Shown here: positions 1-64,000 of the stretch, in pieces
How the letters are laid out: each line of letters starts with the position of its first letter
Position numbering within the stretch: position 1 is the stretch's first letter
Origin: Candidatus Methylacidithermus pantelleriae
GTDB lineage: Bacteria; Verrucomicrobiota; Verrucomicrobiia; Methylacidiphilales; Methylacidiphilaceae
NCBI RefSeq assembly: GCF_905250085.1
Contig: NZ_CAJNOB010000012.1
Location: 62,001 to 126,000, forward strand
Reading direction: 5' to 3'
Length of the DNA: 64,000 nucleotides
Translations under genes and position numbers: made by a program
Notes under the pieces: generated by a model
What the model saw: only the letters and a program-made list of their open reading frames with translations
Databases searched by the model: none
Told to the model about the DNA's origin: nothing

Positions 1-2
1 CT

Positions 3-632
3 GGTTACGGGGTGTCTCTAGTCCCCGATGGTGCCCAGATCTATCACCACTGTCACACTGGTGCGCTAGCAGGAGGCGGTTTTGGAACGGCATTGGGAAT
101 CATTCTGCAGGCTTTTCAATCGGGGAAGAAATTGCATGTGTTTGTCGGCGAAACACGTCCTCTCTTGCAAGGAGCTCGTCTGACAGCATGGGAACTTGCC
201 CGTGCCGGTATTCCCCATACCGTGGTAGTTGACAGCGCAAGTGGTTCTCTCATGAGATCTGGGCACATCCATCTATGTTTCGTGGGCGCTGACCGGATCG
301 CCGCAAACGGGGACACGGCGAATAAAATCGGAACGTACACGCTGGCAGTTCTTGCTCGATATCATGACATCCCTTTTTACGTGGCAGCTCCAACTTCAAC
401 CATCGACCTGGCTTCTCCTGGAGGGGAGGCTATACCCGTGGAGGAGCGTCCGGCAGAAGAAGTTACCTCTCTTGTCTCCTACCGATGGGTCCCGGAAGAA
501 AGCCGGGTTGCCAACCCGGCTTTTGACGTAACACCGGCTGATCTCATTACCGCGATCATCACCGAATGCGGGGTCCTGCGACCTCCCTACACAAGTTCGA
601 TAAGGCAAGCATTGGCCAAACGGGAGAACTAG
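3..632 (+). CDS. mtnA: Methylthioribose-1-phosphate isomerase, 3' part
   Basis: MtnA isomerises 5-methylthioribose-1-phosphate to 5-methylthioribulose-1-phosphate in the methionine salvage pathway (cytosol). The reading frame is open to the left window edge, so the first roughly 150 residues are missing; an internal GTG at 12 is not the true start. Family signatures are in order: HCHTGALAGGGFGTALG with the expected catalytic Cys, then ETRPLLQGARLTAWEL, then GADRIAANGDTANKIGT with the catalytic Asp, then PFYVAAPTSTIDL. The C-terminus looks complete. A RuBisCO-like protein, a family that acts in the same pathway in several bacteria, lies about 5.5 kb downstream on the same strand, separated by decayed DNA. 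The identity is secure; any functional link with the RuBisCO-like protein is inference. Confidence 0.93.
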   Translation, partial: GYGVSLVPDGAQIYHHCHTGALAGGGFGTALGIILQAFQSGKKLHVFVGETRPLLQGARLTAWELARAGIPHTVVVDSASGSLMRSGHIHLCFVGADRIAANGDTANKIGTYTLAVLARYHDIPFYVAAPTSTIDLASPGGEAIPVEERPAEEVTSLVSYRWVPEESRVANPAFDVTPADLITAIITECGVLRPPYTSSIRQALAKREN

Positions 633-641
633 GAGCAAGTT

Positions 642-980
642 GTGTCTACCTTGGAAGAGTGGTCGCTTCCTTGGAAGGGAAACTGAAGGAGTATTCCCAT
701 GCCTGTGCACAGTTACGAGAAGATACCCAAGAGCTGCGTTTGGCTGTCACCCACCTAGTCCAGAAAATCGACCGTTTCCGGGAGGAGCTTTCGGGCCAAA
801 TCCATGCCCTCGATCAGCAACTCCCGCGGCCGCATGGAGGCCCTGGATCAATGCCTGAGCAACCATATCGACACGCTGGAACACAAGTTGAGCGGTCCTT
901 TATCTAGCTTACAGGGATCCTTATCACCACCGTGCTTGCCCAGCTCTGACTTACTGGGCACTGTCCTGGTCCGGCATTAG
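642..980 (+). pseudogene. Frameshifted small coiled-coil protein
   Basis: Directly after mtnA one frame reads a heptad-rich coiled coil (SLEGKLKEYSHACAQLRED, then a stretch ending SGQIHALDQQL). Near 820-834 the heptads stop and continue at once in another frame (RMEALDQCLSNHIDTLEHKL), running to a TAG at 978-980. The simplest reading is one coiled-coil protein of about 110 residues broken by an indel. The start is unclear; a GTG at 642 opens a different frame that soon stops, so a second lesion is possible. No family recognised. Confidence 0.45.
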
Positions 981-1761
981 GCTGGTGGCACGGTGCTGCA
1001 ACGGTTAAAGCTTCCAACTCTTCGGACGGTTTACCGCTTTGCTAAGCACCTCAGTTGTACCTCATTGCCTGTACCAATTTTTTGGGCCCTATCCATTTCA
1101 TGGGCCATCGTCCAAACTTACACAGTCTTTTGAAGCCATTTTTGACACGCCGAGGGAGCGGTAGGCTCAAGACCGTGCTCCCGCTGCACCTCGACGCTCA
1201 GGTAGGTCGTCATGTCCGGGATCTCACGTACGTGTACCAGCTAACTGGTTTCTTTTCGCATTTGTGCTTGCATGACATCGAAAAGAAGTTTTGTCCGTCC
1301 GGTCAGGCCCCGGCTGGAAGTGGTACGGCATAGCATGCCTAAGTCTCATAAGCAGTAACCGTTCCCCACAATTACTTGCAAGCATTCCTTTGCGAGGAGG
1401 GATCACTCAAAACCCTTAACTCCTCTTTTTTGTGGTCGAAGCTTTTAAAAGGAGGCAAGGGCAACGATGCAGGCGCGGTTAACAGGGTGTACCGGCGTAC
1501 TACTTTTTCCCGGACTACCCCGAATGGATAACCCAAAATGATTGGGTGCGTTCTTCGAAGCGAGCGATGGATGTAACGAACGAGTCGCACATGGCAAACG
1601 CTGGAAAGCCACAGCAGAGGCTGCCGCTTTCCCCTGGGCACCGCCTGAAAATCCCTCCCTCTGGTTCGTTTCCCCTACCCGCTCGTCAAAGCGAATCGGA
1701 AGATCGCCCGTGTCTCGACTTAAGATGAGGCTTGACCCCGGATGATACCGACGGTGGGTCC
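981..1761. other. Gene-free stretch
   Basis: Only short unrelated open frames on either strand. None shows a recognisable motif, a ribosome binding site or continuity with neighbours. Probably decayed DNA between the coiled-coil remnant and the broken FMN reductase. Confidence 0.5.
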
Positions 1762-2157
1762 CTATGGAGGTTTAGTAGCAGAAGTACCTTCCTCCTCGAA
1801 GACCTTATGCACCCGGGTGATGGAAACGGGATTGGGAACGATGTTCGCGCTGCCGTGCGCGCAAATGCTGCGTACATACTCCAAGACCGTGATCGCTCCC
1901 GTCCGTCCTTGCGTGACTCCCAACCATGACACCGGTTTGGCCCCCCAGCCTGTCCGGACAGTCTACATTCTCGCTCACCAGTTTGACCGCACTGTTGAAG
2001 CTGTCGTTACACTTAGACATAGCGATCACAGTATCAGATGCGCTCCGTACCGCTTCGGTCAAACGCTCTGTCGTCAGATTCCGTCCCGGTCCACTGGGAA
2101 TCAGACGATCGGAACAGACCAAAAACGTTCTGGCGCCCATCATCTCGACGAAACGAT
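1762..2157 (-). pseudogene. Remnant of NAD(P)H-dependent FMN reductase
   Basis: Read on the minus strand from about 2140, a frame gives RLTEAVRSASDTVIAMSKC followed by a VKLVSENVDCPD segment. This matches the central part of flavodoxin-fold FMN reductases, where a typical member reads like RLVEAVRSADGVVIASPGY. After a TGVMVG segment the similarity jumps frame to VTQGRTGAITVLEYVRSICA and ends with VSITRVHKVFEEEG and a stop at 1762-1764. The N-terminal flavin-phosphate loop is missing and at least one frameshift separates the two parts. It directly follows a broken AhpD-like gene on the same strand, so the pair probably formed a small redox operon. Assignment rests on motif resemblance and should be confirmed by a translated search. 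Confidence 0.5.
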
Positions 2158-2624
2158 CTACTCGCACTGACTCGACTGGTAGGCACCGGGAACAGCCCGA
2201 AAACTCATAAATAAGCAACCGATTCCCACCGTTGATTGCGATAACGGCTAGCGTCAAGTTAACCAGCTCTTGTTCGCTGAACTGCCGGCGCGCCCGTTCG
2301 GAAACATCCTCCGGAACCTGTCCACCGGCAGTGAGCATCACCGCCTTGGTCCACTCTAGCGCCGCGCGTTCAAGCTCCGTCCAGAATGCCGCTTCCCGCC
2401 AACTGTCGAGAAGATTAATGCGTTGTTTGCTCTCGCCCCGAGCTCGGGGTGCCTTTCGTGTGCATATGGATACAGAATGGGCAACCGTAGAGCTGCGAAG
2501 CTCGAATCGTAATAAGCTCCCGCAAGGATCGTTCAAAACCGGACTCTCTGATATGTGTTTCGATTCCAGACATCGCTTGAAGCACGCCCGGCGCAATGTC
2601 CCGATATTGAATGCACGGTTGCGT
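2158..2624 (-). pseudogene. Broken carboxymuconolactone decarboxylase/AhpD-family gene
   Basis: The minus strand encodes a near full-length AhpD-like protein in three frames. The first part reads PCIQYRDIAPGVLQAM and then LRELITIRASQLYGCPFC, carrying the family's redox CxxC (GCPFC) followed by IHMHTK. A frameshift near 2435 moves into INLLDSWREAAFWTELERAA and QFSEQELVNLTLAVIAING. A second frameshift near 2215 gives the usual tail FRAVPGAYQ before a TAG at 2158-2160. The position where members begin with Met reads ACG (2622-2624), suggesting loss of the start codon too. Intact members reduce peroxides or act as disulfide oxidoreductases. This copy cannot be translated as one protein. Confidence 0.8.
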
Positions 2625-2649
2625 AGGATTATTTCTCGTATCCTACATT

Positions 2650-2670
2650 GAGCCTCGCACGAGGCTCTTT
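2650..2670 (+). terminator. Perfect 8-bp hairpin
   Basis: GAGCCTCG (2650-2657) and CGAGGCTC (2660-2667) pair perfectly around a 2-nt centre and are followed on the plus strand by TTT. It sits just upstream of the broken AhpD gene. Terminator-like but with a short T-run; an operator palindrome is equally possible. Confidence 0.3.
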
Positions 2671-3129
2671 CGCCGAAAACATAGGAACACGGTTTTTCGT
2701 ATCCGCCTGTTCCTGAAAGAGAGTTGCCACGTTTAGGCGCCAGCTTGTAGCCTCCTAGCTTCTACCGTTTGCTTAAGCCTTTTTACTTAAAGCAGTAGGT
2801 CTTACGGTCTTCTCTTCAGGCGTTTGTTCTCTCCGTTCCCCTTCGGTCGCCGGGGACCACAGAGGCCGCAGGATCGAGGATAGCCGGGCTAGCCATTTCT
2901 TTCGACTTCCCACCGAGCGATTCTCCCACACTTTCGAGCAACGTTCCATAGAAGGAAGTTGAGATCACCGGCTGGCCAGTGGTCCTACGGCCAATTGGGT
3001 CGAGAGACTCTAGACCCCACTCTCAACCCATTCCCAACTGGGACACCAGGACGATCGCTCACCACCTCACGAACAAAGCCTTTCGGAAGAATTGGGAAGC
3101 ACTCCAGGCCGCGGAAACGGAAAAAGAGC
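2671..3129. other. Intergenic, nothing recognised
   Basis: Between the hairpin and the 3' end of the DUF378 gene no frame with coding signals was found. Confidence 0.4.
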
Positions 3130-3375
3130 TTACGCCTGGGAAACGCTTCCAGAAGCCTGCCACGCACGGATAAGCAATCGGATACTCCACAACCCGGCCA
3201 GAGCTACCAGGATATACACCCCCCGGCTCCACACAGCCGATGGACCACCGAACAAAAGGCTGACAAAATCCCGCTGAAAAATTCCCCACACACCCCAATC
3301 CAACGCACCGATGATGACCAAGGCAAGAGCCAATGCGTCGACCAGCTTCACGTTTTTCTGAGCTTTGTTTTCCAT
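3130..3375 (-). CDS. DUF378 family small membrane protein
   Basis: An 81-residue protein with two hydrophobic helices. After a lysine-rich start it reads VDALALALVIIGALDWGVWG and then the second helix VYILVALAGLWSIRLLI. The pattern of an LDWG/LNWG motif at the end of helix 1 and a VYILVGLAGL-type helix 2 is diagnostic of DUF378, inner-membrane proteins of unknown function. A strong Shine-Dalgarno (AAAGGAGG) lies 5-6 nt before the ATG at 3373-3375, so this small gene appears intact and translated although surrounded by decayed sequence. Confidence 0.8.
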   Translation of the reverse strand: MENKAQKNVKLVDALALALVIIGALDWGVWGIFQRDFVSLLFGGPSAVWSRGVYILVALAGLWSIRLLIRAWQASGSVSQA

Positions 3376-4814
3376 GGAATTCCTCCTTTGTTTGGCATAG
3401 GCATTACCCTAAATTTCTCCAACTTGATAGAAAGGTCAATGTCTTCTGTAATTCTCAGTTCACCTTATACTTTAATCTGCACCTAAAAGTATGTAAGGTT
3501 TTTGAACAAGGGGTTGCCTCATGCTTCCTCCTTGAGATCTTCCATAGTTCCTATCCCCGGAGAGGAATCCCGGGGTAAAACTCCTCCCTGCCGGCGGCCG
3601 AGTTTTTTGCTTTCTTCGCTCTTTTCGCTTCCCAAACTAACCTGCGATTAGGCCCCGATTCCTTAAGCCTTCCCATCGGCTAGCCCCGGCTAAAATCGTG
3701 GTCTTTTCAAGGAGAATAGGGATCTAGCTTTCCAGGGCTTTGGCTTGTTATGCTAGAGCTTCCTTAACCCTGCAGGAACGAGCGCTCCTACTCGCCACGG
3801 CGTCCCGGTTTTCCATGGAATGGGTGACTGGCTTCTACGTTTCCTCACGTTCGCGTAAGAAAACTCCTCACCTTTTTGCTCGTTCCCTCACCCCTCGGCA
3901 TAGCTCGTCGCGCGAGTCGTTCTTCATCCGGCCACACCTTTGTTGGAATCTGGCCCATGCCAAAAATCCTTCTCGCAAGAGTTCTCCCAGAGACGCTCCA
4001 CAGAGATGCCAATGGATCGCGCTCGTCCCGGCGATTCCCGAAAACCGGTATCCGCTCAGGAAAACTTTTTCTCCGTACTGGTAGCTCCTAACAAGGACCA
4101 ACTGGCCGTTTTTCCTGTTGAGTCTTGCTGCGATTCGTGAGACGCCGTCCGGGGGCTTCAACAGTTTGCTTGAAAGGGTAGTAAAAGGGATTCGTTCACC
4201 ACAAAATGGCGACAGTGGTTGGTATAGGCAAAGCCGGTCCATGCACTAGAACTGTCGATTCCCAAACGGGATGGCGAGCTATGATTGCCCTTGTGATCGA
4301 GCCAAACTTTTATTGGAGCCCTTTCCTGCCGGACAGGAAACAAACTCCAGGTCTAGTCTCGCCACCTATACCCACGTATCCAGTCACGACCAGAAGGACG
4401 ATGGAAATCACTAGAAGCGGGTTCTGGAACTTGAATGCACCCGACAGGGCTGGGCCATGTGAGATCATCTCCGAACTTCGCTCGGGCATGAACCACCGCA
4501 AGAAGGGACTCAAAGTGGACACCGGAGGCCATCCTTGAAGGCCAGGCCGGAGGGTGGCGATCACGCACCAGCACTGGGCGCTTCCGCTCTTCCAACCGGA
4601 AGTGGCATTGCTGGCGATGTCCAAGGCCAACGGCGTTCGGGTGAGGGTCCTCAAACGAAGCCGCGGATAGAATCTTTACGGAATACTTGGGCAAGAAAAG
4701 GCTCGAGATCATCCCGGTGTTCTCGGCCCGGCCCTCTCGCTCTACCCGCGCCGGAATCAAAAGCTACCGAAAGGCCTCAAGCACACAGTGGACAAATCGG
4801 CAGCACGCGGATCA
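3376..4814. other. Gene-free stretch, probably decayed
   Basis: About 1.4 kb without a convincing gene. Several open frames exist; the longest is on the minus strand at 3868-4242 with the segment SGYRFSGIAGTSAIHWHLCG. None has a ribosome binding site or a family match that I recognise. The stretch lies between the DUF378 gene and a TnpB remnant and may contain further mobile-element debris. Confidence 0.4.
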
Positions 4815-6044
4815 TTCATTGCATCGGGCTCGATCCCGAACAATAGGCTAAAGACCTATTTCGCCCGGACATCGGGCGGGGCACGGTTCGCATGAAACTG
4901 GCGTTGGTTCGAGGGGCGACGGCAGTAGGCAGAGACAAAGAAGGAGCTCTTGTACCTACCGCAATAGAAGCTTGCGCCCGCTGCCAGTTGAAACAACTCA
5001 AGCGAAAGTACTTTTCATGGGTGTTCTACGTGAGGAAGTTCGCGTTTCGGAAAGCCATGATCGATCTTGGCGCGGCTGTCCGGGCCGGGCTTTCTTTGAG
5101 CGCCGTGGTCCGTATCCCCGGTTTCAAAGGAAGCGACTGCGCAATCGTCTTTTGCGTTGCTAATAGGGCTGGCAGCTTCCGGGCGGCCGGTCATTGGCTA
5201 AGCGCGGACGCGCGAAGAGGTCCGATTCACGAGTGTGCTTAAGCGTGTGACGGGCAGCCGCGAGGCTGGCAAAGCGGTTTGCCTCGATCCGGACCGATAC
5301 CGGCGACACTGAGAAGGTTCGCGTCCCAAAAGGGGCGGCCGGCGTGGATCGGCGCGCAAGCGTGGCTGCCGAAGCCCCGAACACCGGGGAGACGATTCGC
5401 GGCGCCAAGACGCACACATGACTCTTGAAGAGGTTGCGCAGGGAAAGCCTGTGGCTGTCAAGAAAGCGGAAAGTCTCGGCCCCAGGAGAAAAATTCGGAA
5501 GCGTATCACGAGAATTCCCCGACGCATGGGGAGCATCTGGCACGATGCGACCCAAAAAGCTACCACGATGCTCGTGAGGACCTACCGCCACATCGGCATC
5601 GAGGACTTGAATGTCCAACGGGTGACGTGCAAACAGTATCGAGCCCGGTCGATCCTGGATGGCACATGCTTGGAATGTCGACCGCAACTGTCCTAGAAGC
5701 CACTGATCTTACGGAGCAACGGTGGTCGGGGTTGGCCGGTTCTATCCTTCATGCAAGACCCATTCTTCTTGCGGTGTGACGAAGACCGCGCTGGTGTTGT
5801 CGTACCGGACTTTTCGATGCCAATTCGATGCGAAGCTTGGGGACAGGAGATCGAAGGCGATCTCAACGCTGCAATCCATTCGGAACGCTTGGCTCCAAGC
5901 TCTGCGCAGTGGAGCCCATGGAGAGAAGGAAAGAATGCTCTGACGCTAGGCATAAGCGCCGCAGGAAACGGGGCCTCGACGAAGGAGAAACCGAAGAGCA
6001 TAATTGCCGCATCGTTTCATCCCGTTCTGCGACAGTTGTCGTAG
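4815..6044 (+). pseudogene. tnpB: Decayed TnpB (IS200/IS605-type OrfB)
   Basis: TnpB is the RNA-guided nuclease-like accessory protein of IS200/IS605 elements. Fragments follow the family order in shifting frames. An N-terminal KTYFARTSGGARFA piece with in-frame stops lies near 4850. FRKAMIDLGAAVRAG lies near 5045, and then in another frame YPRFQRKRLRN. GVDRRASVAA near 5345 carries the first RuvC Asp. LVRTYRHIGIEDLNV near 5580 carries the RuvC Glu. FYPSCKTHSSCGVTKTAL is half of the zinc ribbon, and DLNAAIHSE follows in a third frame. The last frame ends at 6042-6044. At least four frameshifts and two nonsense codons make it non-functional. No Y1 transposase (TnpA) was seen nearby. Confidence 0.82.
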
Positions 6045-6133
6045 CTTTTGGAGAGCGCTGAGAGCCTTAGCAAGTACGCACGCTCGCACCAGCCATTTCT
6101 TTCCCGAACCAAGCGCTATTACTTTGAAAAGCC

Positions 6134-7312
6134 ATGAGGAGCCCACTTGAGCAGGACAAAAATAGCAACCTTTGTTCGAACAGGGATCCAGTTCCAGAAG
6201 GGGCGCTTCGGGTCACTTACCGACTGGCGTGTTCTCCCGCCGAAGCCCAGTCCCTTGCCCAAGCATTACTTTTGGAACAGACGGTTGAACTGCCATCCCA
6301 TGCTGTAGGCAGAGAGGCCCTCGAAAAACTCGGAACGATAGAGTCAATCCATCAAAAAGGGAAAAGGAGTTTTGAAGTTCACATCACCTATCGATGGGAG
6401 ACACTGGGAGGAGAGCTTCCGCAAGCCTTAAACGTCATCTTTGGAAATGTCAGCCTGTGGAAAAACGTCCGTTTGGTTAAGCTTGAACCTTCTCCCTGTC
6501 TCCAAGGCATTTTTCCCGGAGCTCGCTTGGGACAAGCGGGTCTTCGAGAGACGCTCGGCGTGGAAGGGCGGCCTCTACTTTGCTCCGCGTTAAAGCCGAT
6601 GGGGTTGGATGTCAGCCAACTGGCCTTGCTGGCAGCAGAGCTTGCAGCTGGGGGAGTGGACATCGTGAAAGAAGACCACGGGTTGGGCAACCAACCCTTT
6701 GCTCCTTTTGGGGAACGAGTTTACCGATGTAGCGCCAGCATACAAGATGCCGCTTCTCGTACAGGCAAGCGTACACTTTATGTCCCCAATGTCACCGCTC
6801 CCATGGAGGAAATTTCTTCCCGTGCCCGCCTGGCAAAGAAGGCAGGGGCCGGAGGGCTCCTCCTTTGCCCTGGAATTTCCGGATGGGATTCCGTCCGGAT
6901 GCTAGCCACCGATCCCGAGCTGGGTCTTCCTCTTTTCGTCCACCCAGCTCTCCTTGGATCCTTTATCGCAAAACCCCAGAGCGGTTTTTCTCCCGAAGTT
7001 CTTTTCGGAACGCTCCCCAGACTCGTCGGTGCCGATGCTACGATCTTTCCTCACTGGCGAAGCCGGTTTCCTTTTTCTCGCGCCAGCTGTGCCAGGATTA
7101 CCAACGCCACAAGGGAACATCTTTACATTTGGAAAGCGATCTTTCCGGTTCCCGCCGGTGGCATCAAGCTCGAAGAGTTACCAACGGTCCTCGATTTCTA
7201 TGGAAAAGATGCGATTCTCCTCATAGGGGGAAGCCTGCTCTCTCACCCCGAAGGGCTCCAACGCGCGTGCTCGGAAATTTTTTCCACAATCCAAAAAAAA
7301 TTTCCTTCTTAA
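6134..7312 (+). CDS. RuBisCO-like protein (form IV)
   Basis: 392 aa with a RuBisCO N-domain (residues about 22-125) and TIM barrel (about 130-385). Residues equivalent to the RuBisCO active site show a form IV pattern. Lys154 in SALKPMG is kept. The metal-site segment GGVDIVKEDHG has the carbamylated-Lys position (Lys179) and Asp181, but His182 replaces the usual Glu. The loop-6 catalytic Lys is absent; that region reads GADATIFPHWRSR. It is therefore not expected to fix CO2. Known form IV proteins act in sulfur metabolism, including DK-MTP-1-P enolase and MTRu-1-P isomerase in methionine salvage. mtnA upstream on the same strand makes a salvage role plausible but unproven. The flanking TnpB remnant ends 90 bp before its ATG. 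Confidence 0.9.
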   Translation: MRSPLEQDKNSNLCSNRDPVPEGALRVTYRLACSPAEAQSLAQALLLEQTVELPSHAVGREALEKLGTIESIHQKGKRSFEVHITYRWETLGGELPQALNVIFGNVSLWKNVRLVKLEPSPCLQGIFPGARLGQAGLRETLGVEGRPLLCSALKPMGLDVSQLALLAAELAAGGVDIVKEDHGLGNQPFAPFGERVYRCSASIQDAASRTGKRTLYVPNVTAPMEEISSRARLAKKAGAGGLLLCPGISGWDSVRMLATDPELGLPLFVHPALLGSFIAKPQSGFSPEVLFGTLPRLVGADATIFPHWRSRFPFSRASCARITNATREHLYIWKAIFPVPAGGIKLEELPTVLDFYGKDAILLIGGSLLSHPEGLQRACSEIFSTIQKKFPS

Positions 7313-7644
7313 AAGGAAGATTACCCTCTGGTGCCACCCTTCCTTAGGATGAAGACAAAAGTTGTGTGGCACGGAAAGCATAACAAAGAAGGGAGGAAAA
7401 GCTCGGTCTTAAGGTTCTGACCCCCATCGCCCGCGGAGGTTTCTTTTGAGCTTTTCCTGAGCCAGTTCGCCGCCTTGCATGGCTCTTAAAACCATCACCG
7501 TCCGCGAGCCGGCTGGTTACGAAAGTGGGGCAAGATAGCACCCCGCGGCCTCGATTGGTTCTTGGCGGGATGGGAAAAAATCTCTGGATGTGTTTTTCTT
7601 TTTTTTCCTTTCCAACTTTCCCTTCCACTTCCATAGTACATGCG

Positions 7645-8367
7645 ATGCCAGAAAAAGATCCCCTTTCCTTTGAACAATTGCTCAACCAGATCCGGTCGGA
7701 TCTCTTGCTCATGGCCGGACTGGTCGACCGGAGTGTATCGCTAGCGCTTCGCTCCCTATTCGAACGAGACGACCGGCTTGCTGAAACGGTTGAAAGAGAA
7801 GACGTGCCGATTGACGAACTAGAGGTCAAATTGGATGAGGCAATTGTCACGTACATCGCGACCCACCAACCAGTGGCGACCGACTGCCGCTTCATGATTG
7901 TAACCACGCAGATTTCCAGTAACCTCGAGCGCATCGCTGACCTCGCTGTGGGGATTGCCCGCAGAGCAAAAGCGCTTAACCGGGAACCCCAGCTAAAGCC
8001 TTATATCGATCTTCCGAGGATGGGTAACATTGTGCTGGACATGATCCGGGGCGCTATCCAATGTTTTATCCAAAAGGCGCCGGAGGAGGCTCTTCAGATC
8101 ATTCGAAAAGACAAGGAAGTGGACGGGATTCGGAACCAGCTTTCAAGAGAACTTGTGAGCTTTATGATTGAGGATCCCGCGACGATTACAAGAGCGCTGC
8201 ATCTTCTCTTTATTGCCCATAGCCTCGAACGGATGGCAGATCACGGAAAAAATATCGCGGAAGAAGTGTATTATCTTTATCGAGCAGAGGATATTCGCCA
8301 TCGAAAGGAACTAGTGGAGGCCCTTGCTGAAGGGACTGTATCCCCTGATAAAAACGTCTCCATATAG
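7645..8367 (+). CDS. phoU: Phosphate signalling regulator PhoU
   Basis: PhoU links the Pst phosphate transporter to the PhoR/PhoB two-component system and represses it when phosphate is ample. The 240-residue protein from ATG 7645 has the two three-helix PhoU repeats, including the metal-binding E/DxxxD-type helices SNLERIADLAVGIARRAKA and AHSLERMADHGKNIAEE. The frame is open further upstream to 7525, but that extension (about 40 residues, Phe-rich) does not resemble the family, so I chose the internal ATG. No pst or pho genes lie next to it in this window. Confidence 0.93.
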   Translation: MPEKDPLSFEQLLNQIRSDLLLMAGLVDRSVSLALRSLFERDDRLAETVEREDVPIDELEVKLDEAIVTYIATHQPVATDCRFMIVTTQISSNLERIADLAVGIARRAKALNREPQLKPYIDLPRMGNIVLDMIRGAIQCFIQKAPEEALQIIRKDKEVDGIRNQLSRELVSFMIEDPATITRALHLLFIAHSLERMADHGKNIAEEVYYLYRAEDIRHRKELVEALAEGTVSPDKNVSI

Positions 8368-8749
8368 GGCTGCCGGTTGCTTTCTTTTGTGCAAAAGCCC
8401 GCACTTGCACGACCCGAAGAGCTCTTGAGAGGATCACGCCCAAGCGACGTCCAACCGACCTGCTTGATTGCCACTTACATTCCAGGTGATTGTTGGAACC
8501 AATCCCTTGTCCTTGAGGGTCGACCCGCGGCTGACCAAGGGATTAAGAACGCCTGATGACTTTCCTAGAAGGTTGCCCTGCAAAAAGGTGTACTCGAGCG
8601 GTGTGTCCGTCTCCAGGACCAGGTCGCTATCTTTCTGGGACGGGTTTTGTAACCTCAACCTCGCCAGCCCTTAAGGTTACAAAACGCCTGAGGAAGTTTT
8701 CACCCACCTCCATTGCCCGCTGCGCTTGCACTCAACCAAAAGCAATCCT
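8368..8749. other. Convergent intergenic region
   Basis: Lies between the 3' ends of phoU (plus) and the small membrane-protein gene (minus). It holds a strong inverted repeat, listed separately, and no supported gene. Confidence 0.5.
8644..8685. terminator. 12-bp perfect inverted repeat between convergent genes
   Basis: GTTTTGTAACCT (8644-8655) and AGGTTACAAAAC (8674-8685) are exact inverted repeats with an 18-nt spacer. The position between two convergent genes suggests a bidirectional terminator. However, the stem is AT-rich at its base and there is no canonical T-run, so a protein-binding site cannot be excluded. Confidence 0.45.
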
Positions 8750-9070
8750 TTACAGACCCAACCATTGGCGGATTTTTGCCCATTTCTCCCACAAAAGAAC
8801 CATAGAGATAATCGCCATCGCGCTCCAAACCAAGAATCGGTTCCGATCTCGGATTCGCTGGACCCGATGATTCGGCCGAAACTCTCCCCGATCCGCAACC
8901 GAAGAACTTACGCCCAAAGACTCGGCTGTATCCAACCGCACGAGTTCTCCTTCAAGCTCTCGAAGCCGACCGGATAGTTTGCGTTCTTGCTCGGCCAGGT
9001 AGGCTTCATATCGAGCAATGGGATTTTTCCTTCCGGACTTCCCCGGGCGAAAAGGATTCCAGCGCCTCAT
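8750..9070 (-). CDS. Small membrane protein with short coiled coil
   Basis: 106 aa, not recognised as a named family. A basic N-terminus (RRWNPFRPGKSGRK) precedes a charged helix (AYLAEQERKLSGRLRELEGE, about residues 22-45). Near the C-terminus lies one hydrophobic segment (FLVWSAMAIISMVLLW, about 78-94). The ATG at 9068-9070 starts one nucleotide after the stop of the upstream minus-strand gene, so the two are almost certainly co-translated. Function unknown; a membrane-anchored partner of the coiled-coil protein upstream is a reasonable guess. Confidence 0.6.
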   Translation of the reverse strand: MRRWNPFRPGKSGRKNPIARYEAYLAEQERKLSGRLRELEGELVRLDTAESLGVSSSVADRGEFRPNHRVQRIRDRNRFLVWSAMAIISMVLLWEKWAKIRQWLGL

Positions 9071-9071
9071 C

Positions 9072-9710
9072 TCATTTGACGAAGTGTTCTAAAAATCTCC
9101 AACCAACTAACAGGAGGGAAAGAAGGATCGCACCCGGAAGGGAATAGGCGAACCCACTGGCGACCTTTTCCCAAAACGCCCCGCGCTTGGGTTTTTCCTC
9201 CCATTCTGTGTCGGCAGAGACACGAACCTCCTTGGCAACAATTCCTGGGCGCAAGATGGGAATCTTGGATTGAGCTCGGCTGTATAACGTTCGAGCCTGA
9301 TCCACCGTCGCCAGCGCTTTCCCTAGCTCCTGTTGCAGGCTCTCCGGGGTCCATGTGGTTGGATCCAAACCCTGCAGAAGCTCGAGCTGTTCCGAAAAGG
9401 ATAAGCGTACCTCCTCTACCTCTTCCAATTCCCTGCGAAGTTCGACTGCCTGACGTTCCAGTAGCGCAAGCCCACGAGTCAACTGTTCCACCAAGACAGC
9501 TTGCCCCTCCTCAAACTCCACTTGTTTCCTTTTGAGTTCTTCTAGCTGTCGCTTCTGTCTTTCTAGCTCCTCCTTGCGCCGCTCCAGATCCAGAAGAACT
9601 TCCTGGGTCTGCTGGACTTTGATATTAAGCTCGTCAACGGAGCGACGACGCCCTTCTTCCCTTCCCAAAAAATCACCCGCTCCAACCGGCTGGGACTTTT
9701 CCTTGTTCAT
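9072..9710 (-). CDS. Coiled-coil protein with C-terminal membrane anchor
   Basis: 212 aa, family not recognised. Residues about 25-120 form a long charged coiled coil (for example LERRKEELERQKRQLEELKR). A less charged middle follows, and a single C-terminal hydrophobic helix (YSLPGAILLSLLLVGWRFLE, about 186-206) would leave most of the protein on one side of the membrane. It is the first gene of a two-gene minus-strand unit with the 106-aa membrane protein and is divergent from gcvT. The topology resembles tail-anchored structural or scaffold proteins; nothing in the sequence points to an enzyme. Confidence 0.65.
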   Translation of the reverse strand: MNKEKSQPVGAGDFLGREEGRRRSVDELNIKVQQTQEVLLDLERRKEELERQKRQLEELKRKQVEFEEGQAVLVEQLTRGLALLERQAVELRRELEEVEEVRLSFSEQLELLQGLDPTTWTPESLQQELGKALATVDQARTLYSRAQSKIPILRPGIVAKEVRVSADTEWEEKPKRGAFWEKVASGFAYSLPGAILLSLLLVGWRFLEHFVK

Positions 9711-9937
9711 AGCGGACCTCGGGCAACCTCAAGATGAGGGCTCCCTGCCAGAAAGACCTCGGGGAAAGAGAGCCCCCCGCACACACAAGTCGCCTACCCT
9801 TGTTAGGAGCCATGCTATCCCGCTTAGGATTTCCCGGCAAGCTTCCATTTCACTCAGGCGAAGGGTCCCATAAAAATGTCTTTCCCCCAAAGATCTTTTT
9901 TGTCTTCTTTCTTTGAAAAAGAGCCCGAACAAGCGGG

Positions 9938-11068
9938 GTGCCAGTTTTGACCGATTCAGAATTTTTACGAAAGACCCCGTTATTTGAGCTCGAGCAAGAG
10001 CTCGGCGCACACTTCACGGCTTTCGCTGGCTGGGAACTTCCCCTCTACTTTTCGAGCATTTTGTCAGAGCACCGTTCTGTTCGGATGCGGGTCGGGATTT
10101 TTGACGTATCCCATATGGGGAAGATTTGGATTTCGGGTCCAACATCTTCGAATTGGCTCAACCGGATCCTTCCGCGAGATCTTTCCTCGGTCCCTTTGGG
10201 AAAAGGCGTTTACACCTTTTTTCTCTCGGAAACGGGGGGAATTCTTGACGATTTGATCGCTTACCGCATCGATTCAACCCGGTGGCTTTGCGTGGTGAAC
10301 GCTTCCCAGAGAGAAAAGGATCTTGCCTGGCTTCGGACTTTCCTGGAGCCCGGCGTGGCGCTCGAAGACGCAACAGAAGCTTATGCGATTGTCGCAATCC
10401 AAGGGCCTCTCTTTCGTTCTCTTCTGGAATCGGCTTTTGAGCACACCCCCCGATTGCCTCCTCGCTTTGGGATTTGGCCCTGGGAGTGCCAGAACGATAG
10501 CTGGATTGCGCGAACCGGCTATACGGGTGAAGATGGAGTGGAAGTCCTCGTTCCCAGGCCCAGTGTGGAAAGGGTTTTCCGAAGGCTTTGCAAGGCCGCC
10601 GACGAGCTGGGTGGCCGACCCTGCGGGCTTGGAGCCCGCGATAGCCTGCGCATTGAAGCGGGACTGCCCCTGGTTGGCCAGGAATTGACTCCCGATCGAA
10701 CGCCTCTGGAGGTGGGTGGAGAAATTGGGATTTCTCTAGAAAAAACGGCTAACTTTCCTGGAAAACAAACGTTGCAAGAGCAACAACGTCAGGGAGTCCA
10801 TTGGAAACTCATGGCTTGGGAAAGCCTCCCCAATACTCCCCTAGCCAGGGCGGGCTCCCCCATCTTTGGCGAAAATGGCCAAGTAGGATGGATTACCAGT
10901 GCCACCTATTCTCCGATCTTTGAGCGACCCGTTGGTATGGGGTATGTCGCCCAGGACCAAGCAAGAGAAGGGAAAGGGCTTACCACCGAGGTCCGAGGAA
11001 AGCGCGTTTCGATCTTCCTTCGTGCCCGCCCTCTCTATCGAAAGCGCGATACTTATGAACATTCCTAA
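9938..11068 (+). CDS. gcvT: Glycine cleavage system T protein (aminomethyltransferase)
   Basis: GcvT transfers the aminomethyl carbon from the lipoyl arm of GcvH to tetrahydrofolate, releasing ammonia and 5,10-methylene-THF. The 376-aa protein has the typical opening ELGAHFTAFAGWELPLYF, the VRMRVGIFDVSHMGKI motif, the ARTGYTGEDGVEV motif and the GLGARDSLRIEAGLPL motif, in order. The start is GTG at 9938; no ATG fits better. It opens the gcvT-gcvH-gcvP operon and its 3' end overlaps gcvH by 14 nt, implying translational coupling. Confidence 0.96.
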   Translation: MPVLTDSEFLRKTPLFELEQELGAHFTAFAGWELPLYFSSILSEHRSVRMRVGIFDVSHMGKIWISGPTSSNWLNRILPRDLSSVPLGKGVYTFFLSETGGILDDLIAYRIDSTRWLCVVNASQREKDLAWLRTFLEPGVALEDATEAYAIVAIQGPLFRSLLESAFEHTPRLPPRFGIWPWECQNDSWIARTGYTGEDGVEVLVPRPSVERVFRRLCKAADELGGRPCGLGARDSLRIEAGLPLVGQELTPDRTPLEVGGEIGISLEKTANFPGKQTLQEQQRQGVHWKLMAWESLPNTPLARAGSPIFGENGQVGWITSATYSPIFERPVGMGYVAQDQAREGKGLTTEVRGKRVSIFLRARPLYRKRDTYEHS

Positions 11069-11441
11069 CGACCGGTTCTATACGTCAACCCATGAGTGGG
11101 TTCTTGTAAACGAGTCGGTAGCCACCGTGGGGATCACGGACCATGCGCAGTCCCAGCTTTCTGACATCGTTTATGTGGAACTACCCGCGCCCGGAAAGCG
11201 GGTCGAAAAGGGAACCGTAGTAGCCGTCGTTGAGTCGGTAAAGGCGGCTGCCGACGTTTATGCTCCAGTCACAGGGACAGTTATGGAAGTCAACGACGCG
11301 CTCCGGGAGGAACCTTCCTTCATTAACCAGGATCCCTACGGCCAAGGGTGGATCGTTAGATTGCAGATTGAGAAGCCTTCCGAGCTTAGCTCTCTTTTAT
11401 CTCCAGAGGCCTATCGCTTGTTATCAAACGGGGCTTCTTAG
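11055..11441 (+). CDS. gcvH: Glycine cleavage system H protein
   Basis: The 128-aa lipoyl carrier of the glycine cleavage complex shuttles the aminomethyl group between P, T and L proteins. The lipoylation motif VVESVKAAADVYAPVTG places the modified lysine at about residue 63. The N-terminus (RFYTSTHEWV) is typical of the family. The ATG at 11055 lies inside the end of gcvT; a longer upstream frame exists but does not match the family. gcvP follows 8 nt downstream. Confidence 0.97.
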   Translation: MNIPNDRFYTSTHEWVLVNESVATVGITDHAQSQLSDIVYVELPAPGKRVEKGTVVAVVESVKAAADVYAPVTGTVMEVNDALREEPSFINQDPYGQGWIVRLQIEKPSELSSLLSPEAYRLLSNGAS

Positions 11442-11449
11442 GGACAAGC

Positions 11450-14335
11450 ATGCAATCGGGATCTCAGAGTTCTTCCTCTTGCGCGTGGGAAGCTCTCTCG
11501 TTGAGCGGAACCCCAATCCCGGGCTTGGAAACCGATGTCCTACCTCTTCTGGAGGCACTAGGTTTTTCTTCTCTCGCTCAGTTTGAGGAAGCAGTGATCC
11601 CTGCCGAAGTTCGCACAAGGCATGTGTTCCTTTTGCCCCAGCCTTTGACAGAGGACCAGGCCAAGGAACGGATTGGCCAGCTGGCAGCCCAAAATCGTCC
11701 CTTTCGTTCCCTTGCTGGGCTTGGTTACCGGCACTGCCAGATGCCAGAATGGTTGCGGCGTCATGTGTGGGAAAATATTTACTGGTATTCTCCGTACACT
11801 CCTTACCAGGCAGAGATCTCCCAAGGACGACTGGAAGCGCTTTTTATTTTTCAAACCTTTGTCGCGGAACTAACCCACATGGAGGTGGCCAACGCCTCTC
11901 TTCTCGATGAGGCAAGCGCTAGCGCAGAAGCCATGCTTTTTTGCTATCGGATCGCCCAAGATCCTAGGCGGAAACAATTTTTCGCTAGCTCGGAGTGTCT
12001 GCCACAAACGCTAGCGGTTCTTCAAAACCGTGCGGAAGCTCTCAGTTGGGAGGTGGTTATCGACGATCCTTTCCGAACACGCCTGAGGGAGGAATGGTTT
12101 GGTGCCCTCCTTCCCTATCCTACCGTTCGTGGCACCATTTTCGATTACCGTCCCTGGGTCCAAGAAGCTCAAAAGAAAGGGATCCGAGTGGGCTTTGCCT
12201 GCGATCCCCTGGCGCTTACGATTCTCTTGCCTCCCGGAGCTATGGGAGCAGACGTGGTCGTAGGCACGACTCAGAGGTTAGGTCTTCCTCTTTTTTATGG
12301 AGGCCCGCACGCAGCGTTTTTTTCTACGCGAAGAGCTTTCCTTCGAAGCGTACCTGGCCGGATCGTAGGGCTAAGCCGTGATCTTTTCGGTAATCCCGCC
12401 TTTCGCTTGGCCCTTCAGACTCGAGAACAACACATTCGACGCGAAAAAGCGACGAGCAACATTTGCACAGCTCAGGTTCTCCCGGCGATTGCCACTGCCT
12501 TTTATGTCCTTTATCACGGAAGGGAGGGATTACAAAAACTTGCCCGGAAATGTCACCTCTTGGCCCGGGTAGTGGCACGTGCGATTGGGAAAGATCCGCG
12601 GTACCGTGTGGATCCGGGCCCCTATTTCGACACGCTCGCCATCACTACCACTCCCGAGCGGGCGGAACATGTTCGGAAGCACGCTTTCGACCGAGGCCTT
12701 TTTTTGGGTCAACGGGAAACCCGAGAGACAGGAGAAATTCTGGTAGCGTTCGACGAGACGGTAGACACGGGGGTGCTAGAGACGCTTTTGGACGTTTTCT
12801 TGGAGGGTAACCTGGAGCGGGATGCGTGGAAGCTTCCAAGACTTTGGGAGGAAGTAACCGAGGATCTTCCAGCTGAGCTATTGCGGAAGGAAAGTTTCTG
12901 CGAGCAGGCGATCTTTCGGCAGTACCGGACCGAAGCCCAGCTGGTCCGATACATTCACTCCCTGGCGCAAAAAGACTATAGCCTTGTACATGGGCTGATC
13001 CCCTTGGGCTCATGCACAATGAAATGGACACCTGCAGCTTGCTTGGTGGCGTCGCGATGGGAAGGATTTGCAACCCCCCATCCCGCCATTCCCCTCGATT
13101 GGCAGGAGGGATACCAGGAGCTGGTCGCGGAACTGGAACACTGGCTCTGCGAGCTTACAGGGTTCTCCTCCTTCACGTTTCAACCCAACGCAGGTTCCCA
13201 GGGCGAGCTAGCAGGGTTGCTTGCGATTCGTCGTTATCACGAGCACCGTGGGGAATCGCATCGCAAACTGTGTTTGATTCCGGATAGCGCCCACGGGACC
13301 AATTTCGCCAGTGCACGGCTTGCGGGCTTTGACGTTGTAACTCTCCCATCCGACAAGCGGGGGTGCCTCGATCGGGAAGCGTGGAAGCAAGCTATTGCCC
13401 AGTATGGAGAAAAGCTTGGGGCGTTGATGGTTACCTACCCCACCACACACGGAATTTTTGAGGAAAGTATGACGCGACTCGTCCAGGATGTGCATGAACA
13501 CGGGGGGCTTGTGTACTGGGACGGCGCCAACATGAACGCAATCTTAGGACTCTGTCGCCCGGCAGAACTGGGTATGGATGTTGGACAGCTGAATCTCCAC
13601 AAAACATTTGGTATTCCCCATGGGGGAGGAGGCCCGGGGGCAGGACCAGTGGGAGCAATAGCGCATGTAGCCCCCTACCTCCCGTCCCACCCATGGGATA
13701 GAAGGAGCGACCGAAAAGGGGGGGCGCTTGTCTCCTCACCCTTGGGCAACGCAAGTCTTCTTCCTATCGTTTGGGTCTATCTATCGCTCTTAGGAAAAGA
13801 AGGGGTACGCAAGGTTTCGCTTACCGCTATTCTTCATGCCAACTATGTGGCCTCCCGTCTTGACCCCTACTTTCCGGTTCTCTTCCGAGGCCCCGGAGGT
13901 TGGGTCGCCCACGAATGCGTGCTCGATGTACGACCTTGGAGGGAAGCGGCAGGAGTGGGTCCAGAGGACATCGCCCGCCGGCTGATGGACTATGGATTTC
14001 ATGCTCCTACGATTTCCTGGCCGGTGCCCGGCGCTCTCATGATCGAGCCGACAGAAACGGAGACAAAGGAGGAGCTTGACCGGTTCTGCGAGGCAATGAT
14101 CTCCATTCACACTGAGCTTGTGGAAATTGCCCAGGGGAAACTCGACCGGGAGGATCACCCTCTTCGCTGGGCTCCGCATACAGCTGCCATGGTTACCCAG
14201 GAGCGCTGGGAGCACAGCTACGACCGGAAACGGGGAGCATTCCCCTTGCCCTGGGTCGCCTTGCGCAAATTCTGGCCGGCAGTCGGGCGCATCGATCACG
14301 TCTATGGAGATCGTTTTCCGGTTGTCCGATGGTAA
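11450..14335 (+). CDS. gcvP: Glycine dehydrogenase (decarboxylating), full-length P protein
   Basis: The PLP-dependent P protein decarboxylates glycine and loads the aminomethyl group on GcvH. At 961 aa it is the single-chain form, with N-terminal and C-terminal halves equivalent to GcvPA and GcvPB. The C-terminal half carries the PLP-lysine motif LNLHKTFGIPHGGGGPG with the lysine at about residue 718. The N-terminal half has the TPYQAEISQGRLEAL and YGGPHAAFFSTR motifs. It ends the gcv operon; the fused flippase/CCA gene begins about 55 nt later on the same strand and may be co-transcribed. Confidence 0.96.
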   Translation: MQSGSQSSSSCAWEALSLSGTPIPGLETDVLPLLEALGFSSLAQFEEAVIPAEVRTRHVFLLPQPLTEDQAKERIGQLAAQNRPFRSLAGLGYRHCQMPEWLRRHVWENIYWYSPYTPYQAEISQGRLEALFIFQTFVAELTHMEVANASLLDEASASAEAMLFCYRIAQDPRRKQFFASSECLPQTLAVLQNRAEALSWEVVIDDPFRTRLREEWFGALLPYPTVRGTIFDYRPWVQEAQKKGIRVGFACDPLALTILLPPGAMGADVVVGTTQRLGLPLFYGGPHAAFFSTRRAFLRSVPGRIVGLSRDLFGNPAFRLALQTREQHIRREKATSNICTAQVLPAIATAFYVLYHGREGLQKLARKCHLLARVVARAIGKDPRYRVDPGPYFDTLAITTTPERAEHVRKHAFDRGLFLGQRETRETGEILVAFDETVDTGVLETLLDVFLEGNLERDAWKLPRLWEEVTEDLPAELLRKESFCEQAIFRQYRTEAQLVRYIHSLAQKDYSLVHGLIPLGSCTMKWTPAACLVASRWEGFATPHPAIPLDWQEGYQELVAELEHWLCELTGFSSFTFQPNAGSQGELAGLLAIRRYHEHRGESHRKLCLIPDSAHGTNFASARLAGFDVVTLPSDKRGCLDREAWKQAIAQYGEKLGALMVTYPTTHGIFEESMTRLVQDVHEHGGLVYWDGANMNAILGLCRPAELGMDVGQLNLHKTFGIPHGGGGPGAGPVGAIAHVAPYLPSHPWDRRSDRKGGALVSSPLGNASLLPIVWVYLSLLGKEGVRKVSLTAILHANYVASRLDPYFPVLFRGPGGWVAHECVLDVRPWREAAGVGPEDIARRLMDYGFHAPTISWPVPGALMIEPTETETKEELDRFCEAMISIHTELVEIAQGKLDREDHPLRWAPHTAAMVTQERWEHSYDRKRGAFPLPWVALRKFWPAVGRIDHVYGDRFPVVRW

Positions 14336-14390
14336 CTGTCAACACGCGCAGAGCCTTTCTTCCCTTCGACCCACAGACACCCCTAAACCG

Positions 14391-16850
14391 ATGCACTGGC
14401 CAGCTTTCTATTTACCGTCCGGCCGCCGAAACCTTCTCGTGCGGGCGGGCGTTTCTTTGGTTCTCCTATCCCTTTTGGCCTGGAAGATACCCTGGAGGAC
14501 CGTGTGGCAAGTTTCCCAAGAGGTTCGAGGCTCCTGGCTGGTGGTGGCCGAGCTCCTCGCAGGTCTCCAGCTGCTCCTTGGAGCCTGGCGCTGGAAGAAA
14601 CTCCTGGAAGTACAAAGAATTTTTCTCTCCTTTCGCGCGTCTTTCCGGATTACTCTCCTCGGCCAGTGTTTCAACCTGCTTCTGCCCGGATCCAGTGGGG
14701 GGGATATCGTACGCTTTGTAGTGGTCCAGTCCTTCCGGCGTCGAGCTCGCCTCGCTGTGGCTCTCTCACTCATCTACGACCGGCTTTTAGGGACGATCGC
14801 CACCGGTCTTTCCGCTCCCATATTAGCCATTTTCCTCCCTTGGAAAACGATTCCCCTTTCAACCCGTCCCTTGTGGGCCCTTGCTTTAGGAACTGCTTCT
14901 CTTTTGGGCGTTGCCGGCCTTTTTCTTTTGTTCCTACCTCATTCCGTCCGATTTCGTAACGACCGATGCGGGCACCGCCGTTCCCCTTTTTGGACGCGGT
15001 TCTGGGCTACGCTTCGGCGCTACCGTTCCTGCCGCAAAATATGCTGGTTGGGGCTGGGTTTGTCTCTCCTCATTCAATGGGGCGGGATTCTATTGTACGG
15101 CGCTTTAGCCCGAGGACTGGGGGTAGGGCTCCCACTCCTGGTACTCGGCGTGGTTATCTCCCTAGCCACCTCGCTTTGTTCCCTCCCCATTTCCATTGGC
15201 GGATTGGGAATTCGAGAAGCTTCCCTTGTTTTCCTTCTGGCACCTTTGGGCATTGCCGCACCGGTTGCTCTGGCCTTTTCACTGGCAAGTTTTGGAGTTT
15301 TTGCCTTTTGGGGTACCATTGGGGGAATTCTTTTTCTTTTTCCCCCGCGAGGACCCCTCCCCACGCACCCCAAAACGCGTGGGAAACCCGTTCCCGCATC
15401 TGCACCCCTGGTCGGGGAAAAATCCCCCACTCTTGCTCTTCCCCCATCTCCGTCCTGCCCTGGGGAGTTGCCAAAGGAGAGGGAAACGGGTTCCTTTACC
15501 AACATGGGCGAGGCAACGCAAGCATGGGAAATTGGCAAGAAGATCGTCGCACGCCTGGTAAAAGCCGGTTTTACCGCATATTTTGCCGGAGGATGCGTGC
15601 GGGATCAGCTTCTCGGACGCTTCCCCAAGGATATTGACATTGCGACGGATGCCCGGCCTGAAGAGGTCCAGAAGCTTTTTCCAAAAACGACGGGTCTAGA
15701 AGGAAAATGCTTCGGTGTGGTGCGCGTCCTTGAAGAGGGACACACGTTTGAGGTGGCAACCTTTCGTGAGGACCTGGGATACGAGGACGGCCGACGCCCC
15801 GTTTCCGTACGCTTTGCTACCGCCCAGGCAGATGCGTTACGGCGCGACTTTACCATTAATGGCCTTTTCTACGATCCGCTTCGAGAAAAGGTCATTGATT
15901 TTGTGGGGGGTCAAGCGGACCTGCACAACCGCCTGATCCGAGCCATTGGAGACCCCCGAGCCCGGTTTTCCGAAGATCACTTGCGATTGCTGCGCGCGAT
16001 CCGGCTTGCCGCCAATCTAGGCTTCGACATTGAAAACGCCACATGGCTTGCTATCCGGGAACAAGCAGCTGCAATCAAGAACATCGCGCCCGAGCGTATT
16101 CGAGAAGAATTGGATCGGATATGGACGGGACCCGAACCAGCGCGGGGTCTTCGGCTTTTGGATGAAAGCGGGCTTCTTGTGCATATCCTCCCGGAAGTGG
16201 CTGCGCTTCATGGAGTGGAACAGCCACCCCAATATCACCCGGAGGGTGACGTATTTGAGCACGTCTGCTTGATGTTATCGCATCTTCGCCAAGCTCCCTT
16301 GGAATTAACCCTGGCCTGTCTTTTCCACGACATTGGTAAACCTCTCACGGCCCGGCGGGATGAAAATGGGAGAATCCGTTTTAACGAACACGAAACGGTA
16401 GGTGCCCGATTGACCGCAGACATTCTTCGGCGGCTTCGATACAGCCGGGAAATCACTGAAAAAGTTTCCTCGATTGTAGCCAATCATATGACCTTTAAAG
16501 ACGTGCCTCATATGCGCCTTTCGACTTTGAAAAAACTCATGGCGCGGCCCACGTTTGCGCTGGAACTCGAACTTCACCGGATTGATTGTCTGTCTTCTCA
16601 CGGAGATTTATCGATCTATGAATTTTTGATTCAAAAACAAAGCGAGCTTAGCCAGAGCGAAATCGAACCCCCCCGGCTCATTACTGGCTGGGATCTGCAA
16701 GCTATGGGGATCCCCGCCGGAAAAGAGCTGGGTCGCATCCTGGCCGAGATCCGAGAAGCACAGCTTGAGGGAAAGATCAAGGACCGGTCCCAAGCTCTCG
16801 CCTTAGCAAAGGAGCTTGTGGGCAAAACGGGGGGACCGATACAATCGTAA
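14391..16850 (+). CDS. Fusion: flippase-like membrane domain + CCA tRNA nucleotidyltransferase
   Basis: One uninterrupted frame of 819 codons joins two unrelated families. Residues about 1-315 are a polytopic membrane domain of the lysylphosphatidylglycerol-synthase-TM/UPF0104 flippase-like family, with the hallmarks LLLPGSSGGDIVRF and SISIGGLGIREAS-like (LPISIGGLGIREAS). A Pro/Lys-rich linker of about 55 residues follows. From about residue 372 (internal ATG 15504) comes a class II tRNA nucleotidyltransferase/poly(A) polymerase with FAGGCVRDQLLG, the catalytic pair in PKDIDIATDA, RRDFTINGLFYDP, and an HD domain (CLFHDIGKP). No stop codon separates them. The internal ATG has only a distant AAAGGAG (about 24 nt upstream), so it could be a separate start, but a true fusion is the literal reading. 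The start at 14391 was chosen because it follows gcvP; an ATG at 14304 inside gcvP is possible. Confidence 0.8.
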   Translation: MHWPAFYLPSGRRNLLVRAGVSLVLLSLLAWKIPWRTVWQVSQEVRGSWLVVAELLAGLQLLLGAWRWKKLLEVQRIFLSFRASFRITLLGQCFNLLLPGSSGGDIVRFVVVQSFRRRARLAVALSLIYDRLLGTIATGLSAPILAIFLPWKTIPLSTRPLWALALGTASLLGVAGLFLLFLPHSVRFRNDRCGHRRSPFWTRFWATLRRYRSCRKICWLGLGLSLLIQWGGILLYGALARGLGVGLPLLVLGVVISLATSLCSLPISIGGLGIREASLVFLLAPLGIAAPVALAFSLASFGVFAFWGTIGGILFLFPPRGPLPTHPKTRGKPVPASAPLVGEKSPTLALPPSPSCPGELPKERETGSFTNMGEATQAWEIGKKIVARLVKAGFTAYFAGGCVRDQLLGRFPKDIDIATDARPEEVQKLFPKTTGLEGKCFGVVRVLEEGHTFEVATFREDLGYEDGRRPVSVRFATAQADALRRDFTINGLFYDPLREKVIDFVGGQADLHNRLIRAIGDPRARFSEDHLRLLRAIRLAANLGFDIENATWLAIREQAAAIKNIAPERIREELDRIWTGPEPARGLRLLDESGLLVHILPEVAALHGVEQPPQYHPEGDVFEHVCLMLSHLRQAPLELTLACLFHDIGKPLTARRDENGRIRFNEHETVGARLTADILRRLRYSREITEKVSSIVANHMTFKDVPHMRLSTLKKLMARPTFALELELHRIDCLSSHGDLSIYEFLIQKQSELSQSEIEPPRLITGWDLQAMGIPAGKELGRILAEIREAQLEGKIKDRSQALALAKELVGKTGGPIQS

Positions 16851-16853
16851 AGA

Positions 16854-16888
16854 GGGCAAGGAGAGACGTTTCCTTTCTCCTTCTGCCC
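16854..16888. terminator. Hairpin between convergent genes
   Basis: GGGCA-A-GGAGA pairs with TCTCC-TTC-TGCCC across a loop of about 13 nt, immediately after the stop of the CCA fusion gene and before the 3' end of the lptF/G gene. Position and shape fit a terminator, possibly used from both sides; there is no long T-run. Confidence 0.4.
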
Positions 16889-16957
16889 CGTGCTTTGACG
16901 TAGACGGTTAGGCTCAAGCGTTGGGCAACTTCTCTTTTTTCGCTTGCCTCGCCGAGA

Positions 16958-18076
16958 TCATAGGCGGCTTGCCTTCCAAAGAAAGGCACAACCAGCCAAC
17001 TGGAAAGCGAAATTGGGGAACCATACGATCAATTCCGGGAAAAGGGTAGTACGGGCTTTGAGCGCATCCCCTGCCAGAATGACCAGATAGTACGCAAGGA
17101 CAATGGCCAAACTCAGGGCCAGATTGAGCGAAGTCTCCCCCCTGCGCGTCCAAAGGGCAATCGGAATCCCTACCAGCGCAAACGTGAAACACGAAAAGGA
17201 AAACGCTAGCCTTTTTTGAATCTCGGTCAGCACGGGGGTTGGATTGGAACGATGGAGAATGGAAGAGCGATCCAGAAGATCCTTGGCAATCTCTGCCAGG
17301 GTGGAACCGCCGGTTGATCTCGGGGTTCCCATCCGCTCGATCAGCGGGATAAGAGAAATTTCTAACGGGAGCTCGTCCGCACGGCCTCCTGAGGTCTCCT
17401 GAACCTCTGCGTTAGGACCCCAGCCGGTCCTCTCTTCTTGGCGAGCCTTGTAGAGAGTCAAAACCAGCCGGTGGTGTTTCAAGTCCTGCAGGATTTGCGC
17501 TTTTCGCGCCCGAACGCACCGGACCGGCCGGTATCCTTCATCGATCTGCCACAAGTGAACGTCTTGAAGCTCCGTATCACGCCGGCCTCCCACAAAAATC
17601 CGGAAACCTTGGAACTGGTCAACCGCTCTCTGTGATTGGAAAAGGCAAATGGGATGCGAAATGATCGTATCAGCAAAAAGTTCCTTAAAGGCGTGCCGGC
17701 TTCGAGGGCCCAGGAAGGCGTTAATCCAAAAGGAGAAAAAGCTCAGCGCTAAAGCCATCCAAAGGATGGGCGCAACGATCGAAGCCAAACTGATTCCATT
17801 GGCATGGAGCGCCAGGAGTTCCCGGTTTTGCGCCAATCGGCCAAAAACCAGAAGCACGGCGACCAGGAGTCCCCAGGGGAGCGCAAAGGTCAGAACGAAA
17901 GGGACGAGGTACCCGATGAGCTGCAAGACAACCCAAAGGCTGACCTCCCGGTTATTGAGAAGCTCGATTCCGTCCCGAAGAAAATTGGCCGTGACCAGAA
18001 CGAAGACGAGTACACCCGTAGCCCCCAAGGTACCTGCCAGGACTTGCCGGAGGAGGTAGCGGTAGAGGGTCTTCAC
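16958..18076 (-). CDS. LPS export permease, LptF/LptG (YjgP/YjgQ) family
   Basis: LptF and LptG form the membrane part of the ABC transporter that extracts lipopolysaccharide from the inner membrane toward the outer membrane. The 372-aa protein has the family plan. There are three N-terminal helices (TLGATGVLVFVLVTANFLRD; LIGYLVPFVLTFALPWGLLV; IVAPILWMALALSFFSFWI), a periplasmic beta-jellyroll region of about 150 residues, and three C-terminal helices ending near ELIVWFPNFAFQLAGCAFLW. The start is GTG at 18074-18076. I cannot tell LptF from LptG without comparison. It is convergent with the CCA fusion and divergent from yqeY. Confidence 0.9.
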   Translation of the reverse strand: MKTLYRYLLRQVLAGTLGATGVLVFVLVTANFLRDGIELLNNREVSLWVVLQLIGYLVPFVLTFALPWGLLVAVLLVFGRLAQNRELLALHANGISLASIVAPILWMALALSFFSFWINAFLGPRSRHAFKELFADTIISHPICLFQSQRAVDQFQGFRIFVGGRRDTELQDVHLWQIDEGYRPVRCVRARKAQILQDLKHHRLVLTLYKARQEERTGWGPNAEVQETSGGRADELPLEISLIPLIERMGTPRSTGGSTLAEIAKDLLDRSSILHRSNPTPVLTEIQKRLAFSFSCFTFALVGIPIALWTRRGETSLNLALSLAIVLAYYLVILAGDALKARTTLFPELIVWFPNFAFQLAGCAFLWKASRL

Positions 18077-18125
18077 AGCGGGTCTCTTTTTTGACGGGTT
18101 AGCTTTTCCCTTTTATCATAGCCCT

Positions 18126-18575
18126 ATGGCTATTGTCACTCGAGTTGCAGAAGAACTACGTGCTGCGATGCAAAGGAAGGAGGCCCACCGGGTTTCCACT
18201 TTACGAACGCTCAAAAGCGCGCTCCAGTACGCCACGATTGAAAAAGGAGCTCAGCTTACGGAAAGCGAGGAAATCCAGGTGGTTCGCAGGGAGATCAAGC
18301 GACGAGCCGATGCTTCGGCCGGTTTTCGGCAAGGGGGAAGACTGGAACTGGCCCAAAAGGAGGAAGAGGAGGCGAGGATCCTCGAAGAGTTCCTTCCCAA
18401 AGCCCTCTCCGACGAGGAGCTGGAAAATCTGGCCAGGGAAACAATCCAAGAACTGGGAGCCTCTTCCGTGGCTCAACTGGGCCCCGTTATGAAGGCGGTC
18501 ATGGCCAAAATTGCCGGACGAGCGGAGGGGAAGAGAGTGCAGGAAGTGGTGCGACGCCTGCTATTGACAACCTAG
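18126..18575 (+). CDS. yqeY: GatB/YqeY domain protein
   Basis: 149 aa, covering the whole YqeY family: an N-terminal helix bundle (RVSTLRTLKSALQYA; RREIKRRADASAGFRQGGR) and the GatB C-terminal-like domain (EEEEARILEEFLPKALSDEE; GPVMKAVMAKIAGRAEGKRV). The domain is the tRNA-binding tail of GatB; stand-alone YqeY proteins are presumed tRNA-interacting but of unproven role. It is the first gene of a same-strand run leading into heme synthesis. Confidence 0.92.
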   Translation: MAIVTRVAEELRAAMQRKEAHRVSTLRTLKSALQYATIEKGAQLTESEEIQVVRREIKRRADASAGFRQGGRLELAQKEEEEARILEEFLPKALSDEELENLARETIQELGASSVAQLGPVMKAVMAKIAGRAEGKRVQEVVRRLLLTT

Positions 18576-18597
18576 CGATTGTGGGGGCTTTTGCCGG

Positions 18598-19398
18598 ATG
18601 ACAGCCCGAGGCTGGCTTTTCGCTGCCACTGCGCTTACAGCGGTCGCTGCAGGGGTGGGACTTCCCTCCTTGAGTAACCCCAAAACCCGCCTTCCCCCAG
18701 GGACAACCGCTCTTTTAGCCTTCGCGTTTCTTTTTGAATCGATCTTCTTATATCAAGAGGGAAAAACGGTAGGTCATTGCCCCATTACCACCCTGGGGGA
18801 AGTATCGGCGTTCCTCGCGTGGTCTTTCCTTTTGACCCATCTGGTCATTGGTCCCATCTACCATGTTTCGGTTCTCGGGTTATTTACCGCTCCCGTGGTG
18901 ACGGTTTTTAACCTGGCAGCTCTGGTTCTTCCCTGGGACCGTGCCCGTCCCCTTCCCAAAGTGGGCCCGGTGCTCGAATTCCATGCGACGGTGGCGCTCC
19001 TTGCCTATGGAGTCCTTGGGCTTGCAGCCATCGCGTCCTTTCTTTTCCTTGTGCAGGAACACGAGCTGAAACATTACCGCCTAGGGCTTTGGCTTTTCCG
19101 GCTCCCATCGCTAGGAGAACTTATGGTCATCCAACGACGCCTCCTTGCTTTTGGATTTGTTCTCCTTAGCCTTGGGATCGGGCTAGGGTTTTGGATCTCC
19201 ACACAAGGCCAGTGGGACTGGGTCAAGGTTGCGTGGTCAGGACTTGTTTGGTTGGTGTATTTTTTTCTTGTATTAGCTCCCCGCACGGTTCGGTGGAGCT
19301 GCCACCAGATGGCCCTTGCGTCACTGGTTAGCTACCTCTTTATCCTGCTAACGTTCTGGGGAATCAACTCGCTATCGCAGAACCACCGGTTTCTGTGA
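18598..19398 (+). CDS. Cytochrome c assembly (CcsA/HemX-like) membrane protein
   Basis: 266 aa with about eight hydrophobic helices and the core helices of the CcsA/HemX family (EFHATVALLAYGVLGLAAIA; the C-terminal SLVSYLFILLTFWGIN). Immediately upstream of hemA is the position where HemX, which lowers HemA levels in Bacillus, usually sits. CcsA-type proteins instead help attach heme to c-type cytochromes. The strong WGxxD/WAxxxWG heme-handling motif of true CcsA is not obvious, so a HemX-type role is slightly favoured. The gene starts 22 nt after yqeY. Confidence 0.78.
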   Translation: MTARGWLFAATALTAVAAGVGLPSLSNPKTRLPPGTTALLAFAFLFESIFLYQEGKTVGHCPITTLGEVSAFLAWSFLLTHLVIGPIYHVSVLGLFTAPVVTVFNLAALVLPWDRARPLPKVGPVLEFHATVALLAYGVLGLAAIASFLFLVQEHELKHYRLGLWLFRLPSLGELMVIQRRLLAFGFVLLSLGIGLGFWISTQGQWDWVKVAWSGLVWLVYFFLVLAPRTVRWSCHQMALASLVSYLFILLTFWGINSLSQNHRFL

Positions 19399-19417
19399 TC
19401 GAATCCTTTGGGATAGA

Positions 19418-20473
19418 ATGAGGCTGGGTTTGTGTTGTGGAGGGATCTCCTTCCGGACCGCACCGTTGGAAATTCGCGAACGGGTTAGCTTTGCAACCCG
19501 GCAGCTCCCCCTAGCTCTTCCCGAGATGCGCGCATTCATGCACGTAGAGGAAGCCGTTTTAGTTTCTACCTGCAACCGGGTGGATTTTTTTGCGCGCTCC
19601 TGCGATCCCGGGCGGACCCAAAAAGCGTGGGCGGAGTTTCTCCAGAATTTCCATAAGATTTCCACCGATCTTAGCCCTTTTCTCCAATTTCGAGAGGAAA
19701 GATCCTGCGTGGAGTATCTCTTTCGAGTGGCCGCTGGCCTCGAGTCTATGGTTGTTGGCGAGACAGAGATTCTTGGGCAATTGAAGGAAGCCTACGGGAT
19801 CGCCAAGGAACTGGGAATGACCGGGCCCTGGCTTAACCGGCTGTTTCAATCCGCGTTTGCTGCCGCTAAACAGTGCCGCTCTTCCACCTTCATTACTCGC
19901 GGAAGTGTTAGCGTTGGATCCGTCGCGGCTGATTTAGCCGAGAAACTTTTTGGTTCCCTAACCCAGCGGGTCGTCGTTTTGATCGGGACGGGAACCATGG
20001 CAACCCGTACGGCCCGTGCCCTTCATGCGCGGGGAGCCAAGCTCGTAGTGATCGGAGGGAGACATTTCGAACGTGCTCAGAAAATCGCGTTCGAGTTGGG
20101 CGCGATCGCAAGCACGTGGGAAGAATTTGCCTTCTGGGGTCAATTGGCCGATGTCATTCTCAGCTCCACTTCTGCTCCCAACTACGTTATCAGAAGGGAA
20201 AATCTGGGTCCGATTCTCTCCGTCCGAAGGGGCCGGCCGCTTTTTTTAATCGATCTTGCCGTACCCCGTGACATCGATCCGTCTCTCCACCTTTTGGACG
20301 ATGTGTATCTTTATAATATTGACGACCTCAAAGAGATGGCCGAACAGAATCTCAAACAGCGATACCAGGAATTGGAACGCTGCTCTCTGATCATCCAAAA
20401 CTTTGTAGATCAATTCATGAAGTGGGCCCAGGACCGGTTTGCCGCTGGCGAACTGGCGCCCAGAAAAGTCTGA
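19418..20473 (+). CDS. hemA: Glutamyl-tRNA reductase, short form
   Basis: HemA reduces glutamyl-tRNA(Glu) to glutamate-1-semialdehyde, the first committed step of C5 tetrapyrrole synthesis. The nucleophilic Cys is at about residue 52 in LVSTCNRVDFF. The substrate-binding helix follows (AAGLESMVVGETEILGQLKE), then the NADPH-binding domain (VVVLIGTGTMATRTARAL). At 351 aa it is shorter than the usual 410-450. It ends right after the long linker helix (FVDQFMKWAQDRF) and lacks most of the C-terminal dimerisation domain. hemC begins 2 nt after its stop, and the frame shows no sign of being cut by an indel. Confidence 0.94.
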   Translation: MRLGLCCGGISFRTAPLEIRERVSFATRQLPLALPEMRAFMHVEEAVLVSTCNRVDFFARSCDPGRTQKAWAEFLQNFHKISTDLSPFLQFREERSCVEYLFRVAAGLESMVVGETEILGQLKEAYGIAKELGMTGPWLNRLFQSAFAAAKQCRSSTFITRGSVSVGSVAADLAEKLFGSLTQRVVVLIGTGTMATRTARALHARGAKLVVIGGRHFERAQKIAFELGAIASTWEEFAFWGQLADVILSSTSAPNYVIRRENLGPILSVRRGRPLFLIDLAVPRDIDPSLHLLDDVYLYNIDDLKEMAEQNLKQRYQELERCSLIIQNFVDQFMKWAQDRFAAGELAPRKV

Positions 20474-20475
20474 CC

Positions 20476-21384
20476 GTGGCCACCGAGCGTCTGTGTGTTG
20501 GCACTCGAGGGAGCTTACTAGCTCTCGCACAAACGGACCAGGTCTGCCGGGCTCTGCAACATTGTTTTCCAGGACTTTTTTGTCAGAAAATCGTTCTTCA
20601 CACCCGCGGAGACCAGCTCCAGGATGGAACACCGGGGCAAGCTAGCAAAGGGATCTTTGTCCGGGAGATCCAGGAAGCTCTCCTCCGAGGAGAAATCGAT
20701 CTTGCGGTTCATAGTCTTAAGGACCTTCCAGTAGAAGGACATCCGGAACTTGAGATCGCCGCCATCCCCAAACGAGAGGACGCTCGCGATCTTTGGGTGA
20801 GTAACACCGTTGCCCGTCCTGAGGAGCTTTCGGGGGAAGCTACCATTGCGACAGGGAGTTTGCGACGTCAGGCACAGTTGGAGGTTCTCCTTCCCCGGGC
20901 GCATTTCGTTCCTGTCCGGGGGAACCTGGATACCCGGCTCGCCAAGCTTTTGTCTCATCCGGATTGGACTGCTACCCTGGTTGCTTTGGCCGGATGGAAA
21001 AGGCTCTCTCCTTCGCTTACGATTCCCTATCTTACTCCCTTGCCGTTCGACCAAATGCTTCCTGCCCCGGGGCAGGGAGCTTTGGCGGTTGAAATTCGAC
21101 GGAATGATCCTTCGGTCAGAGATGTGGTACGCGTGCTCCACGATCCACCGACGAGCGCAGAGGTACGGGCGGAACGAGCTTTTTTATACGCTTTGGGGGG
21201 AGGTTGCCGGGCTCCCATTGCAGCCAAAGGGACCGTTGAGGGTAACCGACTGGTCCTGGAAGGCTTTGCCCACCTTCCCGGATGGGAAAAACCCAAACGG
21301 GCCCGTATTGAAGGGACGGTTCAGGATCCAGAAGGGGTTGGAAAAAAGCTAGCCGAACAACTCCATAAACAGGATCCTAGCTAG
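20476..21384 (+). CDS. hemC: Porphobilinogen deaminase (hydroxymethylbilane synthase)
   Basis: HemC polymerises four porphobilinogens into hydroxymethylbilane on a dipyrromethane cofactor. Motifs: RLCVGTRGSLLALAQTDQV at the N-terminus, EIDLAVHSLKDLPV, ATGSLRRQAQLE, LPAPGQGALAVE, and GGGCRAPIAA with the cofactor-attaching Cys. The GTG at 20476, 2 nt after the hemA stop, matches the family N-terminus; the frame stays open 54 nt upstream inside hemA, but that part is not family-like. 302 aa, a normal length. Confidence 0.96.
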   Translation: MATERLCVGTRGSLLALAQTDQVCRALQHCFPGLFCQKIVLHTRGDQLQDGTPGQASKGIFVREIQEALLRGEIDLAVHSLKDLPVEGHPELEIAAIPKREDARDLWVSNTVARPEELSGEATIATGSLRRQAQLEVLLPRAHFVPVRGNLDTRLAKLLSHPDWTATLVALAGWKRLSPSLTIPYLTPLPFDQMLPAPGQGALAVEIRRNDPSVRDVVRVLHDPPTSAEVRAERAFLYALGGGCRAPIAAKGTVEGNRLVLEGFAHLPGWEKPKRARIEGTVQDPEGVGKKLAEQLHKQDPS

Positions 21385-21493
21385 AGAAAAACGCAGCAAA
21401 ACTTACACCCCTTACCCAAGCGGAAGCATACACAAATTCGACCAGCCTGCCGGTCAACCCGCGGGCAACGGAAACGAGAGCGAAAAAGGGAAT

Positions 21494-23056
21494 ATGGAGC
21501 CGATTCACGTGCCAGGCAAACCCGCCAAGGGGATTGTTTATCTTGCCGGAGCCGGGCCAGGAGATCCTTCGCTCGTCACCCTCCGGACCAAGGAACTTCT
21601 AGAGCAAGCCGACGTTATCCTTTATGATCACTTGTGCCATCCCAGGCTCCTCCGGTGGGCCAGGCCCGGAGCGCAAATGATCTACGTTGGTAAAACCCCC
21701 GGTAAGCCCGCCCTCACTCAAAGGATGATTACAGAACAACTCATCGCGCAGGCTCGAGCGGCTAAGAAGGTCCTTCGACTCAAAGGCGGAGACCCTTTCC
21801 TTTTTGGTCGAGGAGCAGAAGAAGCCTCGGCGCTAGCTGACGCCGGAGTTGCGTTCGAAGTGGTGCCCGGCGTTTCTTCGGCGCTTGCTGTCCCGGCCTA
21901 CGCTGGCATCCCGCTGACGCACCGGGAGCTTTCGTCTTGCGCCCTCATCCTTACCGGTCACGAAGACCCCCAAAAGAAGGAGACCCAGATCCGATGGGAT
22001 CTGGTGGCAACCCTCCCGGGGACCAAAGTGATCCTCATGGGAGCAACTACGCTCCATTCTACTGTACGGTTGCTCCTGGAAAAAGGCATGAACCCTAAGA
22101 CCCCATCGGCGGCCATCCAGTGGGGAACCTATCCCTGGCAGAAAACGATCCAGACCTCCCTTGAAGAGTTACCCGCCCGCGCGCAAGAGTCCGGGCTCGG
22201 TCCTCCCATGATAGTGATCCTCGGGGAGGTTGTCAACCTCCGCACCCAGCTCCAGTGGTGGGAAAAACGCCCTCTCTGGGGCCAGAGGGTCGTTCTCACC
22301 CGGCCCATGCATGAGCTTGAGCTCGCCTCACGTTTGTTACAGGAACTTGGTGCCGATGTGCTGGAAATTCCTACCATTCAAATCGAGCCTCTCCCGTTAG
22401 AACCAGCCCAGCTCCAGTGGATTCAACGCTGTAAAGACTCTTTTGATTGGCTCGTCTTTACGAGCGCTAACGGCGCAAAAATCTTTTTCGAGCTCCTTTG
22501 GAAGCTTCACGGAGATGTCCGTGCCCTGGGCAATGCAAGGATCGCTGCCGTGGGGAAGAAAACCGCTCAAGCCGTTGAAGCTTTCCATCTGAAAGTAGAT
22601 CTCATACCGGAACGATTCACCACGGAAGAACTGGCTCAAAAGCTCACAGACGAAGACGTCAAAAACAAACGGGTGTGTCTTGTGCGCGGTACACTTGCCG
22701 ATCCAAAGCTCAAAGTGTTTTTGGAGGCACACGGAGCCCAGGTCATCCCACTAACCGTCTATCAAACGACGTTGCAACGCGAAGACCCCACAGGAGATCG
22801 AAACCGGCTCCAAAACGAAGGCGCTCACTGGATTCTCTTCGCGAGCCCCAGCGCAGTACACGCTTGGAAGGATTTGGGCTTGGACCAAGCTACAAAGAAT
22901 CACCCGCGCCCTAAGTACGCAAGCATTGGACCGGTGACAACCCAGGCGCTAAAGCATCTTGGTTATCCTGTCGATTGTGAAGCCAGCGAGCACACGATGA
23001 AGGGTCTTATCGATTGTCTCTTACAGGAAGTCAACCAGAGCCATGCACCAAGCTAA
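21494..23056 (+). CDS. Fused uroporphyrinogen-III C-methyltransferase / uroporphyrinogen-III synthase
   Basis: 520 aa with two enzymes. Residues about 12-255 are SUMT (CobA/HemX type), which methylates uroporphyrinogen III toward precorrin-2 and siroheme. Motifs include YLAGAGPGDPSLVTLRT, LRLKGGDPFLFGRG and VPGVSSALAVPAYAGIPLT. Residues about 265-515 are HemD, which closes hydroxymethylbilane to uroporphyrinogen III, with VVLTRPMHELELASRLLQEL and WLVFTSANGAKIFFELL. The fusion is known from several phyla. The gap of 109 nt after hemC still fits one operon. Both heme and siroheme/cobalamin branches are thus served. Confidence 0.95.
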   Translation: MEPIHVPGKPAKGIVYLAGAGPGDPSLVTLRTKELLEQADVILYDHLCHPRLLRWARPGAQMIYVGKTPGKPALTQRMITEQLIAQARAAKKVLRLKGGDPFLFGRGAEEASALADAGVAFEVVPGVSSALAVPAYAGIPLTHRELSSCALILTGHEDPQKKETQIRWDLVATLPGTKVILMGATTLHSTVRLLLEKGMNPKTPSAAIQWGTYPWQKTIQTSLEELPARAQESGLGPPMIVILGEVVNLRTQLQWWEKRPLWGQRVVLTRPMHELELASRLLQELGADVLEIPTIQIEPLPLEPAQLQWIQRCKDSFDWLVFTSANGAKIFFELLWKLHGDVRALGNARIAAVGKKTAQAVEAFHLKVDLIPERFTTEELAQKLTDEDVKNKRVCLVRGTLADPKLKVFLEAHGAQVIPLTVYQTTLQREDPTGDRNRLQNEGAHWILFASPSAVHAWKDLGLDQATKNHPRPKYASIGPVTTQALKHLGYPVDCEASEHTMKGLIDCLLQEVNQSHAPS

Positions 23057-23930
23057 GAAGCTCTTTGGCCAATCCCGGCTTGTTGACGGGCTGTCAGTCA
23101 ATGGAAAAAGGTTCTTCTCCATAAAAAAGTTGCACGCTAATGGGCCTGGCCAATCCTAAAGCTTATTTGCTTGGCCTAACGCTTGCGCGCGACCCTGTGT
23201 AATCGCCTAGGTTTACCGTCAGAAAAATCCAAAAAGGAAGCGGCAAACCCAACGGATCCCTGGGGAGCGGCCCGGATACCAGTACCACAAGAAGGAGTTT
23301 TCCTAGGTCGGCCCATTCGAACCAACTGGCGGCCCGATCTTCATCGCGTTTGGATGTTTCAAAGAAAAACCCAACCCGCGATAGGCCAACCCCCTCTTGT
23401 TCCTCGAAACATGGAACCATTGTGTAGCCCCGCGCAAGTCGTTGGACGGATTTTTCTTAAGAACTCCTCGGTTGTGAACCGGACGTTTCGTTCTGACCGG
23501 GTACTGGGGAAACAAACTGTTCGCTCCTTTTTCTCTCATCCAGGCTGTGACTTTTCCCTTGATCACGAGGAGGGAAAAGAGAACTCTCCGTGCATCACCT
23601 ACCCAACAAAAGCACGCACCGTTTTCTTTGCACGTGACTATCCCATACGGGTGGATCGTGGCTCGTTTCCCCGATACAATGCTCCTGCTTTCCGTATAGC
23701 CTTCCGGGCCCCCGAAGAACATTCCTTGGAAACCGAATCCTAGCTAGACCACTGCTCAAAGAGCTTTTTCTTTGCGGCCAAAAAACACGCCGCTTACACC
23801 CGTGGGCTCTTCCCGTGGCCCAGCTTGTGCAACCAAAAGTTAGAAAGTGGGAACTTGGCCCGATGCAGGAACTCCACGCGCCTTGCAGGACAAAAATAGA
23901 TCTCTCTTTGCCAGAATCACAAAAAAGAAC
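23057..23930. other. Gene-free stretch
   Basis: Open frames exist on both strands (for example 23183-23743 plus and 23303-23722 minus) but neither has a family motif, plausible composition or a ribosome binding site. I see no gene here. Confidence 0.45.
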
Positions 23931-23962
23931 TTGCATGCAGGAACTTTCCCGTAACATATGTT
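23931..23962 (+). promoter_or_regulatory. Candidate promoter with palindrome before HTH gene
   Basis: TTGCAT (23931-23936) and TAACAT (23952-23957) are spaced 15 nt and resemble -35/-10 boxes. The palindrome AACATATGTT (23953-23962) overlaps the -10 box. A start point about 7 nt further would leave only a few leader bases before the ATG at 23969, so the message may be nearly leaderless. No Shine-Dalgarno is visible. Autoregulation by the encoded DNA-binding protein is speculation. Confidence 0.3.
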
Positions 23963-23968
23963 TACAGT

Positions 23969-24412
23969 ATGAAACTCACTCAATTGACAAGTGCCCATCT
24001 CCAGGAGCTAGCAAAACTCGTAGAAGAAAAGGAAGAGCTACTTAAAAAGATCCAAAACATCGACCGGAGAATTGAAGCTCTCGGGTCAGGTCCGAGAGTG
24101 ACAGCTCGCCGTGGCCGACCCAGGGGTACGAGAGTTCGGATGAACCGGCCTGGCCAGTTACGGGATAAAGTATTGAGCGAACTCGAGCAAGCCGGGCCCT
24201 CCGGGCTAACGGTTCGTGAGTTGGCAGAAAAGTTGGGGATGAAGCTCAATAACCTGTACAGCTGGTTTTATTCCACCGGCCGCAAGATCGCTCACTTAAA
24301 GAAAATAGAAGATGGAAAGTGGGCTTACATCCCTAAGTCGCCGGCCGCCCAACCGGTTGCCACTCACGCGGAGAAAAAGGAGGAAAGCGGAGAGAGTCCC
24401 AGCGCTAAGTAA
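23969..24412 (+). CDS. Winged-helix-like DNA-binding protein
   Basis: 147 aa. Residues 8-35 form a coiled coil (EELAKLVEEKEELLKKIQN without the first residues). Then comes a basic linker (RRGRPRGTRVRMNRPGQ, AT-hook-like GRPRG). A winged helix-turn-helix follows (LSELEQAGPSGLTVRELAEK, then LGMKLNNLYSWFYSTGRKI) with a wing ending in KKIEDGKWAYIP. The tail is charged and disordered. The layout suggests a dimerising transcriptional regulator or nucleoid-associated protein. I do not recognise a named family; verrucomicrobial genomes carry similar small regulators (from memory, unverified). Confidence 0.75.
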   Translation: MKLTQLTSAHLQELAKLVEEKEELLKKIQNIDRRIEALGSGPRVTARRGRPRGTRVRMNRPGQLRDKVLSELEQAGPSGLTVRELAEKLGMKLNNLYSWFYSTGRKIAHLKKIEDGKWAYIPKSPAAQPVATHAEKKEESGESPSAK

Positions 24413-24466
24413 CCCTTTTTCCTATTCCAACCGTTGCGCTTGCCGAGACTCGCGGGTACTGGCGGT

Positions 24467-25384
24467 CTAGGGAAATGGTTGCAGCTGAGCGGGGAATTCT
24501 ATGACCTGCCACGGCCCATAGGGGGAATGGTAACGTGTACCCGGTTCGGAGTGAATGACCGGGAGAAAAGCCAGAGCTATGAAACGATTCAAAGCAAAGG
24601 AATAGGCAAGACTTGTGCTTTTGAGAGGTGTTGTATCCTCTCGAGCGAAATGGACAGGCTCAGATGGTTCGCCCTCTTCTCCCTGCCAAGCGAGCAAACT
24701 GAGAACTCGATGTACACGACCCACGTAGGCTAGCCGGGAGACGACTTCCTGGCCTACGTAACAACCTTTTCTAAAGTCAATTGCGTAGCGCTCCAGTCTT
24801 GCCTCTTGAGGCAGAAGATCCGGTCCTAGTTCCTTGCCCCACCGGCCGATCCCCATTTCCGAGCGCAACGTTTCCCATAGGGGCTCAGGGACTTGCGGAA
24901 GGTCAACGGATAGCTTTTCTAGCTCGCCCACGGGTACCCAAAGATCCCAGCCCGGAAGTCCAAGGCGACGGCTTTCCCAGCACAAGAAGTTTGAGGAAAG
25001 AACCGGCGGTTCTGATCCAAAACAGTGGATTAGGCTCCAAGCCAGGGAACATTCTTCAAACAAGACCTCGTCAGCCACAAGAAACTTTTCCCATCTTTTC
25101 TGTAACACTTCTTTTAATTCCCAGGGAGCTTCTACCCAGAGTTCCCCAGCTATCCCCCGGCAGACGGTGCATTCCGCTTCCAGTTTCCCTTTCGGCGTTA
25201 AAGCCAATGCATAACAAGCTGTCCCTGGCGGCTGGTTTAGGATGTCCCGAGTTAACTGGCCATGGAGATACCTTAGCCCGTCCTTCCCGGTCACTCTCCA
25301 GAGCACCCTGGGGCCTAAGGGATACCACGCCTTGCCCCCCCGCCGGATGGTTTCGTAGAGAGGTTGCAACTGGAATGCTTTCAT
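24467..25384 (-). CDS. ygfZ: YgfZ/GcvT-domain folate-binding protein
   Basis: YgfZ-type proteins bind tetrahydrofolate and support iron-sulfur enzymes, including the tRNA-modifying MiaB. The diagnostic motif KGCYVGQEVVSRLAY lies at about residues 209-223, preceded by the typical LRSEMGIGRWGKELGPDLLPQ-like stretch (read as two segments) that places folate-site residues. 305 aa is a normal length. It lies divergently from tadA, 76 nt apart. It is related to but distinct from the GcvT enzyme encoded at 10 kb. Confidence 0.92.
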   Translation of the reverse strand: MKAFQLQPLYETIRRGGKAWYPLGPRVLWRVTGKDGLRYLHGQLTRDILNQPPGTACYALALTPKGKLEAECTVCRGIAGELWVEAPWELKEVLQKRWEKFLVADEVLFEECSLAWSLIHCFGSEPPVLSSNFLCWESRRLGLPGWDLWVPVGELEKLSVDLPQVPEPLWETLRSEMGIGRWGKELGPDLLPQEARLERYAIDFRKGCYVGQEVVSRLAYVGRVHRVLSLLAWQGEEGEPSEPVHFAREDTTPLKSTSLAYSFALNRFIALAFLPVIHSEPGTRYHSPYGPWQVIEFPAQLQPFP

Positions 25385-25460
25385 TCCTTATAAGAAAACT
25401 CTTTTCACGTCTCAAACTGAGTGGTCTTCTTCCTACCTTGCCGCTAGGTCAAAGAGACTC

Positions 25461-25952
25461 ATGAGCTCCCCGAACATTGACCAATATAACCTGGACCAGT
25501 TCTTTATGGAAGAAGCTCTCCGAATTGCCGAAGAGGCCGCGGAGCGAGGAGAAGTACCCGTCGGAGCCGTGGTCATCCGCGGCCAAGAAATCCTTGCGCG
25601 GGCCTCAAACCGGGTTGAGGAACTCCGTGACGCTCTGGCTCATGCTGAGGTTCTTGCGCTACGGGAAGCGGCACGGATCGTAGGGGATTGGAGGCTTAGT
25701 GGCTGCACGCTCTATGTTACAAAGGAACCGTGTTTTTTTTGTGCCGGAGCCATTCTCCTAACGCGCGTTACGCGCGTGGTCTTTGGGGTGGCAGACCCCA
25801 AAATGGGTGGGTTAGGAGGAGCCCTTCACGTGATCCTGGGTCCAGATGGGCGCCCCCGCTTCCCGTGCGAGGTAGAGGGAGGGGTCCTTGCGGAACGCTC
25901 GCTCCAACTTCTCCAAGATTTTTTCCGTGCTCTGCGCCGATCCGATCTTTAA
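25461..25952 (+). CDS. tadA: tRNA-specific adenosine deaminase
   Basis: TadA deaminates the wobble adenosine-34 of tRNA(Arg)ACG to inosine. Zinc-deaminase motifs: ALAHAEVLALREA with the His ligand and catalytic Glu, and TKEPCFFCAGAILLTRV with the two Cys ligands. The product is 163 aa with the EVPVGAVVIRGQEILARASN N-terminal segment typical of TadA. Its stop lies about 40 nt before the 3' end of the convergent uvrA. Confidence 0.95.
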   Translation: MSSPNIDQYNLDQFFMEEALRIAEEAAERGEVPVGAVVIRGQEILARASNRVEELRDALAHAEVLALREAARIVGDWRLSGCTLYVTKEPCFFCAGAILLTRVTRVVFGVADPKMGGLGGALHVILGPDGRPRFPCEVEGGVLAERSLQLLQDFFRALRRSDL

Positions 25953-25992
25953 ACGAGGGGGACAAGCTTACTAGCGTGCCCCAAGCGCGTCT

Positions 25993-28900
25993 TTACTGTG
26001 AGGCCTCTTGCAAGACGGCCTCCAGATAGGGTCCAGTCGGAGAGCCTGGCACAGTAACGATTGTTTCCGGAGGACCGCTCGCGACGATCCACCCTCCTTC
26101 TTCTGCGGCCCCCGGGCCTAACTCAATCACCCAGTCGGCTTCCGCGATCACCTCCGGATGGTGCTCTACGACCACAACCGTGTGGCCCTGATCAACAAGC
26201 GCCTGGAGGGTAGCAAGCAGTTTCGTCACATCCTCCAAGTGAAGCCCGATGGTAGGTTCTTCCAGAAGGTAGAGGTAAGGAAGCAAACCTTTCCGGGACC
26301 GGCCCATACGAAAAGCAACCGACCAAGCCTCAAGCTCGGCCACAAGCTTGATCCGCTGGGCTTCTCCCCCGGAAAGAGTGGGACTAGGCTGGCCGAGAGG
26401 CAAGTAACCCAAACCGACATCGCACAAAAGCCGCAACTTCCGTTCTATCCGGGGGAGCCCCGAAAAAAACTCCAGGGCTTCTTCCGCCGTCAGGGCAAGC
26501 ACCTGCGCAAGATTCCTTCCGCGGTATTGAACCTCTAGGGTTTGAGGATTAAATCGCATTCCCTTGCAACCCTGGCAGCGCAATGTGGTAGGGGATAAAA
26601 GGGGCAGCTGTACCCGTAGCATACCACATCCCCCACATTGCGGGCATTGACCCTCGCGATTGTTGTAGGAAAACCGCCCGGGGCCATAACCCCTCTGTCG
26701 CGCCAGAGGGAGCGAGGCAAAAAATTCCCTGAGAGCATCCATGAGCCCGATGTAGGTAGCCGGCGTCGAACGGGGCGTTTTCCCAATCGGCTCCGAATCC
26801 ACTAGCCGCACACCGCCGATCCGTTCTGCTCCCTCCACCCGCTTCCATCCAGATCCTTCTTGAGCCCTCCCTTTCGGCCTGTTTTTCCGCCCGGGCTCGG
26901 AACCGCAAACCGCAGGGAATACCACGTGCTGTAAAAGCGTGCTTTTTCCTGCCCCACTAGGTCCGCAAATAACAACGAGCCGCCCCAGTGGGATCTCGAC
27001 GACAAGGTCCTTGAGATTGTGCACGCAGGCCCCCTCGACCCGTAACCATCCTTGTTCCCCAGGACACGGTCTGCGAGCTCCTCGCAAGGGATGGCGTCGA
27101 GTCTGCCGAAACGCTCGGGCCGTGGCGCAATCCTTTTCTATGAGCTCGTCCCATTTTCCTTCGGCCACAATCTTACCCCCGCCTTTTCCCGCTCCCGGTC
27201 CGAGCTCCACAATCCAGTCAGCCCTTCGAAGGGCTTCCTCGTCATGTTCTACCATGACAATGGTATTGCGCCGGGCTTTGAGTTTTTCCACGGCATCCAA
27301 TAGCCCCTGGCACTCTCGAGGGTGAAGCCCGATGGTCGGCTCATCGAGCACATAGAGCACCCCTTGGAGAGGTGAACCCAGTTGAGCCGCCAGGCGGATC
27401 CTCTGAGATTCTCCAGCCGAAAGAGTTCCCATTGGCCGATCCAGCGTGAGGTAGCCAAGCCCCACGCCTTCCAGAAAAGCCAAGCGCTGCCGAACCTGCT
27501 GGTGAATTTCCGATGCAATGAGAGCGAGCGTTCCTTCCAGCTTTATGGAATCCCAGTAACGCACGAGCTCCCGGATCGTGAGGCGACAGAGCTCAGGAAG
27601 AGTCGGCCCATCCGGATGCAACCACGCACCCAAAGGCAAGGTCACGCGGCGTGCGAGTTCATTCAGTCGTTGGCCACCGCAACATTCGCAAAGAGCGCTT
27701 CCAGAGCCGGTCTGCGGCACTCCCTCCAACCCTTGTTCGCCAAAACCTTCCAGACGATCCTCTTGTCTCCCTAAAAGTTCTACGCCAAATCCCCGGCACG
27801 CCGGGCACCATCCATGGGGCGAATGAAAGGAAAAAAGCCTGGGATCCAGTTCCTCAAAGGAACTCCCAGTGCTTGGGCAGTGAAAATGCACGCTATAGAG
27901 GACAAGCTTGCCCCGGCTGTCCAACGTATAGACACTTCCCTTGCCCAAGGATAGACCCTCCTGCACCAATACGCGCATTTTTTCTGGCGAGCCCGATGCA
28001 TTCAGCTCTCCCAAGACGACATGAATAGTATGTTCTCGAAAACGAGCCAACGGTTGATACGAGTCGGACGCAATCATCCTCCCATCGACCCAAAGATAGG
28101 GGTAGCCCTTCTTTTGAGCCCACAAACCAAGCCTCGCGTAGGATCCTTTTCGGCCCCGAACCAACGGAGCTAGAACCCAGAGGCGTTGTGTCCTGAGAAG
28201 GAGTTGGTCAATTTTTCGCGCGATTTCCTCCAGAGTCTGTTTTTGTGCTCTTTCGCCGGTTTTAGGATCGTGAGGTAGTCCCAGCTTCGCATAAAGAAGC
28301 CGCAAAAAGGGATAAATCTCCGTTACGGTTCCTACGGTACTTTTAGGGCCAGCCAAGGAAGCCCGCTGTTCCACTGCCACGCTAGGCGGGACCCCGGTCA
28401 CGGATTCTACCTCCGGTCGTTCCAGCTGCTCAACAAACTGCCGAACATAGGGACTGACACATTCCAGGTACCGGCGCTGCCCTTCGGCAAAAAGAAGCTC
28501 AAAAGCCAGTGTAGACTTGCCGGAACCGCTCAAACCGGAGAAAGCCGTCCAGCGGCCCCAGGGAATATCCAAGGAAACCGATTGGAGATTATGATGGGTT
28601 GCGTTACGGATCGAGATGACCCCAGAGGGAAGAGGGCGCCGCGGTGACCCCCAAACTGCTGGTGGGCTCGCCAAAGACTCGCCGCGCTCCTGCCATTTCC
28701 TTTGCAAGAGTTCCCCTGTCGGGCTTCCCTGCTGGCGAGCTACCTCTCCAGGAGGACCACTGGCAATGACTTTTCCGCCTTCCGGCCCTCCCCCAGGTCC
28801 CAGTTCCACAAGCCAGTCCGCACACCGGATAAGGTCCAGGTTATGCTCAATAATGACGATTGAATAACCCAGATTGAGCAACCGGTCCAATGTCGCCACC

Positions 28901-31584
28901 AACGCCTGGAGATCATCCGGGTGCAACCCCACCGAAGGTTCGTCCATAAGGAGAAGCGTTGTTTGGGACCGGTTCGGGACTCGCCTCTCTTGCCCGAGCC
29001 CCTGCATGAGATGCGCCGCTAGTTTGATCCTTTGGGATTCACCTCCGGAAAGTTCGCTTAAGCGCTGGCCGAGTTTCAGGTAACCAAGGCCTACCGAGCG
29101 CAAAAGTTCCAATCCCTCGCAAATACGAAGGTTCCATCGTTTTTCTGGCTCCGCGGCTCTCTTGCCAACTCCTTCGAAAAAATCCAGAGCATCCTCTGCC
29201 GTGCAGTCTAAAACGTCCAAAATTGTGCGCCCGTGATAGCGGACCTCGAGAACCGGTTCTTGAAACCGCCGGCCATCACAGGCTGAACAAGGCAGAAAAA
29301 CATCCGCGAGAAACTGCATCGGAACTTCTTCCACACCGGCCCCTTTGCATCGGGGACACCGGCCCTTGCCGGCATTAAAAGAAAAATCGACCGCCCGAAG
29401 ATCTTTGAGTTGTGCCTCCTCAGTTCGAGCAAAAAGCTCGCGAAGAGGATCGAGCACTCCTACGTAGGAAGCCACCACAGACCGAGGGGTTCGGGAGGGG
29501 GGAGCCGGATCCACAAAGATAACGTCCCGGATGTGCTCCCAACCTTCCACCGCCTCCACACTCCCCTGTCTTTCGATGTCCACGGAAAGCGAAAGTTTTT
29601 GGCTTAATCCGGCGATAATACCCTGCTCGAGAAGTGTGCTCTTTCCCGAACCACTCACTCCCACGAGGCAGACAAGAACACCCAGCGGCAAGCTGACATC
29701 GATCCCTGAAAGGTTGTGGGCCCGAATGCCAGAAAGTTTTAGCCAAAAGCCCGGTTTCGGTTCCCGAACACCGTGACGGGCCACCTGGGATCTTCCTGAG
29801 AGATAGGCACCCGTAAGGGAACTAGGATGGCGAAGGAGCTCGGCAGGACTACCGGAAAAAACAACTCTTCCTCCGCCCGAACCCCGCCCGGGTCCCAATT
29901 CTACGATGTGATCGGCCCTGCGGATGATTGCCTCATCATGCTCCACGACGACGACGGTGTTGCCCCCATCCCGCAATTTTTCCAACGCTCCCACCAGCCG
30001 CGCGCTATCCCGGGGGTGGAGACCCACGGTCGGTTCATCCAGTACAAATAGGGTATGCACCAACCCGCTCCCCAGGCAGGAAATCAAGTGAACCCTTTGG
30101 GTCTCTCCTCCAGAAAGGGTGCGCGAGGGCCGGCTGAGCGCAAGATACCCAAGACCCACCTCGACAAGCGCTTCCAATCTCCGAACCAGCGCGGTTCGTA
30201 GCTCCTCGCTTACCCGGTCCCAAGAAGGAATGGAAAGAGCTTGAAAAAGCTTGGTTGCTTCCGCTGCCGTCAGCGCAAGGGTGTCAGCAAGCGTCAACCA
30301 TCGATCCCCGCCAAAAGCGATTCGGAATTGGCACGCGCGTTCGTTTAACCCGCTTCCCTGGCAGGCCGGGCAGGGCGTGTAGGAGCGGTATTTCGATAGA
30401 AAAATTCGAATATGAGGCTTATAGCTTTTCGTTGCGAGGAATTCAAAAAATCCCAACACACCACGCCATCCGGTTTTTTCTTCCGATGGAAACGCCTCAT
30501 CTCCCTCCCAGATAAAGGCCTTTTCTTTTTCTCCCAATTCGCCAACCGGAACATGGATAGGGATCCCGCGCTTGCGGCAGGCCGCTAGCATTTTGTCCCA
30601 CCAGCCGGAAGCCCGGGACGACCGGAGAGGTGCAACGGCACCCCGGCGCAAGGAAAGCGAGGGGTCCGGGACCACTTTCGCCCAGTCCCAATCGACCGTC
30701 CGCCCAAAACCCTGACACCTCGAGCAGGCTCCTAAAGGGTGATGAGGCGTAAAAAGGGAAGGCTGGGGCTCGGGAAGCTGGTCATATCCGCAGGTGGCAC
30801 AAACCCACCGGGAAGCAAAACGCTGGTGCCGCCATGGGCATTCCCCCTCGCGAAGAAGCACATCCACCCGCCCCTTGCCAAGCTCCAAAGCTCGCTCCAG
30901 GGAATCAGAGATGCGCGATCGCAAGCTCTCTTTCACCAAGAAACGGTCCGCAACGATCCAAAGTTCTAGGGGAGGATCACCTTCCGGTGGGGTCTCGTCC
31001 ACCCGCCAGAGCCGATTTTGCCACCAGATCCGCACAAACCCCTGCGCCTGAAGAAAAGTAAACACCTCCCCCCAAACCGAATCTTTCGGAAGGGTCATCG
31101 GAAATAACACGATGGCTTCTTCACTCTTCCCGCACGCAAGGAGCTCTTCCGTAATCTCTCTCGGCCCCTTGGGCCGCAAAAGCTGGCTGCATCGAGGGCA
31201 AAATGCTACCCCCAACCGAGAAAAAAGGATTTTGAGAAGATCCAAAATCTGGGTAAGCGTGGCAACCGTACTCCGCGAACTTTTGACAATCTTCCCCTGC
31301 TCCACAGCAATCGCCGGGATGACTCCTTCGATTTTGTCGAGGTCCGGTTTCGGAAGCCGCTCCAAAAACTGGCGGGTATAGGGAGAAAACGTCTCCACGT
31401 ACCGCCGGTACCCCTCGGCATACAGGGTGTGGAAAGCAAGAGAAGACTTCCCGGAACCGCTCGGCCCCGTAATCACGGTCAACCGACCGTGAGGAATCGC
31501 GACTTCAATCCCGGCAAGGTTATGAGTCCGGGCTCCCGCAATCCAAAGCACATCCTCTTTTGTTTCGGTCGTGGTAAAAGACAT
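25993..31584 (-). CDS. uvrA: Double-length excinuclease ABC subunit A
   Basis: UvrA recognises bulky DNA lesions and loads UvrB in nucleotide excision repair. This protein (about 1863 aa from ATG 31584, or 1900 aa from an upstream start at 31695) is two complete UvrA units in tandem. There are four Walker A motifs (GPSGSGKSS, GVSGSGKST, GLSGSGKST, GPSGAGKST) and four signature motifs (LSGGETQRVHL, LSGGESQRIKL, LSAGESQRIRL, LSGGEAQRIKL). Unit 1 keeps both zinc modules (CATCGYDQ...CSRCQG; CPRCKGAG...CSACDG). In unit 2 the first zinc module reads CPSTG before CPACRG, losing a Cys, and the third signature has Ala for Gly. A doubled UvrA is known from Chlamydiae and relatives. The second start gives the family-like N-terminus WIAGARTHNLAGIEV. 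Confidence 0.95.
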   Translation of the reverse strand: MSFTTTETKEDVLWIAGARTHNLAGIEVAIPHGRLTVITGPSGSGKSSLAFHTLYAEGYRRYVETFSPYTRQFLERLPKPDLDKIEGVIPAIAVEQGKIVKSSRSTVATLTQILDLLKILFSRLGVAFCPRCSQLLRPKGPREITEELLACGKSEEAIVLFPMTLPKDSVWGEVFTFLQAQGFVRIWWQNRLWRVDETPPEGDPPLELWIVADRFLVKESLRSRISDSLERALELGKGRVDVLLREGECPWRHQRFASRWVCATCGYDQLPEPQPSLFTPHHPLGACSRCQGFGRTVDWDWAKVVPDPSLSLRRGAVAPLRSSRASGWWDKMLAACRKRGIPIHVPVGELGEKEKAFIWEGDEAFPSEEKTGWRGVLGFFEFLATKSYKPHIRIFLSKYRSYTPCPACQGSGLNERACQFRIAFGGDRWLTLADTLALTAAEATKLFQALSIPSWDRVSEELRTALVRRLEALVEVGLGYLALSRPSRTLSGGETQRVHLISCLGSGLVHTLFVLDEPTVGLHPRDSARLVGALEKLRDGGNTVVVVEHDEAIIRRADHIVELGPGRGSGGGRVVFSGSPAELLRHPSSLTGAYLSGRSQVARHGVREPKPGFWLKLSGIRAHNLSGIDVSLPLGVLVCLVGVSGSGKSTLLEQGIIAGLSQKLSLSVDIERQGSVEAVEGWEHIRDVIFVDPAPPSRTPRSVVASYVGVLDPLRELFARTEEAQLKDLRAVDFSFNAGKGRCPRCKGAGVEEVPMQFLADVFLPCSACDGRRFQEPVLEVRYHGRTILDVLDCTAEDALDFFEGVGKRAAEPEKRWNLRICEGLELLRSVGLGYLKLGQRLSELSGGESQRIKLAAHLMQGLGQERRVPNRSQTTLLLMDEPSVGLHPDDLQALVATLDRLLNLGYSIVIIEHNLDLIRCADWLVELGPGGGPEGGKVIASGPPGEVARQQGSPTGELLQRKWQERGESLASPPAVWGSPRRPLPSGVISIRNATHHNLQSVSLDIPWGRWTAFSGLSGSGKSTLAFELLFAEGQRRYLECVSPYVRQFVEQLERPEVESVTGVPPSVAVEQRASLAGPKSTVGTVTEIYPFLRLLYAKLGLPHDPKTGERAQKQTLEEIARKIDQLLLRTQRLWVLAPLVRGRKGSYARLGLWAQKKGYPYLWVDGRMIASDSYQPLARFREHTIHVVLGELNASGSPEKMRVLVQEGLSLGKGSVYTLDSRGKLVLYSVHFHCPSTGSSFEELDPRLFSFHSPHGWCPACRGFGVELLGRQEDRLEGFGEQGLEGVPQTGSGSALCECCGGQRLNELARRVTLPLGAWLHPDGPTLPELCRLTIRELVRYWDSIKLEGTLALIASEIHQQVRQRLAFLEGVGLGYLTLDRPMGTLSAGESQRIRLAAQLGSPLQGVLYVLDEPTIGLHPRECQGLLDAVEKLKARRNTIVMVEHDEEALRRADWIVELGPGAGKGGGKIVAEGKWDELIEKDCATARAFRQTRRHPLRGARRPCPGEQGWLRVEGACVHNLKDLVVEIPLGRLVVICGPSGAGKSTLLQHVVFPAVCGSEPGRKNRPKGRAQEGSGWKRVEGAERIGGVRLVDSEPIGKTPRSTPATYIGLMDALREFFASLPLARQRGYGPGRFSYNNREGQCPQCGGCGMLRVQLPLLSPTTLRCQGCKGMRFNPQTLEVQYRGRNLAQVLALTAEEALEFFSGLPRIERKLRLLCDVGLGYLPLGQPSPTLSGGEAQRIKLVAELEAWSVAFRMGRSRKGLLPYLYLLEEPTIGLHLEDVTKLLATLQALVDQGHTVVVVEHHPEVIAEADWVIELGPGAAEEGGWIVASGPPETIVTVPGSPTGPYLEAVLQEASQ

Positions 31585-31716
31585 AGCCGATCCGAAAACA
31601 TTGTCGTTCTCTTTTCTGGGGACTCTTCCCAAGTAGGTGCACCCCTTGGGAACTAGGCTATCCCGATTTCCCTCACGAGGATAGACTAGACTCATCCAAA
31701 GGGGGTTGATAAAAGC

Positions 31717-33225
31717 ATGGGTGCTTTTATGTCTTTCTCCCAGAAAGAAAAAGCTAATCTATGGCTTTTGCTTTTTCTTCTGTCCCTTGGTTTTCCTGGG
31801 TGTGCCGTAGGTCCGGACTACCAGCGACCCGCAGCTCCCGTCCCGAAAAAGTGGAAATGGCAACCTGGTTCTCTTTCCTCAAAGAATGGCCCCGGTGCAA
31901 ACCAAGGCAAATGGAAAGTCGCCACCCCGCAAGACGGGATTGCCAAAGGCACCTGGTGGCGCGTCTTTCGGGATCCTCAATTGGATGCTCTGGAAAGCGA
32001 GGCGACCCTACAGAACCAATCCCTGCTTGCGGCTGCCCACCGTGTGTTGGTGGCCAGGGCCCAGGCGCTTTCGGTTCTGAGCTCGCTCTTTCCCAACCTT
32101 GACTTGAATAGCTCCTTTGTGCGGGAAAGAGTTTCTCCAAACCAGCCCTTTTTTCCGAAAGGGAGATTCTCGCCCTATGCCAACGACTTTCGGGCAGCCC
32201 TTGACACTCTCTACGAGCTAGATGTTTGGGGACGCATCCGGCGAAGTTTTGAGGCAGCCCAGGCACTGGCCCAAGCAAGTCAGGCAGACTATGAGACGGT
32301 TCTCCTCACCCTGCACGCAGATGTCGCTAACAACTATTACACGCTGCGTGCCATTGATGCCCAGATCCTAGCACTTCAAGGAACTCTCGAAGCGGTTAAG
32401 CGAAACCTTGAGCTGGTGCGCGCTCGATTTCAAGGCGGATTGGCCAACGAGCTCGATCTGGCGCGCGCGCAAACGGAAAAGGAAACCGTGGAGTCCCAGC
32501 TCATCGGGCTCAAAGTCACGCGGGCACAATTGGAAAATGCCATTGCTCTGGACCTGGGACGCCCGGCTTCGTCCTTTCAACTCCCGTTCCATCCTCTCGA
32601 AATGGATAAGGATCCTCCGCCCGTGCCAGCCTACCTTCCTTCGGAACTCCTTGAGAGGCGACCTGACGTGGCAGGCGCCGAACGCCGAATGGCGGCTTCC
32701 AACGCCCAGATCGGGGTGGCCACTGCCGCCTTTTTCCCCACCATCCGCCTGACGGGTAGTGGAGGATTTGAAAGTGTACAACTTTCGAATCTTTTTTCCT
32801 GGTCCAGTCGAATGTGGGCGATCGGTCCTTCGCTTTACTTCCCGCTCTTTGAAGGGGGTCGGCTGGCCGCCAACCTGGAGGCCGCTCGAGCCGCGTACGA
32901 AGCAAGCGTGAACGATTACCGCCAGCAAGTCCTCCAGGCTTTCCGCGAAGTAGAGGACGCCCTTTCGAGTATTCGAATCCTCGGCCAGCAAATGGTCGTT
33001 CAACGGCGAGCCGTCGAAGCAGCCCGCAAGCAATACGACGTATCCCTCACGCGCTTCAAGGAAGGCCTGGTGGACTATTTTGAGGTCGACGATTCAGAGC
33101 GCACTTGGACAAGCGCGCAGTTGGTCGAAGCCCAAATCGCCGGGCAACGCTACGTTTCCACCGTGACATTGATTAAAGCACTTGGAGGAGGATGGCTCGA
33201 ATCTACCCGTCCGAGCCAAGAATAA
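31717..33225 (+). CDS. Outer-membrane efflux lipoprotein (TolC/NodT family)
   Basis: 502 aa. A signal peptide with lipobox (LLSLGFPGCAVGPDYQRP, lipidated Cys at about residue 29) marks an outer-membrane lipoprotein of the RND efflux factor family. The two TolC-like repeats are visible as long helical segments (EVANNYYTL-like DVANNYYTLRAIDAQI; ELDLARAQTEKETVESQL; VNDYRQQVLQAFREVEDALS; SLTRFKEGLVDYFEV). It would form the exit duct for an RND or ABC pump. No pump or adaptor gene is adjacent: uvrA is divergent upstream and a dead transposon lies downstream. An ATG at 31729 is an alternative start. Confidence 0.92.
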   Translation: MGAFMSFSQKEKANLWLLLFLLSLGFPGCAVGPDYQRPAAPVPKKWKWQPGSLSSKNGPGANQGKWKVATPQDGIAKGTWWRVFRDPQLDALESEATLQNQSLLAAAHRVLVARAQALSVLSSLFPNLDLNSSFVRERVSPNQPFFPKGRFSPYANDFRAALDTLYELDVWGRIRRSFEAAQALAQASQADYETVLLTLHADVANNYYTLRAIDAQILALQGTLEAVKRNLELVRARFQGGLANELDLARAQTEKETVESQLIGLKVTRAQLENAIALDLGRPASSFQLPFHPLEMDKDPPPVPAYLPSELLERRPDVAGAERRMAASNAQIGVATAAFFPTIRLTGSGGFESVQLSNLFSWSSRMWAIGPSLYFPLFEGGRLAANLEAARAAYEASVNDYRQQVLQAFREVEDALSSIRILGQQMVVQRRAVEAARKQYDVSLTRFKEGLVDYFEVDDSERTWTSAQLVEAQIAGQRYVSTVTLIKALGGGWLESTRPSQE

Positions 33226-33384
33226 GCTCATTCAGCTGGCAAACCAAAAAGAGTTTTCCCCTCATGCAAGACCCAAACCCAGCCGGTCCATCTCAAAAGA
33301 CAGGACGCAAAAAGAAAGCTTTCCTCTTCTCACACACCGAGTATAGGCAAAAGCGAGGGTAACCGCGCCACTCATTGACCGTTT

Positions 33385-35000
33385 CCCTAAAACCATCGAC
33401 AACCATCCCCCTACCAGGGAAGATCGACCCGGATGCCGGCCGAACAGTGTTGCCGCACGATTGGCGTCCCGGGGTTTTACGGGCAACGCCCAGGTAGCGT
33501 CCCGTCCCGCGTTTTTGGGGGACAGAGGCGCGGGAGGCCGTTGCTCGCCCCCCACCCGCGCATGCGCTCCTTGCGCCGCTTTGCGTCTCCCCCGAACCCC
33601 CCATAGAAACGACATGCTTTATCCAATTGTTTGCGGGTAGGGCGAAGGTGACATGACCGCCATGGTGAGTAGGCACTACCGCCTCCCGCACCGATGGGCG
33701 TTCGGAGAGACTTTCATCCTCTCCGGGCAACAGCGCGAGGCCGCGCCCTGGGAAAAACTCGTCCCATGACGACGCGCGTCGTTAACCCCACCGATCACAG
33801 ACGTGTAGGCCGGCTCGACTTCGATCACCTCGGCTCCGGCAAAAAAGCCGCCTTGAGTAATCCCGATTGCCTCCGGGTAGGCAAAGAAAATGAGCGGACC
33901 CGAGCGGAATCTACCGACTCCCGCTTGAGCTACCTCTCGCAAAGATGCCATCCTTCGACCACCACAAGCACATTGCCCCATTTCCGCACAAACCTGCGCA
34001 ATCTTTTGCAGGCATCAGTAAAAACCGCTTTAGCCTCTTCCTCGCCCTTACCATAGAGATTCCATCGCATCCCACGAACGTCCACCCGATTGCCGAAGCG
34101 GTCCATTTGGGCCAAGGCGAGAGGATTCTCGTTCCTGTCGATGCCGAGCGCTCCGGCGAGGCGGTGTGTCGCCAGGGAAACGAGTCGGTGCCTCAAGAGT
34201 TGCCAGCACCTGCGACGCCTTTTCGGTCCCGCACGAAGCAAGGGGTCAAGCGCAGATCCCGCTCGCCTACGAACGAGTCCCCCTCTTAGTTAACACCTTC
34301 ACCATCCGGCTGGGGGAGAGAGCCTGAAGGATCGCCTGCTGACCGTAGGCGAAGCGTACGCCCTTGAGAACCAAGCTATTGACTCAGGCTTCCCCATCCC
34401 TCTGGGAGGCGCAAGCGCAAGCCGATAGGCTCCCGTCCGTGGATACCGTGGCGCTGGGCAGAACTGGTTCCCGTCGATCTTGTCCTTCGACCCGAGCGCA
34501 CACACAGGCTTAATGTGCTCTGCCTGCCACTTCCCTTCCCGTGTGCATGGTTGCCGTATCCCTTGTTTTTCCTTCGAAAACTCTTTACGAAAAGAATCCG
34601 CGGGAACCGAAAGAGAGACTCAGCCGCTCGGGACTCCTCATTAGCCAGGAACGCGTGACGCTTGGTCGGGACGATGGCCAGCCGCCGCTTTTTTCGGTGC
34701 AGGGCGTTCGATCCCGCCATCTTTTCGTCGAGCTTGCGGATCGCCTTTTGTGATCTCCGGATCCCCTCCTTAGCTTCGCCAATGAGCTAGGGCCTTTTTT
34801 CCCCGATCAAAGCGAGCTTTCCTTTAAGCTCGCACCCCCAAGCGCATGGGACGCTCGGCCGCTCAAGCCAAACCTCGGCACGAACGATCGCTTGGGCTTC
34901 TTTCCGGAAGATGCTAGCCCTCATCCCACAGAAAAAATTTCGCTTCCTCCCGCCCCGTAGTAAGAGCGCCGCATAGCTACTAAGACGCAAACCCTCCTTC
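33385..35000 (-). pseudogene. tnpB: Decayed TnpB of IS607 copy A
   Basis: Minus-strand fragments in several frames follow the TnpB-related family seen beside IS607 recombinases. There is a helical N-terminal part and a RLAGALGIDRNENPLALAQ piece with the RuvC Asp. A KRLRRFVRKWGNVLVVVEGW stretch follows, matching the region where active members have IEDLDF, then a PAYTSVIGGVNDARRHG segment. The tail is SSLVGGWLSMVLG. The counterpart in copy B has the same order. Repeated frameshifts and stops make it inactive. Confidence 0.65.
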
Positions 35001-35044
35001 GGTATGAGCGTCAAACCTCTGTCGTATGTGGAAATGGGGATATT

Positions 35045-35602
35045 GCTCATGAATGGGTTTGAGCGCCGTTCTGCGTGGATCTCTTTCGGTACCGCCTGGC
35101 ACACAAGCAAACCATGAGCTCAAGGAGCTCGCGCGATATCGTCGGTCCTCTCATCTCCCGATCCACCACCAGGATTGATCGACTCTAGCCGGCCAATGCC
35201 GCTTGCTAGTACTTCGAAACCGAAGCCTATCAGCGGGCGGCGGAGCTCGACCGGGATGACACCGGACTCTGGATCACGGGACACCCCAAACGCGCCCTCT
35301 CCCATCGCTATTCATCCCGGAGTTGGCCTCCTTGACGGCCTGTATTGTCGGCAACGGTTGGCTTGAGAGCCAACTGGGAAAACCCAAGCCGATGGTCTGT
35401 CTCAATCCGCTTTTTTCATCGGCGCTTGCACACCCGCGCGTAGAGCGAGCCACTGCATCGGTTGGTACCGCCTCTGCATGCACGATTACCGCCGCGCGCT
35501 CGGCAACTATGCTGCGGGAAGAGGCAAACATCCCTCCTTCCACATCCGCTACGCCTTCTTGTAACCAACACCCTGCCGCTTGGCCCACGCACTCAACTTC
35601 GT
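35045..35602 (-). pseudogene. tnpA: Decayed IS607-type serine recombinase, copy A
   Basis: Reads KLSAWAKRQGVGYK at the N-terminus, the MerR-like HTH start typical of IS607 TnpA, but the initiator is ACG where copy B has ATG. Later pieces are a GFGFEVLASGIGRLESINP segment (equivalent of RFGFEYLEAAL) and, in another frame, ELMVCLCARRYRKRSTQNGA, the C-terminal helix of the recombinase. The catalytic Ser region could not be read intact. Confidence 0.6.
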
Positions 35603-35785
35603 TGGGATATTTTGCCACGAACAACCTCCTGTGTTGCTATATTTGAGCCTCTTGGCAACAACCCTTGCTCGCGATAGGCAAAAAAGCCTTCCTGGGTTTG
35701 GCTCCTTGCGCATCATGAGCTCTTGTGAAGAAGGGATACTCTTTAGAGAAAAAACTCGCAAAAAGACAGTCATTGTGAGGCAAAA

Positions 35786-36895
35786 ATGAAGCTTGTGCGA
35801 CTGCTCTACGCTGCCAGTGAAACCAACGCCGATATGCTTTATGCAACCCGAATCCTGGTACCGGACCCCTTCCTTTGGTGGGAAAAAAACGGCGAGACAT
35901 TCGCCGCGTTTTCCCGGCTGGAAGTCGATCGTGCGCGTCGGCTTTGCAGCGTGCAGCATGTGCTCGCCACAGAAGAGATTCTCCCTTCGGAAAAGAAACG
36001 GCATAGTCCGGTAGCCTTGATTCTGGCTGTAAGTCGGAAATTTGGTTTTCGATCCATCCTGGTGCCACCCAGCTTTCCCGTAGCTCTCGCCGATGCTTTA
36101 CGGAGAAAGGGTCTCAAAGTGCGGGTCGGGCCATCTCCGTTTTTTCCGGGTCGCGCCATTAAAACTGAGAAGGAAGTCGAGCATATCCTTCAGGCAGTCC
36201 GCATGGCGGAGGCGGGACTGAAACGTGCTTTGGAGATTTTGGAGCGGGCGACCATTGGAAAAGACAACCGGCTGCGCTGGCGAGGAGGGGTTCTTACCTC
36301 CGAGCGACTGAGAAGCGAGATCGAGGCCGTCATTGTGGAGCAGGGAGGAATGCCTTGGGGCACGATTGTAGCGGGTGGAAAACAGGCCTGTGATCCTCAT
36401 GAACGCGGCAGCGGGCCTCTTCCAGCAGGGGAACCTATCGTCTTGGACATTTTTCCCCGCGATTCCTCTACGGGCTATTATGGGGACTTGACCCGAACCG
36501 TGGTCAAAGGAAGAGCACCGGGGCGAGTACGAAAGCTTTACCACACGGTGGCCGAGGGGAAGCGCCGGATCTTGAGGCAGTTGAAAGACGGAGTGGATGG
36601 AGCCAAGCTCCAGCGCGAGCTGGTGCAGTGGTTCCAAGAGCAAGGATACCCGACGGAAAAGCGAGAAGGTCGCTGGGTAGGATTTTTTCACGGACTAGGC
36701 CACGGGCTGGGACTGGAGATTCACGAGCCGCCCCGTTTTGGTTCCGACACCCTTCACGAAGGAAACGTGGTGACAGTTGAGCCCGGTCTTTACTATCCGG
36801 AGCTGGGCGGAGTACGACTGGAGGACGTGGTGTGGATCCGAAAAGAGGGGATTGAGAACCTGACCTCGGCACCCGAACGCCTTGAAATTCCCTAA
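35786..36895 (+). CDS. M24-family metallopeptidase (Xaa-Pro aminopeptidase-like)
   Basis: 369 aa. An N-terminal domain (about 1-125) precedes a pita-bread-fold M24 domain. Metal ligands appear in order: Asp in PIVLDIFPRD, Asp in YYGDLTRTVV, His in GLGHGLGLEIHEPPRFG, Glu in VVTVEPGLYYPE, and Glu in GVRLEDVVWI. Members remove N-terminal residues preceding proline, or act on prolyl dipeptides; the exact substrate cannot be read from sequence. It starts 120 nt after the end of IS607 copy A, so that element now forms its upstream region. Confidence 0.9.
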   Translation: MKLVRLLYAASETNADMLYATRILVPDPFLWWEKNGETFAAFSRLEVDRARRLCSVQHVLATEEILPSEKKRHSPVALILAVSRKFGFRSILVPPSFPVALADALRRKGLKVRVGPSPFFPGRAIKTEKEVEHILQAVRMAEAGLKRALEILERATIGKDNRLRWRGGVLTSERLRSEIEAVIVEQGGMPWGTIVAGGKQACDPHERGSGPLPAGEPIVLDIFPRDSSTGYYGDLTRTVVKGRAPGRVRKLYHTVAEGKRRILRQLKDGVDGAKLQRELVQWFQEQGYPTEKREGRWVGFFHGLGHGLGLEIHEPPRFGSDTLHEGNVVTVEPGLYYPELGGVRLEDVVWIRKEGIENLTSAPERLEIP

Positions 36896-37150
36896 AGCAA
36901 AAACGATTGGCTCCTGCTTTGCTCTCTTGACAGCACCGAGAATGTCCGAGAAAGTTATTGTTCCAATAAATTGGAGAAACGGCGGGGTGGAACGGCTCAA
37001 GCTTCTGCGTAATCAAAGGAACGAAAGCTTCTCAGCGGTTCCCATCCTCGGCGGGCACAAGTCCGGAAGAAGCGGCCTTCCGGCAATGTGCCGTCCAGTA
37101 CCTCAAACATGACACCAGTCAAAACGGGTGGAAGAGGAGGCGAAAACATC

Positions 37151-37432
37151 ATGAGTCTTAGTCGTGCAGGCTTAGTAGAACTCGTACAGAAGACCCTCGG
37201 GAAAGATACAACAAAGGTAGCAGCCGAACGAGCGGTCAACGCAGTCATTCAAGCCTTAAAAACGGGCATCAAAAAAAGCGGTCGTGTACAGCTCATTGGG
37301 TTTGGCACCTTTAAGGTCGTTACACGGAAAGCCCGGACCGGTGTGAATCCCAAAACCGGCGAAAAAATCAAAATCAAAGCTTCCAAGACCGTTCGATTTA
37401 TCCCGGGTTCCGACCTTCGAAAGGGACTCTAA
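37151..37432 (+). CDS. hup: HU/IHF family nucleoid protein
   Basis: 93 aa, the full HU fold. It has an N-terminal helix pair (MSLSRAGLVELVQKTLGK; AAERAVNAVIQALKTGIK), the beta saddle RVQLIGFGTFKVVTRKARTG, the DNA-inserting tip VNPKTGEKIKIKASKTVRF, and the end SDLRKGL. A Shine-Dalgarno AGGAGG lies about 11 nt before ATG 37151. An in-frame upstream ATG at 37088 would add 21 unrelated residues and is less likely. Confidence 0.93.
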   Translation: MSLSRAGLVELVQKTLGKDTTKVAAERAVNAVIQALKTGIKKSGRVQLIGFGTFKVVTRKARTGVNPKTGEKIKIKASKTVRFIPGSDLRKGL

Positions 37433-37501
37433 GTGGCGGAAGGTGCGACCGCGTCCTTGGAGTTTGTTGGAGCTTGTCAGATTAGCTAAGGGAAAAATTG
37501 A

Positions 37502-37534
37502 CCCCCAAAGGGGGCAAGGCTTTTTCTTGCCCCC
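37502..37534 (+). terminator. Competing hairpins downstream of hup
   Basis: GGGGGCAAG (37510-37518) pairs perfectly with CTTGCCCCC (37526-37534) across a T-rich 7-nt loop. The same GGGGG can instead pair with CCCCC at 37502-37506 around AAA, so two stems are mutually exclusive. It lies 70 nt after the hup stop and probably stops or slows transcription, although no T-run follows on the plus strand. Confidence 0.4.
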
Positions 37535-37971
37535 GGACGGACCGAGGGGACGGCGCGAAAGACCCTTGGAAAAGGGCAAAAAAGGGGATGTCTTGTCTGA
37601 GGCAGGCGCTGTTGGGCCCATCCTGTCCAAAAATGGGAAGGGCCTGCACCTACCGGAGGGAATCTTTGAAAGGATCGCCTTCCTTGGAAGAACACTTGGT
37701 CAGAAAAACGGGGCATTAGGCTTACGTCTGATCGCAAGGCTTTCGGTTTTCAGAGATCACGCCCGGGTGCGTGCGGGATCAAGAACACCCCGAAGGTAGG
37801 GAGCTTTTGCCGGCATACATACGGCGCGAGGGTTTCAGGCAGTGGAAACCTTTTGGGGAACGGATGGTCAGCTAAAACGGCATCCTTTTTTCTCCAAAAG
37901 GGAAGGACTTGCTGGTACATCCTCTTGACGGGGTCTGGTCCCGAGAAGCTCCTCCATTCGACGGCGAGCAA

Positions 37972-38004
37972 GAAAAAACCGGGCAAGTTTTTGGCTTGCC
38001 CGGT
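37972..38004 (-). terminator. Rho-independent terminator of groEL
   Basis: Read on the minus strand, ACCGGGCAAG pairs with CTTGCCCGGT (10 bp, 7-nt loop) and is followed by TTTTTT. It lies about 90 nt downstream of the groEL stop and ends the dnaK-groES-groEL unit. Confidence 0.8.
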
Positions 38005-38093
38005 CCAACCCCTACCGCTGGTCTAGCGGCTAACGGTCCTTCCCGCCCGTCTCTTTTTCGGCGAGGTGGGAAGACTTTGGGAGGGTATCGCTT

Positions 38094-39725
38094 TTAGTAC
38101 TCCATGTCACCCATGCCGCCACCTGGACCACCGGTCTGCTTCTTTTCCTTTTCCGGGATTTCCGAAACCATAGCTTCCGTAGTCAATAGTAGCCCCGCGA
38201 TGGAAGCAGCGTTCTGCAAGGCGGTCCGTGTGACTTTGGTCGGGTCCACGATGCCGGCTTTGATCATATCCACAAACTGTCCTTTCGCGACATCGTACCC
38301 TTCCGATCCTTGACGAGCCCGGACCTGGTTGACGATCACACTCCCTTCGCCTCCCGCATTCTCGACCAGGATGCGGAGGGGGAATTCAAGAGCCTTGGCA
38401 ACAATCTGGGCTCCGACCTTTTGATCGCCCGTAAGATCGAGCCGCTCTACTACCGACTGGCACCGCAGAAGAGCCACTCCACCGCCGGGCACGATCCCCT
38501 CCTCGACCGCCGCCCGCGTCGCATGGAGAGCATCCTCAACCCGAGCCTTTTTCTCCTTGAGCTCCGTTTCCGTGGCGGCTCCCACATGGATCACGGCAAC
38601 CCCACCCGCAAGCTTTGCCAACCTTTCCTGGAGCTTCTCTCGATCGTAGTCGGAAGTTGTCTCTTCGATCTGCTTGCGAATCTGATTGATCCGGCCTTGG
38701 ATCGCACTGGGTTTACCGTATCCTTCGATGATTGTCGTGGTGTCCTTATCCACTCGGACACGCTTCGCGCGGCCCAGGTCTTCGAGCTGCACGTTTTCTA
38801 GTTTAATCCCAAGATCCTCGGTCAGGCATTTCCCTCCCGTCAGCACGGCAATATCTTCGAGCATCGCTTTGCGCCGCTCGCCAAAACCAGGGGCCTTGAC
38901 CGCGCACACCTGAAGCGTGCCGCGCAGCTTATTGACCACCAGCGTGGCCAACGCTTCCCCTTCTACGTCCTCAGCAATGACAAGGAGAGGTTTGCCCGCC
39001 TTGGCGATCTTTTCTAGCAAGGGGAGGATATCCTTGAGGCTAGAGATCTTCTTTTCGTGAACCAAGATGTAGCAATCGTCTAAGACTGCCTCAAGTTCCT
39101 CCGGGTTGGTGACAAAGTAGGGGGAGATATACCCCTTATCAAACTGCATCCCCTCGACTACTTCGAGGGTTGTTTCAATGGTTTTGGCTTCTTCGACCGT
39201 GACGGTCCCGTCCTTCCCTACCTTATCCAGAGCATCCGCGATAATCTCCCCGATGAAGGTGTCCCAGTTGGCCGAGACCGTAGCCACTTGTTTGATTTCA
39301 TCCTTGGTTTCCACCTTCCGGGAAATCCGGCCGAGCTCTTCCACGACAGCCTGAACAGCCCGATCAATCCCTCGTTTAAGCTCCATGGGATTGGCTCCCG
39401 CTGTCACGTTTTTGAGCCCTTCCCGGTAAATCGCCTCGGCAAGCACCGTAGCGGTGGTCGTCCCATCCCCCGCAACGTCACTCGTTTTCGAGGCAACCTC
39501 GCGGACGAGTTGCGCGCCTATATTTTCCCATGGATCCTCAAGCTCGATCTCCTTGGCAACCGTCACCCCGTCCTTGGTGATGGTCGGGCTGCCAAACTTT
39601 TTGTCCAAGATGACGTTTCGGCCGCACGGACCCAACGTGCAACTGACCGCCTTGCTTAGCTTCTCCACGCCTCGCAAAATGGCGTGACGAGCCGCTTCGT
39701 CGAAGATCAATTGTTTTGCAGGCAT
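38094..39725 (-). CDS. groEL: Chaperonin GroEL
   Basis: The 60-kDa chaperonin subunit refolds proteins in an ATP-driven double ring with GroES. 543 aa, normal length. The ATP-binding loop [17 protein letters not shown], the apical substrate-binding domain and the C-terminal flexible tail [12 protein letters not shown] are present. A purine-rich ribosome binding site precedes the ATG. It lies 46 nt downstream of groES on the minus strand, and a strong terminator follows. Confidence 0.98.
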
Positions 39726-39771
39726 ATGTCTCCCTCCTTTGTTGCTAATCGACGTTGGTTACCCTTTACCC

Positions 39772-40068
39772 TCATTCCAGAACCGCAAGGATATCGTCCT
39801 CACGGAGAATCTGGTAAGCCTCCCCGTCGATTTTAACCTCAGTGCCTCCGTACTTGCTGATTAGGACCCGATCTCCCTTCTTGACCTCAATGGGAATCCG
39901 CTTCCCCGAGTCATCCAACCGGCCGGGTCCAACCGCAATGACTTCGGCCTCTTGAGGTCGCTCCTTGGCGGTATCGGGAATGATAATCCCACCTTTTCGA
40001 ACCTCCTGCTCCTCGATGAGTTTCACCAGAACCCGATCTCCCAACGGGCGGATCTTCGGTTCTGCCAT
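39772..40068 (-). CDS. groES: Co-chaperonin GroES
   Basis: The 98-aa heptameric lid of GroEL. The opening [17 protein letters not shown], the mobile loop [14 protein letters not shown] that docks on GroEL, and the EDDILAVLE end are all present. AAAGGAGG precedes the ATG. It follows dnaK by 114 nt; that gap contains an imperfect G/C hairpin around 40117-40140 that could trim or partly stop the dnaK message. I found no CIRCE element (TTAGCACTC-N9-GAGTGCTAA) upstream. Confidence 0.98.
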
Positions 40069-40182
40069 AGGATTTCCTCCTTTCCGTAGCTTGTCGTTCT
40101 ACCGATGGTTTGATGGCCGCCACCCCCAGCAGGGGGGCGGGATCCAACATTTTGACCCAAGCTTTTCCGTTTCAGTTTTCCC

Positions 40183-42129
40183 CTATCCTTTGCCTTTGTC
40201 CTTGTCTTTGTCCACCATCTCAAAATCGGCATCGATCACGTCCCCTTTCGAGACACCAGAAGTGGAACCCGAACTCCCTGCTGACGCACCCCCACCCGGC
40301 GAACCTGCTCGCGAGGCTGCAGCTCGATACATCTCCGCCGAAACCGCCTGGACTTTCTGGTTCAATTCTTCCATCAGCCGCCGCAAGGTAGCGACGTCGT
40401 TGCCCTGCTGGATCTCCTGCCGTACCCGGGCAATGGCATTCTCAATGTCTAGCTTCCGGCTAGAATCCACCTTGTCCCCATGCTCACGTAAAAGCTTTTC
40501 GGCTGCATATGCCGCATTGTCTGCCATATTTTTCGTTTCAGCTAGCTCCTTGGCTCGTCGGTCTTGCTCGGCATATGCCTCAGCCTCTCGAGTCATGCGT
40601 TCGATCTCCTCTCGGGATAACCCAGTGGAGCCCGTAATGGTAATCTTTTGTTCCTTTCCAGTGGCCAAATCCCGTGCTGAAACGTGTAGAATCCCGTTGG
40701 CGTCAATATCAAAGGTCACCTCAATTTGAGGCACACCCCTCGGCGCTGGAGGAATCCCATCCAAATGGAACACCCCCAATAATTTGTTATCCCTCGCCAT
40801 CGGGCGCTCGCCCTGCACCACGCGGATCTCCACACTGGTCTGGTTATCGGAGTAGGTTGTAAAGATCTGGCTTTTCCGTGTGGGAATCGTGGTATTCCGG
40901 GGGATCATGGGTGTGGCAATTCCTCCGGCCGTCTCGATAGCCAACGTGAGGGGAGTGACATCCAGCAAAAGAACGTCCCGAACCTCCCCTTTTAACACAC
41001 CCGCTTGGATCGCCGCACCCACGGCTACCACCTCATCCGGGTTCACACCCTTGTGAGGCTCCTTCCCAATGAGCCTTCGGGCCACCTCCTGGATTTTGGG
41101 CATTCGGGTCATGCCCCCGACCAAAACCAATTCGTTGATGTCTTCTGGGCGCAGTTTCGCGTCGGCCAGGCAGTCCATCACCGGTTTAATCGTTCGTTCC
41201 GCTAAGTGCTCGGTTAGCTGTTCCAGTTTCGCCCGGGTGAGCTTCTTCTGAATATGTTTCGGCCCGGTTTGATCTGCGGTAATGAAAGGAAGGTTAATTT
41301 CATACTCGAGCACGGAAGAAAGGGCAATTTTCGCCTTTTCAGCCTCCTCCTTCAGACGTTGCATCGCATCCGGTTGGCGACGCAGATCGATCCCCGTTTC
41401 TGCAAGAAACTCCTGGATGATCCAATCCATGATCGCAGCGTCCCAGTCATCACCCCCCAGGTGGGTATCCCCATTGGTCGCCTTTACCTCAAACACCCCC
41501 TCACCGATCTCCAGAATGGAAATATCGAAGGTTCCACCCCCCAGGTCGAAAACGGCAATTCTTTCGTCCCTTTTCTTGTCTAGCCCGTAGGCGAGCGCGG
41601 CCGCAGTTGGCTCGTTAATAATCCGCAAAACTTCCAGCCCAGCGATTGCACCTGCGTCCTTAGTTGCCTGGCGTTGGCTATCATTAAAGTAGGCCGGTAC
41701 GGTAATGACCGCTTGAGTGATCGTTTCACCTAGCTTGGCTTCCGCATCCGCTTTGAGTTTCATTAAGATGAACGCAGAAATCTCCTGCGGGGTGTAGACT
41801 TTCCTTTGGCCCCCTACCTCTACCTCTACGGCACATTCCCCGTTGCGTCCTTCAATCACCTTGTAAGGAACGCGCTTAATCTCCTCTTGCACCTCCGAAT
41901 AGCGCCGGCCGATAAAGCGTTTGATCGAATAGATCGTGTTTTTGGGGTTTACGATGGCTTGCCGTTTCGCAGCATGGCCCACCAGTCGTTCTCCTGTCTT
42001 GGTAAAGGCCACCATCGAGGGTGTCGTGCGGTAGCCCTCGGCATTTTCGAGTACCACAGGCTGCCCACCCTCCATGACCGCCATGCAGGAGTTGGTGGTT
42101 CCAAGATCGATTCCTAGAATATGTGCCAT
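40183..42129 (-). CDS. dnaK: Chaperone DnaK (Hsp70)
   Basis: 648 aa from the ATG at 42127-42129, which has a strong AAGGAGG ribosome binding site and gives the canonical start [20 protein letters not shown]. The nucleotide-binding domain has [17 protein letters not shown] and [16 protein letters not shown]. The substrate domain follows with [14 protein letters not shown], then the helical lid and a charged KDKDKGKG tail. It precedes groES-groEL on the same strand; linking dnaK directly to groESL is less common than dnaKJ. No grpE or dnaJ is nearby. Confidence 0.97.
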
Positions 42130-42307
42130 AGCACTTTCCTCCTTGTGCACATTCCGTTCCAGCCGCCCAGGCCGTTTTTTTTCCCTTTGAATACCAATAA
42201 CTTTCCCGTTGCCACCCGAGCCTCGTCCCGTGCCATCGGGTAGCCGGAATGGGTCAAAGCTACCCACGGGTGAGTCATCCTGACACGGAAGGGGTTTCGA
42301 GCAGAAA

Positions 42308-43765
42308 TCACTGGGATCCTAGCCGTTCCTTTAGCCGTTCATGGACCCCATCAAACGCGCCATTGGAAAAGGTCACAACCACATCCCCGGGCGCTAGCAG
42401 GGGTAAGAGCTCCCCTACGATACCCGAAACGTCGGGTTGATGAAATGCCGTTTTCCCTCTGTTTCGAAGCTCGCTGACCAACTGTTGGGGATCCAGCCGC
42501 TCCTCTTGGGAAAGTTCTGCGGCCCGGTGGACGGCTGCGATCGCCACACCATCAGCTTCGGAAAGAGCTTCGGCCAGCTCTTTTTGAAAAATCTTCCTGC
42601 GGGTTGTATTGCTTCGTGGCTCAAAAAGTGCCCAAAGTCTTCTTCCGGGAAAGCGCTTTCGCAACGAAGCTAATGTTTGGCAGATCGCCGTAGGATGATG
42701 GCCAAAGTCATCGATCAACGTGATTCCGGCCACTTGAGCGACGACTTCCTGGCGCCGGCGAACCCCACGAAAACTTTTCACAGCTTCCTGGCAGGTCTCC
42801 CAAGAGATTCCGTAACACCTGGCTGCGGCTACGGCCATCGCCGCGTTTCGAATGTTATGTTCCCCCCAAAGACCCATCCGAAAGACCGTCTTTCCCAGAC
42901 AAAAGGAGCTTCCCCCGGGATCCATTTGCGGATCTTCAATCCGAACATCGGCTCCTTGAGAAAAACCGACCCGTACGACAGGAGCCGGAGAGTGAGAAGC
43001 TAAAGCTCTAACTCGAGGATCATCCCAGTTCATCACGAGCCACCCACTCCGAGGCAAAAGCCGAAGGAGTCGCCGGAAGGATTCTTCGATCGCTGAGAGA
43101 TCAGGAAAAATATCGGCGTGATCAAATTCGATATTATTGATCAGAACCGTTTCCGGTAGATAGTTGAGAAATTTGCTCCGCTTATCAAAAAAAGCCGTGT
43201 CATATTCGTCGCCTTCCAGGATCCAGAAAGGGCTCTGCTCTAGGCGACATCCATACCCAAAGTTAGCGGGAATCCCACCGATGAGAAACGATGGCTTCAT
43301 CCCGGCCTGCTCAAAAATCCAAGCCAAAAGAGAAGAAGTGGTCGTTTTCCCATGCGTTCCGGTGACCACAAGATTGCGCTTTCCCACAAGAAAGAAAAAC
43401 CGCAACACCTCCGGTAGCGAGATATAGGGGCGCTTGGTGTGGAGTACCTCCTCTAACTCTGGGTTACCCCGTTTGATCACGTTACCTACCACAATCCATG
43501 CATTCGGATCGGAAGGGAGATTTTCGGCCCTATACCCTCGAAATACACAGACCCCGTGGCTCTCAAGAAAAGTGGAGATCGGTGGATAGGGGTTCTCATC
43601 CGACCCGGTCACCCGGAAGCCCCGCTCGTGGAGCATGGCGGCGACCGAACCCATCGCCGTACCGCAAATCCCAAGAAAATGAAACCATCGAGCTGTCTCC
43701 AGGGAGGGAAAGAGGGAACACCCGGAACTTAGCCGGTCGTTGGCGTTTTGTTGGAAACTTTCCAC
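42308..43765 (-). CDS. mpl: Murein peptide ligase Mpl
   Basis: Mpl attaches recycled tripeptide (L-Ala-D-Glu-mDAP) to UDP-MurNAc in cell-wall recycling. 485 aa of the MurC/Mpl family. The N-terminal motif [20 protein letters not shown] and the ATP-binding loop [20 protein letters not shown] are present, together with [19 protein letters not shown], which is more typical of Mpl than MurC. The C-terminal domain has [18 protein letters not shown] and [10 protein letters not shown]. It starts 24 nt after the DICT gene and ends about 180 nt before dnaK. Confidence 0.9.
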
Positions 43766-43789
43766 CGTGGGTGCCTTCGCCTTCAGGGG

Positions 43790-44476
43790 TTACCGCCCAT
43801 TACACTCTCGCAAAAATCTCTCAAGCTCGGCGGGACTTACTTCGGGTAAAAGCAGTGGCTTTTCCCACTGTTCCAGCACCCGTTCTACCCCACAGGGAAC
43901 AATCTGAACCCACCACCGGAGAAAACTTGTCATGATGGGATTGACACTATAGAAACCCACAAAAACTTCCTTCCCGTCGCTGCAACTACCGGTCAGAGCG
44001 CGCCGGCAAAAAACTGTTGCGTGGCGTTTCGGTCCTTCCAAAAGCACCAGCCGATACCGAGAAAGCTTGCGAGGATCACACGTGAGAAATTCAATTCCCG
44101 GACAATCCTCGGGAACATCGCCTGAGCCAAATACCCTTACGGTACCCAGTCGCTGGGCTAGCTGTACGTAGCGTTCTCGATAGGGAAAAAAGTCGTCAAA
44201 GGAACCGCACAGAAAATAAAACCTCCCCCGGGGACTATCCGCAGCGAGGTCTTCCACCGCGCGTTCCATTGCCTGGAGTACCTCTCGGGAAAAAAGGTAG
44301 GCCGCTTCAGCGCGAGGTACCTCAGCGAACCCTCCCAAAATTCCTTCCCCGCATCGTTTTCGAATCCTTAAACGCACCGGTGGGAAGCCGAGACGACCGA
44401 TCTGGGTAAGATAACAGCGGAGTCGCTCGAGGAAAAGCTCCGCGACCCGCTGCTCATGGGACGGCAACGGAAACAT
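43790..44476 (-). CDS. DICT-type sensory domain protein (probable)
   Basis: 228 aa. The central part resembles the DICT domain, found in diguanylate-cyclase and two-component sensor proteins. It has an amphipathic helix before FYFLCGSFDDFFPYRERYVQ, then QLAQRLGTVRVFGSGDVPE, then LSRYRLVLLEGPKRHATVFC, and a final alpha-beta part (VFVGFYSVNPIMTSFLRWWV). No output domain or HTH is attached. A strong AAAGGAGG lies 6 nt before the ATG. mpl follows by 24 nt, so the two are likely co-transcribed. The family call rests on pattern memory and is moderate. Confidence 0.55.
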   Translation of the reverse strand: MFPLPSHEQRVAELFLERLRCYLTQIGRLGFPPVRLRIRKRCGEGILGGFAEVPRAEAAYLFSREVLQAMERAVEDLAADSPRGRFYFLCGSFDDFFPYRERYVQLAQRLGTVRVFGSGDVPEDCPGIEFLTCDPRKLSRYRLVLLEGPKRHATVFCRRALTGSCSDGKEVFVGFYSVNPIMTSFLRWWVQIVPCGVERVLEQWEKPLLLPEVSPAELERFLRECNGR

Positions 44477-45050
44477 GGAGCCTCCTTTGAGTACAAGAAT
44501 TTTCCGCCAAAGTCGTAGTAACTAAATCCTTGCTTGTGCAGCTGAGCAAATGATTTTTGCTCCCTTGCGCCACAAGAAATTCCTGCGGCCCTACTTTCTC
44601 GGGCAGAAGATGCCACCTGAAAATAAGAGGCGGTGTAGAAAAAAACGCTTCTCACAAGCGGTTTCCCGATGGGGGATTCACTCTCGTTGAACCCAAGGAA
44701 CGCTCGGGTTGACCCTTACAGGACCATCCCAACAAAATCCCTGGAACGACCAAGGGACGGCTGCCACTCACCCAACCATCGAATCTAGCCACAAACTCGA
44801 CGCCCGGGATGGGACTCCTCCCCTTGTCACAATCAGGGGCAAGTACAACCCACAACGAAATCGCTTAGGATCACTCGCCTTCAGGCTACGATACCTGGGC
44901 AGTCGGAACTTTTGTTTTTTTCGGTATCCTCTTAACCTTGGTGGTCACGGGCTAAAAGCCCGTGAAGAAAATACCCCCCACCTTCTTAGGGTCCTTCCAT
45001 GCACCCTCCAGTCGCACACAAAAAAGCAAAACAACGCTTCAACTCGCAAG
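44477..45050. other. Intergenic stretch with one hairpin
   Basis: No supported gene. TCACGGGCT (44945-44953) and AGCCCGTGA (44957-44965) form a perfect 9-bp stem with an AAA loop, about 90 nt downstream of the luxI-like stop on the minus strand. No T-run follows in either direction, so it is only a possible terminator. Confidence 0.45.
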
Positions 45051-45731
45051 TCAGGCTGCCGCACTTGCTGACCACCGCAGGCTTTTACCAGCCGGTTGGG
45101 TTGCATGGGTCATCCACTCCAAAAAGCCCGGATTGTTTTTTGCCATCCTTCGACGGAACTCCTCGCAGTCAATCCGTGCGGCCATCGATTCGGTCAAAGC
45201 AGGAGGGATCCTTTTTGGCTCACCCAAGGGTTGGCATGGAAAACCGCATGCGCGCAACGCTCGAAAAAAGGTGGGTTCCACCTCAAGCAAAAGATAACGA
45301 ATATCATTTGCTAGCGCCCACTGATAGACAGCCTTGTAGAGGCACAAGGCGATTTTTCGGCGTGATTGTCCCTCCACGCGGGCGTCGGGATGCACGGCCA
45401 GGCGCGTGATCTCGGCGGTATCCTTTCCTTTGCACAACTCCCAGCCCGAACCCACAAGGCAGGCAAATTCCTTTTCGATCATAAACGGTGCCTCCGGAGG
45501 AAGCATCCGAACATAGCCAACCAGGTTTTCGGTCGGGTCAAAGATCCCCAAGGGAAAACCCAACGCATCGTAGCAATCGCGCTCCAGCCCCTCCGGAGAG
45601 GGCGGCACCCACCGGAGCTCCTCGCAAAACACCCGATGACGGAGCCGGTACCCAGCCTCGATCTCCCACGCTTGGCTAAGACTTCGAGCCTCAAGAGCTC
45701 CCTCAACAAAAGATATGGATTGGTAAGTCAT
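45051..45731 (-). CDS. LuxI-type N-acyl-homoserine lactone synthase homologue
   Basis: 226 aa from ATG 45729-45731. The autoinducer-synthase core is recognisable with residue spacing that equals the LuxI consensus: Arg31, Phe35 (LRHRVFCEELRW), Trp41, Asp52 and Asp55 (ERDCYD), Arg75 (VGYVRMLPP), Glu107 and Arg110 (AEITRLAVHPDAR). LuxI enzymes make acyl-homoserine lactones from SAM and acyl-ACP. The same GNAT-like fold is used by exosortase-associated acyltransferases, the main alternative. The C-terminal 110 residues (YQWALANDIRYLLLEVEP; FFRALRACGFPCQPLGEPK) also match the superfamily. No LuxR-type regulator is within the window. The frame is open upstream to GTG 45809, but that extension is not family-like. 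Confidence 0.78.
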   Translation of the reverse strand: MTYQSISFVEGALEARSLSQAWEIEAGYRLRHRVFCEELRWVPPSPEGLERDCYDALGFPLGIFDPTENLVGYVRMLPPEAPFMIEKEFACLVGSGWELCKGKDTAEITRLAVHPDARVEGQSRRKIALCLYKAVYQWALANDIRYLLLEVEPTFFRALRACGFPCQPLGEPKRIPPALTESMAARIDCEEFRRRMAKNNPGFLEWMTHATQPAGKSLRWSASAAA

Positions 45732-45759
45732 GACGCACGATACCGAGCGCTCGTGCGTC
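45732..45759. promoter_or_regulatory. Perfect 9-bp inverted repeat abutting the luxI-like start
   Basis: GACGCACGA (45732-45740) and TCGTGCGTC (45751-45759) are exact inverted repeats with a 10-nt spacer, ending one base before the start codon. In RNA this would be a hairpin directly 5' of the AUG. The only Shine-Dalgarno-like bases (AGAAGGA, about 45757-45763 on the opposite reading) lie on the far side of it. It could be a regulator-binding site or an RNA element controlling translation. Confidence 0.5.
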
Positions 45760-46825
45760 CTTCTGGGAGGCCCCTCAAAAACTATCCCAAGGGATAGGCA
45801 AAAACCCACCTTTTGGATAGGTCTACGGAAGCTATGCCTTTGGCGGGCTTATAGCCGGTAACGGGCGGTCAGGCTCCGGGGCCGTCGTTGGCTCCCATAG
45901 GCTCAATTAGCCGATGACCGCTCGAAAAATTGAACAGAAAAAGGGCCTTTGGCAGCACGACTGGCAAAGCGGACAGCAGAGAAAACGCATCGCCCCCAAA
46001 TCCCTGCCACGACGTGTGGGAATTGGTACCTGGTTTCGGGCCGGATGCAGCCAAAAATACCTTTAGCACGTGATTGATTCGCCTAATAGCCTCTCGCCCA
46101 TGGCCCCAGAAACGTCCACGATGTAGTGGACATTCTTCCGAAGAGACCCGAGAAGGAATCAAGGACGGTAAGAAAACCATCGAGCAATTGAGCCGGCAGC
46201 AACCTACAGCAGCATGCCAGCGGAAGCTTGCCACTGCCGGTTCAAGGAGAGTGCCATTATGTTGATGGAATGGGTTTGCATCCTCGGTTTGCCGTATGGG
46301 CGCCTGTGCGGCATTTATGCGCCAGTCCGGCACCAAGATGAGAAGAAAGGCCGAGGGAATGGACCGAGCGGGTGTGTGCCACAGGGCGGCAAGAAGCCGA
46401 GCAGAAGTAGACCCATCATGAAAAAGCGGGTGAAAGACTACCGGAGGTGGCAACGTCTGATGAGACCTTGGGGGATGGAGGTATCAAACAAGCGGCTCTC
46501 GCACCGGGTGCTTGCGGACCCAGGTGACGGCGATTGGGCTACGAATGGGCTCGGACCTCCGGACCAACTATCGAATTCGCACTCGCTCCAAAAAGAAGAT
46601 GAATCGGTGAGGTAAGGAAACGAAAGGGGTGCATCGCCGGAAAAAATGGAATCGGAATAGGCCTTGACGGGAAAAGAATGGCTTGGGTGCGTTTGGCCCG
46701 AAGTTTGTCCTTAAGACGCCCTGGAGGAGCGTTCCCGTTATCGCCAGGCCTGCCGGTGAATCACTCGGCGCGCTGCCTCTGCTTTCGGGACAGGAGCAAA
46801 AGCTGGATAGAGCGGGCAAAAAGAA
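45760..46825. other. Gene-poor stretch
   Basis: About 1 kb with open frames on both strands (longest on the minus strand, 45869-46453) that show no motif I recognise and no ribosome binding site. It probably holds decayed genes, like the broken VOC gene that follows. Confidence 0.4.
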
Positions 46826-47344
46826 ATGCAAAGGGGAAGCAATGTAACAACGCCGCCAAAGAATAGGATGTGCCTTTGGTATGATCGTGGCGCCGAAGAT
46901 GCGGCGGTTTTATGCCGACGCCTTTCCAGACTCGTCTGTCGGCGTTTTCCTCCGTGCTCCGGGAGAGTTTCCTTCGGGGAAAGCAGGGGCCATGTTCACC
47001 GTGGAGTTCACTGTCATGGGTGTCCCGTGCCTAGGGCTCAATGGCGGACCTGAGCTTACCCACAGCGAAAGTTTTTGGTTTTACGCGGCGCCAACTGACC
47101 AGGCCGAAACCGATCGCTATTTTGCCATGCGAACGTCGGCAATGGCAGCCAACAAAGCGTATACGCCTGGTTCAAGGACAAGAGGGGAGTGGCCTAGCAA
47201 ATAACACTGATAGCCCTCATGGAGGAGGCACTCACCGACCCCGATCCGGCCGCTGCCATGGGCGTGTTCAATCCAAGGATGCGGATTAGAAAGATCGATA
47301 TCGCTGCAATCGAGGCAATACGTCACGGTTTGAAATTCGCGTAG
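46826..47344 (+). pseudogene. Broken VOC-family (PhnB-like) protein
   Basis: The plus strand encodes a protein of the PhnB/3-demethylubiquinone-methyltransferase-like VOC fold in several frames. MCLWYDRGAEDAA lies in the first frame. After a frameshift near 46908 come RFYADAFPDSSVGVFLRAPG and FPSGKAGAMFTVEFTVMGVP, then CLGLNGGPELTHSESFWFYA. After a second shift near 47165 comes AWFKDKRGV, an in-frame stop, QITLIALMEEALTDPDPAAA and KIDIAAIEAIRHG, ending at TAG 47342-47344. The order and length equal an intact family member of about 160 residues, so this is a recent pseudogene with at least two indels and one nonsense codon. Confidence 0.8.
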
Positions 47345-47431
47345 CTTGCCAAAGCGTGGGATTCGGCGTCTTGTTTTTGAGGGAGTTATCATCATCTCGC
47401 TCAAAATCCCTTTGCCGATCTTAACCCCCTC

Positions 47432-47728
47432 CTACTTTGTTCTTGCTACTCCAAAGAATGCCTCTAAAATTCCCGTTCGCGATACCTCTTCCCGTACCCC
47501 TAAGCCCCCATCATCGAACGCCTCGTCCCAACCTGTAAGCCCTCCAGGGGGACAAGCTTCTGCCCTTTTTACACTTCCGCGAACAAGCTTTTGCGTTTCA
47601 ACCGGGAGCCGGCCCCATTGGCCCAATTCCTTCTCTTCGCCTTTTTTCGCCACCCGGTCCGACGGCCGAACCCCCACCTGCCGGTACACCTTTCCGTTGC
47701 GATAGCTACAAGGCTCGTGCACATACAT
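47432..47728 (-). pseudogene. Possible IS4/IS1634-type transposase N-terminal fragment
   Basis: The minus-strand frame from ATG 47728 reads MYVHEPCSYRNGKVYRQVGV and then VAKKGEEKELGQWGRLPVE. This resembles the opening of IS1634/IS4-group transposases (Met-Tyr-Val, NGKxY, then a short basic GK-rich stretch and LGxLP). The similarity stops after about 60 residues and no DDE motif follows. Weak evidence; could be chance. Confidence 0.3.
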
Positions 47729-48754
47729 GCCCACAACCTGCGGCACATGGCACTCTCCTGCCTAAATGCATGGATTCCCAACCGATTTCCATATCGGCCC
47801 TACACACTTTTCCATAAATCCTTGACTTGCACCTACAAAGGGCAAAAACTTGAGTAAGTTAACGTAGCTAACGCAAGACCCTTGGGCTTATGGAAGATTG
47901 ACCTTCCAACTCTTGGGCGTTGGCGTGTTTTTTGTGGGACCCACACATATTTCCATGTTGCTGTGGGGCCAAAAGCTGGCCTCCATGGTTTGCCGCTAGA
48001 CACTTTGGATCGTACCCAGAGCGATTACATCTTGTATCCAAGGCCGCCGTCATACTGATGAGCCCACACCTTGCCTGCAAGCATCCCAGCCGGTTGTCGC
48101 TGCGACCGATCAAAATGCAGAAGGGCTATTGTCGGAAACCCTGGTGCCCAACAAGCTACCCGACCACTGCTCCTCTTTCCACCGGCTCCTTGAGCGATGG
48201 GCAAACCTCTTGAGGTGGCCACACTTCTGTCCTTACCGCCTACCAGAGGGAGCCGAGGCCAGTCACGCAGCGCGATATGGGCGCGAAAGTCACCCAAACA
48301 CCGACCGCATCCAATAGCACAGACAACCGCCTGGTCGTCGCCACGGACATGGTTGAGCCGATGGTGTGGCCGGATGGACACCGCGATGTCTTCCAAGCAC
48401 GCAGACAGAATTGAGATTCCCATTCTCTATTGCATGGAGCTTTTGCCGCTCTTCTTGCCCCTGCTCCACCGCGTCCCGGCGGATTACCTCGACATCTGCC
48501 GGATATTGGTTTTCAAGGTGCCAGACTCAACTGCTCGGCCATACGAAAAACGAGGCGTTTTGGGGCGACGCGGCACGCCCGAGACAGCCCCCGGGTGAAA
48601 AACCATGGGACAGGCACTCATCTTAAACTGGTTTGGGTAGGGGGATCGGGTCTTTTCCCGGGAGTCGAGTTCTCCTGGCTCCCATCGTGCCTCTGGCTTT
48701 TTTCCTGGCTTTGACGGGCTTCTGGCAGGAGTCTCCCACTGCCGCGGAAGGAAT
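47729..48754. other. Gene-free stretch
   Basis: The longest open frame is on the minus strand (48025-48423). Neither it nor the plus-strand frames show a known motif. I see no gene; likely decayed DNA upstream of the regulator gene's 3' end. Confidence 0.4.
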
Positions 48755-49450
48755 TCACCCATTTTCCTGGGGCGTTTCCGAAACCATGGAAGGAGGTGGC
48801 ATCGGAACAAAAACCAAAAAGGAACACCGGTAAAGACCATTGGGACGAGCCTCTTCCCGGATGACGGGAACCCCCAGCACCTGCTCATAGAGTCGCTTTT
48901 CCAGTTCCCGGACTACCGGGTAAAGATCCAAAATGGGAAGGATTGGCGAATGATACTCTACGACGACCCAGGAATCCCCCTCTTTCTCTGGGCGCCGGAC
49001 TTCGGGCATATATCCTTGAACTTCTCGCATTGCCACCCATTGTCGGATCCTCTCTTCCAAAGCTACCTCGCCGATCTCCCGGGCTGCTCGTTCCCCCTCT
49101 CGCTGATAGATGCGGTAAAGGATCTTTAACGGTGTCGCGGGCCCGTACAAATCGGCAATGGTTTGTAAGATAGCGCAAGTAAGCTGCGTGTACTCATTGG
49201 GGAAAAACTCGTTGGCCCGAGGCGTCAATCGATAGGCTTTCTCCGGGCGACCGACCAACTTGGGCCTTCGACACGTGGCCAAAAAGCCTTCTCTTTCCAA
49301 GGCCACACAATGTTGCTTAATCCCCATATAGGAAAGTTTTACCCGCTTGCAAAGCTCCCCGACCGAAAGCCCATCGCTGCGTTTAATCTCAGAAAGGATT
49401 TGTAACTTGTGCCCTTTGAGAGCCTTGCGAGAGAATGAGTCGCTCATCAT
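48755..49450 (-). CDS. Winged-helix regulator, SufR-like
   Basis: 231 aa. An N-terminal ArsR/DeoR-type winged helix (LQILSEIKRSDGLSVGELCK; YMGIKQHCVALEREGFLATC) is followed by the LVGRPEKAYRLTPRANEFFP wing and linker seen in SufR-type regulators, which sense iron-sulfur cofactors. The effector domain keeps the general pattern VVEYHSPILPILDLYPVVRE and GLYRCSFLVF. Most cysteines that bind the [4Fe-4S] cluster in SufR are not apparent here (HSP stands where NCP is typical). It is divergent from serA, with 116 bp between starts, and may control it; that is inference. Confidence 0.75.
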   Translation of the reverse strand: MMSDSFSRKALKGHKLQILSEIKRSDGLSVGELCKRVKLSYMGIKQHCVALEREGFLATCRRPKLVGRPEKAYRLTPRANEFFPNEYTQLTCAILQTIADLYGPATPLKILYRIYQREGERAAREIGEVALEERIRQWVAMREVQGYMPEVRRPEKEGDSWVVVEYHSPILPILDLYPVVRELEKRLYEQVLGVPVIREEARPNGLYRCSFLVFVPMPPPSMVSETPQENG

Positions 49451-49566
49451 GGAACGGCTTGCCCCTTCTTGATTTTACACTCTGAACATAAAATCTTTTT
49501 TTTGACCTACAAGCCATGTTTGACCGCTCATTGACATTCCCGTCGAGCCTCCGATAAGGTGCGGTT

Positions 49567-51162
49567 ATGGAGAAAATCTTCCGTGTACTGGTGGCCGATG
49601 CCATTTCCGAGAAGGGTTTGGAGAGATTGCGGGCGGCCGGTTCGTTTGACCTTGAAATTCGCCTGGGGCTTTCCGAAGAAGAACTGGAGGCAATCGTCGG
49701 TAATTTTGACGCCCTTCTTATCCGGAGCCAAACCAAAGTGACCCGGCGCGTGCTGGAGTCAAGCGGGCGGCTCCGCGTGATCGGCCGGGCCGGAGTGGGT
49801 ACCGATAACGTTGACGTAGAGGCTGCCACCGAAAAGGGGATTGTCGTGATGAACACTCCCGGTGGCAATACGATTGCCACCGCCGAACACGCCTTTTGTC
49901 TTATCCTTGCGCTCGCTCGTAATGTGGCTCGAGCTGACGCTTGGATTCGACAAGGACGATGGGACCGCAAGGCGCTTGAAGGGGTGGAGCTTTGCAATAA
50001 GACGCTAGGGATTATCGGGCTAGGACGTATCGGAAGCGAAGTGGCTCGGAGGGCTGCCAGTTTTGGCATGAGAGTTCTCGGCTATGATCCTTACCTTTCC
50101 CTGTCCCGAGCTCGAAGCATGGATGTAGAACTTTGCCACAACCTCGCCGAGCTTCTCGCCGAGGCAGATTTCATTACACTCCACACTCCGTTAACCGAGG
50201 AAACGACCGGGATCATCAACCGAAAGACGCTCCAGCTCTGCAAACAAGGGGTGCGGATCGTCAACTGCGCCCGGGGGGGCCTCATCGTGGAAAAGGATTT
50301 GATCGAAGCGTTGCAGGAGGGCCGGGTTGCCGGTGCCGCCTTGGACGTATTTGAAACCGAACCTCTTCCGCCGGACTCTCCCTTGTGCCAGCTTCCCCAA
50401 GTTCTATTGACCCCGCACCTGGGAGCATCAACACGCGAGGCACAAGAAAGTGTGGGGATAGAGATCGCAGAGGCGGTGAGTGACTATTTACTGCACGGTA
50501 CTATACGCAACGCGGTCAATCTTCCCAGCATGGATCGAAAGATTGCCACTCTTCTTCAGCCGTATCTACGGCTTGCTGAAAGACTGGGTAGTTTTATGAA
50601 CCGCTGGGCGGCCCCACGGCTCGAGGAACTTCGCATCACCTATAGCGGGCGCATCAACCAGTATGACACAACGCCCATTAGCCGAACCCTCCTCAAGGCA
50701 GTTCTGAGAAAGGCCGGAGGAAAAGAAGTCAACGAAGTCAACGCCCCCTACTTAGCTCGAGCCCTCGGAATTTCCGTGACCGAAAGCAAACGGAGCGAGG
50801 TGGAAGAGTTTGCCGATCTCGTGAGCGTGGAAGCCTACGCTAATAGCAAGCGGTGGCAAGCTGCAGCGACCCTTTACGGGAGCCGCCCGCGGCTTGTTCA
50901 GTTAAACGACAATGCTCTGGAAGCCCCCTTGGAGGGAATTTTGCTTGTCCTGGAGAATCGAGATCGGCCTGGCATTGTGGGCCGGATAGGAACGCTTTTG
51001 GGAGAGCACAAGGTCAATATCGCAGCCATGTCCCTGGCCCGGCCCGAGCCTGGAGGCGACGCTGTAAGCGTGCTTAACCTCGACCATGAGCCTCCGGTGG
51101 AGGTCTTGCGTACCATTGCCGAGGTACCCGACGTCCGCGCGGTTACGCTCATCCACCTGTAA
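49567..51162 (+). CDS. serA: D-3-phosphoglycerate dehydrogenase
   Basis: SerA oxidises 3-phosphoglycerate in the first step of serine synthesis. 531 aa, the long form. It has an N-terminal substrate domain (RVLVADAISEKGLERLRAAG), an NAD domain with GLGRIGSEVARRAASFGM, and active-site segments NCARGGLIVEKDLIEAL and LLTPHLGASTREAQESV with the catalytic His. An allosteric intervening domain follows, then a C-terminal ACT domain (LVLENRDRPGIVGRIGTLL) that binds serine in related enzymes. The ATG at 49567 gives the family N-terminus. Confidence 0.96.
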   Translation: MEKIFRVLVADAISEKGLERLRAAGSFDLEIRLGLSEEELEAIVGNFDALLIRSQTKVTRRVLESSGRLRVIGRAGVGTDNVDVEAATEKGIVVMNTPGGNTIATAEHAFCLILALARNVARADAWIRQGRWDRKALEGVELCNKTLGIIGLGRIGSEVARRAASFGMRVLGYDPYLSLSRARSMDVELCHNLAELLAEADFITLHTPLTEETTGIINRKTLQLCKQGVRIVNCARGGLIVEKDLIEALQEGRVAGAALDVFETEPLPPDSPLCQLPQVLLTPHLGASTREAQESVGIEIAEAVSDYLLHGTIRNAVNLPSMDRKIATLLQPYLRLAERLGSFMNRWAAPRLEELRITYSGRINQYDTTPISRTLLKAVLRKAGGKEVNEVNAPYLARALGISVTESKRSEVEEFADLVSVEAYANSKRWQAAATLYGSRPRLVQLNDNALEAPLEGILLVLENRDRPGIVGRIGTLLGEHKVNIAAMSLARPEPGGDAVSVLNLDHEPPVEVLRTIAEVPDVRAVTLIHL

Positions 51163-51452
51163 TGCCAAGGGATCAAGGAGGGGATAGCCTCCCCCCTATG
51201 GACTCAAGACTCCACGTAAAAGAGGATACGAGAACGCAGAAGCCTCTTTTTGGCTTTCCGCACCCCTTCCAGGCGTAAGCGTGCCTAAGAAACCGGCGAA
51301 AGAAGCTCTCTTAGGGCCGGCCTTTTTCCCCCAGGGTAAACCGGGTAGGCACCCCCTTTCTTTGCTCCCCAAACTCTGGAACGCGGACTTTGTTCCCAAC
51401 ACCATCCATTTCTCTTGACCCCTCGATCCCCGGGTCTAGCTTCGTAAGTGGG

Positions 51453-51809
51453 ATGCGAGCGGTCATTATCGCAACGTTTCTTTCCCTTCTCCTGAGTCCG
51501 ATTCCCCTTTTGGCGCAAGGAGGGCACCGTTTTGAGAAGCGTCCCCCGGCCAAAGCGGCTCCTCTTCCACAAAGACCTGCTCCCAGACCCTTGAAACCGA
51601 TTTCTCCCCAGCCTTCCGGAATCTTGGTGGAAGTGGGTCGGCATGGTCTTTCCATGTTTTCTCCCCTGGCCCCCGAACACCTGGGAATCGGCGAAAAATT
51701 TCTCACGCCCAACGCGTACCCTCAGAATTACAACGCCAGTGACCCCAACCGATGGGAACAGGGCCAGCGTGAGTTTGGGGGACTCCGGTTATTCGGCTTT
51801 GACTTTTAG
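51453..51809 (+). CDS. Small secreted proline-rich protein
   Basis: 118 aa from ATG 51453. A signal peptide (MRAVIIATFLSLLLSPIPLL, cleavage probably after AQ) precedes a basic, proline-rich segment (RPPAKAAPLPQRPAPRP). The C-terminal region is conserved-looking (ILVEVGRHGLSMFSPLAPEH; NRWEQGQREFGGLRLFGFDF). No family recognised. Its stop codon interlocks with that of the convergent purC: TTAG at 51806-51809 serves both, so neither gene has room for its own terminator. Confidence 0.55.
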   Translation: MRAVIIATFLSLLLSPIPLLAQGGHRFEKRPPAKAAPLPQRPAPRPLKPISPQPSGILVEVGRHGLSMFSPLAPEHLGIGEKFLTPNAYPQNYNASDPNRWEQGQREFGGLRLFGFDF

Positions 51810-52726
51810 CCGGCTTTTTCCTCTTGAAAAACCCGTGCGGCTGCTTCCGGAAAGAGCCTCTCGAGCACGAAGCGGTACTTTTGAGCCGTTTGGACCACCA
51901 CCTCCTCGGGGAGAGCGGGTGGAGCTCCTTCTTTTCTCCAGCCTACTGACTTAAGAAAGTCCCGTACCACCTGTTTATCCAAACTGGGGAGCGCCTTTCC
52001 GGGAGCGTACTCCTCAAGAGCCCACAAACGGGAACTATCCGGTGTAAAAACTTCATCGATCAGAACCAGTTCTTTCTCATACCACCCAAATTCCAGTTTG
52101 GTATCGGCAATAAGAATTCCTCGCTGCCGTGCGTACTCCGATGCCGCTTGGTAAAGCTGGATCGAAAGCGTTTTCAATCGCTCAAAGAGAGCTTCTCCCA
52201 GAAATGCCCTCGCCTCATCCGGCCGCAAAAGCTCGTCATGACCCTGGGAAGCTTTGGTCGTCGGAGTAAACAAGGGTTCGGGAAGAGCCGAACCTTCCAC
52301 CAGCCCCTTGGGAAGTTCCTGTCCTCCTGCTGTCCCCCATTGACGGTACTCCTCCCACGCTGAACCCGCCAAGTACCCCCTCACGATGCACTCCACGGGA
52401 ATCACCTTGCAAAAGCGGGCCCGCAGGAGTCTTCCCTCCCATTCGGGAACCTCCCAACCTGGCGGCAATTCATAGGAAATGACGTGATTCGGGCAAATGT
52501 CTTCCAGTTGACAGAACCATTCGCGCGACATCGCCGTAAGAATCCGACCCTTTCCCGGAATGAGAGTAGGGAGAACCACATCAAAAGCGCTTAAGCGGTC
52601 AGTGGCTACAAGCCAAAGTTCCTTTCCCCAGCGGTAAAGATCCCGAACTTTACCCTCGCGCCACTTTGGCAAAAAAGTTCCTTTGCCTTGGGATTGCACA
52701 GGCAGAAGCTCCTCGGTTAACAACAA
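51806..52726 (-). CDS. purC: SAICAR synthase
   Basis: PurC joins aspartate to CAIR in purine biosynthesis (ATP-dependent). 306 aa of the eukaryote-like/long bacterial type. Motifs: REGKVRDLYRWGKELWLVAT, DRLSAFDVVLPTLIPGKG, KVIPVECIVRGYLAGSAWEE, and ILIADTKLEFGWYEKELVLI with IDEVFTPDSSR. It is divergent from the GH-GT2 fusion gene (47 bp apart) and convergent with the small secreted protein. Confidence 0.96.
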   Translation of the reverse strand: MLLTEELLPVQSQGKGTFLPKWREGKVRDLYRWGKELWLVATDRLSAFDVVLPTLIPGKGRILTAMSREWFCQLEDICPNHVISYELPPGWEVPEWEGRLLRARFCKVIPVECIVRGYLAGSAWEEYRQWGTAGGQELPKGLVEGSALPEPLFTPTTKASQGHDELLRPDEARAFLGEALFERLKTLSIQLYQAASEYARQRGILIADTKLEFGWYEKELVLIDEVFTPDSSRLWALEEYAPGKALPSLDKQVVRDFLKSVGWRKEGAPPALPEEVVVQTAQKYRFVLERLFPEAAARVFQEEKAG

Positions 52727-52773
52727 AGCAAATGTCCCGACCTAGTAAATAAAAATTGCCCGCAGGCGCAACG

Positions 52774-55302
52774 ATGGAACTCGCTCGCATCTACACTCAA
52801 TCCAAATTTTTTTTCGAAGGAAACCGAAAGTTTTGGATCCAGGGAGTAAGCTACGGGCCATTCCAGCCGCGAGACCCGCAAGGATCACCCTTTCCAACCC
52901 CTCAAGAAGTGCAACGCGATTTTACCCTGATGCGGGAAGCAGGAATCAACACAGTCCGGCTGTACGAGATCCCACCGTTGTGGTTTGTGGAACAAGCCAG
53001 CCAAGTTGGCTTGCGGCTTTTTCTTACTCTCCCCTGGACCCAACGAGTTCGCTTTCTTGAGGATCGACGGCTAGTCCAAGACATTCGCCGCAGGCTAGCC
53101 ACCGTAGTACGAACGTTCCGCGGTCATCCCGCCGTTGCCGGTTACTTTATCGATAACGAACTTCCGGCCGACCTCTGCCGGTGGTATGGACCGAAAAGGA
53201 TCGAAGCGTTTCTTGACAGTCTTGTTCAAACGGTAAAGGAGATCGATCCGGGGGCGCTCACATCGTATGCCAATTTTCCCCCCACCGAATATCTTCTTCC
53301 CGGATCCGTCGACTTCTATAGCTACAATGTCTACCTGCACGAAAGGAAGGCTCTGGGAAACTACCTTGCCCGGCTTCAAAACCTGGTGGGTGAAAAGCCC
53401 CTCGTCCTGAGCGAATTTGGCATGGATACCCAGCGTCATTCCGAAGAGGCCCAGGCAGTCTACCTCCGGGAACAGTGGGAGGAAATTCTTTCCCGTGGAC
53501 TCGCCGGAGGAATCGTCTTTTGCTGGACGGATGAGTGGTACACCGATGGGGTTGCCATTAAGGATTGGTCGTTCGGGATCGTCCGGGAAGACCGGAGCCC
53601 TAAAAAGGGTTACTCCGTTTTGCAGGAACTCTGGGCCCGCTCGCCGCAAGCCCTTTGGCAAAGGTTTCCTCTGCGTCCTTTCCCACGGGTGACGGTAGCC
53701 ATCTGCACATATAACGGAGCGGCTACCCTGGCCGAGTGCCTTCGCTCGGTTTCTTGCCTTTCCTACCCAGATTATGAAGTCATCGTCGTGGACGACGGTT
53801 CCACGGACGCTACTCAGGCGATTCTGGCTCAATTCCCTTCCATCCGGAACATCCGGCAGGCCAACCTTGGTTTGAGCGCCGCTCGAAATCGAGCCATTGG
53901 AGAGGCCTCCGGGGAAATCATCGCCTTTACCGACTCTGACTGTATGGCCGACCCAGATTGGCTTTACTACCTAGTAACCACCCTTTTACAGGGACCCTTT
54001 GCCGGAGTGGGGGGTCCCAACCTCTCGCCACCTGCAAGAACCTGGGTGGAGGCCACCGTGGGAAAAGCTCCCGGTTCACCCAGTCATGTTCTCATCTCCG
54101 ACCAAGAAGCCGAACACGTTCCAGGATGCAACATGGCTTTTTTCAAAAAAGTCCTTTTGGAACTGGGAGGATGGGATCCCCAATTCCGGATCGCGGGAGA
54201 CGATGTGGATTTATGCTGGAGGCTTCGAGAAAAGGGATACCGGATCGGCTTTGCCCCGGCAGCGATTGTCTGGCACCATCGTCGGTGCACCGTTGGTGCT
54301 TATCTTCGACAGCAAAAAGGCTACGGGCAAGCGGAAGCGTTGCTCCGTTTTAAGCATCTCCACTACTTTGGTCCAACCGGCAGCGCGCTCTGGAAGGGGC
54401 GTGTCTACACCCAGGTCCGGCTCTTTCCTTTATGGAAACGACCCACTATCTATCATGGAGTCTTTGGCAGTGGTTTTTTTCAGCTGCTCTACCCACCCCA
54501 GGAATCGGGGTGGGGAAATCTTTTCGGAAGTTTTGAATGGATCTTCTTTGGCCTCGTCATTTTACTGTGTTCTACCGTCTGGCCGGAACTGCGGATCGTA
54601 CCACCTTTCCTTTTTGCCCCCACCCTTCTGTGGGCCCTGGGCTATATGAGCCGGGCCGATCTAGAAGAATGCTTTGACGGAATACATTGCCGCCTGCTCC
54701 TATTTCTTTTGGTCCTTCTGCAACCGGTTGTTCGAGGTTGGGCCCGGTACCGAACCTGGTTCCAAGGAAAAAGAACTCCCCGCTCGGTCCTGCGGGTTCA
54801 CCACGAACCCAAGGACCTTGGAAAGGGCCCAACCAAAGAACTTTCTTTCTGGAGCGAGAAGGGAATCGACCGGATTACTCTCCTTTCCCATCTGGAAGAT
54901 CGGCTGCGCAAAGAAGGATGGTCCTATTGCCTGGATACCGGGTGGACCCATTGGGACATTCACATATTCGCAAGCCGCTGGTGGGGATTGCGCATTCGAA
55001 CCTTGACGGAAATTTATCCCCACGGAAAACGGCTGACACGCGTGGCCAACGAGCTTGTTCCTAGCCCCCTTTGTTGGATCCTAGCTCTGGGCAGCTGTTT
55101 TGGTCTGGGAGCACTGGCCGCCAGCCAGGGAACTCTTCCCTGGCCTCTCGGCTGGGGCGTGGCCCTTGGGCTTCTTCTCTCGCTCTGGTATCTCCATGGA
55201 AATTCAGTAAGAAGTCGGGTGGCAGATTTGATCCGGCAGGCAGCCCGGGATTGTGGCCTTACTCCAGTTCAACCTCCTGTGGGCCAAACCAGGAGCCGCT
55301 AA
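52774..55302 (+). CDS. Glycoside hydrolase-like / GT2 glycosyltransferase fusion, membrane-bound
   Basis: 842 aa from ATG 52774 (a TTG 18 nt earlier is possible). Residues about 1-295 form a clan-A-like TIM-barrel glycosidase domain: WIQGVSYGPFQPR, REAGINTVRLYEIPP, GYFIDNELPAD with the putative acid/base Glu (about 129), and VLSEFGMDTQRH with the putative nucleophile Glu (about 214). Residues about 307-600 are a family 2 glycosyltransferase: VTVAICTYNGAATLAECLRS, VIVVDDGSTDATQ, AFTDSDCMADPDWL, and AGDDVDLCWRLREKGYRIGF. Membrane helices follow near 600-690, and a last pair lies near 765-800. A hydrolase joined to a transferase suggests synthesis and trimming, or elongation, of a surface or storage glucan/mannan. 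The substrate is unknown. Confidence 0.85.
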   Translation: MELARIYTQSKFFFEGNRKFWIQGVSYGPFQPRDPQGSPFPTPQEVQRDFTLMREAGINTVRLYEIPPLWFVEQASQVGLRLFLTLPWTQRVRFLEDRRLVQDIRRRLATVVRTFRGHPAVAGYFIDNELPADLCRWYGPKRIEAFLDSLVQTVKEIDPGALTSYANFPPTEYLLPGSVDFYSYNVYLHERKALGNYLARLQNLVGEKPLVLSEFGMDTQRHSEEAQAVYLREQWEEILSRGLAGGIVFCWTDEWYTDGVAIKDWSFGIVREDRSPKKGYSVLQELWARSPQALWQRFPLRPFPRVTVAICTYNGAATLAECLRSVSCLSYPDYEVIVVDDGSTDATQAILAQFPSIRNIRQANLGLSAARNRAIGEASGEIIAFTDSDCMADPDWLYYLVTTLLQGPFAGVGGPNLSPPARTWVEATVGKAPGSPSHVLISDQEAEHVPGCNMAFFKKVLLELGGWDPQFRIAGDDVDLCWRLREKGYRIGFAPAAIVWHHRRCTVGAYLRQQKGYGQAEALLRFKHLHYFGPTGSALWKGRVYTQVRLFPLWKRPTIYHGVFGSGFFQLLYPPQESGWGNLFGSFEWIFFGLVILLCSTVWPELRIVPPFLFAPTLLWALGYMSRADLEECFDGIHCRLLLFLLVLLQPVVRGWARYRTWFQGKRTPRSVLRVHHEPKDLGKGPTKELSFWSEKGIDRITLLSHLEDRLRKEGWSYCLDTGWTHWDIHIFASRWWGLRIRTLTEIYPHGKRLTRVANELVPSPLCWILALGSCFGLGALAASQGTLPWPLGWGVALGLLLSLWYLHGNSVRSRVADLIRQAARDCGLTPVQPPVGQTRSR

Positions 55303-56599
55303 TGGAGGTGTTTCTCAAGCAAGAGCTCATCTTGCGTTGACCGCTAAAAGTCCCCTTGTGGATGAGAATTTTTAACCTCCAAGAGACCGGTCTTGTACAA
55401 TGCCCGCACACGACCCAAAAACTCCGCAAGCGTGTTTGTCTTTTTTGAAAACCCGCTTCCCCCACCTTCGACACATCCCCACACGCGAGTTTGCGTTTGG
55501 AGCTCTTACACGCCGCCTTGACTTGCCTGCCGGATGGCGGCCCGATAGGCCCCACCCGCCTGGTTCCGGCCGTAGGCATTTTTTTTTGGGGATACGGAAA
55601 ACCGTTCAACCGCCGGATCGAAACGGCCATAAAGCGCCCAAGCTACGCCCAAGCCGGGCACCTCAAGTTTTTTTCCTCCTAGACCCGCCCGCGCCGGGCC
55701 CAGTTCAGGGTGGAGTTTTGGGGTCGAAGGAAGCGCCTCTCCCAGGTCGAACTAGTCTCATCCCGATCCTTGAAAGAAATCCCCCCGGTTAGGCGCCACA
55801 GGTAGAGCACGTCTCTGTCGCACCGCGTTTTTTTCCCTCCCCGCACGACCCTCCAGCACACCACCATGCCCTTTGGCGTCTCGTGGAACCGAGCGATCCG
55901 ACACAGATTCTTTTTCGTGCCACGGAATTCCCGTAGGAAAAGTTCCGGTGCCGTGCGGCCTCTAGTCTTCCACAGGTCCCCCCGTCATCCTCCCCGGTAT
56001 AGCTGGCTCATTCACCCTGCGCAGGCAGAGGCTCCTCTGCCCTACGCATATCCGCCAGGGTTCCTCAAAGACGGCAACCGACTTCCGCCGCCAGGACGAA
56101 TCATCCGGACTGGCTTCCGACGGACGGCAGCGATCCGGTAAGAAGAGCTTATCCTGTTTCCTTACCATTTGGAGGCCCTTGAGAAACGACGGACGCTCAA
56201 TCTTTGTCGTTACTCTTTCCGTCTCCACCCCGAACCACAGGTGATTGTGGCTCGATGTAATGGCGGGCCCTTCTCTTGTGGCCCACGTGGCCGGAAAGGC
56301 CCCCACCCCACAAGGAAGACAGCACAGAAAATCCTCGCTTCCTTGGTCAGGCGAAGCTGCCGGACCCTTTGATTCCCGAACCCTTCCGGCAGAAAACCGG
56401 GTTGGCTTCTGCCTGAGCCAGTACACCAGCCCGGATTTTTCTTAGCAGTGCGGTGTTACGGGATTGGCGAGGATTCCCGAGAACACAGGAGTCCATCTTT
56501 CGCGATGCTGGGAAATCCACCTGGATCATAAAGAGGACCCGGAGGCCAGCGGAGGAAATAGGTTGACAGGGCTTGGTTCGGTCGGATTCGATAAAACTC
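55303..56599. other. Gene-free stretch
   Basis: 1.3 kb without a supported gene. The longest frame (55962-56426, minus) is Arg/Ser-rich and motif-free. A TTGACA at 56563-56568 lies upstream of kdoO, but no -10 box stands at normal spacing (GATAAA is 21 nt away). Confidence 0.45.
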
Positions 56600-57505
56600 A
56601 TGAGACCCTTGAGGAAACCTCAAGCTGGAAGTTACGTCATTACCTACTCCATTTCTTCTTGGGAGCCGGAGCTTTCCCCTGAGACGCGCGAAGAGCTCCT
56701 AGAGGATTTGGAAGGGGGACGGGTAATTTATTTTCCGGAACTTGCGTTTTCTTTTTCGGAAGAGGAAAAGGCTTTTTTTTCTCCCTACTGGTCAACTGAA
56801 AAAGCGAAAAATATTAGTTTTGACCCGGTGCATGGACAACTGAAAGGGACCGAGGCTGCAGGCTCTCGCCGGGAACTTCTAGCCTCCCTTTTGGGTCGCT
56901 TTGCCAGCCAGACGCAGAGACTGATCCGCAGGCTTTTTCCCTCTTACGAAAGCGGGCTTGAGCAAGGAAGAACAAGCTTTCGACCCGTTGAAATTCAAGG
57001 CCGAGCCATGAGCGTCCGAAAGGATGATTCGCGCCTCCACGCGGATGCTTTTCCCTCCCGACCCACGCAAGGAAAAAGAATTTTGCGCGTCTTTTCTAAC
57101 GTCAACCCCGAAGGAAAACCTCGGAAATGGCGTATGGGAGAACCCTTTGCTGAGTACGCGCGGCGATTGCTCCCTCGAGCTCGTCCCCCAGCATGGTTAG
57201 AACCCTGGCTGCTGGAGAAGATGGGAATTACCCGAGGCCGCCGCACACTCTACGATCACTACATGTTGGCCTTGCACGATCTCGGCAAGGAAGACGAAGG
57301 GTATCAAAAACAAGGAACACGAGAAGCTTTTGACTTCCCTGCCGGTACCACCTGGATCTGCTTTACCGATCAGGTGATCCATGCGGCCGATGCCGGACAG
57401 TATCTTTTGGAACAAACCTTTCTCGTTTCCCCTCAAGTCCTCCGCTACCCTGACAATTCCCCTCTTGGGATCCTTCAAACTCTCCTTGGTAAACCGCTGG
57501 TTTGA
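56600..57505 (+). CDS. kdoO: Kdo 3-hydroxylase (Fe(II)/2-oxoglutarate dependent)
   Basis: KdoO hydroxylates Kdo to Ko in the inner core of LPS. 301 aa from ATG 56600; a TTG at 56573 would add 9 residues. Family blocks appear in order: NISFDPVHGQLKG, QGRTSFRPVEIQGRAMSVRK, DDSRLHADAFPSRP with the iron ligands His147 and Asp149, and RILRVFSNVNPEGKPRKWRM. GEPFAEYARRLLPRARPP, YDHYMLALHDLGKEDEGYQK and WICFTDQVIHAADAGQYLLE follow, the last with the distal His ligand. Kdo to Ko conversion makes the core more acid stable, which would suit an acid habitat (inference). Confidence 0.92.
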   Translation: MRPLRKPQAGSYVITYSISSWEPELSPETREELLEDLEGGRVIYFPELAFSFSEEEKAFFSPYWSTEKAKNISFDPVHGQLKGTEAAGSRRELLASLLGRFASQTQRLIRRLFPSYESGLEQGRTSFRPVEIQGRAMSVRKDDSRLHADAFPSRPTQGKRILRVFSNVNPEGKPRKWRMGEPFAEYARRLLPRARPPAWLEPWLLEKMGITRGRRTLYDHYMLALHDLGKEDEGYQKQGTREAFDFPAGTTWICFTDQVIHAADAGQYLLEQTFLVSPQVLRYPDNSPLGILQTLLGKPLV

Positions 57506-57881
57506 CCTTTTTCGGCCCGAAGGACGCTCGAACTACACTCGCTGAAAAAAACTTTCTGTTTTCCTCGCAGCGATCCTTTTTTCTTCTCAAAAGGCCCACA
57601 TTCTGTGCAGGAATTTGCCCCGTTCTTTCTTCCCTTTGGAAAGCTTAGGACAAAAGGAGACAAGTCGATCCAACCTAAAAAGGCTCAGAGGAATAAAGGG
57701 ATCGCCCTTGGAACTCGGACCTCTGTGGGGCCCTTGGGCAAGGCTGGCGCCCGGCAAAACAAACACTCTCGCGCGCGCCCGCAAAGCCCTCTTAGGCCCA
57801 GGCCGTTGACGTTGAACACAGCTTCTCTGGAAAATTTCCCCAAAAGCTACCTCTGGAAGAGTCACCCTGCGGGAAGGCCGC

Positions 57882-57945
57882 GCCCGGACGGGTGCCTAGG
57901 CTGAAAAGGGGACGCACCCATCCGGGCGTAGCGACCGGATTTTTT
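57882..57945 (+). terminator. Long hairpin followed by T-run
   Basis: GCCCGGACGGGTG (57882-57894) pairs with CACCCATCCGGGC (57915-57927) over 13 positions with one G-T wobble and a 20-nt loop. A run of six T follows 12 nt later (57940-57945). Placement between convergent genes fits a terminator, although the gap between stem and T-run is longer than usual. Confidence 0.45.
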
Positions 57946-57949
57946 CTCG
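57922..57949 (+). repeat. 28-nt dispersed motif, copy 1
   Basis: This segment, beginning CCGGGCGTAGCGACCGGATT, matches 62553-62580 in 24 of 28 positions, including the final TCTCG. Both copies are intergenic and both are followed by T-rich DNA. Origin unknown. Confidence 0.45.
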
Positions 57950-58015
57950 CGAGGTCTTTCGATTAGACTAGCCAGCCAGAACCTTTTTTTCTTTACGCAA
58001 GGGGCGGCCTCCCCT

Positions 58016-58900
58016 TTACTTCACTCCCAACCGCTTAGCGATTTCCGCGAGCTCTTCAGGACCAATGCCCGGTGCGAATTCCGCGGGAACTGGTTCCAGT
58101 TCCGGTACTTCTCCTCCTTCGGGCGGACCGTCCACTACTCGAAGCTCCCCTCCATCGGGGTGGGTTCCTTGCCAAAGCTTGGCGATTTCCTTGTAGTCAT
58201 TCTGGCTAAACCGGTAAAGGAACCGATGGTATCCCTTGTCCTCGTATTTCTTGGCGTCCAGGAACCGGGAATTGTCAATTTTCGGTATGGGAAGGAGCTT
58301 GCTTACGTTGACCCCGGTCACCGTCTCCAAAGCCTTGGCATAAGCCAGGGCATGCACACCACCACGAACCAGGAGATACCCCACCATTTCACGCGCGACC
58401 GGGTGGTCAGCCATTTCATAAACACGGATCTTCTGGGTGCGTGCCCCGCATTCCAGGAAGAAGTTGTGGAGAAGATCGAGCACAAGATTGCCACTACTAA
58501 AGACATAGTCTCCTCTCCAGGGATCTCCCATAGAGCTACCACAAAGAGCCGTGGTTGCCGTTGCAATGAAGTGATGCGTGTTGCGAGCGTTAAGTCCACT
58601 AGCCAGGGGTGTTGAGGCTGGATCTCCCTCCTTACACACCCCGGTCATGAGGAGATTAATCGTAGCGGCTACCAGCTCGATATGCCCAATTTCCTCCGTG
58701 GCGATATTGGCAATAAGGTCATAATACGGTCGCAAAGCCGATTTGCCGCGGAAGTTAAACGACTGGTACATATAGTTCATAACCGTTGACATCTCCCCGA
58801 ACCGTCCTCCGAGAAGCTCCTGCACAGCTGCCGCCGCATTCGGATTGCCTTCCTTAGGACGAGGCAGTTCAATAAGCAGACGATCGATTCGTAGAAACAT
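58016..58900 (-). CDS. katN: Manganese catalase
   Basis: The di-manganese catalase breaks down hydrogen peroxide without heme. 294 aa with the four-helix ferritin-like core. Metal-ligand helices are LLGGRFGEMSTVMNYMYQSF, DLIANIATEEIGHIELVAAT (the EExxH motif), FLECGARTQKIRVYEMADHP and MVGYLLVRGGVHALAYAKAL. The C-terminal tail is acidic. It is divergent from an OxyR-type gene (171 bp between starts), the classic arrangement for peroxide-induced control. Confidence 0.96.
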   Translation of the reverse strand: MFLRIDRLLIELPRPKEGNPNAAAAVQELLGGRFGEMSTVMNYMYQSFNFRGKSALRPYYDLIANIATEEIGHIELVAATINLLMTGVCKEGDPASTPLASGLNARNTHHFIATATTALCGSSMGDPWRGDYVFSSGNLVLDLLHNFFLECGARTQKIRVYEMADHPVAREMVGYLLVRGGVHALAYAKALETVTGVNVSKLLPIPKIDNSRFLDAKKYEDKGYHRFLYRFSQNDYKEIAKLWQGTHPDGGELRVVDGPPEGGEVPELEPVPAEFAPGIGPEELAEIAKRLGVK

Positions 58901-59071
58901 TGGCGACCTCCTTTCATTGTTGGATTGAATTCCCCATACGGGAGGCCCTTGAAAAAATGATCAGTCCGTATGCCCTCTCGGGGGCACAAGGGCCTCCCTG
59001 TTTTTCAATGAGGCACCGCTTTCGAAGCTTGGCCAAATACGACTTTTCGATAGAATCCATAGGCAAAACCG
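58901..59071. promoter_or_regulatory. Divergent katN/oxyR control region
   Basis: The 171-bp gap between the two start codons must hold both promoters. A strong AAAGGAGG precedes katN. Near oxyR, ATAG occurs twice (59050-59053 and 59059-59062), similar to the ATAG half-sites of OxyR boxes. The full four-site pattern was not established by eye. Confidence 0.4.
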
Positions 59072-59974
59072 ATGGAAATTTTTCAGCTCCGGTACTTCGT
59101 GGCGGCAGCTCGAACAGGAAGCTTTACTCGGGCCGCGCAACTTTGTCACGTTTCCCAACCTTCGTTAAGCCAGCAAATTCTTAACCTGGAGCAAGAGCTT
59201 GGACAGCGTCTTTTCGACCGGCTAGGGAGACGGGTACTCTTGACACCGGCTGGGAAAACTCTTCTCGAACATGCCCTTGCCATCCTCCATGAGGTTGAGA
59301 GCGCCAAGCGAGAGATTACCGAAAGCCGAGCCTCGCTTAAGAGGCCAATCACCGTCGCGGCGATTCCCACGGTGGCCCCCTACCTTCTCCCACCCGTTCT
59401 CCAGCGGATAAAAAAACAGCACCCAGAACTGGAAGTATTTCTGGAGGAAGGACTCACCCAGCAAGTGCTCAGCCTAGTTCTTTCTGGAGAAGCGGACTTT
59501 GGGGTCATCGCCCTGCCAGTGGAGGAGGATCGGGTCGGAATCGAACAACTTGTAACCGAACCCTTTTATGTCGCGTTGTCACAAGTTGACCCGCTAGCCA
59601 AACGACCCCAATGCACCCTAGCCGAACTCAAAGGAAGGCGTTTCCTTTTGCTCGATGAGATCCACTGTCTGGGTGAACTCATTAGCCGCTTTTGCCGCAC
59701 CCACGGGCTGGAACCAAAGCTTGTCTCGCGGTGTTCCCAGCTCTGCACGATCCAACGGCTGATTGGCGCCGCGCAAGGCATTTCCCTTCTTCCCGCCATT
59801 GTTTGTCACCAGGATCGGGATACCTCCCTCCAGTACCGGCCGCTTGCTGGCGAGGCACCGAAACGAACGCTTGTAGCCATTTGGCATCGGAAAAGGGGGA
59901 TCTCTCAAGGAGTAGAACGTTTGATCACAGAGCTCAAAATGGAGGCTCGCTCGATCCTCGCCTACCGTTCCTAA
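59072..59974 (+). CDS. oxyR: LysR-family peroxide regulator, OxyR-like
   Basis: 300 aa. The LysR HTH is in the first 60 residues (LRYFVAAARTGSFTRAAQLC; HVSQPSLSQQILNLEQELGQ), followed by a substrate-binding-like regulatory domain. OxyR hallmarks include EHRT-equivalent LDEIHCLGELISRFCRTHG and LVSRCSQLCTIQRLIGAAQG. In E. coli OxyR the redox pair is Cys199/Cys208; here Cys residues occur in both segments, consistent with redox sensing. It is divergent from the manganese catalase gene. The last codon and stop lie at the left end of IS607 copy B. Confidence 0.92.
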   Translation: MEIFQLRYFVAAARTGSFTRAAQLCHVSQPSLSQQILNLEQELGQRLFDRLGRRVLLTPAGKTLLEHALAILHEVESAKREITESRASLKRPITVAAIPTVAPYLLPPVLQRIKKQHPELEVFLEEGLTQQVLSLVLSGEADFGVIALPVEEDRVGIEQLVTEPFYVALSQVDPLAKRPQCTLAELKGRRFLLLDEIHCLGELISRFCRTHGLEPKLVSRCSQLCTIQRLIGAAQGISLLPAIVCHQDRDTSLQYRPLAGEAPKRTLVAIWHRKRGISQGVERLITELKMEARSILAYRS

Positions 59975-59984
59975 CACCATAGAC

Positions 59985-61640
59985 AACCATTCCCCTACCA
60001 GGGAAGATCCTCCGGGATGCCAGCCGAACGGTGCGGCCGACGACTCGCGTGCCAGGGTTTCACCGGTAAAGCCCAAATAGCGCCCAGTCCCGCGTTTTCG
60101 GGGAGAGAGATGAACGAGGCAGCCAATTGCCAACCCGCCGGCTATTCCGCTGCATACGCGGCTTTGAGTCTCTTCCGAATCCCCGCCAGAGAATCGACCG
60201 CACATGCTTCGTCCGGTTGCTTGCGGGTGGAGCGAAGGTCACATAACCGCCGCCGGTGCGGGTAAAAACGATCGCCTCTCGCACCGACGGGCGTTCGGAA
60301 AGACCTACATCTATTCCGGGCGACGGCACGAAGCGCCGCCCTAGCTAGAACTCCCGCCGTGACGGCGCACGTAGTTGACCCCAGCGATCACAGACGTGTA
60401 CACCGCGTCGACTTCAAGCACCTCGACTCCGGCAGCAAAATCGCCCCCCTTGGGCAATCCCGATCGCCTTGCCAGTAGGCGAAGGAAAAGAGCGAACGAG
60501 CCCGAACGGGATCCACCGACTCAAACTTAAGCTTCCTCTTCCAAAGATCCCATCGTTCGATCACAAGCGCCTTGCCCCATTTCTGCACAACCCTGGCCAA
60601 CCTCCTTGCACGCATCCCTAAAAAATCACTTTGGCTTCTTCCTCGCTCTTGCTGTGGAGATTCAGTGGGATCCAGCGGATTCTCACGAAATTGCCCAAGC
60701 AGTCCCATTTCAACCAAGGCGAGATGATCCTCGTTAATCTCGATGCCGACCGTTCCGGCAAGGCGGCGCGTCATGAAGGAATCCGTTCCGCACCTCGACG
60801 CTCGACCAACACCTGCCATCCTTTCCCGTCCCGAACGAAGCGGTAGCTTTACCGCCATGTCTTGCGCTTCCAGACGAGTTTCCCCCCTCTTTGGTTCTCC
60901 TGGTCACCATCCGGCTTCCGGAGAGGGCCTGGAGGACCCCCTCCTGGCGGTAGGCCAAAGCACACGCCTTCAAGAACTAGGTACTGACTCGGACTTGCCC
61001 TTCTGTTCGGCAGCGGCAACCGTAGCCGATAGGCTCCCGTCCGGGGATAGCGTGGTTTGGCAGGACTGGTTGCCGGCGGTCTTGTCCTTCAAGTCCGATT
61101 ACAAAGAACTGCCTCGTCCGATCCCCCTACCCATCCCTCTTCCAGTCCGCCTGACTGGCCTACCCGCTTTTTTCCAAGCAAAACTTTTTCCGGGAAAAAA
61201 GCGGCAGGAACCGAAAGAGAGACGTACCCCCTCGGGACTTTTCTTCGGCCACGAGCGCGTCAAGCTTGGTCCAGAGGATCGTAATCCGCCGCTTTTTCTT
61301 GTGTAAAACGTTTGATCCCGGCTTCTTCTCGTCGAGCTTCCGGATCACCCTTTGTACTCTTTTGGATGCACTCGTTAGTTTCCTCAATGAGCTCAGGCCG
61401 CCCTTGGCCGATCAAAGCGATCTTTTTTCGCGCTCCCGATCCGGAAGCCACAAAACTCTGGGGCGGCCAAGCGAAACCGCAAGAGGAAGGATCGCTTAAG
61501 GTTCTTCAACCAAACGCTCGCCCGCATCTGGCAAAAAAACTCCGCTCTTACCCGCCCGCACAGCGCCGCATAGCTCTTAACCAACGCCCCCTGTTGGATT
61601 CCTCACCCACAACCGCGTGTGGTGAGGAAAAAGAGGGAGC
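59985..61640 (-). pseudogene. tnpB: Decayed TnpB of IS607 copy B
   Basis: Minus-strand pieces in several frames give a nearly complete TnpB-like protein. VKSYAALCGRVRAEFFCQMR and KLDEKKPGSNVLHKKKRRIT come first, then SRGGTSLFRFLPLFSRKKFC and a QALSGSRMVTRRTKEG piece. RRLAGTVGIEINEDHLALVE follows, where the RuvC Asp position reads Glu. Then come QKWGKALVIERWDLWKRKLK and, in a last frame, SSLVGEWLSMVLG. Frameshifts, stops and the changed catalytic site make it inactive. Confidence 0.68.
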
Positions 61641-61649
61641 TTTTTCATG

Positions 61650-62213
61650 CGTTCCCTGTGCGAGCGCGCCTTCTTGGCACCGTTCGGCGCGGATTTCTTC
61701 TCGTAAAGCCTGGCACACAAGCAAACCATGATCTCATGCAGAGTTCGCACACGATATCGTCGGTCAATTCGTTGGGATCCACGACCAGGATGGATCGAGT
61801 CAGCGTGGCCAATGCCGCTTCCCGGTACTCGAAACCGAAACCCACGAGCCGGTCGCACTACTCGACCACGATGACACCGACCTCTGGATCACGGGGCAGC
61901 CGACGAGCCCTCTCCCATGGTCGCTCATCCCGGAGCCGACGTTTTTGACGGGCTTGAGGACCCGCAACGGTTTACTGGAGAGCCAACTCAGAGAAACCAA
62001 AGCCAATGGCCCGTCTCAATCCGCTTTTGGATCGGCGCTTGCACACCCCAGCGTAAAGAGCCACGCCATTGGCCGCTGGCACCGCCGCATGCACCATTTT
62101 CGTCCCGGTCGGCAACTATTCTCTGAGGGAAGAGGCAAACATCCCTCGTTCCACATCCGCCAAGTCGTCTTGTAGCAGGCGCCCTGCCGCTTGGCCCATG
62201 CGCTAAACTTCAT
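61650..62213 (-). pseudogene. tnpA: Decayed IS607-type serine recombinase, copy B
   Basis: From ATG 62213 the frame reads MKFSAWAKRQGACYKTTWRM and WNEGCLPLP, the MerR-like HTH of IS607 TnpA, before it breaks. Later, in another frame, GFGFEYREAALATLTRSILV is followed by VDPNELTDDIVCEL, the typical C-terminal part of the serine recombinase. EIMVCLCARLYEKKSAPNGA ends it in a third frame. Inactive. Confidence 0.7.
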
Positions 62214-62270
62214 GCTGATATTACCCCCATACACAGCCGCTATATCTCCCTATACGTTTTAGCTCTTGGC

Positions 62271-62779
62271 AACCTTTTCGGCCACGTTGCGACATCCCCG
62301 AAACACCTCCGGGAAACCACGCGCTAGCGACAGTGTCTTGCCCCCCGCGTCGCGCTAAGGTTCGTCCCACCCGCCAGACCGAGACAAAACGAAAGAAAAT
62401 GTTAGTGACAAAAACGTTTCCGGCGCTCGCAGGAAACCCATCCTCTAACGCGGTCCCGGGAATACATGAAGCTCCCCATGCCCAAAAAGGGACAAGTCTT
62501 TGCCTCAAAAGCGGGCTTGCCATAGCCCAAAACGTACCCGGTTGTAAGACACCCGGGCGTCGCTACCGGATTTCATCTCGTTGGGCCGGTTTTTTCCCTC
62601 TCGTAGGAACTCCTTTTTTTGCGATGGGGAAAGAATTGATTCGGATGCCCGCCGTTTGGGAAAACCGCAAGCTCAACGTTCCAACCCTGCCTTTGGAGAT
62701 CCAAGGGAATCCCAGTTTTTTGCGACTTCGAGCAAAAATGCATTTCATCCGACGCGCACCCGGCTAGGATGGGCGAGCT
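62271..62779. other. Intergenic stretch upstream of LysM gene
   Basis: No supported gene. It contains the second copy of the 28-nt motif and, around 62525-62587, complementary GCCCAA/TTGGGC ends that are discussed under rejected items. The promoter of the LysM gene must lie here but could not be placed. Confidence 0.45.
62553..62580 (+). repeat. 28-nt dispersed motif, copy 2
   Basis: Begins CCGGGCGTCGCTACCGGATT and matches 57922-57949 at 24 of 28 positions. Located about 200 nt upstream of the LysM gene. Confidence 0.45.
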
Positions 62780-63964
62780 ATGACTATGAGAACCTCTGTT
62801 TGCGCTTTGTCGGTTTTGCTCGTTTCCATAGGGTTTTCTTTACGGGCTCAAGAGACAAGCCCGCTACCTTCCGTCCCGCCACCCCCTCCTCCCGCTCCAG
62901 TTGAGGGGACGACTCCCCCAAGCCCGCCCTCCCCGAATGTGCCATCGGAAGCTCCCACCTCTCCCCCTTCCTCGACCACCCCTCCCAAGGAAGAGACCGG
63001 TACAACCTACACGGTGCGTAGCGGTGACTCCTTATGGAAGATCGCGCGGAAATTTAAGGTTACCGTAGAAGACCTCAAAGAAGCCAACGGTTTGAAAAGC
63101 GATCTTCTCCACCCAGGAGATGTGCTGAAGATTCCGGCCAAAGCCAAGGCAACCGCGGAAAAGAAAGAAAAAAAGTCCAGCACCGCGCCTAAGGGAAAAA
63201 AACGTCAAACTCGACCCAAAACTTCCGGCCGTTCCTCCCTTCCTCGAACCTCTCTTAGCAGGGCAAACCGCCCTAAAGAGTTTTTCCCCCTTTCCCCATC
63301 CAACGTCTCCCCGGAAGCTCCTCGCAAAAGGCATGTGTTGGAAAAATCCCCCTCCCTTGGAAACCGTATCTACTGGGAAACACGCAGGATTGCAGCGCGC
63401 GGCATTGCCTACGGAGATCGCCTGCGTGCACCCAGCGGCAAAGGCCAATGGGTCATGGATTGTTCCAACACGGCCCGGTATCTCTACTGGAAGGTGATGG
63501 GAGTCGATCTTGGGAGGACAGCCTCGGACCAGTACGAGAGACTAAAAACGCTAGGCCGAGCGTGGGAGGTGCCCAAAGGTGTGGCCGGTTCCTCAGGAAC
63601 CCATTTCCTAGACCAGACGTTACAACCCGGGGACCTCATATTTTGGGAACGCACCTATCGGCCGAAACGAAAGTCTCCTGTCACCCATGTCATGATCTTC
63701 CTAGCTGCTAGGAGGGATGGAAAATGGATCATGGCAGGATCCCAAACCTCCCGCGGCGGCCTATTCAATCCCCGTCACAGCGGTCCTGACGTTTACATCG
63801 TCGACCCTCGACGACCGATGGGAGCATATGGCCGATTTTTTGGCCTTTTTGGACGCGTGCGAGGTCGCCTGTTCGCATATGCAAGACCATGCGCTGGGAC
63901 CTCCGAAGGCAGAGTCGCCTTGCATACCGTGAGGCATGCTTCTCCTTTTTCCCCTGATCCCTAA
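62780..63964 (+). CDS. Secreted LysM-NlpC/P60 cell-wall hydrolase
   Basis: 394 aa. A signal peptide ([19 protein letters not shown]) is followed by a long Pro/Ser/Thr-rich linker and a LysM domain that binds peptidoglycan (about residues 75-118: [20 protein letters not shown], then [20 protein letters not shown]). Next comes a Lys/Ser-rich linker, then an NlpC/P60-like domain with the catalytic Cys in [14 protein letters not shown] and the His in [16 protein letters not shown]. The domain order is that of endopeptidases cutting peptide stems of murein. The ATG at 62786 is an alternative start. The gene is complete inside the window. Confidence 0.85.
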
Positions 63965-64000
63965 AAAGCCTCTCTCCAAGATACCCAAAACCTTTTTCCG

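Follow-up and report, generated by a model that had tools for sequence, protein, structure and literature searches.

A LuxI-type synthase gene and a probable split LuxI/LuxR quorum-sensing pair in a verrucomicrobial methanotroph

In LuxI/LuxR quorum-sensing systems, luxR commonly, but not obligatorily, lies next to luxI. The LuxI-type synthases of solved structure (BjaI, RpaI, MesI, TofI, LasI and EsaI) and the plasmid-encoded TraI share with the protein described here a GNAT fold, ten conserved residues, the pattern of SAM-site residues and tryptophan, and the presence within the family of a luxR partner. Our protein differs from them in sequence (~25–31% identity, and a separate, well-supported branch), in its host, a verrucomicrobial methanotroph, and in that its luxR is not adjacent. 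Acyl-homoserine-lactone (AHL) quorum sensing is known mainly from Proteobacteria, and has been reported from Nitrospirota and Actinomycetota (PMC8328516, PMC13136126). MbaI of Methylobacter (PMC6977074) likewise belongs to an aerobic methanotroph that uses AHL signals, but its host is a gammaproteobacterium, and we liken the two by description, not by sequence. For verrucomicrobial methanotrophs, PMC4338825 describes LuxR solos only, in Methylacidiphilum, which belongs to the same bacterial family as our organism. These solos have the Autoind_bind domain, as does the LuxR found here, but they are unaccompanied by luxI, and L57 and R85 replace W57 and W85. In the accessible literature we found no prior report of LuxI in Verrucomicrobiota; most subscription journals lie outside it, so novelty is unproven. 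Systems of the LuxI/LuxR kind are already known, and the points of interest here are the phylum, and a split arrangement with a remnant and a box still in place.

The DNA that was analysed, 'the window' in what follows, is a 64-kb stretch from Candidatus Methylacidithermus pantelleriae. Its relevant features are these:

45051–45731 (including stop), minus strand: luxI homologue, 226 aa, a predicted LuxI-type AHL synthase (PF00765, ten LuxI residues, fold matches)
45780–45799, minus strand: lux-box-like dyad GCCTATCCCTTGGGATAGTT, at -68 from the luxI ATG
45803–45822, minus strand: possible second, degenerate box ACCTATCCAAAAGGTGGGTT, at -91; weak, with 11 of 16 template positions
44985–45068, plus strand: decayed luxR 3' end, 84 bp, frame broken, convergent with luxI and overlapping its 3' end

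Autoind_synth (PF00765) is the top Pfam family for the luxI product (54 bits, E = 2e-14, cut-off 24), and is matched as well by all 12 of its aligned relatives. The nearest solved sequence is that of the 4-coumaroyl-HSL synthase RpaI, and the closest plasmid relatives carry an AHL synthase annotation. When a profile of 12 family members is compared with the PDB, it finds AHL synthases only: EsaI first (5e-15), then LasI, BjaI and others. Structure prediction gives the same picture. The AlphaFold model has a pLDDT of 88.2, with the final ~13 residues disordered, and its ten top PDB fold matches are AHL synthases (BjaI, LasI, RpaI, TofI and MesI chains; TM 0.60–0.69 on the query). An earlier note on this DNA, made from the letters alone, had proposed the LuxI-type assignment and suggested an HMM comparison and a structure prediction as checks; both bear it out. 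A phage search, and an Rfam search across the 64-kb window, found no match.

Two further Pfam families score against the protein, FeeM (PF21926; 34.4 bits, above its cut-off of 27) and Acetyltransf_5 (34.2 bits). The first of these, which in the fold search also ranks behind the AHL synthases, is what might be expected of a FeeM-like synthase of N-acyl amino acids, or of some other GNAT whose acyl acceptor is an amine different from SAM. We consider such an identity very unlikely: FeeM scores 20 bits below Autoind_synth and is not the best-scoring family, no FeeM chain is present among the PDB matches of the family profile, and the conserved LuxR partner and box, described below, would make no sense for FeeM.

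Ten residues are conserved across LuxI homologues (PMC9040811), and all are present in the window protein at LuxI spacing: R31, F35, W41, E50, D52, D55, R75, F89, E107 and R110. Eight of them (Arg31-Phe35-Trp41-Asp52-Asp55-Arg75-Glu107-Arg110) had been listed in the earlier note, each at its correct position; E50 and F89 complete the ten. The argument from the eight is weaker than it looks. Seven occur also in ten verrucomicrobial non-LuxI GNATs, proteins that weakly match TIGR03694 or PF00765, and so only Trp41, the one residue missing there, discriminates.

The same fold is shared by the exosortase/PEP-CTERM-associated acyltransferases, to which the earlier note had drawn attention as an alternative. 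The window protein scores 66.5 bits with their NCBIfam model, exosort_acyl (TIGR03694), level with the 66.6 bits that it scores with TraI, and both values fall far under the models' own cut-offs, which for TIGR03694 is 111.95 bits. The genome-wide search for exosortase genes that had been proposed gave no PF09721 match, and in the LuxI tree the window group is split from TIGR03694-like verrucomicrobial GNATs at 100/100. On these grounds an exosortase-associated identity is rejected as extremely improbable; the tryptophan, the LuxR and the box fit the LuxI pattern instead. In the same tree the clade of the window protein forms a well-supported branch apart from the characterised LuxI proteins included, and its placement inside its own group is not firm. 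We conclude that the product of 45051–45731 is very probably a LuxI-family acyl-homoserine-lactone synthase, predicted to be functional, and that this gene very probably provides a methane-eating bacterium outside the Proteobacteria with a cell-to-cell acyl-homoserine-lactone signal.

Other members of the same LuxI group, 31–42% identical to the window protein, occur in MAGs assigned to Myxococcota-type 'Deltaproteobacteria', Nitrospira and Pseudogulbenkiania (L002–L010, L013). Like the sister genus discussed next, these have a convergent luxR and a lux-box-like dyad upstream of luxI; unlike in the window, both genes are intact and stand together. In several of them an extra Autoind_bind protein is encoded beside luxR. 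This second, short LuxR-like protein is seen in the Myxococcota-type relatives L002 (4884–5489), L003, L005, L006, L008 and L010; that of L002, the one tested and confirmed, contains an autoinducer-binding domain but lacks the DNA-binding GerE domain. In two distant relatives, L012 and L014, the luxI frames are broken and there is no LuxR nearby, which indicates that the LuxI/LuxR system is sometimes lost.

Within the family, 13 genomes were compared: this one, seven of the sister genus (g2) and five of a third genus (g3). Both luxI and luxR are present in five of the seven g2 genomes, and neither in the other two, one of which is just 83% complete. The g2 LuxI proteins are 39–41% identical to that of the window and are preceded by the same dyad, but the g2 genes are linked, their 3' ends overlapping, whereas the pair in our genome is split and leaves a luxR remnant. 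In these five g2 genomes, and likewise in all ten distant relatives whose luxI is intact and whose sequence continues past it, a convergent luxR adjoins luxI, and in most cases the 3' ends overlap. Among g2 genomes, to which the calculation was confined because the window luxI is too diverged, dN/dS is 0.07–0.14 for luxI and 0.18–0.33 for luxR, with the overlapping gene ends excluded. A conserved gene of 131–143 aa diverges from luxI in all five luxI-bearing g2 genomes (L034:8586–9017, minus strand; equivalents in L035–L038). It came up, at a length of 142 aa, when conserved flanking genes were considered as possible targets of the circuit. It has no Pfam match, and the dyad lies in the intergenic stretch between it and luxI; such a gene is absent beside luxI in the window.

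All five g3 genomes have LuxR without luxI. W57, Y61, D70, P71 and W85 are kept in the LuxR proteins of luxI-bearing genomes, and the five g3 solos (L028, L029, L030, L031 and L032) all have W57L and W85R, changes that look as if the protein had been adapted to a different ligand, or to no ligand at all. The g3 residues (L Y D P R G) are those printed for Methylacidiphilum (PMC4338825). By this likeness g3 is probably Methylacidiphilum-like, and g2 then Methylacidimicrobium. Across the phylum, PF00765 scores over its cut-off in 2 of 388 sampled genomes, this one and one other, whose match is partial (28.9 bits) and groups with the GNATs that lack the Trp.

The earlier note held that no LuxR-type gene lies in the window. 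This stands for intact genes, and fails for the decayed luxR 3' end at 44985–45068, which occupies the place where relatives carry the 3' end of luxR; the 84 bp are all of luxR that adjoins luxI. The remnant aligns to the 3' end of a luxR gene on another contig, C51 (L022:1207–1298), with a score of 55, compared with maxima of 35 in 500 mononucleotide shuffles and 39 in 60 dinucleotide shuffles, and it is closer to this gene than to the luxR genes of g2. Conservation of luxI cannot explain the remnant, because 66 of its 84 bases are outside luxI, past the stop codon. More luxR sequence was sought upstream of 44985, and the alignments were no better than those of shuffles. On the other flank, the ~3 kb upstream of luxI (45810–48750) contain no recognisable gene, and a 194-aa ORF from this stretch, the one examined, matched nothing in Pfam. 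Beyond it, on the minus strand at 48755–49450, is a winged-helix regulator like SufR (72.6 bits, under the cut-off of 178.8).

The luxI homologue had also been described as being without a LuxR partner, and this is true of the window only. Statements about the genome rest on searches of the assembly (71 contigs, 2,459,655 bases), and these gave a single LuxR match over the Pfam cut-off: the C51 gene (L022, a contig of 4,751 bases), at 391–1320 on the plus strand. Its product has Autoind_bind and GerE domains and an intact AHL pocket (W57, Y61, D70, P71 and W85). Among the neighbourhoods compared, its highest scores are with the LuxRs that are linked to luxI in g2; in the LuxR tree it is not firmly placed, and carries a long-branch warning. 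C51 is unlikely to be a contaminant, since it shares a dispersed repeat with the genome and has a similar G+C content (0.542, versus 55.3% for the window). The repeat is ~390 bp long, with 24 genome matches (71–100% identical) and no Pfam match. Copies lie near both genes: at 47477–47871 in the window, 1.7 kb upstream of luxI, and at L022:1686–2078, 0.4 kb downstream of the C51 luxR. They could have mediated a rearrangement, a weak suggestion given 24 matches in the genome. Beside the C51 luxR, a search for a luxI remnant produced an alignment no better than shuffles, and a search for a box upstream of it produced nothing convincing. The most economical reading is decay of the local luxR and survival of another copy, which may have arisen by duplication, may have been moved, or may be an older paralogue.

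The dyad upstream of luxI is intact. Its core, CTATCCNNNNGGATAG, has a single exact occurrence in the 2.46-Mb genome, at luxI. The 22 bp that are shared between this region and g2 score 34, above all of 2000 shuffles. The g2 counterpart is ACCTATCCCTTCGGGTAGTT, or differs from it by one base, at -53 to -57 from luxI, and in all five luxI-bearing g2 genomes the 20-bp form without mismatch occurs at one place per genome, at luxI. The dyads upstream of luxI in other relatives include ACCTGTCCGAACGGACAGTT and ACCTGTCGTTTACGACAGGT, and, in Nitrospira, ACCTGGCGGATCCGCCAGGT; these are similar to the Vibrio fischeri lux box. The template score by itself is not significant, six places within the 64 kb being equal or better, and the evidence for the dyad is therefore its conservation and position. 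Allowing one mismatch, there are four places in the genome, versus two for a reversed control pattern, and none is compelling. A genome-wide search for target genes by means of the box found none besides luxI. The dyad points to control of luxI itself, with few other strong sites; degenerate sites are possible.

Taken together, we favor a split LuxI/LuxR quorum-sensing pair, with a probability of about 0.78: an AHL synthase encoded here, the C51 LuxR as its partner, and feedback at the luxI dyad. In the circuit that we infer, acyl-ACP or acyl-CoA would supply an acyl group, which LuxI would couple to S-adenosylmethionine, releasing an acyl-homoserine lactone. The C51 LuxR would bind the lactone and act at the dyad upstream of luxI, which would place luxI under feedback. 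The ancestral luxR would have lain tail-to-tail with luxI, the local copy decaying to the 84-bp scrap and an intact luxR being kept elsewhere.

Several observations count against this reading. The two genes are unlinked, the local luxR is a dead relic, and there is no clear box upstream of the C51 luxR; in addition, the LuxI clade branches apart from the characterised LuxI proteins, no target besides luxI came to light, and in the distant relatives L012 and L014 the system has been lost. The first three, along with the insecure position of the C51 LuxR in its tree, would be expected also if a working AHL synthase sat in a broken circuit, its true partner being the decayed local luxR, and the C51 LuxR an unrelated solo that controls something else. 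We think this unlikely, because luxI retains its frame, residues and dyad; because the C51 LuxR retains the AHL pocket, which the g3 solos do not, and finds its best scores among luxI-linked g2 proteins; and because the remnant is nearer to the C51 luxR than to the g2 genes. A larger proposal can be built on the split pair, although we hold it to be doubtful. The divergent LuxI branch that spans Verrucomicrobiota, Myxococcota and Nitrospirota might make a chemically distinct AHL; in the methanotrophs this would serve a private circuit, whose sole strong genomic site is the luxI promoter, and the split pair here would still work at a distance.

A single bacterial family, then, appears to include a genus with a linked pair, a genus with a split pair and a remnant, and a genus with a pocket-altered LuxR only. 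This contrast among three genera would be a natural series for the origin of LuxR solos, and the sister genus makes the series testable. A further question that follows is that of signalling between cells in soils that are hot, acidic and rich in methane.
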